The position numbers were made by a program, and so were the translations under genes. Below, in pieces: positions 1-42,843 of a stretch of 42,843 nucleotides of DNA (the first letter of the stretch is position 1; every line of letters starts with the position of its first letter). The stretch is from Candidatus Pacearchaeota archaeon (GTDB lineage: Archaea > Nanobdellota > Nanobdellia > Pacearchaeales > GW2011-AR1). A model generated the notes under the pieces. That model was not told where the DNA came from and made no database searches. It was given only the letters and a program-made list of their open reading frames with translations. The stretch lies in NCBI GenBank assembly GCA_016181895.1, contig JACOYL010000006.1:1-42843 (forward strand), read 5' to 3'.

Positions 1-3000
1 TGTCCCTGCGCCGTCAAACCACATCATCGTTATATTGCATGTATAGTTTGCAACGTTCGTGGCAACTTCATATTGATTGCAACTTGAGTTTTGCCTCAAC
101 GCCTCTCCATTTCTTGAGAAGTTTATTGTTGCTGTGGCATTGTTCATATTTGCAACCCCCTCTGCATCAAAAACAGAAAAGTTGATTATTATCGAAGTAT
201 TAGCTGGTCCTGCGCTTAATCCAGTACCAGCATTCCTTAAGGACGGACTGGTATCATTGTAAACATTCCTGATTTCAGGAGGATTGTTTGCTGATATTGA
301 AAAGTTTATCGTGCTTCTATTGTAATTTCCAGCAGAGTCATTCACCCATATTGTTACATTATGTATCCCAGAACTCCAAGTTATTGTTGTTATGTTCTCG
401 CAACTTGCAAGTGTTGTGTTTACCAAATATGTATCATTGGAGTACCAACAATTGAATAAACCTACTAAATCAGAACGCGTGTAATTAACATCTGCCCCTG
501 TATCGGAAACAACTGTGTTATTAAAAGGATAAGTTATGTTTATGTCCGGTTGTATTGTATCAACAGTAAAGCTAATGCTTGTGTAATTCAAATTTCCTGC
601 TGAATCATTCACATAAACAGTTACATTATGCAAACCTTCACTCCATGTTATGTTTGTAATGTTGAAATACGTTCCACCGCTTCCCAAACTTTTATTCGCT
701 CCAGCATGTGTATCATTGTTATACCAGACAGAATCTATTCCAAGAGAATCTGAAAATGTAAAATTTATATTTTGGTTTATGTTTGTTGTATTTGTATTGT
801 TCTGTGCGGGAGTTGTGATATTTAGGCTTGGAGCAACAGAATCAATCGTGAATGAAATTGTCGCAAAATTGTAATTTCCAGCAGAATCATTTGCCCAAAT
901 TGTAACATTGTGCTTTGCATCACTCCACGTTAAATAAAGTTTACATTGAGAGTATTGGTGCCGTTGGAATTATTTACGGTTGGAAAAGCGATTGAAATTG
1001 TCGGTTGGATTGTGTCAATCGTGAAACTCACAGAAGTTTTGTTTATGTTTCCGACAGTGTCGTTTGCATAAATCGTGACATTGTGCTTTCCCTCGCTCCA
1101 AGTTATGTTTGTTATGTTGAAGAAAGTCCCGCCTTCTCCCAATGATCTGTTAACTGTTCCCGTGTCGTTTGAATACCATGCGGCAACAACCTGAGTAAAG
1201 CTGTCTGAAAAAGTGAAATTGATGTTTTGAGCCGTGTTTGTCGTGTTTGTGTTGTTCACTTCGGGAATTAGGATTGTCAAGTCAGGGTTTGTAGTGTCAA
1301 CAGTGAAGCTAATTCTTGACTGGTTCACATTTCCAAACGTGTCGTTCACGTAAACAGTCACGTTGTGCTTTCCTTCGCTCCATGTAAGGTTTGTAATGTT
1401 AAAGAAAGTTCCGTCCGAACCGAGAGAGCGATTGATTAGATTTGTATCATTTGAGTACCATATGTTGAAAATTCCGTTCAAATCTGAAAAAGTGAAGTTG
1501 ACATTTTGAGCTGTGTTTGTCGTGTTTGTGTTATTCACAGTCGGAAATTGTATTTCAACGGCAGGAAGTATTGAATCAACCATGAATGTAACAGTAGTAT
1601 AATTTTCATTTCCTGCCGTATCATTCACCCAGACAGTTACATTATGAATTCCCTCGCTCCAAGTTATGTTTGTTATGTTGAAAAAAGTTCCTCCAGAGCC
1701 GAGAGAGCGATTGATTAGATTTGTATCATTTGAGTACCATACAGCAGAAATTCCTCCAGCGTCGGAATATGTTGCATTAACATCAAGATTGTTGTTTGTG
1801 GTGTTTGTCAAGTTTGTTGGAAAAGCGATTGAAATTGCTGGTTTTGTCGCGTCTGCTGTAACAGTAACAGTAAAAATGGGACTTACCAAATAAGGCCCGT
1901 CTTGGTCTTGTGCTCCGCATCTTAATTGATATGTTCCTCCGGTGTTTCCCGTTACAATCTGCCCAAAATTCTCATCAGTTCCTGCAGTGCTGGCAAATTG
2001 CCCGTTTGCATCATCTCCTGTTAAATCTGTTGTTCCAGTAGTTACAGCAATATTTGGCGTGCAAGAAGTTCCTACACAATAAGTCCAGTTTCCGTCCAAC
2101 GTAGTTCCGGCATTATTTCCAGTTCCAAAATCAACAGTGCAATTATAATTAAAATTTCCCCCCTGGGATATTGAAGTTTGATTTGTTGGAGATGTCAAAG
2201 AAATAGAGAGCAATTGCCTTGCATCGTGAATATAATCATATTCAATATCCCCATTTAAAGATTTAAGATCAAACGTATCCTGACTCTCCGACAAATTCAG
2301 TTCGGTAAAATAAAACCCTTCTCCAGAAATTTCTATATTTCCAACCATTACATCAGAATTTTTCTCATAAACTCCAATTGTTCCGCTATTGCTTTTAACA
2401 TATATATCAATAAAATCTCCTTTTGTAAGATTTGTTATGAAATAAGCCCTTGCATATTCGTTTTCAGGAATTGTGTAGGTAATATTGTCTGTTTCATTAA
2501 CATAATCATAAATATCTGCAACAAAATCCCTGTTTGAATCCAAATGTTCCGCCGCGATTATTACAATTTCAAAAGTTTGTTCTGACAAAGATGGAATAAT
2601 CCATTCAAGATAGTCATAAACCCCGTTTGAATCTTTATCTTCAATAGAAATCGGAGTAATGTAAGAATTGTCTTCAATCCATTTTATTTTTATCTTGCCC
2701 GGATTTTTCACCTTCAGATTTTCATTCAAATTAGTATAAGCAAGAACGTCTTGATAATGAACATCGTCGGGACCGAAGACTTTTATTCTTTTTCCTGCAG
2801 AAATGTCTTCTTCAACAGAATAAGGCGCGGGCGTTTCATACTCGATTTCATATTCAACGCTTGTGTCATTGATATCAACTTCAACTTCTGTGTAAGTCGG
2901 AATATTTTCGTCAACAACTCTTCCAGTGATTGCTCCTAAAATCCGAGACAAAAATCTGAAAATGAAATTTCTTTGGCTTCCAATAATTCCTCCTGTAATT

Positions 3001-3839
3001 GTTGTTCCCCCAGTTACATCCCTTTCAACCTCATTTTCTGTTTTGTTTATTTTTATGTTTTTTGAATTCTCTGGAATTGCAATTTTCAAAATTCCTGTTT
3101 CTTCGCTTGTAATTGTCTTTCTCCATTTTACATTTTGATTCAAAACAGCTTGGAATTGAATTGTTTTTATTGTCGCATTTTCAATGAATGTGATATTCTC
3201 TAAAATTGTCTGATTAATTTCCGTGATATTTGTCACGGTTTCATTAATTGGAATTTCAATTTGCGTTTCATTTTGGATTTCTTCAGGAATTATTTCAGTT
3301 ATGTTTTCTTTTTGAGATGTTTCATTTTCAGTAATATTGAATTCAGGAATTGTCGTTTCCGTCTTATTAACAATAGAAATATTTTCTTCAGAAGTTTGGA
3401 GAGGTTCTTGTTCTGGGAGGGAATTATTTTGAACCTCTCCTGTTATTTCTTCTGAATATGATTCGTTTGCAGAAATATTTTCTCCTTCCTGAACTGCAAA
3501 ACCGATGAATTTCGGCTGGAAATAAAAAATTGGAAGAATTAAAACCGAGACAAAAATCAGCGAGGCAAAAACAAACACAAATTGCGTTTTCAAAAGAACT
3601 CTTCTTTCCCTGTTGATTTGTTTTCTGCATTGTTGTATGTAATCTTCAAAATGCTCAATCCATTCCCGGACATTCATGCCGTTTCTTTTTTGATAGAATG
3701 TTTCGAGAAAAAAAGAATGGGAAATTTCTCCTTTGTTGTACCTTGATTTCAGTTCATTGAGAAAATTGGAGAATTCGTTTTTTTTCTGCTGCGCATGGGA
3801 GATTTTTTTCTTAAGCTCTGCTATTCTAGTTCTAGCCAT
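1..3839 (-). pseudogene. Large sequon-rich Ig-like repeat surface protein, N-terminal cytoplasmic/coiled segment plus TM; C-terminal part continues off the left edge but is in a different frame after about 930-950
   Basis: ORF 930..3857(-) has repeats 'NITxITWSEGxHNVTVxVNDTxGNxN..xxSFTVDxxxP'. Translating minus strand 950..1 gives an uninterrupted continuation (LTWSDAKHNVTIWANDSAGNYNFATISFTIDSVAPSLNITTP... to TNVANYTCNITMMWFDGAGT) in another frame. ATG at 3839 is preceded by GGGAGG, so it is a likely start. Confidence 0.75.
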
Positions 3840-4004
3840 TCGAGTCCCTCCCATCACTTATCTTGTATGTATTTTTCCTTATAAATGTATGTACTTTTTA
3901 ATTAATACTTATTATTTATGTATTATTTAATTTAAGGAGATTATGGGGAGAAATGAAGCAAAATTTAAAAGCAGTAGTGCCTAAAATATATTTGGAGGTT
4001 TTAT

Positions 4005-5702
4005 ATGACTTTTATCGTAAAAAAGAACATCAAGGGAAGGGAATATTACTATTTGAACGAGAATAAAAGAATCGATGGAAAAGTAAAAACAAAAACTCTT
4101 GCATATCTTGGAAAAAACAGGAAGGATGCGGAGAAAAAGGCGAGGGAGATTATTGAAAAAATAAATAAAAACAAAATGTTAATTGAAAATTCTTTAGGGG
4201 TGGGTGGCGAAAAATTTGAAAACACAAAAATCTCCATTGAGGAACTCGCTGCTTTTTGCAAGAGAAAGGGATTTGTCTATCCTTCCTCTGAAATTTATCA
4301 TGGGTTTTCGGGATTTTGGGACCTGGGACCTCTTGGAACAGAGTTATTCAACAACATAAAGCAAAGTTGGTGGAAGTTTTTTGTCCAGCAAAGAAAAAAC
4401 ATGGTTGGCTTGGATTCCTCAATAATTTCAAATCCCAAAACATGGGAAACCTCTGGGCATCTGGAAAATTTCTCGGACGTTTCCGTCAGATGCAAGAAAT
4501 GCAAGAAATACAACAAAGTCGACAAGAGTGAACTTGCTCATGCAAAATGCGGATTTTGCAACGGGGAATTGGAAAAAGAAACGGCCAAGGATTTGAATCT
4601 TATGTTCAAAGTTCAGGTAGGCCCGATAGAAGAAGATTCGACAGTTTCCTATCTCCGTCCCGAAACCGCGCAGGGAATGTTTCTCAATTTCAAAAACGTA
4701 GCAAACACTTCCAGAATGAAACTTCCCTTCGGAATCGCTCAAATCGGAAAATGTTTCAGGAATGAAATCGCTCCAAGAGATTTTTTGTTCAGAAGCCGGG
4801 AATTCACAATCGCCGAATTTGAATTTTTCACAAATCCGGGCGAGGAAAAATGCGAAATTCTCGAGAAAAAACATCTTGATTTGAAAATAAGAATTCTCGA
4901 CGCTGAAGCGCAATTCGAGGGAAAAAAAGATTTGAGAAAAGTCGCGATTGGGAAAATACTCGAAGAAAAAAAACTCGGAGAATGGCATGCATACTGGCTT
5001 GCGGAACAAATTTTATGGCTGAAAAATCTTGGCTTGGATTTAAACAGGATAAAAATAAGAGAACACATGAAAGATGAATTAAGCCATTATTCTTCCGCGA
5101 CTTTTGACATTGATTATGAATATTCCTTCGGAAGCAGGGAAATCGCGGGAAATGCAAACCGCGGTGTTTTTGATTTGTCACAACATCAGGAGGAAAGCGG
5201 CGAAAAACTGGAAATTTTCGACGAGAAAATTCAAAAGTCGGTTATTCCAAAAGTGATAGAACCCACGTTTGGAATGGAAAGAATTTTTCTCGCAATTTTA
5301 AGTCAGGCATACTTCTATGATGAAAAAAGGCAGAATGTTGTCCTGAAATTGAATCCGAAACTTTCTCCGATTAAGGCTGCGATTTTCCCGATTGTGAAAA
5401 AACCAGAATTTGAAAAAATCGCGAAAGAGGTTTATGATTCCCTAAAAGAAGAATGGAATGTTTCATATGATGAATCGGGAAGCATTGGAAAAAGATACTC
5501 AAGAAATGACGAAATAGGAACTCCTTTTTGCATTACTATCGACGGAGATTCCAAAAAAAGGCATGATGTAACGATAAGGGAAAGAGACAGTGGAGAGCAA
5601 ATAAGAGTCAAGACAAATGATTTAAAAAAGATTTTGGGAAAATTAATAGGCGGCGAAGATTTTTTTAGATTTGGGAAAAAGATAAATACGCGAAAAAAAT
5701 AA
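4005..5702 (+). CDS. glyS: Glycyl-tRNA synthetase (archaeal/eukaryotic type) with about 60-aa N-terminal extension
   Basis: Motifs YPSSEIYHGFSGFWDLGPLG, RPETAQGMFLNFKN, FRNEIAPRDFLFRSREFTIAEFEFF, EPTFGMERIFLAIL; GGAGG 6 nt upstream of ATG 4005. Confidence 0.95.
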   Translation: MTFIVKKNIKGREYYYLNENKRIDGKVKTKTLAYLGKNRKDAEKKAREIIEKINKNKMLIENSLGVGGEKFENTKISIEELAAFCKRKGFVYPSSEIYHGFSGFWDLGPLGTELFNNIKQSWWKFFVQQRKNMVGLDSSIISNPKTWETSGHLENFSDVSVRCKKCKKYNKVDKSELAHAKCGFCNGELEKETAKDLNLMFKVQVGPIEEDSTVSYLRPETAQGMFLNFKNVANTSRMKLPFGIAQIGKCFRNEIAPRDFLFRSREFTIAEFEFFTNPGEEKCEILEKKHLDLKIRILDAEAQFEGKKDLRKVAIGKILEEKKLGEWHAYWLAEQILWLKNLGLDLNRIKIREHMKDELSHYSSATFDIDYEYSFGSREIAGNANRGVFDLSQHQEESGEKLEIFDEKIQKSVIPKVIEPTFGMERIFLAILSQAYFYDEKRQNVVLKLNPKLSPIKAAIFPIVKKPEFEKIAKEVYDSLKEEWNVSYDESGSIGKRYSRNDEIGTPFCITIDGDSKKRHDVTIRERDSGEQIRVKTNDLKKILGKLIGGEDFFRFGKKINTRKK

Positions 5703-5827
5703 AGTGTAAGGTAAAAATCAAACAAATTACATTGGAAGATTTAATGCAATTGTCTTCTGGAGTGGGCAACTTCTCAAGAGAAATTGATATTCAATAGAAA
5801 AAGATTAATGCAAAAATATTTATCGTC

Positions 5828-6170
5828 AGTTAATAGTTGCGCAAAGCGTTAAAGTTGTTTATCGTTAACATTGATTTCTAGGGGTGGACAAACGCTTTGA
5901 TTTTGACTATCTTTAAAAATTAATGACAAAATCTGGGCGTGAGTAGGGTGGGACAAATTAACTAAAAGAAAAAATTCTCAACGAGCATTATTGAATAAAA
6001 TTGGAAAATTCTTTATCATTAACGTTTAAGATTTCTTTGGTAAGAAACTTCGCGAGAATTATTGTAAAAGATTAATATGCCCCCTTAGATTATATTGATA
6101 AAAATTTGTTTAAGGGTTAACATTGATTTCTTGGGTGGGCGGGTGGGAACGCGGATTTGCGAATTAGAGA
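5828..6170 (+). repeat. Dispersed intergenic repeat cluster with G-rich cores (GGGTGGGCGGGTGGG at 6133-6147)
   Basis: TTAACATTGATTTCT.GGGG/TGGG core occurs twice (5865-5887, 6117-6147); shares TTAATAGTTGCRCAAAGCG with 22091-22110. Confidence 0.75.
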
Positions 6171-6260
6171 GATGAAATTAAAAAAGATTTCAAAAAATAA
6201 TTAATCAAAGAGTTTTTAAATAAAAAAAACTTAATTTATTCAATTAAAATTGAGGTGAAC

Positions 6261-6446
6261 ATGGCATTAAAAACACCAAAGCAGATTGCCGGAAAGATAA
6301 AATCCCTTAAGAAAGAGATTTCGCTTCTTGAAAAGGCAAAAAAAGCCGAGATGAAGGCAAAGCGTGCGGTAAAAACTGCAAGTAGGTCAATGCACAAGTC
6401 AAAGGGAAAGAAAAGGGCAGCTCGGTACAGAAGAAAAAAAAGATAA
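6261..6446 (+). CDS. Small highly basic protein (Lys/Arg-rich), function unknown
   Basis: MALKTPKQIAGKIKSLKKEISLLEKAKKAEMKAKR...RYRRKKR; GAGGTGA just upstream; ATG 6261 preferred over GTG 6255. Confidence 0.65.
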   Translation: MALKTPKQIAGKIKSLKKEISLLEKAKKAEMKAKRAVKTASRSMHKSKGKKRAARYRRKKR

Positions 6447-6476
6447 ATTTTTTAACCTATTTTTTTTATTTTTATT

Positions 6477-6884
6477 ATGAATGATTGTATTTTTTGCAAA
6501 ATCATAGAAGGGAAAATACCAAGTGTGAAGATTTACGAGGATGATTCCATGCTGTCTTTTCTTGACATCAATCCTGTAAACTTTGGACACGTGCTTATTA
6601 TCCCAAAAAAGCACTATCAATGGATGACTGACGTTCCTAATGATTTGCTTGAAAAAATTTTTGTTAAATCAAGGGATTTAATGAAAGCGATTAAGAAAAC
6701 AATGAAGGCGGATTATGTCGCCCTCTCCGTGATAGGAACGGACGTGCCGCATTTTCATATTCACTTGATTCCCAGATTTTTTAATGATGGTTTGTCCAAT
6801 TTTTGGCCCACTAAAAAATACAAGGAAAATGAAGCTGAAAAAATCGCGAAAAAAATAAGGGAAAATTTGAAAACTATTGATTAG
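6477..6884 (+). CDS. HIT family hydrolase
   Basis: CIFCKIIEGKIPSVKIYEDD, HVLIIPKKHY, histidine triad HFHIHLIPR. Confidence 0.93.
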   Translation: MNDCIFCKIIEGKIPSVKIYEDDSMLSFLDINPVNFGHVLIIPKKHYQWMTDVPNDLLEKIFVKSRDLMKAIKKTMKADYVALSVIGTDVPHFHIHLIPRFFNDGLSNFWPTKKYKENEAEKIAKKIRENLKTID

Positions 6885-7254
6885 CCTTTTTTGAAATAAA
6901 AACAGATATGAGAAGCGAGAGGCTCAATCCAATGAAATCAATAAAAACATCATTGATGCTCGGACTTCTCAACGGCACAAATGCCTGGTGAATCTCGTCG
7001 AGAGTCGCATAAATTAATGCAAATAAAAGCGTGAGCATGATGTGATATGGATTGGCTTTTTTCTCTCCCTTGATGAGAAAAAATAAAAAAAAACCGAAGA
7101 GAAAAAATACAGAAAAATGATAAATTATCGGAATCAATGGAAATCCCGATGGAGCTTTTGAACCTGGAATGGATGAAATATAAAAAATTTCCAGCGCAAT
7201 CAGAAGAAACATAATCAAAGAAAAATATCTCCTCTTTTCCACCCAGAAAGCCAT
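6874..7254 (-). CDS. VanZ-like membrane protein
   Basis: Four hydrophobic segments; ATLDEIHQAFVPLRSPSINDVFIDFIG is the VanZ-type signature. Confidence 0.8.
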   Translation of the reverse strand: MAFWVEKRRYFSLIMFLLIALEIFYISSIPGSKAPSGFPLIPIIYHFSVFFLFGFFLFFLIKGEKKANPYHIMLTLLFALIYATLDEIHQAFVPLRSPSINDVFIDFIGLSLSLLISVFISKKANQ

Positions 7255-7327
7255 GAAATTTTTATTTGGCTTTGGTTTATAATAATTTGTTTGATTTGTT
7301 ATGAGGTTTGTAAAATAACTTTTGAAT

Positions 7328-7461
7328 GTCTCCAGGGAGTGCTGACCTCCCGACCTCGGCCTGTCTCAAATTTCCTCATGGCTGGAATCAGAGATTCCGC
7401 CGATGAACGCCGAAGCGTCGTCATTCATGAGAGCCGCGCTCTACCGCTGAGCTATGGAGAC
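7328..7461 (-). tRNA. tRNA with CAT anticodon (probably elongator Met) containing a 63-nt intron at 37/38 (7363..7425)
   Basis: Acceptor GTCTCCA/TGGAGAC; D arm GCTC AGCGGTA GAGC; ac stem CGGCT/GGCCG; T stem GGGAG/CTCCC. Bulge-helix-bulge: CTCA pairs TGAG with 3-nt bulges TG|A and AC|A. Confidence 0.88.
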
Positions 7462-7516
7462 GAAACTAGAAGAAAATAATTGTTTAAAAAGTATGCGAAG
7501 TTCAAAAAACTAAATT

Positions 7517-7822
7517 TTACAAAGGCTTTCCAACCTTTTTATAATTTTTGCATCTATACCATTCGCTGCTTCCGTGTTCTCTTAAATATTCCACAGACTT
7601 AAAAGATTCCACAGACTCGGATCTCGCTCCGTAAGTAACATTTAATCTCATAAGTTCATGATCTCTTGGATAAGGTCCTCCAACACCACTATTCTGTTCT
7701 ACTTTAATCCACAATAGTTTTACAGGAGGCAAAGAATCCAATATCCCTCCTAAATCTCTCGTCAAAAATCTAAACCCCTTTAGTGTAATTCTCCTGTTCG
7801 CTTTGGTTGATTTGTAAACCAT
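7517..7822 (-). CDS. Hypothetical protein
   Basis: 101-aa ORF in a gap between well-supported genes; no recognised motif. Confidence 0.45.
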   Translation of the reverse strand: MVYKSTKANRRITLKGFRFLTRDLGGILDSLPPVKLLWIKVEQNSGVGGPYPRDHELMRLNVTYGARSESVESFKSVEYLREHGSSEWYRCKNYKKVGKPL

Positions 7823-7914
7823 TAGTTAAAAATAATAGATTATATTTTATAAAAATATGTGTGATGATATTCCATATATTTTCATCACTCTTGCAAAACT
7901 ACAGAAACAATAAG

Positions 7915-7940
7915 CTTTATAAAGGCGAAAACTTTATAAA
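7915..7940 (+). promoter_or_regulatory. Tandem TATA-like boxes (CTTTATAAA x2) upstream of tfb
   Basis: CTTTATAAA at 7915-7923 and 7932-7940; the second is about 30 nt before ATG 7969. Confidence 0.5.
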
Positions 7941-7968
7941 CCTTACGTTAAAAATTTCATTCTAAAAA

Positions 7969-8898
7969 ATGGCCTTTGTGAAAAAATGCCCCGAATGCGG
8001 AAGCGTCAATTTGACTTACGATGCAAACCTTGGGGAAGTCATCTGCAATGATTGCGGTCTCGTCGTCGAGGAAAAAATGGTTGACACCGGCATCGATTTG
8101 TCCGGAAAATTCGACAAGGCCGAAAAAAAAGGGCGCGGAGGCGCTCCGATTTCAATTCAAAAATTCGACAAGGGACTTACAACAAACGTCGGAGAAATAT
8201 CTGATATTTACAAATTGGAAGCGGGACAAACAAGAAAATTTCTCAGGTTGAAAAAATGGCAGGAAAGAGTTTCAACTTCCATTGAAAGAAATCTCAGGCT
8301 TGCAATGGCTGAATTAAGAGTTATTGCTTCTTATTTGAATCTGCCGAACGTCGTCAGAGATGAGGCGGCAAGGGTTTACAATTATGTTCTTCAGCGTGGA
8401 TTGGTCCGTGGTCGTTCAATGGAATCCGTGATCGCAGCCTGTTTGTACACCGCTTGCAGAACTTACAACATTCCAAGAACTCTTGATGAAATGGCGACAG
8501 CATCCGACGTCGAGAGAAAGGAAATCGGAAGAACCTACAGATTCATCATAAGAAAACTCGGGATAAAAGTCAAACAATCGTCGCCAAAAGATTACATCGC
8601 AAGGTTTTCTTCCGTCTTGAAACTTTCTCCAAAAACGCAAAACGACGCCCTGAAAATTTTGAGAAACGCTGAAGAGGTTGAATTAACTTCTGGCCGCGGC
8701 CCAGCGGGAATCTCCGCAGCCGCTTTGTATGTCGCCGCCCTGATGAACGACGAGAAAAAAACTCAAAGGGAAGTCGCGGATATTGCCGGAATCACGGAAG
8801 TCACGATAAGAAACCGTTACAAGGAATTGATTGAGCGCCTGAAATTAGAGGACAAAATCAGGCAGAAGGAAAGAGAACTCGCGGCAAGAGGAAGATGA
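7969..8898 (+). CDS. tfb: Transcription initiation factor IIB (TFB)
   Basis: Zinc ribbon CPECGSVNLTYDANLGEVICNDCGLVV, two cyclin repeats, B-reader-like segment. Confidence 0.97.
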   Translation: MAFVKKCPECGSVNLTYDANLGEVICNDCGLVVEEKMVDTGIDLSGKFDKAEKKGRGGAPISIQKFDKGLTTNVGEISDIYKLEAGQTRKFLRLKKWQERVSTSIERNLRLAMAELRVIASYLNLPNVVRDEAARVYNYVLQRGLVRGRSMESVIAACLYTACRTYNIPRTLDEMATASDVERKEIGRTYRFIIRKLGIKVKQSSPKDYIARFSSVLKLSPKTQNDALKILRNAEEVELTSGRGPAGISAAALYVAALMNDEKKTQREVADIAGITEVTIRNRYKELIERLKLEDKIRQKERELAARGR

Positions 8899-9089
8899 TT
8901 TTGGATTTAAAATTTTGACTCGGAAAAAATAAGTTAATTTTTAACTAATTATCAACTTGTAAAATTTTGATTGCACGTTAAAATAATTCAAATAAATTTC
9001 TCAAGAAACCGGTGTTAACTCACAAAACAAATTCATCAACTATTAATCTGCGTTATAAAATTTCTTTGCGTTAACTTTTTCTTACAGGC

Positions 9090-9200
9090 GAAAAAATCCG
9101 GCGGAGCCGATTTTGTAGCACATCAATATAGCGAGCCGAGTGTTTTGACTTTAGCAAATTTATTTTATTAATATAAAGTCGGGGCACGAGTTAGAAGGCG
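9090..9200 (+). repeat. Modular intergenic repeat with GCGGAGC hairpin
   Basis: GCGAAAAAATCCGGCGGAGCCGATTTTGTAGCACATCAATATAGCGAGCC; related to 37620-37665 and, inverted, to 17791-17860. Confidence 0.7.
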
Positions 9201-9252
9201 AACCCAAATTAATTCCAAACATTTAAAACTTATTTCTAATTTCCTTTTTCAA

Positions 9253-9336
9253 GCGGGTATGCCGGAGTGGTCAAACGGGCTGGATTAAGGCTCCAGTAGC
9301 TTAGTGCTTGCGAAGGTTCGATCCCTTCTACCCGCA
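9253..9336 (+). tRNA. tRNA-Leu (type II, long variable arm), apparent anticodon AAG
   Basis: GCGGGTA/TACCCGC acceptor, D stem CCG/CGG, ac arm CTGGA TTAAGGC TCCAG, T arm GAAGG TTCGATC CCTTC, discriminator A73. Confidence 0.88.
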
Positions 9337-9533
9337 CTTGCTGTTGGGCAAAATGAAATAACATTGGATCGAACATAATAAGTTTAAATTGATAGGAAAG
9401 GTTAAGCCGAGCAATTTTGCGAGACAAATTGCTAAACTCACAACGAGCGGGGTTGCGAGTTAAAGGAAAACGCCGATGCTAAATTCGTAAGAATTTACTT
9501 TGGTTTGAGTTGTCCTCACACTTTTACCAGCAT

Positions 9534-12500
9534 TCAGGGTTTGATTATTATATCCTGCCCTTGATTTGCTATGTAATAATCTCCTTCCGGGACGGAATTG
9601 AGATATTTTTTATTTGCGTCCAAAAATGCGTTTTTGTTTCCAAAATTCTTTTTAACATCCTCAATATCTTTATCCCAAACAGCATCAAGATTGCAATTCC
9701 TTGGACTCAAAACATAATACACTTTCGGCAAAACGCTCGTGTCGCATTTCCATATTTTATCTTTAAGCTTTAAACCGTTTTCATAATCAAGTATTTCTTG
9801 TGCTTGAGGACCCAAATTCGTTCCATACAATTTATTATTTTTTCCACTGTCTATTGAAAATCCAATTGGAACTCCTTTATCATCTATGTAAATTATCGTA
9901 TTATCTTCAATGTATTTCTTCACATAATTCTTGCCATCTATCTGACCTTGTTCTGATTCGGTAATATAACTATTATCTCCTATTTTAACAGTTTTAGAAA
10001 TTCTTATCTCTTCTTTTCCTATTCTCTCCACGACAATTTCCGCATAAGCATCCGCGCGAAGCATTATCAATTCTGCTTTTTGGCTATTCAAGAAAGCCTT
10101 TGCAATCAAGTCTGTTGTTATGGAACTTATTTTGATATTGTTATCAAGGTTCTTCAATTTTTCAAAATCTCTTTTGAAATCCTCGAAATATTGTCCTTCC
10201 TCTGTCATTTGTTTAACAAAATTCTCTCCTGTTGCTTTCAGCGTCGCATCTTCAATTTCCGTCGATGTGATTGCTTTTTTTACGCTGTTTTGATCAAGAT
10301 AGCATTTCAAGTTTCCTGAACTGTCGCATTTCCCGACTCTAACCCATCTGCTTCCCTCTCCGTCTGCTTTTGCATCAGTGCCTCTTCCCGGATTGTCTGT
10401 CGAGCAAACCCGAACAATTTGCTGCGCATAAAGATTTGGATCGACATATTGTTGCAATCCTGATTGCAAGTTTGGATTTGCAAAACTGTAAAGGCTTGGA
10501 GTTCCGGAAACACATTCTGATTCTGTTTTTATGTCTGTCTGTTCTCCTTGTTGTTTGGAATACAAGTCCTGCAAATAATCCAATCCAAAATCAGTGCTTA
10601 CTCTGTTGAATCCGCATTCTTCCTGCCCGTTGACATTGATGCACAATTGCTGGTATCCGCTTGGAGCTGTGAAGTCTCTTGTCTCACTCGCGAGTTCTCC
10701 AGGAGGAATGAATCCGTCGGCAATTTGTATTGTCTGCGCGTAATTGAAAAACGAGCCTGTTTGCGGAGTTTTCAAATAAACGCGATAAAAGACTCCGGCA
10801 TTTCTCACACCGCTTGTCTGAAGCGTCCCCTCTCCTGCAAAAATGTGATAAAACACTTTGTATCTTGAAATCGGCGGAACAGTTGATGTTGTGTAAGGGC
10901 TTTCGGAAAACCATGCAGTATATTGCGGCGGCGACTCGGGCTCTATCAACGAATCAAAGAAATTCACATCGGGATAACTTGCGGAAACAAAATTTCTGCA
11001 GACAGCTTGTCCCACCTCTCTTATTATTCCCGTCTTGAACGCCTCGAAGGAAGCCGCGCCGTAATAATTTGTCATGTAATCAATCGACCTTTGAGCATTC
11101 TCCCATGAGGAAGCAACTCCCAAATACTCGCCTCCTCCTCTTCCTGTTTGTCCTCTTATTATTTCAAATATTTTCGGGACAATCACGCCTGCGACAGGCT
11201 GCGCCTGGCTCCAGAAGAAATCACACAGGTAAATGCTGTGAATCTCGTCGCAGATTCCGACTGTTTTTCCTGTTTCCAAATTTGTCTGCAGGCAATCTCG
11301 ATAATTTTTCTGCACAGAGACAAATCCGTCGATTCCAGCTTTTATTCCCGACAAGCATACTGGAACTGCAATATTTTCCCTTGCATTCGGCAAACATAGA
11401 GCCGCGCTTCCGATGATTCCGGATTGAATCACGTCGGGAACAGTAAATGTTCCTCCCAAATTACAACGGCTTGAAGGACAAACAACAGGGTCGCATGCAT
11501 TGAACAAAATCAAGCATTCTTTCGGCGACATGAAATCTTGGCATTGAATGTCAGGCACTCCAATGCTTGGTTCCCCGACGGAAATAAATTCATTCAGTAT
11601 GCTTACTCTGCTGACTCCCTGCGAATGCTGCCTCGTCGCATCCTGAACAGCTTCCATCGCGTTTGAAACCAGTCGCGATGTTTCGCTTGGATTCAATCCA
11701 GGAAATGTTCCTTGAACTTGTTGCAAACCAGGATTGAAATTTCTGCAGATGTCGTCTTTCAATTCGGAATAAAATTCCTCCCTTCCGTTTTTGCCGACGT
11801 TGCAAATGTAGAAACTTCTTATCTGTCCCGATTCGTCGTAAGCCCTTATTCCCCCTTTGTCTGTCAAAAGTCTCGCAGCCGCGCCGGGAATCAATTGCTT
11901 TGTTCCGACATACCATCCGTTGGATGTATCAAAGGGAACAATCGCGGGCAATCCTGCATAAGGCGAAGTCTCAAAATATCTTACCTTTGGTTCTTTGAAT
12001 TTGTTCTCGTAAGAAGTTCTGTCGAATTGAATGAATTGTGAATAAGAGCCTTTTATTTCCTTGAAAATTTCTTCGCTCTCTTGGATTTCAACGATTCCTT
12101 TTTCATCAAAAATCTTGTCTATACTGAATCTTTTATCACCTATTGTTTTCAGTGTTACAAGATATTCCTTGTTGTTAAAGCTGATTGGCTGAAAAAAAGT
12201 ATTTGCAGGAATAGAGTTAAAATTTCCGGCGGAAGTTTTCAATCCATCATAAACCTCTTCTATTTGCCTTTCTCTTGTATGAACCCTGTACGAAAAGTCC
12301 TCGAAACCGCTTTTTTCCAAATTCTCCTGCGCCTTCTGAAGTTTTGCAAAATTTTCCGAATTTGCTTTTATATCCGACAAAAGGGCATATCTCTTCTTCT
12401 CGGCAAGTTTTTTCATTTCACCGCTTGGATTTGAACTAATAATCTGATTCAATCTGTCAATATCTCTTGCCTGGCTTAAAGTTATTCCTCCGTCGTCATA

Positions 12501-15473
12501 ACCTTTTTGTGTAAAAGCAGCCCCAACATCCCCTGAAATGTCAATGAACTCTTTTCTATTCTCTGGATTTTCTATCGTTGTTCCCAAATCTTTTTTAATG
12601 TCTCCAAGCCTGACTTCGATATTCTTTCCAGTAATATTTTTCTGATTGCTTATTATCCCCGCAAACAAATCAACGTCCCTTTCAATATCATCATTTTTTT
12701 CGGCAAGGCATTTGTCAATTGTTGAATATGTTTTTGCATTCACGGCATCCTTGCAAAAATCAAACCATCCTCCTGGGCTTCTCATTACTTCCTGCCTTGC
12801 AATAGCCCTTCCATCGAAATTCTGGAAAAGATTTTTTATTGTCAATCCTGTTCCAACAGCCAAGCAGACGGCGTTGAATGTTTTCACAACCTCTCCTACT
12901 TTGTCGGAAGTGTCTTCCCATTTTTCAATCGATTCGTTCAGCGTGTCTATCCTTTCCTGGATTTTATCCGGAGAAAGTTGAATCAATCTTTTTTCAATCC
13001 CCAAGGTAAAGCTGAAGTTTGTTTCTGTTCCAGTGTTTCTTATGCTTGGAATTATTGAAACGCGGGCGACTTTTTTCAGGTTTATTTTTGTGACTGTGAA
13101 AATGTAATCTCCGTATTGCTCATTGACGTTTCTTCTCATCACAATTTCAGAATCAATGCTTCCGCTTCTGATGTGAAGTTTTATCCTTGCCGAATTTTCC
13201 GTCAAGTCAAGAAGTTGGATGAAATCGTTGCTTTGTGTGTTTGGAATTTTTTCTGTTCCGAAATCAAAAAATCCTATTTTTATTTTTCTATTCGTCAAAA
13301 TCTCATCGCCTTGAGCAAGAGTTTTTCCTTCAAGTTGCTCTTTTAAAAATTTAGCATCTTTTTCCGACAATGATTTTCCTTCGTAAGCCTTGGTGTTGCT
13401 TTTTTCAATTGTTTTTTTGCCAACTTCCATCCAATTTTTATTGCCCGTTAAATCTGCTGACCATAACCATTTTCCTCCAAAAAATCCAAGATAAATTTCA
13501 TTTACAGAAATCACATCAGATACGGGTATTCCTTCCTCAAGCCTGATTTTATAGATAAATTCAGGATTCTCGTTCAAGGTGATGATTTCATTCTTTGTAA
13601 GGAAATATCCTTCCGGTTCTTTGTTTGGCCTTTTTATTGTGATTTCCGCGCTGAAATCATCCAAAGAAGGTTCCACAACATCCTCGAGGAAAACCGTTTT
13701 CGCCCTTCCGTTGATTACAATTCCCGAAACATGAACGCCTTCGCTTGAAATCTTGAACTTGCTGCATTTTTCCTCGACTTGTTTTGCGTCATTAGGATAT
13801 TTCTCCCTGAATTCCTCGCACAATTTTGAAGCGTCTTGTTTTTGTCCTGTTCTGGTTGAAAGCCCGATTGATTTTATCAAAGCCTCTTTTCCAAAAGTTG
13901 TATTCTGTATGTTTAATGGTTTCTCGCCCGCGAACTTGTCAATTATTTCCCTGTAGTCTTTCATTGCATTCTCATAATATTCCCCTGCTGTTTCATCGGA
14001 GAATTGAACATTTCCGGATTGTACAAGTCCGACTAAAGTTATTTCCTTGCCGAATTTTGTTGACGATTTTCCAATTCTGACATCATCCCATGAATCTCCG
14101 ACAATGAGATATTTTGCGAGCCTGTTTGAATACCCCACAAATCTTTGGGTCCATCGCGCCAAAGCTGCAACTCCTCTTTCCCCGCTTGTTCCAGGGGTTT
14201 CCATAGCCCTCACTAAAAAACTCGCGGAATCAAGCTCGTCTTCCGTCAGACTTTCTTTATGTGTCGGTGTTGCAAGGAAATAAACAAACAAATCTTCAAC
14301 ATTCTCTGTATTTTTGTCTGTTCCGACATAAGCAAGGTAAACGCTTTTTTCATTTCCAGAAGTCGTGAATAATCTCTCGCCCAACTTTACATTTCTTTCA
14401 ACTCCGTCAATGCTCAATTTTATCTTCGGACTTATTTCAAAATTCAGCGTTTCAGCTCCATCATCTGTTCGGCATCTGATTTCTGTTTTTTTCGTAAGCC
14501 CTTTTTTCTCGACATCTCTCACGACGCAATTGTTGTCGAAAAATCTTTCGCCTTCCGCGACTTCAAAAACCTCTCCGTTGATGTTAAGCCTTGCCCTTGT
14601 ATCCGGGCTTTTGACTTCGTCCAACCTTACATTCAATGCGGCGCGGCAATAAAATCCGGGAAGATAAACATCTCCCGAAACCTGTCCTTTGTCAAGGTTG
14701 AAAGTTGAAACCTTGTTTTCAGCGTCGGAATAAATTGAAACAACGGCGCCGTTTTCATCGATTCCCTCGACTCTTAAAAATCCGCGCCCGTCCCAGAATC
14801 CGTATTGCCTGTAATTCTCGTTCCATTCATCGTCGGTAATTTCAGGGATTTGCCTTCCTACTGCTCCAACTCCGAATGCATTTTGAATGTCGTATCTTAT
14901 CTTTGCCGTGAGGTTTCCGGAAACAAAATCAGGCATTGAAGACTCGTTTGGATTTTGTTTCAAGACAATTACCGCATATCCTATGTTCTGGATTACAGGA
15001 GAATTGAGAAGCGTTGTCGTCGTGCTTCTCACCGCCGCGTTTGCCGGATGGAATCCTATTCCCGCGATTTCGTTTGGATATTCTCCTTCAAAGGAAATGA
15101 AATCAATGGCTTCGACGTCGATAAGGGGATTTATTTTCGTCGCATACAACTGGCAAAAGACAGGAACATTCTGCTCTTCAAGCAAATCGCTTCTTACTAC
15201 GCTCGGAGTGCAGCCGAAAGGCGCGATTTGAATTATGAAATCATTTCCCAATCCGCATTGATTCGGATTGAAAATCGGAAATGCGTTGACTCCCTGCCTT
15301 CCCAAATAAGAAAATGAATTTGCTCCCGGAGCTGTAAGTTGCGGGCTTGAAAATGAAACAGCCGAAATGAAAATCGCGAATGAAAAAAATAATGTTAAAA
15401 CAAGTCCCATAAGTAAAATTTTTTTGTTGACACCAATGCCCGTCTTGTCTAACCCATTATAAGTATTTTTCAT
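9534..15473 (-). CDS. Giant secreted/surface protein (1979 aa), N-terminal signal/TM, Cys-containing extracellular regions; unknown function
   Basis: Single ORF; N-terminus KKILLMGLVLTLFFSFAIFISAVSFSSPQ; many Cys (e.g. CQDFMSPKECLILFNACDPVVCPSSRCNLGG). Confidence 0.9.
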   Translation of the reverse strand: MKNTYNGLDKTGIGVNKKILLMGLVLTLFFSFAIFISAVSFSSPQLTAPGANSFSYLGRQGVNAFPIFNPNQCGLGNDFIIQIAPFGCTPSVVRSDLLEEQNVPVFCQLYATKINPLIDVEAIDFISFEGEYPNEIAGIGFHPANAAVRSTTTTLLNSPVIQNIGYAVIVLKQNPNESSMPDFVSGNLTAKIRYDIQNAFGVGAVGRQIPEITDDEWNENYRQYGFWDGRGFLRVEGIDENGAVVSIYSDAENKVSTFNLDKGQVSGDVYLPGFYCRAALNVRLDEVKSPDTRARLNINGEVFEVAEGERFFDNNCVVRDVEKKGLTKKTEIRCRTDDGAETLNFEISPKIKLSIDGVERNVKLGERLFTTSGNEKSVYLAYVGTDKNTENVEDLFVYFLATPTHKESLTEDELDSASFLVRAMETPGTSGERGVAALARWTQRFVGYSNRLAKYLIVGDSWDDVRIGKSSTKFGKEITLVGLVQSGNVQFSDETAGEYYENAMKDYREIIDKFAGEKPLNIQNTTFGKEALIKSIGLSTRTGQKQDASKLCEEFREKYPNDAKQVEEKCSKFKISSEGVHVSGIVINGRAKTVFLEDVVEPSLDDFSAEITIKRPNKEPEGYFLTKNEIITLNENPEFIYKIRLEEGIPVSDVISVNEIYLGFFGGKWLWSADLTGNKNWMEVGKKTIEKSNTKAYEGKSLSEKDAKFLKEQLEGKTLAQGDEILTNRKIKIGFFDFGTEKIPNTQSNDFIQLLDLTENSARIKLHIRSGSIDSEIVMRRNVNEQYGDYIFTVTKINLKKVARVSIIPSIRNTGTETNFSFTLGIEKRLIQLSPDKIQERIDTLNESIEKWEDTSDKVGEVVKTFNAVCLAVGTGLTIKNLFQNFDGRAIARQEVMRSPGGWFDFCKDAVNAKTYSTIDKCLAEKNDDIERDVDLFAGIISNQKNITGKNIEVRLGDIKKDLGTTIENPENRKEFIDISGDVGAAFTQKGYDDGGITLSQARDIDRLNQIISSNPSGEMKKLAEKKRYALLSDIKANSENFAKLQKAQENLEKSGFEDFSYRVHTRERQIEEVYDGLKTSAGNFNSIPANTFFQPISFNNKEYLVTLKTIGDKRFSIDKIFDEKGIVEIQESEEIFKEIKGSYSQFIQFDRTSYENKFKEPKVRYFETSPYAGLPAIVPFDTSNGWYVGTKQLIPGAAARLLTDKGGIRAYDESGQIRSFYICNVGKNGREEFYSELKDDICRNFNPGLQQVQGTFPGLNPSETSRLVSNAMEAVQDATRQHSQGVSRVSILNEFISVGEPSIGVPDIQCQDFMSPKECLILFNACDPVVCPSSRCNLGGTFTVPDVIQSGIIGSAALCLPNARENIAVPVCLSGIKAGIDGFVSVQKNYRDCLQTNLETGKTVGICDEIHSIYLCDFFWSQAQPVAGVIVPKIFEIIRGQTGRGGGEYLGVASSWENAQRSIDYMTNYYGAASFEAFKTGIIREVGQAVCRNFVSASYPDVNFFDSLIEPESPPQYTAWFSESPYTTSTVPPISRYKVFYHIFAGEGTLQTSGVRNAGVFYRVYLKTPQTGSFFNYAQTIQIADGFIPPGELASETRDFTAPSGYQQLCINVNGQEECGFNRVSTDFGLDYLQDLYSKQQGEQTDIKTESECVSGTPSLYSFANPNLQSGLQQYVDPNLYAQQIVRVCSTDNPGRGTDAKADGEGSRWVRVGKCDSSGNLKCYLDQNSVKKAITSTEIEDATLKATGENFVKQMTEEGQYFEDFKRDFEKLKNLDNNIKISSITTDLIAKAFLNSQKAELIMLRADAYAEIVVERIGKEEIRISKTVKIGDNSYITESEQGQIDGKNYVKKYIEDNTIIYIDDKGVPIGFSIDSGKNNKLYGTNLGPQAQEILDYENGLKLKDKIWKCDTSVLPKVYYVLSPRNCNLDAVWDKDIEDVKKNFGNKNAFLDANKKYLNSVPEGDYYIANQGQDIIIKP

Positions 15474-15578
15474 GTTAACTTAATCATCTCCTTCTTTTTG
15501 TTAAATTCTTCTCATTTTTATTTTCTGTTTTCATTTTTTCCTCGGAACAATGCGTGGTTTTTTCAGCATCACATCTCT

Positions 15579-17420
15579 TCATCTGAATGTTATCGCAAGT
15601 TTTTTGTCGTCGAACAAAAGATAGTTTTCCTGAAGCTGGTCTATTGAATTTGGAATTGGAAGACTTTCCCCGCTTATTTCAATCGTGTTTGAATTCTGCA
15701 ATTCTGATTCCAGGATATAATAATTCTGCGTTCCCCCGCCGGCAAGCGCGTTTGAAACAATCTGGCTTGGAAATTCAATGTTGTAGCAGTTTTCCTTTGT
15801 GAATCCGAAAAATCCTCCGATTCCTGTTTGGGGAACATCAACGCAATAATTGCTTGTCTTTGTTCCGATGTTCAAATTTGAATTCCTGTACATGTGAATT
15901 TGAACCTCGTACTGCCCCTCGCTGAGTTTTATTTTTTTCTGCTCGGGATATGCGATTACTCTTGAATTTCCGTCGTCTTTTACGAAACTCACCGTTGCCT
16001 GTCCGTCATAATTTGTTCCATCAAGTTTCAATTGAACATTTTTCTCGTAAATTTTCTCGAGGAAAACATCAACTGCCCCTTGCTGCAAAACAGAATATTG
16101 CTGTTTTCCTTCTTCATATCCTTCGGTTCTAGCAATCACGTTTCCGTTGACGCATTGGGGGAAATTTTCTTTTATGATTCCGTTTTTTGTTTTTCCAATT
16201 TGACAAATTGTTCCCGAGCATTCGTAGGAAACGTCCGCTTCAATATTTCCAAAGTTTGAATCAAAAACGCGGATTTCCGTCATCGTGTTTTTCTGCCCGC
16301 ATAATTCGGGAATTTCAATCGCAACCGCATCCGTTTCCAATGCCTTTCTCGGCTTGTTTCCCTGTATGACAACTGCAAGGGGAAATTGAAATACTTCGTT
16401 CCTTCCTGAAATCTGCACGAGAACAGGGTACTTTGCATCATAAACAAAATGATATGGAACATAGCAGAATCCCAAGATTCCCAAGCCTGGCTGTGTTCCA
16501 ACAGGAGTGGAAATCAAAATTTCCTCTTTAGAGGGATTTATTTCAAAACTTCTGCTCCAGTTTCTTGAATTCAAAAATCTGATTTCATGTTCTGTCGGCA
16601 AATCCAAGTCAAAATACTTGTTGTCAACCATGTTTATGGCAAGAGTGTTGTCCTCGATTGCAGCGCTCAAATTGTTGAAAATCTCGTTTGCGTTCCATGT
16701 CAAGGGCGAGCATGTCAATTCAACGCCGTCGACAGGCGCGTAAATCCTCAATGTATCAATCCCGAGATTTTCCAGGAACAGGTTTTCCTGCTCGTAGTCG
16801 TAAATGTCCCTTGCGGAATCGTATAATTCTCCGATTTCGGAATCGACAGAAACATCGTGGCTGGAAACAACAACGCTTTCCTCTCCTTTCTTGATTGTCA
16901 AATCGGAGTTCAATGAAACATCAACCCTTGTGTTGAGAATTCTTGCGTTTGCATTTCCTTCATCGAGGAAAATCTCAAATCCTTCCTCATGATAAGAATC
17001 AAAAACGCAGTTTCTTATTTTCTCCTCGACAAAATTCCCCAATTGTTTTTCCATCTCATTTTTGCCAGGAATCTGTTCCCTTTCCAAATTGTTTCCGGAG
17101 ACATAATACCAGTATGGAACGGGATTCCCGAGAAAATCCAACTGCGATGAAAACGGCATGAAATCGCTTCCGGGTTCAAATGCAGGAAGTTCAATGTATC
17201 CCGCCCGGCTCTCAAGAATGTCAATTCCTGCAAGAACGTCTTCTTCCAGGCATGAAAGAAAAGTTGTGTAAACAGGTTCCAAACTGCTCGGGATTTGGGA
17301 AACAAAAATATTCTGCCTGATTAAAAAAAACAGTGCAACGCCTGCAACAAGAATTATCGCAATGATTATGAAAACAGTCAATTGCCCCTTTTTTCCGGAA
17401 ATCATCCCTCTAAAAATCAT
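15579..17420 (-). CDS. 613-aa surface protein with class III (type IV pilin-like) signal peptide
   Basis: N-terminus GKKGQLTVFIIIAIILVAGVALFFLI fits a KG|QL prepilin-peptidase site followed by a hydrophobic helix. Confidence 0.85.
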   Translation of the reverse strand: MIFRGMISGKKGQLTVFIIIAIILVAGVALFFLIRQNIFVSQIPSSLEPVYTTFLSCLEEDVLAGIDILESRAGYIELPAFEPGSDFMPFSSQLDFLGNPVPYWYYVSGNNLEREQIPGKNEMEKQLGNFVEEKIRNCVFDSYHEEGFEIFLDEGNANARILNTRVDVSLNSDLTIKKGEESVVVSSHDVSVDSEIGELYDSARDIYDYEQENLFLENLGIDTLRIYAPVDGVELTCSPLTWNANEIFNNLSAAIEDNTLAINMVDNKYFDLDLPTEHEIRFLNSRNWSRSFEINPSKEEILISTPVGTQPGLGILGFCYVPYHFVYDAKYPVLVQISGRNEVFQFPLAVVIQGNKPRKALETDAVAIEIPELCGQKNTMTEIRVFDSNFGNIEADVSYECSGTICQIGKTKNGIIKENFPQCVNGNVIARTEGYEEGKQQYSVLQQGAVDVFLEKIYEKNVQLKLDGTNYDGQATVSFVKDDGNSRVIAYPEQKKIKLSEGQYEVQIHMYRNSNLNIGTKTSNYCVDVPQTGIGGFFGFTKENCYNIEFPSQIVSNALAGGGTQNYYILESELQNSNTIEISGESLPIPNSIDQLQENYLLFDDKKLAITFR

Positions 17421-17541
17421 TCAGAAAACATGCTAATTATATATATAAAGTTTATCGGTTTTGGCGTTGTCTAAAATTTGGATATGATATTAAAATTTTA
17501 TTGGGGGTGGGTGGTTCGGGGTTGTAAAGGAAGGGCAAATT

Positions 17542-17733
17542 TCACTTTGGCATATGGGGCGCGGATTTCAAAAAATTGATGGAAGCCGCGAGAATCAAAA
17601 TCCCGCCGATGAGAACAATCCATGAATTGTAATTCGTGATGATTTCCGGAATCTCGACGAAATTAAAAGGATAGTTCACGAAGTAAAATCCGAAAACAAG
17701 ATACAGTGCAAATATCAGTAATTTGTTCGCCAT
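17542..17733 (-). CDS. Small two-TM membrane protein
   Basis: 63-aa ORF with two hydrophobic segments; same strand as the upstream cluster. Confidence 0.5.
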   Translation of the reverse strand: MANKLLIFALYLVFGFYFVNYPFNFVEIPEIITNYNSWIVLIGGILILAASINFLKSAPHMPK

Positions 17734-17769
17734 GATTAAAGATGTAAAACATTATATTTAAATATTTTC

Positions 17770-18050
17770 AAAGACGATGTTCGCCCGATGGGCTCGCAAT
17801 ATTGATGTGCTCAAAACAACTCGTGCCCTGATTTAATATTAATATAATCTAGTCTAAGCAAAACACTCGCTTCGTCAGGTTTTTCGCCAGTCGGGAAAAT
17901 ATTAACTCAAAATCCATTTTATCGCTTGGTTTATAGTTGATGAAGTTGATTAAAATCTGTTTGCGCGTTAACACTGATTGCAAGGATGGGCGAGCAGCTT
18001 CACGAGGGAAATTTGTTAAATCAAAAACGAGCGGGGTTGCGAGTTGGACG
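17770..18050. repeat. Modular intergenic repeat region
   Basis: Reverse complement of 17791-17816 resembles 9112-9139 (TTTTG.AGCACATCAATATWGCGAGCC); AACGAGCGGGGTTGCGAGTT at 18026-18045 is identical to 9442-9461. Confidence 0.7.
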
Positions 18051-18135
18051 GGAAACAAATTAAAAGATTTTTAAATACCTCTCTTTTGTAATTTGAAGGG
18101 AAGATTACGCGAAAGAAACCATAGGTGTCTTCGCT

Positions 18136-18207
18136 GGTCCTGTTGTCCAATGGCTAAGACGCGTCCTTGACGTGGACGAGACCGCGGTTCAATTCCGCGC
18201 AGGACCA
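18136..18207 (+). tRNA. tRNA-Val (GAC)
   Basis: GGTCCTG/CAGGACC acceptor; ac arm CGTCC TTGACGT GGACG; T arm CGCGG TTCAATT CCGCG. Confidence 0.95.
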
Positions 18208-18209
18208 TT

Positions 18210-18698
18210 TCACTTTTTCACTTTATAATGCAATTGAATTATTCCTTCAGAAAGTTTTTTGGTTTCAATTAAATCCAATTTTTTCTCAAACTTCCCTTCG
18301 GCAAAAATATTGATGCCTTGCCCTATAATCGCGGGTTCAACATTAAGGATAATTTCATCTATCAAATCTTGTTCAATAAAAGAGGTGTTTAATTTGCTTC
18401 CTCCCGTCAAAAGAACTTTATCAAATCCAAGTCTTTTGACTGTTTCAATGGCTTCTTTTGGGGATTGAACCTCTCTTGATTTTGAAACGATTATCATTTT
18501 CGCATCAATATCTTCAAAAGAATAATTCTCCCACTTACTCACGACATCGTAGGTTTTCCTTCCGATAATAAAACATCCAATTTTCTCCGCCAATCTTTTA
18601 AAAGTATACCAATTTTCATCAGAAAGAAAATCCTCATTTCCATTTTCATCAGCGATAAAACCGTTAAGGCTTTGGGCCATAAACAAAATGACTTTCAT
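18210..18698 (-). CDS. Dihydrofolate reductase / RibD C-terminal domain family protein
   Basis: MKVILFMAQSLNGFIADENGNEDFLS, IIGRKTYDV, VLLTGGSKLNTSFIEQDLIDEIILNVEPAIIGQG. Start moved to M25 of the ORF to avoid overlap with L44e. Confidence 0.88.
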   Translation of the reverse strand: MKVILFMAQSLNGFIADENGNEDFLSDENWYTFKRLAEKIGCFIIGRKTYDVVSKWENYSFEDIDAKMIIVSKSREVQSPKEAIETVKRLGFDKVLLTGGSKLNTSFIEQDLIDEIILNVEPAIIGQGINIFAEGKFEKKLDLIETKKLSEGIIQLHYKVKK

Positions 18699-18748
18699 AT
18701 TCAAATTTAGGCGATAACCTTTAAAAACATAATTTTGTCTATGTTTCA

Positions 18749-19066
18749 ATGAAAATCCCGAAAACAACAAAAAGATTTTGCCCGTATTGTAAGAAGAAAA
18801 CAGAGCAGAAAATCAAGCTGGTTTCAACAGGTTTCAAGCGTGGTACCCTGACTCGCGGTTCTATAGCAAGGGCGAAAATGCGCGGACAAGGAAGAGGAAT
18901 TGGAAACAAAGGAAAGTGGGGTTCCAAGCCCGCTGTTTCAAAATTCAAAAGAAAATCAAAGACGACAAAAAAAACAAACATAATGTACACTTGCTCTGTC
19001 TGCGGAAAATCAAAATACCGTCAAGGAAGAAGAAATAAACGTTCGGGAAAGCAATTGCAGGAATAA
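18749..19066 (+). CDS. rpl44e: 50S ribosomal protein L44e
   Basis: MKIPKTTKRFCPYCKKKTEQKI...SKTTKKTNIMYTCSVCGKSKYR. Confidence 0.93.
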   Translation: MKIPKTTKRFCPYCKKKTEQKIKLVSTGFKRGTLTRGSIARAKMRGQGRGIGNKGKWGSKPAVSKFKRKSKTTKKTNIMYTCSVCGKSKYRQGRRNKRSGKQLQE

Positions 19067-19067
19067 A

Positions 19068-19427
19068 ATGGAATTGAATGAAATACAGGAAAAAATAAGG
19101 AAATTCAATGACGAGAGAGAATGGAGCACTCTTGAACATATGAAAGACCTGCTTCTCAACATGACTGAAGAAGTTGGAGAAATGTGGAATTTGATAAAAT
19201 GGATTGACGCTGAAAAGCAGCAGGAAATGATAAGGAAAAATAAAGAAGAAGTGGAAAATTTTGTCGGAGACATTCTTTATCTTATCCTCAAAATAGCATA
19301 TTTAAGCGATGTTGATTCCGAAAAAGGAATAATGGATGTTTTGGAAGAATATGAAAAAAGATTTCCGATAGAAAAAGTAAAAGGCAGTCACGCCAATGTA
19401 AGAGCAGGGGGTTTTGACGATAAATAA
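19068..19427 (+). CDS. MazG-like nucleotide pyrophosphohydrolase
   Basis: EEVGEMWNLIKW ... EEVENFVGDILYLILKIAYLSDVD (EExxE...ExxD pattern). Confidence 0.85.
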   Translation: MELNEIQEKIRKFNDEREWSTLEHMKDLLLNMTEEVGEMWNLIKWIDAEKQQEMIRKNKEEVENFVGDILYLILKIAYLSDVDSEKGIMDVLEEYEKRFPIEKVKGSHANVRAGGFDDK

Positions 19428-19539
19428 AAATGGAAATAACTAATAAACTAATTTGCAACTCTATAAATCATAATAAAAGTGGTTTTCGCATTAACACTTT
19501 CAAATTAAATTCTGCGAAGCAGGCAATTTTCCCATAAAA

Positions 19540-20076
19540 ATGGCAGTCGCAAAAAGAAAAAAAAGATTTTTCGACGTCGAGATTCCTATAATAAAAAAGG
19601 AAACGCAGTTGCAGGCTTTTGAAATTCCCGAGTTGGAAGGAAGATTGATAACTTATGACTTGACTCGTTTTTTAAAAGGGAAAAGCGCGATTTTCCAATT
19701 GATGATAAAAACAAAAGGAGATGAAATAATCGCTATCCCAAGACAGATAAAAGTTCTTCCTTACTTTTTGAAAAGAATGATAAGAAAGGGAACAAATTAC
19801 GTTGAGGATTCCTTTTCAACAGAATGCAAGGATTCGGTTTTAAGAATAAAGCCTTTTTTTGTCACGAGAAGAAAAGTCTCGAGAAAAATCCGAAACGCTT
19901 TGAGAAAAAAGGCGAAGGAGGAATTGACCAATTACGCAAAGGAAAGAAAGTCAGAGGAGATTTTCGAGGACGTTGTAAGGGGCGACATTCAAAAATATCT
20001 CAGCTCAAACCTGAAGAAAATTTATCCCTTGTCGCTTTGCGAAATCAGGATTCTGAAAGTCGAGAAGGAGAAATAA
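19540..20076 (+). CDS. rps3ae: 30S ribosomal protein S3Ae (eS1)
   Basis: GRLITYDLTRFLKGKSAIFQLMIKTKGDEI...VTRRKVSRKIRNALRKKAKEEL. Confidence 0.85.
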   Translation: MAVAKRKKRFFDVEIPIIKKETQLQAFEIPELEGRLITYDLTRFLKGKSAIFQLMIKTKGDEIIAIPRQIKVLPYFLKRMIRKGTNYVEDSFSTECKDSVLRIKPFFVTRRKVSRKIRNALRKKAKEELTNYAKERKSEEIFEDVVRGDIQKYLSSNLKKIYPLSLCEIRILKVEKEK

Positions 20077-20109
20077 GAAATCTTTTATAGCTCTTTTCCA
20101 TATATTTTT

Positions 20110-20298
20110 ATGGATATGGAAGAAATTGAAATCAATCCGGAAGACACAATCGATTTAAATCATAAAATAGTCATTCACAAAAAGTGCGGCAAAAAGCACA
20201 TCGACGCGGATAAGTTCAAAACATTCAACCACAGAAAGCATCTCTGCTATTACTGCAACGAGTTTTTCTATGATGATGAAAGAGGAATTGGGGTTTAA
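20110..20298 (+). CDS. Small Cys/His-containing (zinc-binding-like) protein
   Basis: KKCGKKHIDADKFKTFNHRKHLCYYCNEFFYDDE; spacing resembles a zinc motif. Confidence 0.6.
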   Translation: MDMEEIEINPEDTIDLNHKIVIHKKCGKKHIDADKFKTFNHRKHLCYYCNEFFYDDERGIGV

Positions 20299-20351
20299 AA
20301 AAGCCCCACAACATCTTTTCGTAGAAAAGTGGCGCTGGCTTTGCGAAGCAA

Positions 20352-20423
20352 AGCCTCTAGAGGGATTTGAACCCCCGACCCCCGGTTTACAAAACCGATG
20401 CTCTGCCACTGAGCTATAGAGGC
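20352..20423 (-). tRNA. tRNA-Thr (TGT)
   Basis: GCCTCTA/TAGAGGC acceptor; GCTC AGTGGCA GAGC; ac arm TCGGT TTTGTAA ACCGG; T arm GGGGG TTCAAAT CCCTC. Confidence 0.93.
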
Positions 20424-20535
20424 GTATAAAATTTAACAAAATCGCTTATTTAAAAGATTTCTTATAAAGTCAAAATGCATTTTTCAATTATCCTTTTTCG
20501 TTTTGGGTGGGTGGGAACAAATTTTTTTAGATTTT

Positions 20536-21081
20536 TCACAACACCAAATCCGCCTTCCTGTCCTCTATAAGTATTTTCGCAATCTCTCCCTGCAACTCGA
20601 CTTTGTCCCCTTTCTTGAAAGGGCCAATCATCTCCCCGTTTAAGTCAATGAATTCAGAGACGTCTTCTGTGAAAACAACAGGCTGTTTTTCATTCCCGAC
20701 GCCTCCATTGTTGCTGAAAAAACCGTTGACTTGTTTTTCCGTTGAATCAAGGCATTTTATCATTTCATCGAACATTTTTTTCTCGAAATCAAGCATGTTC
20801 TCGAAATCCCTTTTTGAAGCCCCTGTTTCCGTGGAAATTAAAATAAGGTTGAAAATCTTTTTTCTTCTTCTCAATATCAATTCTTTGAACAGGGTCCTTG
20901 CATTTTCCAATTGTTTTTTCGACTTTATTCCTTCTTCTGAAAAATCCTCGGCTTTCGATGAGAATTCCTTTTTTTCCCTGAAATAGACGGCAACTTCGTC
21001 GAGAAAATCTTTCGGAAGTTGCTGGAGTTCCTCGCTTCTTTCCTTCCTCACGGCTTCGTAAATGTCGTTGTAAGTAATCAT
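20536..21081 (-). CDS. Archaeal GINS replication complex subunit (Gins51-like)
   Basis: N-terminal YNDIYEAVRKERSEELQQLPKDFLDEVAVYF; C-terminal beta domain PVVFTEDVSEFIDLNGEMIGPFKKGDKVELQGEIAKILIEDRKADLV. Confidence 0.85.
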   Translation of the reverse strand: MITYNDIYEAVRKERSEELQQLPKDFLDEVAVYFREKKEFSSKAEDFSEEGIKSKKQLENARTLFKELILRRRKKIFNLILISTETGASKRDFENMLDFEKKMFDEMIKCLDSTEKQVNGFFSNNGGVGNEKQPVVFTEDVSEFIDLNGEMIGPFKKGDKVELQGEIAKILIEDRKADLVL

Positions 21082-21308
21082 AAAACACGGAATAAAGGGA
21101 CATTTTTAAGAATTTTCGTGATAAAATACACTCGGCTTCGCCTCGCTAAAATCAGCTCATTGCTTCGCAACTCGCATTTTGAGATAAATATTAATACAAA
21201 ATTCAATTTTATCGCTTGATGCAACTTATGATTTCTATGAGAGAGAATTTTATTATTAAAATCTGTTTTTTAGGGGGAACAAATTAATATGAAAAAAATT
21301 TCTAACAC

Positions 21309-21998
21309 CTATTTATAGTTGATAAAGTTGATTAAAGTTTTTATCGAATATTCGTAATATTTATCATAGGGGATTTTCCATTTTGTCGTTTCTTCCTTTG
21401 TCGCATTTTCCATGATTTTCCTGAAAAGCCTTATCGAGTTTCCATGCGAGGAAATTGCAACATTGACTTTTTCTTTTTTCATGATTTTCTTCAAATCTTT
21501 TATGAAACTTGCAACGCGTTTTTCAACCATCGCAAAACTTTCTCCCTTCGGAGGAGGAATATTGTAGCCTCGATGGATTGCCCTGTATTCTTCCTCGCCG
21601 AGAAATCTCTCAGTTTTTTTCCTGCATTCTTTGCTCATGTCGCAGATAAAATCTCCCTCGATTTCCAGTTTGTAAAGTTTCTTCCCCATTTTTTTTATGA
21701 AAGCCTCGTGACTCGTTCCATTGAGGATTCCGTAATTCCTCTCAATCATCCTGTCGTCTTTTATCAATTTCTTGCATTCGGGATGAAATTTCAAAACTTC
21801 TTTCAATGTGTCTTTGGACCTTGAGAGACGGGTGTAAAAAGCAATCTGGAATTTTTTGTTTTTCAGCTTTCGCGCCAAAACTCGGGCAGATTTTATTCCC
21901 TTCGGACTCAATCTGGAATCCTTCCATCCTGTGAAAATCCCTTTTTCATTGTAAAAAGTTTCCCCGTGCCTGAAGAGATACACCTTCTTCTTTTCCAT
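21309..21998 (-). CDS. Histidine phosphatase / 2,3-bisphosphoglycerate-dependent phosphoglycerate mutase-like
   Basis: LFRHGETFYNEKGIFTGWKDSRLSPKG, ERNYGILNG, AISSHGNSIRLF. Confidence 0.92.
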   Translation of the reverse strand: MEKKKVYLFRHGETFYNEKGIFTGWKDSRLSPKGIKSARVLARKLKNKKFQIAFYTRLSRSKDTLKEVLKFHPECKKLIKDDRMIERNYGILNGTSHEAFIKKMGKKLYKLEIEGDFICDMSKECRKKTERFLGEEEYRAIHRGYNIPPPKGESFAMVEKRVASFIKDLKKIMKKEKVNVAISSHGNSIRLFRKIMENATKEETTKWKIPYDKYYEYSIKTLINFINYK

Positions 21999-22084
21999 GC
22001 CGAATTAAAGCCGCGGATGTTTTTAAGTTTTGGCAAAGATTTTCCGGGAGAATTGTCCAAGAAAATGAATGTATAAAAGTTTTA

Positions 22085-22366
22085 TTGAGATTAATAGTTG
22101 CACAAAGCGTAAAGGGGTTTATCATTAAAATTAGTTTGCGGAGCAGACGAGTAAATTCTAAGGAGATTAATGTGCAACCATGATTTTAAAGTTGAATAAA
22201 ACTGATTTATCTGTTGATATTGGGTTTTTCTTAGAGGCAGGCAAACAGCTTCGAGAGAGAATTTTATCTGAATCAGGTTAACATGTAAAAGTTCCTTATC
22301 ATTAATTAATCAGTTTCTCAAAATCGGATTTGTCATTAATCTGGATTTTGGGCGGGCGGGTGGGAA
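22085..22366 (+). repeat. Dispersed intergenic repeat cluster with GGGCGGGCGGGTGGG at 22350-22364
   Basis: Shares TTAATAGTTGC(A)CAAAGCG..TTTATC.TTAA and the GGGCGGGTGGGAAC core with 5828-6150. Confidence 0.75.
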
Positions 22367-22403
22367 CTTCAAAAATTTATAAATCTCTGCATTTTCTAAT
22401 TGT

Positions 22404-23453
22404 ATGTTCAAATTTTTCAAGGAAAAGATAAAAAGCTGGGCTTCAAAAATCTCAAAAGACAAGAAGGAAGAGACGAAAGAGATAGAAGAAAAATCAGGGA
22501 AACGCGCAAAAAAATTAAAAAAAGAGAAAAAAATCCAGATTCCCGAGGAAGTTGAAGGGGAAGAGGGAAAAAGTTTCTTCCAAAAAATCGGTGAAAAGAT
22601 TTCAAAAATTCGGATTTCGGACAAGGAATTTGAAATATACAGTGAAGAACTGAAAATGCTTCTTCTTGAAAATAATGTCGCCTTTCATGTTGCGGAAAAA
22701 ATAATAGGGGATTTGAAAAAGAAAATCGTAAATCAGGAATTTTTGAAAAAGGAAGTTGAGGAACAAATCAAAGAGGCATTGAAAGACATAATAGAGGACA
22801 TTTTGATAGAACCTTTCGACGTTGTGAAAAAGATAATGGAAAAGAAGGAAAAGAAAAACGAGCCTTATGTGATTTTGTTCTGCGGTATAAACGGAAGCGG
22901 AAAAACAACCACGATTGCAAAAATCGCCGAGCATTTGAAAAAAAGATATGTCTCTGTCGTTCTCGCCGCGGGCGACACATTTCGCGCGGCTTCAATTGAG
23001 CAATTGCAAAAACATGGAGAAAGAATCGGAGTGAAAGTCATCTCGCATGATTACGGCTCTGATCCTGCTTCTATTGGATTTGACGCGATAAATTACGCGA
23101 AAAAAAATAATGTCGAAGCTGTCTTGATTGACACCGCTGGAAGAATGCATACGGCGAAAAATCTTCTTCGCGAAATGGAAAAAATCACAAGGGTTTGCAA
23201 GCCTGATTTGAAAATTTTCATAGGGGAATCAATTACGGGAAACGATGCTGTCCAGCAAGCCGAGGCTTTCAATGAGGCGATTGGAATTGACGCGATTGTT
23301 CTCACAAAAGCAGACATCGACGAGAAAGGTGGAACGTCTTTAAGCATTGGTTATGTTTTGAGAAAACCGATTCTTTTCCTCGGCACGGGACAGGAATACG
23401 ATAAAATAGAAGTTTTCGACAAGAAAAAGTTTGTTGAGAGATTGGGGTTATAA
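22404..23453 (+). CDS. ftsY: SRP receptor GTPase FtsY
   Basis: GINGSGKTTTIAKIAEHLK, AGDTFRAASIEQLQ, DTAGRMHTAKNLLREMEKI, TKADIDEKGGTSLSIGYVLRKPILFLGTGQEYDKI. Confidence 0.97.
   Translation: MFKFFKEKIKSWASKISKDKKEETKEIEEKSGKRAKKLKKEKKIQIPEEVEGEEGKSFFQKIGEKISKIRISDKEFEIYSEELKMLLLENNVAFHVAEKIIGDLKKKIVNQEFLKKEVEEQIKEALKDIIEDILIEPFDVVKKIMEKKEKKNEPYVILFCGINGSGKTTTIAKIAEHLKKRYVSVVLAAGDTFRAASIEQLQKHGERIGVKVISHDYGSDPASIGFDAINYAKKNNVEAVLIDTAGRMHTAKNLLREMEKITRVCKPDLKIFIGESITGNDAVQQAEAFNEAIGIDAIVLTKADIDEKGGTSLSIGYVLRKPILFLGTGQEYDKIEVFDKKKFVERLGL
23418..23453 (+). repeat. Direct repeat copy 1 (ftsY 3' end)
   Basis: gacaagaaaaagtttgttgagagattggggttataa; the last part of a 28-nt exact repeat (23427-23454). 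Confidence 0.9.
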
Positions 23454-23526
23454 AACCCGATTATTATAATTATAGATAAATTTATATAAACAAAACATTT
23501 AAATATATTAGAAATGTAAATTAATT

Positions 23527-23766
23527 ATGGCTACGATAACTATTAATCTTGATGATGAACTAAACGAAAAATTTAGGGACATTATTAAACAAAAAATAGG
23601 GGAAGGCAAAGGCACAATTGGCAAGGCGGTAGAAGAAGCCATAGTTTCCTGGATTGAAGAAAAAAAGCAGGCGGAAATAGCACACGAAATGATGAATCTG
23701 ATGGAAAAGGGTTTTGAAATGGGAAAAATAAAAGTAAAAACAAGAGAAAGCCTGCATGAAAGATAA
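23527..23766 (+). CDS. Ribbon-helix-helix-like antitoxin (VapB-type)
   Basis: MATITINLDDELNEKFRDIIKQK start; overlaps the downstream PIN toxin by 11 nt. Confidence 0.75.
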   Translation: MATITINLDDELNEKFRDIIKQKIGEGKGTIGKAVEEAIVSWIEEKKQAEIAHEMMNLMEKGFEMGKIKVKTRESLHER

Positions 23767-24187
23767 GATATCTTTAATTGATTCAAACATTCTGGTTTAT
23801 GCTTTCGATTCTTCTGAAAAGTCAAAACATAAAAAAGCAAGAGAATTGTTGAAGAAATGCTGGAAAGGAGAGCAAAAATTTGCGGTATCCACGCAAAACC
23901 TGTCCGAATTTTTTGTGAACGTAACAAAAAAAATAGAAAAGCCAATCTCAAAAGAAGACGGAGCAAAGATAGTAAACAGCATATTGGAGTTTGAAGGATT
24001 TCTAAAACTGGAGCCAAAAAAAGAAACGATATCAAAGGCGATGATTATTTCCATAAGAAACAATATGAACTATTGGGATTCGCTGATAACAGCCACAATG
24101 ATAGAAAATGAAATTTTTAGTGCTTACACGGAAAATGCAAGGGATTTTAAAATTGACGAGGTAAAGATAATAAATCCTTTTTTATAA
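23756..24187 (+). CDS. PIN-domain ribonuclease toxin (VapC-type)
   Basis: LIDSNILVYAFD, STQNLSEFFVNV, YWDSLITATMIEN: PIN acidic residues. Confidence 0.9.
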   Translation: MKDKISLIDSNILVYAFDSSEKSKHKKARELLKKCWKGEQKFAVSTQNLSEFFVNVTKKIEKPISKEDGAKIVNSILEFEGFLKLEPKKETISKAMIISIRNNMNYWDSLITATMIENEIFSAYTENARDFKIDEVKIINPFL

Positions 24188-24224
24188 TATGTAGAATCTG
24201 CAAAACCTGTTTCTGTTGATTAGA

Positions 24225-24260
24225 AATAAAAAGAAGTTTGTTGAGAGATTGGGGTTATAA
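24225..24260 (+). repeat. Direct repeat copy 2 (duplicated ftsY 3' end)
   Basis: aataaaaagaagtttgttgagagattggggttataa; aagtttgttgagagattggggttataaa (24234-24261) is identical to 23427-23454. Confidence 0.9.
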
Positions 24261-24289
24261 ATCATCCTGGACCAACACCTGGAAATTAA

Positions 24290-24436
24290 ATGAAATATGA
24301 TTATGTTCCAACTTCAATTCCTTTAGATAATTATCATCATCCCTCTCCTCATTCAGAGAAACCAATTCCATTATCTGATGAAAATAAAAAAGATAAACAA
24401 AATTCTAAATTAACTTCATTAATTTGGGAAGATTAA
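24290..24436 (+). CDS. Possible 48-aa small protein
   Basis: ATG..TAA: MKYDYVPTSIPLDNYHHPSPHSEKPIPLSDENKKDKQNSKLTSLIWED; below the supplied ORF cutoff. Confidence 0.35.
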   Translation: MKYDYVPTSIPLDNYHHPSPHSEKPIPLSDENKKDKQNSKLTSLIWED

Positions 24437-24478
24437 CTTAATTTCATCAATTCTCCCAAATTTTTTATAATCGCATTT

Positions 24479-25438
24479 TTAGTAAGATGTAATTTCACTG
24501 TATCTGATTATTTTTTCCAAAGTCTCTTCCAAAGACATTCCGCTTTCCTTTGCTGCCGCGATAAAACCGGAATCCTCCCCAATTCCCGGATTTGGATTTA
24601 CTTCCAAAACATAAGGATTCCCTTTTTCATCAACCCTGAAATCAACCCTCATATAACTTCTTGCCTCAAAAATCCTCCAACATTGTTTTGATATTTCTTC
24701 GAGTTTCATTAAAAGCGACTTGTCAGAATCAAGTGGATTAAAGGTTCTCACGGTTTGTCTTGATTCCCAAGAATTTGCATCAAATTTTGCGGCTTCGCTA
24801 ACCAATTTCGGCAAATGTTCGGGCCAATTTATAAATTTCATTTCAGGAATCGGCAAAATCTCGCAGTTTCCAACAGGACCGATGCAAGAAGCATTAAATT
24901 CCCTTCCTTCAATGTATTCTTCTGCAAAAAAATCATATTTGGATTCAAGAACCCTCTTAATTTCTTCTAAATTATCATAAATCTTTAATTCCAATCCTTT
25001 GGAAGCATTGTCGGTATTTGACTTTATCACAAACTTTTTTTTAAGAGTCTTTTCTTCTTTAAGGGTTTTCCGTGTTTCATAATCTGGCGTCGGTATTCCC
25101 TCTCTTCTCATTAATTCTTTTGCTACAATTTTTGTCTCGGATTTTTTAAAAGTTTTTGAAGGGCATCCTGTGTATAAAAACCCAAACATTTCAAAAATCT
25201 CCGGTGCCAAACAAGCCCACTTGTCCGTGCCTCCTATCGCCTCAATAAGATTAAATATCAAATATGAAGATGCTTCTTCCTTGATATATCTTGGATTAAG
25301 TCTGAAAGGCAGTTTTTTTACATCATATCCCAAATTAGTCAGCCCTTTGGCGACAAATTCAGCCTGTTTAAGAATTTCTTCCGCGCTTACCGAAGGCTCT
25401 TCTGCAGGATTAGTATAATAAATTAACACCTCTTTCAT
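24479..25438 (-). CDS. D-alanine-D-alanine ligase-like ATP-grasp enzyme
   Basis: YTGCPSKTFKKSETKIVAKELMRREGIPTPDY, FVIKSNTDNASKGL, FAEEYIEGREFNASCIG, YMRVDFRVDEKGNPYVLEVNPNPGI. Confidence 0.88.
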   Translation of the reverse strand: MKEVLIYYTNPAEEPSVSAEEILKQAEFVAKGLTNLGYDVKKLPFRLNPRYIKEEASSYLIFNLIEAIGGTDKWACLAPEIFEMFGFLYTGCPSKTFKKSETKIVAKELMRREGIPTPDYETRKTLKEEKTLKKKFVIKSNTDNASKGLELKIYDNLEEIKRVLESKYDFFAEEYIEGREFNASCIGPVGNCEILPIPEMKFINWPEHLPKLVSEAAKFDANSWESRQTVRTFNPLDSDKSLLMKLEEISKQCWRIFEARSYMRVDFRVDEKGNPYVLEVNPNPGIGEDSGFIAAAKESGMSLEETLEKIIRYSEITSY

Positions 25439-25490
25439 AAAAAGACCATCCTTTTCTTCTTTAAAAGAATTTATTCAATTAAGAATATAT

Positions 25491-26678
25491 TCATCTTCTC
25501 CATCCGTCCTTCACAAAGCACAGCAAAATCAAAGAAACAAATGCGACAAATGAAAGGTACATGAACATTACCTTTGGATTAAAGTCCCATAAAATCCCTG
25601 CCGTCAATCCTCCCAAAATTCCCGCAAAGCCTGTCGCCGTGTGAAAAGTTCCAAATGCTGTTCCTTTCATTTCCTTTGACAAATCGGAAACCAGGGCTCT
25701 TTGGCTTGAATAAGTCAATGCATAAACAATCCCGTAAAGCGCGAACAAAATCGCAATGTGAAAAATATTGGAATAATAAACAAACCCCAAAGCCACAATT
25801 AAAAACAGCAAATATCCGACGAATAAAATACTTTTCCTGCCGATTTTATCTGAAAGGCTCCCGAAAGGAATAAGGAAAACCGCATATGCAATGTTGAATA
25901 ATATGTAAAAAAATATCGGCGTCACAAAATTGTTCGTGGCTTTTTGTGCTATGAGAATCATGAACATGTACAAACCGAAGTTTGCAAAGGCAAAAACAGA
26001 GGAAACAAGTATGAAATATTTCAGCCTTGGATTTAAATCATGAAGGCTCCTGTAAAGGCTTCTCTTTATTGCCTTCAGCCTCGGTTCCCTGACAAAAAAC
26101 AACGGCAGAAGGGAAAGAATGGAAATTCCGGCCGCAATGAAGATTATTTTTTTAATCTCAAAATTCAATTTCCAAAACAAAAGCAAAACGAGCAGCGTTC
26201 CCAAAATCCCGCCGACAACGTCGAGCATTTGCACGATTCCGAAATTTCTTCCGGTGACTTTTTTCGAATATGAAATTACCGCATCCCTCGGAGCATCGCG
26301 AAATTTTCCAAGTCTTTCGAGGGAAACAAATGCTATCACGGATTGCCACGCGCTTGCAAAACCGATGAAAAATTTGAAAATCGTTGAAAGAAAATATCCC
26401 AAAAAGATGAACGCTTTTCTTTTTCCTGTCCTGTCCGAAAGCCAGCCCCCGAAAATTTTAAACAAGCTCGAAAGTCCTTCCCTTAAACCAGAAGCCAGCC
26501 CTATTGCAACTCCAGAGCCTCCGAGAGCTGTTATGTAAAATGGAAGCAATGGCACAATCATCTCGCTTCCAACATCATTGAAAAAACTTGCAAAACCGAG
26601 AGACCAGACGTTTCTTGCATGCCCGTCGCGCCTCTTTCCCTTATGGGAAGCGGGTGAACTTGTGAAACTCTTTTTCAT
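25491..26678 (-). CDS. Major facilitator superfamily transporter
   Basis: About 12 hydrophobic segments; GGWLSDRTGKRKAFIFLGY and PFGSLSDKIGRKSILFVGYLL loops. Confidence 0.92.
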   Translation of the reverse strand: MKKSFTSSPASHKGKRRDGHARNVWSLGFASFFNDVGSEMIVPLLPFYITALGGSGVAIGLASGLREGLSSLFKIFGGWLSDRTGKRKAFIFLGYFLSTIFKFFIGFASAWQSVIAFVSLERLGKFRDAPRDAVISYSKKVTGRNFGIVQMLDVVGGILGTLLVLLLFWKLNFEIKKIIFIAAGISILSLLPLFFVREPRLKAIKRSLYRSLHDLNPRLKYFILVSSVFAFANFGLYMFMILIAQKATNNFVTPIFFYILFNIAYAVFLIPFGSLSDKIGRKSILFVGYLLFLIVALGFVYYSNIFHIAILFALYGIVYALTYSSQRALVSDLSKEMKGTAFGTFHTATGFAGILGGLTAGILWDFNPKVMFMYLSFVAFVSLILLCFVKDGWRR

Positions 26679-26750
26679 GAATAAAGAAAATAAATTTTGT
26701 TTATAAATCTATAACCAAAACTCTATAAATATTAACGGCTTTGAATAAAA

Positions 26751-28127
26751 ATGCTCGAAAAACTTTCCGAGGTTCTGCGAAAAGCCACAAACAAGATAGC
26801 AAACGCCATATTTCTCGACAAGGACTTGGTTGACTCGATAATTCGCGATTTGCAAAGGGCTTTGATAGAAGCGGACGTCAATGTCTCCCTTGTCAAGGAT
26901 TTAAGCGATAAAATAAAAAAAGCCGCGTTTGACGAAAGAGTTAAAGGAATTGAAAAAAAAGAGCATCTTGTCAAGGTTTTGCATGATGAACTCCTCGGGA
27001 TTTTGGGAGAATCCAAAAAATTGGTTTTGCAAAAAGGACAGAATAAAATCATGCTCCTTGGTCTTTATGGAGCGGGAAAAACAACAACCGCGGCCAAGTT
27101 GGGAAATTATTTCGCCAAAAGGGGGAAAAAAGTCGTCCTTCTCGGATTGGATGTCCATCGTCCAGCAGCCTCTGAGCAATTAAAGCAGCTCGCGGAAAAA
27201 AATCACTTGAATTATTTCATTGACTTGAATGAAAAAAATCCAAACAAAATTTGGAAAAATCATGAAAAACAGATCAAGGAATATGATGTCGTGATAATCG
27301 ACACGGCGGGAAGGCACAATCTTGACAATGAACTTGTCAGGGAAATAAAATCCCTTTCCAAAGAAATTTCTCCGACAGAATCAATTCTTGTGATGCCCGC
27401 GGACATAGGGCAGGCTGCGAAAAAACAAACTCAAGAATTTAAGGAAGCCGTAAGGATTTCGGGAGTGATAATTACCCGCATGGACAGTACTGCAAAAGGC
27501 GGTGGAGCTTTAACAGCTTGCGGGGAACTTGGAAGCGGCGCGGGAATTTATTTCATAACAACAGGAGAAAAAATAAATGACATTGAGGAATTCAATCCAA
27601 AACAATTTCTCTCAAGGCTTTTGGGAATGGGTGACTTGGAAACCCTGCTTGAAAAAGTAAAATCAGTTGCCGATGAAAGCAAACAGAAAAAAATTCAGGC
27701 CGGGATTTCGGAAGGAAAACTGAATCTTGAGGACGTTGTTGAACAAGTAAAATCCATGAATGCAATCGGCGGTTTTGAAAAAATAAAGTCAATGATTCCG
27801 GGCTTTTCAAAAATTGAAGGAAAAATTCCCGAGAACCTTATGGAAAATCAGCAGGAAAAGATTTCAAAATGGGAGCATATTTTGAAATCAATGACGCCTG
27901 AAGAAAAGGAAAATCCGGAATTGCTTGAAAGGCAAACCTCTAGAATCCAGAGAATTGCAAGAGGTGCTGGAGTGAATACTTCTGAAATCAGAAGTTTGCT
28001 GAAGCAATACAAGATGCTGAACGAGTTGGTTAAATCTGGAAGTTCGATGGACTTGGATTCTGGAATGCTAAACCAAAAGCAAATGCAGAAACTCATGAAA
28101 AAATTCGGAAGAAAAATTAGGTTTTGA
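26751..28127 (+). CDS. srp54: Signal recognition particle protein SRP54
   Basis: GLYGAGKTTTAAKLGNYF, GLDVHRPAASEQLKQLA, DTAGRHNLDNELVREI, TRMDSTAKGGGALTACGELG, M-domain. Confidence 0.97.
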   Translation: MLEKLSEVLRKATNKIANAIFLDKDLVDSIIRDLQRALIEADVNVSLVKDLSDKIKKAAFDERVKGIEKKEHLVKVLHDELLGILGESKKLVLQKGQNKIMLLGLYGAGKTTTAAKLGNYFAKRGKKVVLLGLDVHRPAASEQLKQLAEKNHLNYFIDLNEKNPNKIWKNHEKQIKEYDVVIIDTAGRHNLDNELVREIKSLSKEISPTESILVMPADIGQAAKKQTQEFKEAVRISGVIITRMDSTAKGGGALTACGELGSGAGIYFITTGEKINDIEEFNPKQFLSRLLGMGDLETLLEKVKSVADESKQKKIQAGISEGKLNLEDVVEQVKSMNAIGGFEKIKSMIPGFSKIEGKIPENLMENQQEKISKWEHILKSMTPEEKENPELLERQTSRIQRIARGAGVNTSEIRSLLKQYKMLNELVKSGSSMDLDSGMLNQKQMQKLMKKFGRKIRF

Positions 28128-28148
28128 AAATTAATAAAAAGTCTAAGT

Positions 28149-28529
28149 TTATTTCTTTAATTCAATAACACTAAAACCAAATTTTTCATAGATGCTGTCT
28201 GAACTTATTATTTGGTCATTTTCTGAACAAAAAGACATTAACAGGCTATCAAATATAGTGGCTCCTTTCTCCATAAAATTACAGGCTCTGAAAAAGATAC
28301 CCCAGGAGAAATTTTCCAATTTTGCAATTCTTGAAATCTGCGCCAAAGTCTCTTTTACCGGAATTTCTTCTCTTTTGCATATCATCATAATTTCTGTTAT
28401 AGTAAAAGGAGAAACAAATAGATTTTCTTTATTTTTCTCATAAATTCTTTTGGCTTTTTCTTTTAGCCAGTCTGAATCTTTCATCAAAGCCAGAAAGAAA
28501 TCAGTATCCGCGTATATTTTTTGTGGCAT
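28149..28529 (-). CDS. PIN-domain toxin (VapC-type)
   Basis: IYADTDFFLALMKDSDWLKEKAKRIYEKN..VSPFTITEIMMIC..TIFDSLLMSFC. Confidence 0.82.
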   Translation of the reverse strand: MPQKIYADTDFFLALMKDSDWLKEKAKRIYEKNKENLFVSPFTITEIMMICKREEIPVKETLAQISRIAKLENFSWGIFFRACNFMEKGATIFDSLLMSFCSENDQIISSDSIYEKFGFSVIELKK

Positions 28530-28758
28530 TTTTTTCTATTTCTGCTCTGGCTTCTTTTTTGAGTTGAGTTATTGGCTTTCCTTTTAATTTGTCTTTTCCC
28601 AATTTAGAAAGGGATTCTATGGGGTCTTCCTCTATTGGCTGAAGATACAATCCTTTTCCCTGAAATCTGGCTATAAATGTTTTAAACTGCAAATATTTTC
28701 TTAACTCTTCGGGAAGGTAAAGTCTTCCCTGTTTGTCAAAAGTTAATATTTTTTCCAT
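28501..28758 (-). CDS. AbrB/MazE-like DNA-binding antitoxin
   Basis: MEKILTFDKQGRLYLPEELRKYLQF swapped-hairpin-like N-terminus; overlaps the PIN gene by 29 nt. Confidence 0.75.
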   Translation of the reverse strand: MEKILTFDKQGRLYLPEELRKYLQFKTFIARFQGKGLYLQPIEEDPIESLSKLGKDKLKGKPITQLKKEARAEIEKNATKNIRGY

Positions 28759-28856
28759 GAATATTTAATAATACCATTATTTATAAATTTTTCCATTAAG
28801 AAATTTCAGGAAGAAAGACGGGGTTTTGAAAGTTCGGAAGAAAAATGGAAAATAGA

Positions 28857-29245
28857 TTAACACTTAATTAATTTGTTTAAATCCATTTCTTCTCTTTTCA
28901 ATAAGTCTCGCAAGGATATTTTTCCTTCTTCTGTTTTTTCCAAAGAACTGTAAAAATTTTTAGCCATTTCAAACCGGGAATCTATAAATCTTGTTTGTTG
29001 TTTGCTCCATTTTTTCTGTTTTTTATAAAACCCATTCGGTTGCTTTTCTTTTTTAATAAATTTCTTGAATTTTGAATCTGCGAATCTATCAAAACAGCCT
29101 GTTGTTTGCTCCATTCTTTGTCAGAATGTTTTTTCATGTAATCAATCCAAAACTTGATAAAATCCAGCCTGTCCTTGAAATTTCTTTTTTTAAATTCCCT
29201 CAACTCCTTCAGATTAATTTTTATATCTTCAGCTTTCATCTTCAA
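28857..29245 (-). pseudogene. Small partner gene of the adjacent nucleotidyltransferase, frameshifted by an internal imperfect tandem duplication
   Basis: Overlapping ORFs 28982..29245 and 28857..29114 share 'WSKQQxxxIDSxx' in two frames; TGTTGTTTGCTCCAT occurs at 28996-29010 and 29100-29114 (104-nt offset, not a multiple of 3). Confidence 0.6.
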
Positions 29246-29858
29246 TCCATTTCATTTTGTTTTCAATTTTTAATCTCTTTAAAAGTGCAGACAATTCTTC
29301 TTTATTAATTTTATCCTTGAACAAGAGATAAAGATGTTTCGCATCTTCAATATCCTTGTCAGAACTTAATTCTTCAAAATTTCCGTCTGCAGCCAAAAAC
29401 AATTTGTAAGCAATTTGCATTTCCAAAGGAGAAATAAATAAAGTTTTTTCTCTTAATCTTGCTTTTATTCTGTTTTCAAAAGAGTACTTGTCAAGGTCTG
29501 TTTTTATAATCTTAAATTCAATATTTGGTCTTGGGGCGCCTTTTTTGAAGAATCTAACCGCAAAATCATCCAGCATTTCATATGCCTCGTTAACATTCAT
29601 GGTATTTGCGCATTCATATCCTGAATTGATTAATTCCTTGAATAATTTGCCAAACTCCGCAAATTTTATTTCCGGCACCAACAAATCCACGTCTTCTGTC
29701 GCCCTTGTTCTTCCAAGAAGAATTGAAACATATCCGGAAACAATGACGTAATCTTTGAACTTTTCAAGGATGTTGATGAAATCAATGACGAATTTGTCAA
29801 GCTCATTTAAAACTTTCCCGTCCAAAATTATTTCCCTTTTTTCGGGATTGTATTCCAT
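29229..29858 (-). CDS. Nucleotidyltransferase-fold protein (AbiEii-like / DUF6036-like)
   Basis: YVIVSGYVSILLGRTRATEDVDLLVPEI: GxxxxxxxR(x)nDxD nucleotidyltransferase motif; followed by helical region. Confidence 0.8.
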   Translation of the reverse strand: MEYNPEKREIILDGKVLNELDKFVIDFINILEKFKDYVIVSGYVSILLGRTRATEDVDLLVPEIKFAEFGKLFKELINSGYECANTMNVNEAYEMLDDFAVRFFKKGAPRPNIEFKIIKTDLDKYSFENRIKARLREKTLFISPLEMQIAYKLFLAADGNFEELSSDKDIEDAKHLYLLFKDKINKEELSALLKRLKIENKMKWIEDES

Positions 29859-29913
29859 AAAAACTCAAATAAATTCTGGTTTTTATATCTTTCAAAAATG
29901 AAGGAAAAGAGAG

Positions 29914-31164
29914 TTATCCAGATACAGTAAGACAATTATATTTTCTCCATGTTGCATCGTTAGTTAAACCGCCACAATGATTAATATCTTCCTCAGTACC
30001 AACCGCTTTACAGTGTAATAAGCCCACACCCCTTAACCCCCTTGCAGGGTTGTTCTTTGTATCATAATAATTTGCAAGAACACCATGAATATACACACCA
30101 CATTCTCCCAAGTTATCAGCATCACTATCATTTGGAGGGTCATTAAAACCCCAATAATACGCGCCCAAATTGTTAGTATAAAGAGCTGCTGTTTTCTCAT
30201 ATATTGTTAAAGAACCAGTCTTTAATTCCCCACCAAAAGCAATATTTCCCTTTACCCTCAAATTACCTGAACCAATAGAGCTAACTCCATCCGCGTATTG
30301 TCCGATTATTACGCCCCCATTCCAAAACATCCAGTTATTGTCTCGGTTAATTAAACTCAGGCTACCTGTGTCAGGAACTGCTTCAGTATCAAAGTCTCGA
30401 ATTCTCACATATTTAGACCCAATTATAGAATTACCATATACATCTAATGTTACTCCTGTAGATGGAATCGTCGTTCCGATGCCGACACTGTCACTTGTTG
30501 ATGTCACATAAACATTTGAACCGCTTTTGGTCCATCCCACACCAACTGGCGCAGTAGTCTGAATTGTTCCATCTGGAAACTTGATTCCTCCCGAGAGAGA
30601 CTCAATGATGCCGTTGACCGTGAGTTTTTGCCCCGGATCCGTCGTCGTCCCGATGCCGACGTTGCCGGTTGTACCATCCATAAATAAAACACTTGTTGGA
30701 TTTCCTCCCGCTACCTTTGTCATAAAATTTATATCGCCACTTCCTGTTCCTTGGTCAAAAGTAAAAGTATTATCACTCGCAACATACAAAGAAGCTGAAG
30801 TTGAACCATCCGCTCTCTTCAATCCTATTTGACCCGACCCGGAATTATATTTTATTGTCAGAGGATAATTCGGGCTTGTTGTCCCTATGCCGACTTTGCC
30901 ACTAACAGATAAACCCCCGCTTGGAATAACAAAATTTCCCGAATCAAAGCTTCCTGAAGTTACCTGACTTGCCGGATGATATCCTTTTGTCGTATCAACA
31001 GCATAAACCCCCACTCCAATAATTGCCAAAATCAAAATCGCAATTAAGGTGTATGCAACTTTGTTTGACAAAAAGATATTAACATTAATTCCATGTGAAC
31101 CCCTTTTCCGAGCCTGTGAGGAGAACGAGTGAACTTGTGAACCTCTTTTTGTTTTCATCTTCAT
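29914..31164 (-). CDS. Membrane-anchored fibre-like protein with 'VGIGTTSPxxxLTV' repeats
   Basis: TM (VAYTLIAILILAIIGVGVYAV) then KVGIGTTSPNYPLTI, NVGIGTTTDPGQKLTVNG, SVGIGTTIPSTGVTLDV. Confidence 0.85.
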   Translation of the reverse strand: MKMKTKRGSQVHSFSSQARKRGSHGINVNIFLSNKVAYTLIAILILAIIGVGVYAVDTTKGYHPASQVTSGSFDSGNFVIPSGGLSVSGKVGIGTTSPNYPLTIKYNSGSGQIGLKRADGSTSASLYVASDNTFTFDQGTGSGDINFMTKVAGGNPTSVLFMDGTTGNVGIGTTTDPGQKLTVNGIIESLSGGIKFPDGTIQTTAPVGVGWTKSGSNVYVTSTSDSVGIGTTIPSTGVTLDVYGNSIIGSKYVRIRDFDTEAVPDTGSLSLINRDNNWMFWNGGVIIGQYADGVSSIGSGNLRVKGNIAFGGELKTGSLTIYEKTAALYTNNLGAYYWGFNDPPNDSDADNLGECGVYIHGVLANYYDTKNNPARGLRGVGLLHCKAVGTEEDINHCGGLTNDATWRKYNCLTVSG

Positions 31165-31182
31165 GTAAAAATCTCTATATTT

Positions 31183-31512
31183 TTAAATGTTGTGTGGATG
31201 TTTATATTGTGGTTGTCTTAATTTTCTCAATAAAAGGATTATGAAAACAATCAAGACAGTAATAATAGATGCAATTACCAATATTATCAATTTGTTCTTT
31301 TGAAATATTCCAGGACTCGTTATTAGTTTATTGTCTTTATTTTCGTTGTCGTTCAGAAAAGCGTTTATTTCGTCTTCTGTAAATTCAGAAACAGATTCAT
31401 TGTTGTTTAGAAAAGCGTTTATTTCGTCTTCTGTAAAACCTTGGGATAAAACAGAACCTGTAATGAATACTACAATCAGGGAAAAAGCTAAAAAAATCAC
31501 TTCTTTTTTCAT
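31183..31512 (-). CDS. Signal peptide plus C-terminal TM protein with duplicated 18-aa EFTEDEINAFLN unit
   Basis: FTEDEINAFLNNNESVSEFTEDEINAFLNDNEN; hydrophobic N- and C-terminal segments. Confidence 0.7.
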   Translation of the reverse strand: MKKEVIFLAFSLIVVFITGSVLSQGFTEDEINAFLNNNESVSEFTEDEINAFLNDNENKDNKLITSPGIFQKNKLIILVIASIITVLIVFIILLLRKLRQPQYKHPHNI

Positions 31513-31548
31513 ATTTTTAAATGAACATTTAGTTTAAATTATTTTTCT

Positions 31549-31725
31549 TTAATAGACAAAAGGCTTTTTAAATATTATATTTCCCTGACAACATCTCCAA
31601 ATAGCAGTTCCGCCATGAAAAACAGCCTTGTTAAATTTATTATAAAGTTCTTCAATAATTAAATCTTGGGCTCCTGCTATTTCTTTATGTCTCATTCTTT
31701 TGATTCTTAAATGTAAAGACATCAT
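31549..31725 (-). pseudogene. Truncated AbiEii-like nucleotidyltransferase fragment (58 aa)
   Basis: MMSLHLRIKRMRHKEIAGAQDLIIEELYNKFNKAVFHGGTAIWRCCQGNIIFKKPFVY*; 'FHGGTAIWRC' is the AbiEii N-terminal signature, then sequence stops before the catalytic DxD. Confidence 0.65.
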
Positions 31726-31912
31726 TTTATCAGATTAACCAAAGTTATATATATCCATAATTTTTGTTTATTTTAAATCTTGGGTTTAAATTATAACTAA
31801 TGGAAAATTCATCCAAGAAAAAATTTTATGTCTTATTTTAACCCGCATCTTTTATTTTAGACGTTTAATCAACACAAAAAAATTATTTAAATCTAATTTT
31901 TAATATGATATA

Positions 31913-32326
31913 ATGAAAAACACTAAAAACATCTTGCTGCTGATTTTGCTTTTGATTGCCTTGACAAGTTCCGCAATCCTCTCGTTCAAGCCTTTATCGG
32001 AAATCTGCAACATTGAGGAAGGTTGCGAGCTTGTTCAGAATTCGGTTTATGCCCATACTTTTGGGATAAAAAACAGTGTTTACGGCGTCGGCATTTTTGT
32101 TTTCCTGTCTGTTTTAACATTGGTTCAAATTTACAGGCATTCGGATAAAATAGAAAAGTTTCTCAAATTTTCATTGATATTGGGCTCTGTGACAGCAGTA
32201 TATTTCCTCATACTGCAGGTGCTTGTCCTCGAAGCTTATTGCAAATATTGCATTGTTGCTGATTTGTCAGTGATTTTGGCATTGCTTGTAATTTATTTCC
32301 CGAAAAGAAAAATAAGTTTTGTTTGA
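31913..32326 (+). CDS. Vitamin K epoxide reductase (VKOR) family protein
   Basis: CNIEEGCELVQNSVYAHTFGIKNSVYGVG and CKYCIVAD within four TM segments. Confidence 0.88.
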   Translation: MKNTKNILLLILLLIALTSSAILSFKPLSEICNIEEGCELVQNSVYAHTFGIKNSVYGVGIFVFLSVLTLVQIYRHSDKIEKFLKFSLILGSVTAVYFLILQVLVLEAYCKYCIVADLSVILALLVIYFPKRKISFV

Positions 32327-32627
32327 AGACGGCTGTATCCCAAGGACATGCTTTGTTTAATGAGCGACATATATTTGAATTTGAAATCCAAGTCAAGTTT
32401 GGCTCGCATCTGCTCGCGATTAATCAGAATGATAACCATAAATCCACTGTTTTATGTTAATATCCGCATTAATGCGAACGGGTTTGCGAGTGAGACAATT
32501 TGTTTATTCAACGACTCGCAATGCGTATGCGTAATCGCTTGTTTGATAAGTCAAAGTAATTCCAGATTTTTTTAAACAAAACCCAAGGAACAGCAAAATT
32601 ATTAAACGAGAATTCGAGAATTAGTAT

Positions 32628-33134
32628 ATGGCTGAAAATACAACCATTGTCACATTGATAATAGGGTTTCTCGGAATAATTTTGGGGACTTTTTTAAGCC
32701 CTTACTTGAATCACAGGCTTAATGCGAAATATGAAAGGCGGGAGATTTTTTTTAAAAAGAAACTGGAGTATTTTGAGGAAATCGCAAAAAATCTCGAGGA
32801 AAACATAAAAATATACAAAAATATCATGGGCGGAACAACGGAAATCAAGAATAAAAAAGAGTTTGTAAAAATTCTGAACGAATTGAAAAAAAGACGGAGA
32901 AAATTCAGGATAATGGCGAGCCCCCTTTATTTTAACACGAATCTTCTTGCCGAAAAAGTTCTAAGGTTCATAAATCTTGAAAAGAGGATTTTTACAGGGC
33001 TTAAAAAAATGATTGAATCCGGGATTGCGGACGAAAAAATCACAAGTGACTTGAAAGCCGTCTTGGATGAATTAAAAAAAACAGGAAGTGAAGTCATAAA
33101 TGAAATGAAAAAAGAATTGCATGTAAAATCATAA
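32628..33134 (+). CDS. Membrane-anchored coiled-coil hypothetical protein
   Basis: N-terminal TM (TIVTLIIGFLGIILGTFLSPYL) then Lys/Glu-rich helices; 2 nt before bud32. Confidence 0.65.
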   Translation: MAENTTIVTLIIGFLGIILGTFLSPYLNHRLNAKYERREIFFKKKLEYFEEIAKNLEENIKIYKNIMGGTTEIKNKKEFVKILNELKKRRRKFRIMASPLYFNTNLLAEKVLRFINLEKRIFTGLKKMIESGIADEKITSDLKAVLDELKKTGSEVINEMKKELHVKS

Positions 33135-33136
33135 AA

Positions 33137-33907
33137 ATGGAAAAAATAATCCAGCTCGGCGCGGAGGCGGAAATAATTCTCAGCAGAAATAAAATAATCA
33201 AACGCCGCGTTCCAAAATTCTATCGGCTTAAAGAACTGGATGAAAAAATCAGGAAATTGCGAACACGCTCTGAAACAAAACTTCTGGAAAAAGCATCAAA
33301 AATAGTTAATGTCCCAAAAATATTAAATATTAATGTTAAAGATTTATCCAAAATGTTGGAGGTTGGAGGTTGGAAGGAGGGGATAAAGAAAAACAATTTT
33401 GAAATTCAAATGCAATTCATCAAAGGAAAAAGGCTTTCTGAAAATCTTGACAAATTTCCATTGAAAAAGCAAAAAGAAATCTGCAGAAAAATTGGAGAAA
33501 ACATTTCAAAACTTCACGATTCAAATATAATCCACGGAGATTTGACGACAAGCAACATGATTTATTTTGAAAATTTTAATAAAGAAAAAAATAAAAACAA
33601 CAAATCTAAAAACAGCTTAAAAGAAGTGTTTAGAGATAATAATTCCTTGGGGGTGGGTTGGTGGGAAAAAGGTTCTTTCAGTGTTTTCTTCATCGACTTC
33701 GGCTTGGGATTCATAAGCCATAAAATAGAGGACAAAGCCGTGGATTTGCATCTTCTCAAAGAGGCACTTGAAGCAAAACACTTTCAAAACTGGAAAATTC
33801 TTTTTAATGAAGTTCTGAAAGGATATAAAGTCTCAAAACATTGCGAAAAAGTCGTAGAGCAAATGAGGAAAGTCGAATCAAGGGGGAGATACAAGGAAAA
33901 GTATTAG
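33137..33907 (+). CDS. bud32: Bud32/KEOPS kinase with extra in-frame inserts
   Basis: IIQLGAEAEIIL, IKRRVPKFYRLKELDEKIRKLRTRSETKLL, HDSNIIHGDLTTSNMI, FFIDFGLGFIS..EDKAVDLHLLKEAL. Confidence 0.93.
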   Translation: MEKIIQLGAEAEIILSRNKIIKRRVPKFYRLKELDEKIRKLRTRSETKLLEKASKIVNVPKILNINVKDLSKMLEVGGWKEGIKKNNFEIQMQFIKGKRLSENLDKFPLKKQKEICRKIGENISKLHDSNIIHGDLTTSNMIYFENFNKEKNKNNKSKNSLKEVFRDNNSLGVGWWEKGSFSVFFIDFGLGFISHKIEDKAVDLHLLKEALEAKHFQNWKILFNEVLKGYKVSKHCEKVVEQMRKVESRGRYKEKY

Positions 33908-33942
33908 AAACCCTTATAAAATATTTTTCTGTTTCTTCTTAA

Positions 33943-34015
33943 AGCCCTGTAGTATAGCGGTCAAGTATGAAGGCCTTTGGCGCCTTAGACCCAGGTTCGA
34001 ATCCTGGCAGGGCTA
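33943..34015 (+). tRNA. tRNA-Gln (TTG)
   Basis: AGCCCTG/CAGGGCT acceptor; ac arm AAGGC CTTTGGC GCCTT; T arm CCAGG TTCGAAT CCTGG. Confidence 0.94.
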
Positions 34016-34092
34016 TTTTGAAATGCCTGTAAAAAAAGAAGATATCAAAAAAAGAATTATGATTCGGAAGCAATTTTTGGTGTAATTTATTT

Positions 34093-34323
34093 ATGTCACC
34101 AATTGCATATTTTTTAACATTTCCAACATTTTTAATACTAATTATCTCAATGTATTTCTTTATAAATTTCATAAAGTTCAATGAAGTATTTTCCTTAATA
34201 ATTGCAATAATTTTACTTACTTTTGTTATAACAGAAATTTCCTTCAGAATTTTTAAGAAAAAAGATTTTTTATTGATTAGTGATTTCATCCAAAAACCCT
34301 GTGATAATAAATCTCTCTGTTGA
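34093..34323 (+). CDS. Possible small membrane protein
   Basis: 76-aa ORF with two hydrophobic segments; 3' end overlaps the convergent MinD gene. Confidence 0.35.
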   Translation: MSPIAYFLTFPTFLILIISMYFFINFIKFNEVFSLIIAIILLTFVITEISFRIFKKKDFLLISDFIQKPCDNKSLC

Positions 34324-35089
34324 TGTCCTGCCTCTTCGGCGGAATCTTTAGAAGATTCCTGGCTTTGTTCAGCCAGCTTGTATCAAGGTATTTCTCTCCT
34401 GAAAGAATTCCCGCAAGTTTCCTGAATTCAATGCTTGCTTTTGATTTTTCTTTGTATTGGGTTGTCGGCTTGAATTCCGAAAGCGATTTTTGAAAATTTA
34501 TGTCATATGGGATCACGGCAAGAACAGGAATTCCAAGGGTTTCCTCGATTTCTTCCAAGGACAAATCAAAATTCTTGTTGTTTGCCTTGTTGATTACAAC
34601 CCCGAGAATTGGAATCTCCCTTCTTTTTGCGATTCTTTCCATTTTTAACACGCTGCTTAAGGAAGGAATGTCGGGGGTTGTCATGATAATTATTCCGTCG
34701 GAAGCCAACATAACCGCGAGGGTTTCCTCGTTCAAGGAAGGAGAAGAATCAATCAGAATGGCATCGTATCTTTTCTTCAACGGTTTTATTCTGTCCTTCA
34801 TTTCAAGCGGATTCAGTTTCAAGTTGTTGAAAATAGAGGAGGGAATAATGTCAAATTTCCCCAGCTTGTGAATTGAATCCTTTACATGCGTTTTTCTCGC
34901 GAGAACATGATTCATTGTAACTTCCGGATCCACAATGTTAAGATGCAGTCCGAGGTTCGGCGCCGAGAAATTCCCGTCGACAAGAAGGACTTTTTTTCCG
35001 AAATCGGCCATTGCGTCCCCCAATGCAACAACACTGGAAGTTTTTCCGACACCTCCTTTTAAGCTCAGCACTCCTATAATTTTCCCCAT
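34286..35089 (-). CDS. MinD/ParA-family ATPase
   Basis: Deviant Walker A SLKGGVGKTSSVVALGDAMA, VLLVDGNFSAPNLGLHL, DAILIDSSPSLNEETLAVMLASD. Confidence 0.93.
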   Translation of the reverse strand: MGKIIGVLSLKGGVGKTSSVVALGDAMADFGKKVLLVDGNFSAPNLGLHLNIVDPEVTMNHVLARKTHVKDSIHKLGKFDIIPSSIFNNLKLNPLEMKDRIKPLKKRYDAILIDSSPSLNEETLAVMLASDGIIIMTTPDIPSLSSVLKMERIAKRREIPILGVVINKANNKNFDLSLEEIEETLGIPVLAVIPYDINFQKSLSEFKPTTQYKEKSKASIEFRKLAGILSGEKYLDTSWLNKARNLLKIPPKRQDINREIYYHRVFG

Positions 35090-35174
35090 TTATTCCTGAA
35101 ACAATCTGGATTTAAATAATTTTAGAAAATCAAAAATCAACAAATTTAAAAAGCAATTTTCACAAAATAATACA

Positions 35175-35543
35175 ATGCCCAAAAAATCTGAATTAAAGAA
35201 AAAAACAGAAGAAAAGAAAAAAGAAATCGTTTCCAAAAAAATTTCAGCCCCTGAATTTGAAAAAATGATTCTTGAACTTTCGGAAAAGGGATTGACATCT
35301 GAAAAAATCGGCGAAACTTTAAGAAAACAGGGAATTCATTCAAAAGAACACGGGAAAAAAATATCAAAAATTCTTAAGGAAAAGGGAAAATACGAAAATC
35401 CCGACATGAAAAACATCCGGACAAAATTGGAAAAAATATTGAAGCACATTGAGAAAAACAAGCAGGACAAAAGAGCCATGAGGGAAAAGGACCGGATTTT
35501 CGCGCAACTCAGGATTTTAAAAAAACATTTTCAAGTTCAATAA
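35175..35543 (+). CDS. rps15: 30S ribosomal protein S15 (divergent)
   Basis: ILELSEKGLTSEKIGETLRKQGI...IRTKLEKILKHIEKNKQDKRAMREKDRIFAQLRILKKHF. Confidence 0.7.
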   Translation: MPKKSELKKKTEEKKKEIVSKKISAPEFEKMILELSEKGLTSEKIGETLRKQGIHSKEHGKKISKILKEKGKYENPDMKNIRTKLEKILKHIEKNKQDKRAMREKDRIFAQLRILKKHFQVQ

Positions 35544-35826
35544 AAAATAGAAATTTCAGTAATAAAGCCGATTTGCGAGAAGAGCAAATTCACAGGATTA
35601 TTTGAAAGAAATCAATGCAAAAATTTACCTCCCAGTTAATATTTGATGAACCGTGGTTTTATTATTAATTATTAAATTGTTTCTAAATTAAAGCACTGAA
35701 AAATTTGGAAGAATTCTTGGGATAGAAGATGGGATTGAAAGGTTGCGGATTTGGCAGGGAATTAATGGAAAGTATGGAAAATTAATTTTAAGAAACCTTT
35801 AAAACGGATTTTCTTTTAAGATTTGA

Positions 35827-36540
35827 ATGAATTTGGAAACAGGAGACAATGTTCTCTGCACCGTTGAAAGAATAGAAGGCACTGTTGTATTTGTAAAAGT
35901 CCTCGCGAACGGAAAAGAAATCGACGGAAGTATCGTCACGTCTGAAATCGCTCCCGGAAGAATAAGAAATCTGAGGGATTACGTTGTTCCGAAAAAGAAA
36001 ATCGTCTGCAAGATTTTGAGGATTTCTGAAAAAGGAAACGTGGAACTTTCACTAAGGCGTGTTTCTGCCAAGGAAAGAAAAGGGGTCATGGACATATACA
36101 ACCAGGAAAGGGCTTATCTTAGCATTCTGAAAAAAGTTCTCGGGGAAAAAACAAACGGCATTGTGGAAAAAATCTTGGCTGAAGGAACCATCTCCGATTT
36201 CGTGTCGGAAGTCAGGGAAAATCCGAAAAAACTTGAAAATCTTATCGGAAAAGATTCCAAAAAAATCATGGATATGCTGAATTTCCAAAAAGAAAAAAAA
36301 GTTGTTTTAAAAAAAGAAATTCTTCTTAAATCGGAACTTCCAAACGGAATTCAAATAATTAAAAAGGTTTTGGAAAATGTAAACGGGAGTGAAATAAGAT
36401 ATCTTGCCGCGGGAAAATATTCCATAAAAACAGAATCCAACGACGTGAAAAAGGCAAGCGTCGTATTGAGAAATGTTTTGGAAGAAATTGAAAAAAAAGC
36501 GCGGGAAAATCGCATGGATTTTAGCATTAGAGAGAAGTAA
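35827..36540 (+). CDS. eif2a: Translation initiation factor 2 subunit alpha
   Basis: N-terminal S1 domain GDNVLCTVERIEGTVVFVKV..GSIVTSEIAPGRIRNLRDYVVPKKKIVCKIL followed by helical/alpha-beta domains. Confidence 0.93.
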   Translation: MNLETGDNVLCTVERIEGTVVFVKVLANGKEIDGSIVTSEIAPGRIRNLRDYVVPKKKIVCKILRISEKGNVELSLRRVSAKERKGVMDIYNQERAYLSILKKVLGEKTNGIVEKILAEGTISDFVSEVRENPKKLENLIGKDSKKIMDMLNFQKEKKVVLKKEILLKSELPNGIQIIKKVLENVNGSEIRYLAAGKYSIKTESNDVKKASVVLRNVLEEIEKKARENRMDFSIREK

Positions 36541-36617
36541 AAGAGAGAAAAGTTTTTCTGCCATTTTCCCGATGATTTTATCACAACCTTTAAAAAAGAA
36601 AATCTCTGTTAAAGACC

Positions 36618-37049
36618 ATGGCTGGGATTGGTCAGTTGATAAACAAAGAGGCGCCGTTGAACCTTGCTCTTGGTGTTGTATTCGACACCGAAAGAAAAAA
36701 AGTTCTGATTGCAAAGAGGAAGAAACAGGCGCAGATTTCCGGATTGAAGTGGTGTTTTCCCGGAGGAAAAATAGAGTATGAAGACGATTTGGAAGAAGCA
36801 ATTAAAAACAAGATAAAGGAAAAGACCGGCTTGAGGGTTGAAAGTCTCGGCTCGATATTCGCCGAAACCCATTTTAGAAACGAGGGAAAAATGTTTTCAA
36901 TATATTATCTGTGCGAATTAATCGACGGAAAAGAAAAACCGTCCGAGGATTTTGAGGAAATGAAATGGGTTTCTCCAGGTGAAGTCGAGGATTATTTCAA
37001 AACAGAACTTCATCCATCTTTAAGGGAATATTTGAAAGATTTGGGATGA
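36618..37049 (+). CDS. NUDIX-fold protein with degenerate Nudix box
   Basis: WCFPGGKIEYEDDLEEAIKNKIKEKTGLRVESLGSIFAETHF. Confidence 0.85.
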   Translation: MAGIGQLINKEAPLNLALGVVFDTERKKVLIAKRKKQAQISGLKWCFPGGKIEYEDDLEEAIKNKIKEKTGLRVESLGSIFAETHFRNEGKMFSIYYLCELIDGKEKPSEDFEEMKWVSPGEVEDYFKTELHPSLREYLKDLG

Positions 37050-37107
37050 AAATATAAGCGGTAAAATATGACAATCCTTATAAATATTAATTTTAATTAC
37101 AACGAAT

Positions 37108-37398
37108 ATGGGAACCAACTCAGATTTTATAAGAGAAGAGTTTTATCCTTCAAAAGCACTTAGTGTACAACCTTATTGTCTTGCATGTACAAGTTGCAAC
37201 TATGGAGGTCCTGATTCTGTTGAGCCGGTTTGCCACGACGATGATGTCACGAGGACATTAGGAGGGCATCAAGAATATGGGCTTAACATTACAATAGCGA
37301 GAATGTCTGAGAATTCACCATGCGGAATAGAAGGAAAATTATTTGAACAACATCCCAAGAGAGATTCTAATGGAAGAGTAGTATTGGACAAAGAATAA
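37108..37398 (+). CDS. Cys-containing hypothetical protein
   Basis: 96-aa ORF; YCLACTSCNYGGPDSVEPVCHDDDV. Confidence 0.5.
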   Translation: MGTNSDFIREEFYPSKALSVQPYCLACTSCNYGGPDSVEPVCHDDDVTRTLGGHQEYGLNITIARMSENSPCGIEGKLFEQHPKRDSNGRVVLDKE

Positions 37399-37422
37399 AT
37401 AATACAATTAATTCTATTCTAA

Positions 37423-37569
37423 ATGAAACTTCGTAAATGTTCTCATTGTAGCACTTACACTCTGAAAGAAATTTGCCCAAAATGCTCTTCAAAAACAAAA
37501 GATGCGCACCATAAATTTCTGAATTTTGGGAAACCAATGAAAATTACAGAAAAAAGTTTATCATCATAA
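37423..37569 (+). CDS. nop10: Ribosome biogenesis protein Nop10
   Basis: Read directly: MKLRKCSHCSTYTLKEICPKCSSKTKDAHHKFLNFGKPMKITEKSLSS; the Nop10 pattern KxRKCxxCxxYTLKExCPxCxxKTxxAH. Not in the supplied ORF list (48 aa). Confidence 0.88.
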   Translation: MKLRKCSHCSTYTLKEICPKCSSKTKDAHHKFLNFGKPMKITEKSLSS

Positions 37570-37618
37570 ATTATTATTATTATTATTAAAAGTGGTTTTA
37601 CACATTAAATTTTCTTAG

Positions 37619-37672
37619 CGAAAAATTCAGCGGAGCGAATTTTGAGCCATCAAACAGCGAGCCGAAGGCGAG
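37619..37672 (+). repeat. Copy of the GCGGAGC hairpin repeat downstream of nop10
   Basis: GCGAAAAATTCAGCGGAGCGAATTTTGAGCCATCAAACAGCGAGCCGAAGGCGAGC. Confidence 0.7.
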
Positions 37673-37688
37673 CGTACAAATTATAAGA

Positions 37689-38186
37689 TTAGATTATTTT
37701 TAGTTTTTTCAATCTCTTCAAAACATCTGATTCATCAATATCAGACCTTCCGGATTTTTTCCCCTGTTCTTTCATTTTAGGAATAAGAAAATCAGCAGAT
37801 TGCCATTCGATTTTAGTCTTTCCCTCAACATCATTAATATCCCTTAGATTTAAATCTTGGCTTTGATATCTGCACAAAAAATAAATAGTTGTTTTCTCAA
37901 TCATTGTTCCATTACTCGGAAATTTGCTTTTGATTGAACCAAGATAATCAATAAGTATAGCTTTAATTCCAAATTCTTCTTCTAACCCCCTATGAAGTGC
38001 TTCTTCAAGAGTTTCATCAGGATTTACAGTCTCTCGCATCAGTAAGTAGAAATCAACAACCTTATCTTGTAATGGATAATTTAAGAAATGATGGATACAT
38101 ATTTCATTTTTATTATTTAATACAACAGCTCCTACGGAAAGATGTTGTGGATGTTCATTATTTCCTATGAAATAATTCTTACTCAT
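37689..38186 (-). CDS. NUDIX-like hydrolase
   Basis: RETVNPDETLEEALHRGLEEEFGIKAILIDYLGS. Confidence 0.75.
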   Translation of the reverse strand: MSKNYFIGNNEHPQHLSVGAVVLNNKNEICIHHFLNYPLQDKVVDFYLLMRETVNPDETLEEALHRGLEEEFGIKAILIDYLGSIKSKFPSNGTMIEKTTIYFLCRYQSQDLNLRDINDVEGKTKIEWQSADFLIPKMKEQGKKSGRSDIDESDVLKRLKKLKII

Positions 38187-38259
38187 AGATTTTAATCACA
38201 AAATCTACTTTAAAAGGTTTTTAATATCACAAAACAACTTCCCTCTCGCTGAAAGATAA

Positions 38260-38643
38260 TTAAATGTTTTTGAAAAAATCCCTTCTCCATTCTTCTATGG
38301 AAATTGGTAATTTACATCTTGTTAGGCTCCTACTTTCTCTTGCATATCCGATGTTAATCAATGTTGTAAGCATTGCCCAGCGCCCGTCATCGTTATGAGT
38401 ATGTAATTCAACAATGTAAGGAAGATTGTTTCTATTTTTATCCAGCCATGCAACAACATCATAGCCGGTTCCATAAATGACTCTTTCCATTTGCGTAAAT
38501 CCCAAATCAAAATCCAGACTCAGATGTTCAACAATATTATGTTTCAGAAATTCTATTGCTTCATCTGATGTTTTAACGCAATGCCATGATTTATCGTCGC
38601 CAGGCACCCAAGAATCATCCAGCCAGAGTTTCTTTTCCGACAT
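38260..38643 (-). CDS. Receiver-like domain protein (cyclic-phosphate processing receiver-type)
   Basis: LWLDDSWVPGDDKSWHCVKTSDEAIEFLK..HLSLDFDLG..GYDVVAWL..VELHTHNDDGRWAM. Confidence 0.65.
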   Translation of the reverse strand: MSEKKLWLDDSWVPGDDKSWHCVKTSDEAIEFLKHNIVEHLSLDFDLGFTQMERVIYGTGYDVVAWLDKNRNNLPYIVELHTHNDDGRWAMLTTLINIGYARESRSLTRCKLPISIEEWRRDFFKNI

Positions 38644-38644
38644 C

Positions 38645-39874
38645 TCAAAACAATTTCCCCTGGATTTCTCCGGGCAAAACCTTTCCGTATTCCCCGTCGA
38701 AACCCGGCTTGACTTTTATTTTTCCTTCTCTGTTTTTTAAAATCAAATCAATCAATTTGGCATCGATTTCTTTTCTGACAAATTCCTCTCTTGAAACTTT
38801 AAGCAAAATATTGAATTCATTTCCAAAATTTTCAATCATTCTGTTGTAAATTTCCCATGATTTTCTTGAAGCCATCGGAGTTCCATGCAAAACAGAAATC
38901 AGTTCATGCAACGGAATTATGTGATGAAAAGGCTTTGCATTTTCCGGCTTGAATCCTTTTTTTTCTTTTGCTATTTCTTCAACCCTGTAATCAACCCCGA
39001 TAATCAACGGTTTTTTGCAGACAGGACAAATTCCTTTTAGTTTTTTTGTTTCCTCCGGAGAAGAGGAAAAGTTGCAGTTTCGATGCCCGTCATAATGATA
39101 TTTTCCGTAGGCTGGCGGGGTTTCTATCGTGGATTTCAATCCTTCTCCTGTTCGTATTGCTTTTATTATATTGTCATAACTAAGTTCGGGAATTTCAAAA
39201 ATCGTTGCCTCTCTCCCGATTCTCCAAGGCCAAAAACTGTGCGCGTCTGAAAAGGAAACCACATTTACTTTGTTTTCTGCAACTTCCTCAAATCTCCAAA
39301 GCATTGCGGGATCAGCAGACATGCCTGATTCAATAGCGTAAATCTTTCCTACCTGTGAACGAAAGCATTCTTTCAAAGAATCAAATCCTGATTTGCTTCC
39401 AAACAAGCCGAACCATGGAGTCATGCAGTGCGCGGGAATTATCTCGATTTTGTCGTCGATTTCCTTTAAGTCCTTTGTAAAATTCTCGCACGTCATTCCA
39501 AAAATAGGCCTGCCGTCGTAATCAATTCTTCCTTTAGTCAAAAGATATTTTGTGAATGCGTCGGCTGTTTTTCTGTTCGGAACAAAGACAAGCAAATGCA
39601 CAGCCCTTCTTTTCCCGTCCTGTGAAAACATCAGGCTTATTTCTGTCTGCCACAAAAACGGAAATCCTTTCTCTGTCCAAAGAATTCCCTTGTCGTCTTC
39701 CTTCAGTTTCTCGTCGATTTCCTTTCTCCAAAGCGGATGCTGGAAATCCCCTGTTCCTATGATGTCCAGTCCTTTTATTTTCGCCCACTTTTCAAGATTG
39801 TCTATCGTGATGTCCTTGCTTGTGGCTCTCGCAAACCGCGAATGAATTTGAAAATCGGCAATCACCTCAATCAT
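38645..39874 (-). CDS. PHP-domain endonuclease Q family (TIGR00375-like)
   Basis: DFQIHSRFARATSKDITIDNLEKWAKIKGLDIIGTGDFQHPLWRKE; zinc-binding CNFSSSPEETKKLKGICPVCKKPL. Confidence 0.85.
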   Translation of the reverse strand: MIEVIADFQIHSRFARATSKDITIDNLEKWAKIKGLDIIGTGDFQHPLWRKEIDEKLKEDDKGILWTEKGFPFLWQTEISLMFSQDGKRRAVHLLVFVPNRKTADAFTKYLLTKGRIDYDGRPIFGMTCENFTKDLKEIDDKIEIIPAHCMTPWFGLFGSKSGFDSLKECFRSQVGKIYAIESGMSADPAMLWRFEEVAENKVNVVSFSDAHSFWPWRIGREATIFEIPELSYDNIIKAIRTGEGLKSTIETPPAYGKYHYDGHRNCNFSSSPEETKKLKGICPVCKKPLIIGVDYRVEEIAKEKKGFKPENAKPFHHIIPLHELISVLHGTPMASRKSWEIYNRMIENFGNEFNILLKVSREEFVRKEIDAKLIDLILKNREGKIKVKPGFDGEYGKVLPGEIQGKLF

Positions 39875-39924
39875 TAATAAAATCAGAGAATTAAGTTTTT
39901 AAGAATTTTGTAATTTTTTAAGAA

Positions 39925-40590
39925 TTATTTTCTATGAGCCATATAATCTATAATTCTCGTTATTGATTCTATATCTCCTTTGGAAGTGTATTTTTGAATT
40001 CTCTCCACTTCTCCCTTAACTAAATCAATTCTTCTTCCAATTGTCGTTCCCTGAGAATGTCGGACAACTTTATCCCAATCTTGTTCTTCTCCAGGATATG
40101 CAAAAAAGTTAATGTCTGGATTCTCTCTAATAACAACACTGGAGGCAGTCATAAATGCTCTTAATAAATGAAATTGCGGAGCAATTAAGTACAATAAACT
40201 TAAGTCATTCTTGGAAGAGTATCTAATATATTTAACCAATGCCTCTGATTCATTCAAAGTATTTATTCCGATATTGTCTGAAAAGTCAATTGGCAAAAGA
40301 GTTATGTTGTATTTTATTTTAAGATTGTTTGACCAACTGTCAAAACCCGGATAACCATTTCCCTTTGGCGCGCTGGAAGCAAAAACACACTCAGTTAATC
40401 CTTTATCCAAAAGTTTTCGTGCAGATAAAAAATTGGCTTCTTCATTGTCAGAGGTTTCTCCAAAAAGGTACAAATCATTCATCTTTCTTAATTTTTCTTC
40501 GCGGCTATCTTCCCTCATTAAATCATAAAACTCTACTAAATCCACAATCGAGCGTAATTTTACCAATTCATTTCTTAATGTATCTGACAT
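39925..40590 (-). CDS. YdcF/DUF218-like protein
   Basis: FGETSDNEEANFLSARKLLDKGLTECVFASSAPKGNGYPGFDSW..INTLNESEALVKYIRY..LYLIAPQFHLLRAFMTA. Confidence 0.65.
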   Translation of the reverse strand: MSDTLRNELVKLRSIVDLVEFYDLMREDSREEKLRKMNDLYLFGETSDNEEANFLSARKLLDKGLTECVFASSAPKGNGYPGFDSWSNNLKIKYNITLLPIDFSDNIGINTLNESEALVKYIRYSSKNDLSLLYLIAPQFHLLRAFMTASSVVIRENPDINFFAYPGEEQDWDKVVRHSQGTTIGRRIDLVKGEVERIQKYTSKGDIESITRIIDYMAHRK

Positions 40591-40643
40591 AATTCAAGAT
40601 TGAAAAAAGCCTTTAAAAGAATTATTGTTATTAATTTGAATTC

Positions 40644-42479
40644 TTACTGCTGTCCTTTTTTCTTCTTCCAGGCAATTCCGCCGCCGATGATTACCGCAAG
40701 AAGTATTATTGCAATGACAATCCACAACAACTTGCTGCTCTTTTCAGAAATTGGCGTTGTCGTCGTTACTTCCTCTTCAGCGGCTTCAACAACTTTTTCT
40801 CCGATTGCAAAGTAACTGAATGAACTTACTTCTGAAGTATAATAATAATAGGTATCGTCTTCGCTGTCATAAGTTGTCGTTAATTCATTCCACAACTCAG
40901 AATCGTCGTCAAACTTGAATACGGCGACATCGTCTTTGTCCTCAACATTCGAGGAAACCCACGATTTTTCAACCTGCACTTTTACAGTTGCCTTGTCCAG
41001 TTTTCCGTCAAGATTTGTAGCCTCTATCTGCAAGTATTTGTAAACACTTCCTTCTCTTGCTACGGAAACCGCCGCAGGCTTTCCGTCGTGCTTTGTGACG
41101 GTGATTTCAACATTCTGCGCTTCATTGTTGACTTCTATTGAAATTTCCTTTACTCCGGCATCCGTGTTAAAATCAGATTTTATCGCAGCTGCTCCCGGAG
41201 TTATCTTTGCAAACGTATGAGATTTTTCAGTGCTTGCTGTCTCTGTTTGTGTCACGGGAACCTGAACGCTTGATGTTGCTCCAGAAGTTGTTGTTGTCCC
41301 TGTTCCAGATTGCTCAACAGTGTATTGTGCTGTTGTTGATGCAGTATTTCCAGCCTTGTCTGCAAAAGAACATGATTCTGTAAATGTTCCCGTATTCACT
41401 GTTGAAGGATTTGCAGTAATTGACGTTGCACTGCTATTCACCCCAGAAAGGGTATCACTTGGACTGCATGTACAAGTAACAGTATTTCCCGTATTTACTT
41501 GTGAAGGAGAACAAACAGCAGATGCTGTTGGCTTTGTGTTGTCGAATGTAACATTAGAACTGGAAGCGCTGCTGTTTAAATTATTGCTTGTATCATTAAC
41601 CCAAACACTAATATTATAAATTCCATCGGGATATTGCTTTGTGTTTATTGTAGCATTCCAATAATTCCCAGATACATTTGAAAGTGTAATTGTTGCATTT
41701 TGCTGACCAGAAGAGTTTGTGATATTAATAAATACCCTTACCCCAATGGTTGAAATTCCCGCCCCTGTAAGATAATTATCTAAAACAGAAGCATTAAAAT
41801 CTACCGAACCCGAATAATTACCATTTGCCCAAATTCTTCCTTTACTAGTATTTGTAATATTAATTTCATAGGGAGCGGTAGTATCATTAACCTTAATACT
41901 TATATTTGTTTCATTATAAAATGCTGATTTATTATGTTGAAACCTAATAGTAAGGTTAAAAAGCCCAGGTGTCCAAGCAGTTGCATTAAACGTAAAGAAA
42001 GAATAGTTTTTGCTAGTTACTGTAGCACTAGTTATTGTAGCATTAGTGTAAACAACAACACTGGTAAGATTTGTTGCATTCCAAGTTAGAGTACTACTAA
42101 TATTAGAGAAATAAATACAAACGTCACAAGAATAATCAGGACCAAATCGAGTATCACTAATATTTCCTGTACGATTACTTTTAATAGTGAAATTAGAATC
42201 CGTCCAAAGACTAACATTTACCTGAGTTAGATTCGAGGGACCACCTTCAGAAGTATGATTAATGGTTAAATTATAAATATATTGGACATCTTCATTAATA
42301 GTAAGGTATACCGGACCATTTGTTCCACTTTGATTAGTTATGTTAACAGTAGCAGTTGTTTTTCCGTAAGCATCCGTAAAATTCATCACAAAAACAATCG
42401 CAACCGCAAAAACCAAAATCAATGCCAAATGAAAGGCATTACTTTTCATCAAACCTCTTGTGTCAAAATTCATCTTCAT
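40644..42479 (-). CDS. Sequon-rich surface protein with PGF-pre-PGF-like domain and C-terminal TM anchor
   Basis: N-terminal TM, NxT/S-dense Ig-like region; EKSHTFAKITPGAAAIKSDF..IEVNNEAQNVEITVTKHDGKP..VYKYLQIEATNL; C-terminal WIVIAIILLAVIIGGGIAWKKKKGQQ. Confidence 0.85.
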   Translation of the reverse strand: MKMNFDTRGLMKSNAFHLALILVFAVAIVFVMNFTDAYGKTTATVNITNQSGTNGPVYLTINEDVQYIYNLTINHTSEGGPSNLTQVNVSLWTDSNFTIKSNRTGNISDTRFGPDYSCDVCIYFSNISSTLTWNATNLTSVVVYTNATITSATVTSKNYSFFTFNATAWTPGLFNLTIRFQHNKSAFYNETNISIKVNDTTAPYEINITNTSKGRIWANGNYSGSVDFNASVLDNYLTGAGISTIGVRVFINITNSSGQQNATITLSNVSGNYWNATINTKQYPDGIYNISVWVNDTSNNLNSSASSSNVTFDNTKPTASAVCSPSQVNTGNTVTCTCSPSDTLSGVNSSATSITANPSTVNTGTFTESCSFADKAGNTASTTAQYTVEQSGTGTTTTSGATSSVQVPVTQTETASTEKSHTFAKITPGAAAIKSDFNTDAGVKEISIEVNNEAQNVEITVTKHDGKPAAVSVAREGSVYKYLQIEATNLDGKLDKATVKVQVEKSWVSSNVEDKDDVAVFKFDDDSELWNELTTTYDSEDDTYYYYTSEVSSFSYFAIGEKVVEAAEEEVTTTTPISEKSSKLLWIVIAIILLAVIIGGGIAWKKKKGQQ

Positions 42480-42603
42480 CCTCTTTTATCCCTCAATAAC
42501 AATTAATATTGTTAATTATGTAAAATTATCAGGGGTTTATAAATGTTTTTTTTTGAAAATGTCAGAGAGAAGAATTTAAAAATTGCTTTTTCAACACATC
42601 TTT

Positions 42604-42843
42604 ATGGAAGAACGAACTCTTGTTTTGATAAAACCCGACGGTGTCAAAAGGGGAATTTCAGGAAAAATAATCTCAAGATTTGAAGACGCGGGATTGAAAA
42701 TAATCGCATTGAAAATGATTTATGCGGACAAGGAATTGGCAAAGAATCATTATTTTCTCGACGAGGTTTGGGCGAAAAAAGCTTTTGAAAAAAACAAAGT
42801 GGCGTATGAAAAAGAAGGGAAAAAATTCAGGCACAAAAATCAT
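42604..42843 (+). CDS. ndk: Nucleoside diphosphate kinase, N-terminal part (truncated by window end)
   Basis: [50 protein letters not shown]. Confidence 0.9.

Follow-up and report, generated by a model that had tools for sequence, protein, structure and literature searches.

The ftsY 3′ end and a vapBC-type islet

The 42,843-nt stretch of DNA analyzed here (the window) constitutes contig C9 of an archaeal assembly (G000) that totals 736 kb and is ~90% complete. Its relatives with named records belong to Candidatus Pacearchaeota and other DPANN archaea. The 28-nt sequence AAGTTTGTTGAGAGATTGGGGTTATAAA is present in the window as an exact direct repeat at positions 23427-23454 and 24234-24261, and corresponds to the last 27 coding bases of ftsY plus one base. 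The ungapped repeat block is 34 nt with 94% identity (Table 1), and the copies are separated by 807 bp from start to start. The 28-mer occurs twice in the 736-kb genome, even when three mismatches are allowed, and the probability of its chance occurrence anywhere in the window is ~2e-11 given the local composition. The initial annotation had described this exact repeat and its spacing around a vapB/vapC-like pair, and had regarded the second copy as an ftsY 3′ end and not as a coincidence. Both points were borne out: the pair is intact, the repeat is unique to the locus within the genome, and the ftsY gene is preserved. The FtsY C-terminus reads DKKKFVERLGL*, as in relatives. The further proposal that both copies encode (D/N)KKKFVERLGL* holds firmly for KFVERLGL*, whereas the (D/N)KKK extension, which is A-rich and matches at 8 of 12 bases, is weak.

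Only vapB and vapC are located between the repeat copies, in agreement with the earlier view that the islet lacks an integrase. The antitoxin ORF, which lies just upstream of the toxin ORF and overlaps it by 11 bp, gave weak matches to DUF6290 (E 0.018) and to the NikR model (E 0.07), none of which was above the Pfam cut-off. The vapC product scored 29.1 bits against PF01850 (cut-off 23.6) and matched TIGR00028 below the cut-off (E 2e-5). Residues D9, E51, D108 and E126/D130, as read from the sequence, are plausible catalytic acidic residues in this protein. From the domain and operon structure we infer that the two genes function as a toxin-antitoxin (TA) module of the VapBC type, with the left spacer presumably acting as the vapBC promoter. 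The islet is followed by a D-Ala-D-Ala-ligase-like ATP-grasp gene, an MFS transporter gene and SRP54. A further PIN-domain gene (PF01850, E 1e-9) is located on the minus strand right after SRP54 (window positions 28149-28529).

Searches with PADLOC yielded no match, and Rfam models applied to the spacers and flanks recovered tRNAs only. Homologues of VapC were sought as indicators of a common cassette: the closest in 96 relatives displayed 35% identity and a scan of genome contigs revealed none. An empty site, in which one tail is joined to ATCATCCTGGACC, was sought in the sole congener (G001), which possesses a single copy with a different downstream gene order and was uninformative.

Table 1. 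Coordinates of the islet features in the window and of copies of the dispersed ~90-nt element at other loci.
Feature	Position	Strand	Evidence
Target gene ftsY (SRP receptor GTPase) with intact 3′ end	22404..23453	+	PF00448 SRP54 GTPase domain, E 3.3e-70
Left tail copy, functional ftsY end (28 nt exact from 23427)	23421..23454	+	
Left spacer, 72 nt, TATA-like stretches (e.g., tttatata near 23481)	23455..23526	+	Sequence
vapB-type antitoxin ORF, 79 aa, ribbon-helix-helix-like	23527..23766	+	Weak matches only
vapC toxin ORF, 143 aa, PIN domain	23756..24187	+	PF01850, E 1.7e-6
Right spacer, 40 nt, vapC stop to second tail	24188..24227	+	
Right tail copy, displaced ftsY 3′ end (28 nt exact from 24234)	24228..24261	+	
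~90-nt element	L056:1097-1194		
~90-nt element	L056:6902-6984		
~90-nt element	L079:1032-1126		
~90-nt element	L084:1080-1163		
~90-nt element	L107:1273-1360		
~90-nt element	L009:1394-1495		
~90-nt element, also L159, L163 and others			

Second ftsY tails in related archaea

A second FtsY C-terminus was sought at approximately 100 ftsY loci of related archaea, with a peptide located further upstream in FtsY as the control. A second tail was detected at eight loci (G000, G032, G102, G135, G143, G177, G193 and, weakly, G175), a rate that is slightly inflated because G102, G135 and G143 were noticed first by a pattern search. The two tails were spaced by 36-807 nt, and thus by no more than 0.8 kb in all cases, with several kb of downstream sequence available at most loci. 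The inserts differed in content: the window carries vapBC and G143 a different ORF, four genomes have a structured element of ~90 nt, and G193 has almost nothing.

The last 12 ftsY codons of G102, G135, G177 and G193 share 90% of third positions, compared to 49% for relatives with a single copy. In the 12 codons just upstream of the tail, 53% of third positions are shared in both groups. As the third-position excess is confined to the tail, the imported segment in these four cases is exactly the last 39 nt.

Duplicated gene ends around other toxin-antitoxin modules

A scan of 712 gene ends, with control segments alongside, identified 11 tail copies vs. one for the control segments. Apart from ftsY, the matches were to bud32 (twice, with short spacers) and to SRP54 of G039, in which a complete relBE pair is positioned between the two SRP54 tails. 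In a scan centered on TA modules, 119 TA loci that included the window were compared with 1000 random windows of identical geometry at a repeat score of at least 18. Flanking direct repeats were present at 23 TA loci vs. 25 control windows (Fisher p 1.8e-11, uncorrected for shared ancestry), and were distributed among both toxin types (13 of 68 RelE and 10 of 51 PIN loci). About half of the repeats around TA modules lie away from annotated gene ends, and some of the flanking repeats may represent paralogous or intergenic sequences that do not belong to the tail-bracketed class. Nearly all of the genomes compared are assemblies of uncultivated organisms, with one per species.

The search for additional duplicated gene ends flanking TA modules, which had been suggested in the initial annotation, uncovered such modules at several genes. 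The relBE genes are bracketed by tails of topA (G043) and of ORFs of 525, 407 and 684 aa, and further gene-tail cases in the toxin-centered scan involve ORFs of 399, 265 and 250 aa. The genome of the window itself harbors a second vapBC islet (L248, G000:C23:24168-24524) of 678 bp at a gatB-type 3′ end, where the tails read EIIKKYVK* and EFIKKYAK*. Small arrays also occur: the aspS end in G117 (C23; L280 and L211) is followed successively by vapBC, an aspS tail, relBE and a short third tail, and three tails surround an HTH gene and relBE in G021. The proposal that an element enters ftsY and restores its end was upheld insofar as ftsY is a recurrent target, but the process is not specific to this gene, with SRP54, topA, gatB, aspS, hsdS and others used likewise.

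A gene start or promoter region is duplicated instead of a tail in L256 (G030), where vapBC is interposed, and in L250. A duplicated gene 5′ end also was observed in L296 (G205), upstream of position 10793, preceding the intact gene and with an ORF between. Judged by this arrangement, L296 and L256 are islet-type footprints at gene starts.

A second set comprised 71 RelE loci from GTDB genomes of widely sampled archaea, several of which were shared with the 119-locus set. Repeats were found at 18 of these loci vs. one of 71 when the right arm was inverted. Three Candidatus Methanoperedens genomes (L313, L319 and L360) carry relBE beside duplicated tails of 39-109 nt that are hsdS-like (type I restriction), an identity derived from the peptide and not from a profile. 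An unbiased 443-kb sample of 392 genes added a single clear gene-tail copy, that of gyrB in G030, together with one copy of a gene start; a C-terminal match in this sample (L301) was excluded as a tandem paralogue. Duplicated tails of gyrB and bud32 with 18-40 nt between the copies were noted at L305 (G030), L107 (G117) and L077 (G188), and possibly are sites from which cargo has been lost. Five TA loci of Escherichia coli K-12 (yafQ, yafO, mazF, yoeB and yhaV) showed no such repeats.

Divergence of the paired tails and the route of entry

If a target-site duplication simply drifted, ~20% of codon differences between the two tails would be synonymous. Tail pairs detected at the nucleotide level instead displayed 27 synonymous vs. 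seven nonsynonymous codon changes (27/34), and those detected at the protein level 50 vs. two (50/52), the latter biased by the detection mode. Hand counts for L309, L313, L319 and L385 were less extreme (~15:11), but still exceeded the null value. The differences are mainly nonsynonymous in the gatB-type pair of G000, the 399-aa ORF of G205 and some later cases. The mainly synonymous divergence indicates that, in most cases, the two tails had evolved separately as functional gene ends of different lineages before being joined. On this codon evidence, the second tail is derived from the gene of a relative and is not a drifted target-site duplication. The initial annotation had described the differences in the window as mostly synonymous, a pattern that is not strong in the window alone but is strong across the other loci. 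Because the window tails are identical over 28 nt, we infer importation at this site, in preference to simple duplication, from the behavior of the class.

The most probable reading, to which we assign a probability of ~0.6, is that the islet is a compact TA cassette that inserted at ftsY together with its own gene tail, and that it exemplifies a general archaeal class. The cassette would consist of a foreign tail, promoter, antitoxin and toxin, inserted directly upstream of the final ~30 nt of ftsY. The gene would thereby receive the cassette-borne tail and stay functional, and the native tail would be pushed downstream to the site that it occupies just after the toxin stop codon. Entry would occur by recombination at short homology in gene tails, or less often gene starts, perhaps via a circular or linear intermediate that carries the tail; VapBC and RelBE modules, and occasionally different small cargo, would be delivered in this way, with TA genes bracketed by direct repeats of 20-110 nt as the outcome. 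Recombination between tails would release the cassette and return the gene to a single end, and the toxin, which would act as an RNase, would select for retention of the islet. Recombination may be performed by a trans-acting site-specific recombinase or be ordinary short-homology recombination of a TA circle. The latter is slightly favored because visual inspection revealed no motif common to the junctions and the targets are varied. The islets examined in detail lacked an integrase, and no excised circle, same-species empty allele or recombinase was found. A broader proposition, which we advance tentatively and at less than even odds, is that archaeal TA modules are minimal mobile elements that pass from genome to genome as small cassettes with a copied target-gene tail as the sole attachment site, mobilized by host or trans-acting recombination and able to form arrays at one gene end.

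Alternatively, an island with a tyrosine recombinase may have entered the ftsY 3′ end, restored the gene via attP, and subsequently lost everything except the addictive TA genes; a remnant of a larger islet had been one option in the initial annotation. Direct repeats of 20-110 nt at restored gene 3′ ends are the textbook attL/attR signature, tyrosine recombinases are encoded by relatives, and TA genes are common island cargo. However, the ~90% complete G000 assembly gave no match to PF00589, and none of the ~100 ftsY loci has tail duplications spaced by 1-7 kb that would denote large flanking elements. Moreover, the islets are uniformly tight, with right-hand copies in the 119-locus set mostly no more than ~75 nt from the toxin stop codon, and TA modules also occur in arrays with tails between them. 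Derivation from a larger integrase-bearing element therefore is unlikely, and that part of the earlier interpretation was not supported.

Insertion of the TA genes by a transposase or by break repair, with duplication of 20-60 bp and selection for retained gene ends, would account for the varied targets, for the intergenic and gene-start cases (L256 and L250), and for identical copies such as those in L345 (60/60), L232 (23/23) and the window (28 nt). This explanation is considered about as improbable as a decayed island: the 27:7 ratio of synonymous to nonsynonymous changes departs from the null value, the ftsY group imports exactly the tail, which points to a foreign lineage for one of the two copies, and repeat length is too variable for a single transposase. 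Misjoining of mixed strains during assembly or chance repeats in AT-rich DNA are very improbable sources of the pattern since, although nearly all assemblies are metagenome-derived and some weak repeats are AT-rich, dozens of separate assemblies are involved with repeat lengths that are not tied to k-mer size, the tails differ from each other at synonymous sites, repeats are far scarcer in random windows and with inverted arms, and the window repeat has the low chance probability given above.

Relationship to known systems

Genomic islands with tyrosine integrases reside at gene 3′ ends, where attL and attR flank an insert downstream of the restored gene. A tail-carrying TA cassette at ftsY resembles these islands in that the direct repeat is the 3′ end of the gene, the gene is restored, and the insert is downstream. 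Unlike the islands, the islets are devoid of an integrase, are only ~0.6-0.9 kb, and use many targets for one kind of cargo.

By analogy, the nearest published signature is that of the mORF gene hybrids of fungal mitochondria, which are known for atp6 in Allomyces and for atp6, atp9, cox2 and nad3 in Glomus sp. (PMC3630166). In these hybrids, a foreign C-terminal sequence is inserted in phase along with an endonuclease ORF, the native C-terminal sequence is displaced downstream, and the two differ largely synonymously (PMC3630166). The islets similarly combine a foreign in-phase tail (in the four-genome ftsY group, whereas the window tails are identical over 28 nt), cargo and a displaced native tail with mainly synonymous differences. 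In contrast to the hybrids, in which a homing endonuclease drives mobility, the islet cargo is an RNase-type toxin and antitoxin, and the islet tails are shorter (20-110 nt) and located on archaeal chromosomes. The window insert contains no homing endonuclease, just the RHH-like and PIN ORFs, and the archaeal islets are not considered members of the mORF-hybrid group because this enzyme is absent.

Integron cassettes and CALINs include TA cassettes in archaea (PMC9668308). The islets share with them small TA cassettes, occasional arrays and the absence of an integrase from the locus, but their sites are the tails of adjacent host genes and are locus-specific, apparently unlike the attC family. 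Solitary type II TA pairs in bacteria occupy non-random places, where they are inserted individually between conserved genes (PMC7167474). TA pairs are likewise placed singly between genes in the islets which, unlike those insertions, display a footprint of the insertion mechanism, none having been reported there. A 2020 review described the integration mechanism of TA systems as unelucidated (PMC7167474). No description of tail-bracketed TA cassettes was found in the open-licence literature, where absence is no proof. The islets offer a readable insertion scar that would give the donor tail, the target and the cargo boundary, and so make the question of TA insertion testable both from sequence, through identification of the foreign tail, and experimentally, with a tail-carrying circle. 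TA modules may be self-contained mobile units in genome-reduced archaea.

A dispersed structured element

In the ~90-nt element, which has no match in Rfam, a covarying hairpin with the loop CGGAGGCAATTA is accompanied by a second hairpin and possibly by a pseudoknot. It was present in 36 of 191 genomes of the family with up to ~20 copies each (Table 1). The end of the element frequently coincides exactly with a gene start or a tRNA; other copies are situated in frame within genes, such as those in ogt at the same site in G162 and G134. This placement resembles that of the Rickettsia palindromic elements, and an initial reading of this ncRNA-like spacer element as an intron was dropped in view of the in-frame and gene-start insertions. 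G000 contains no strong copy, and a weak match (19.3 bits, E 0.026) is located directly 5′ of tRNA-Val at window positions 18070-18134.
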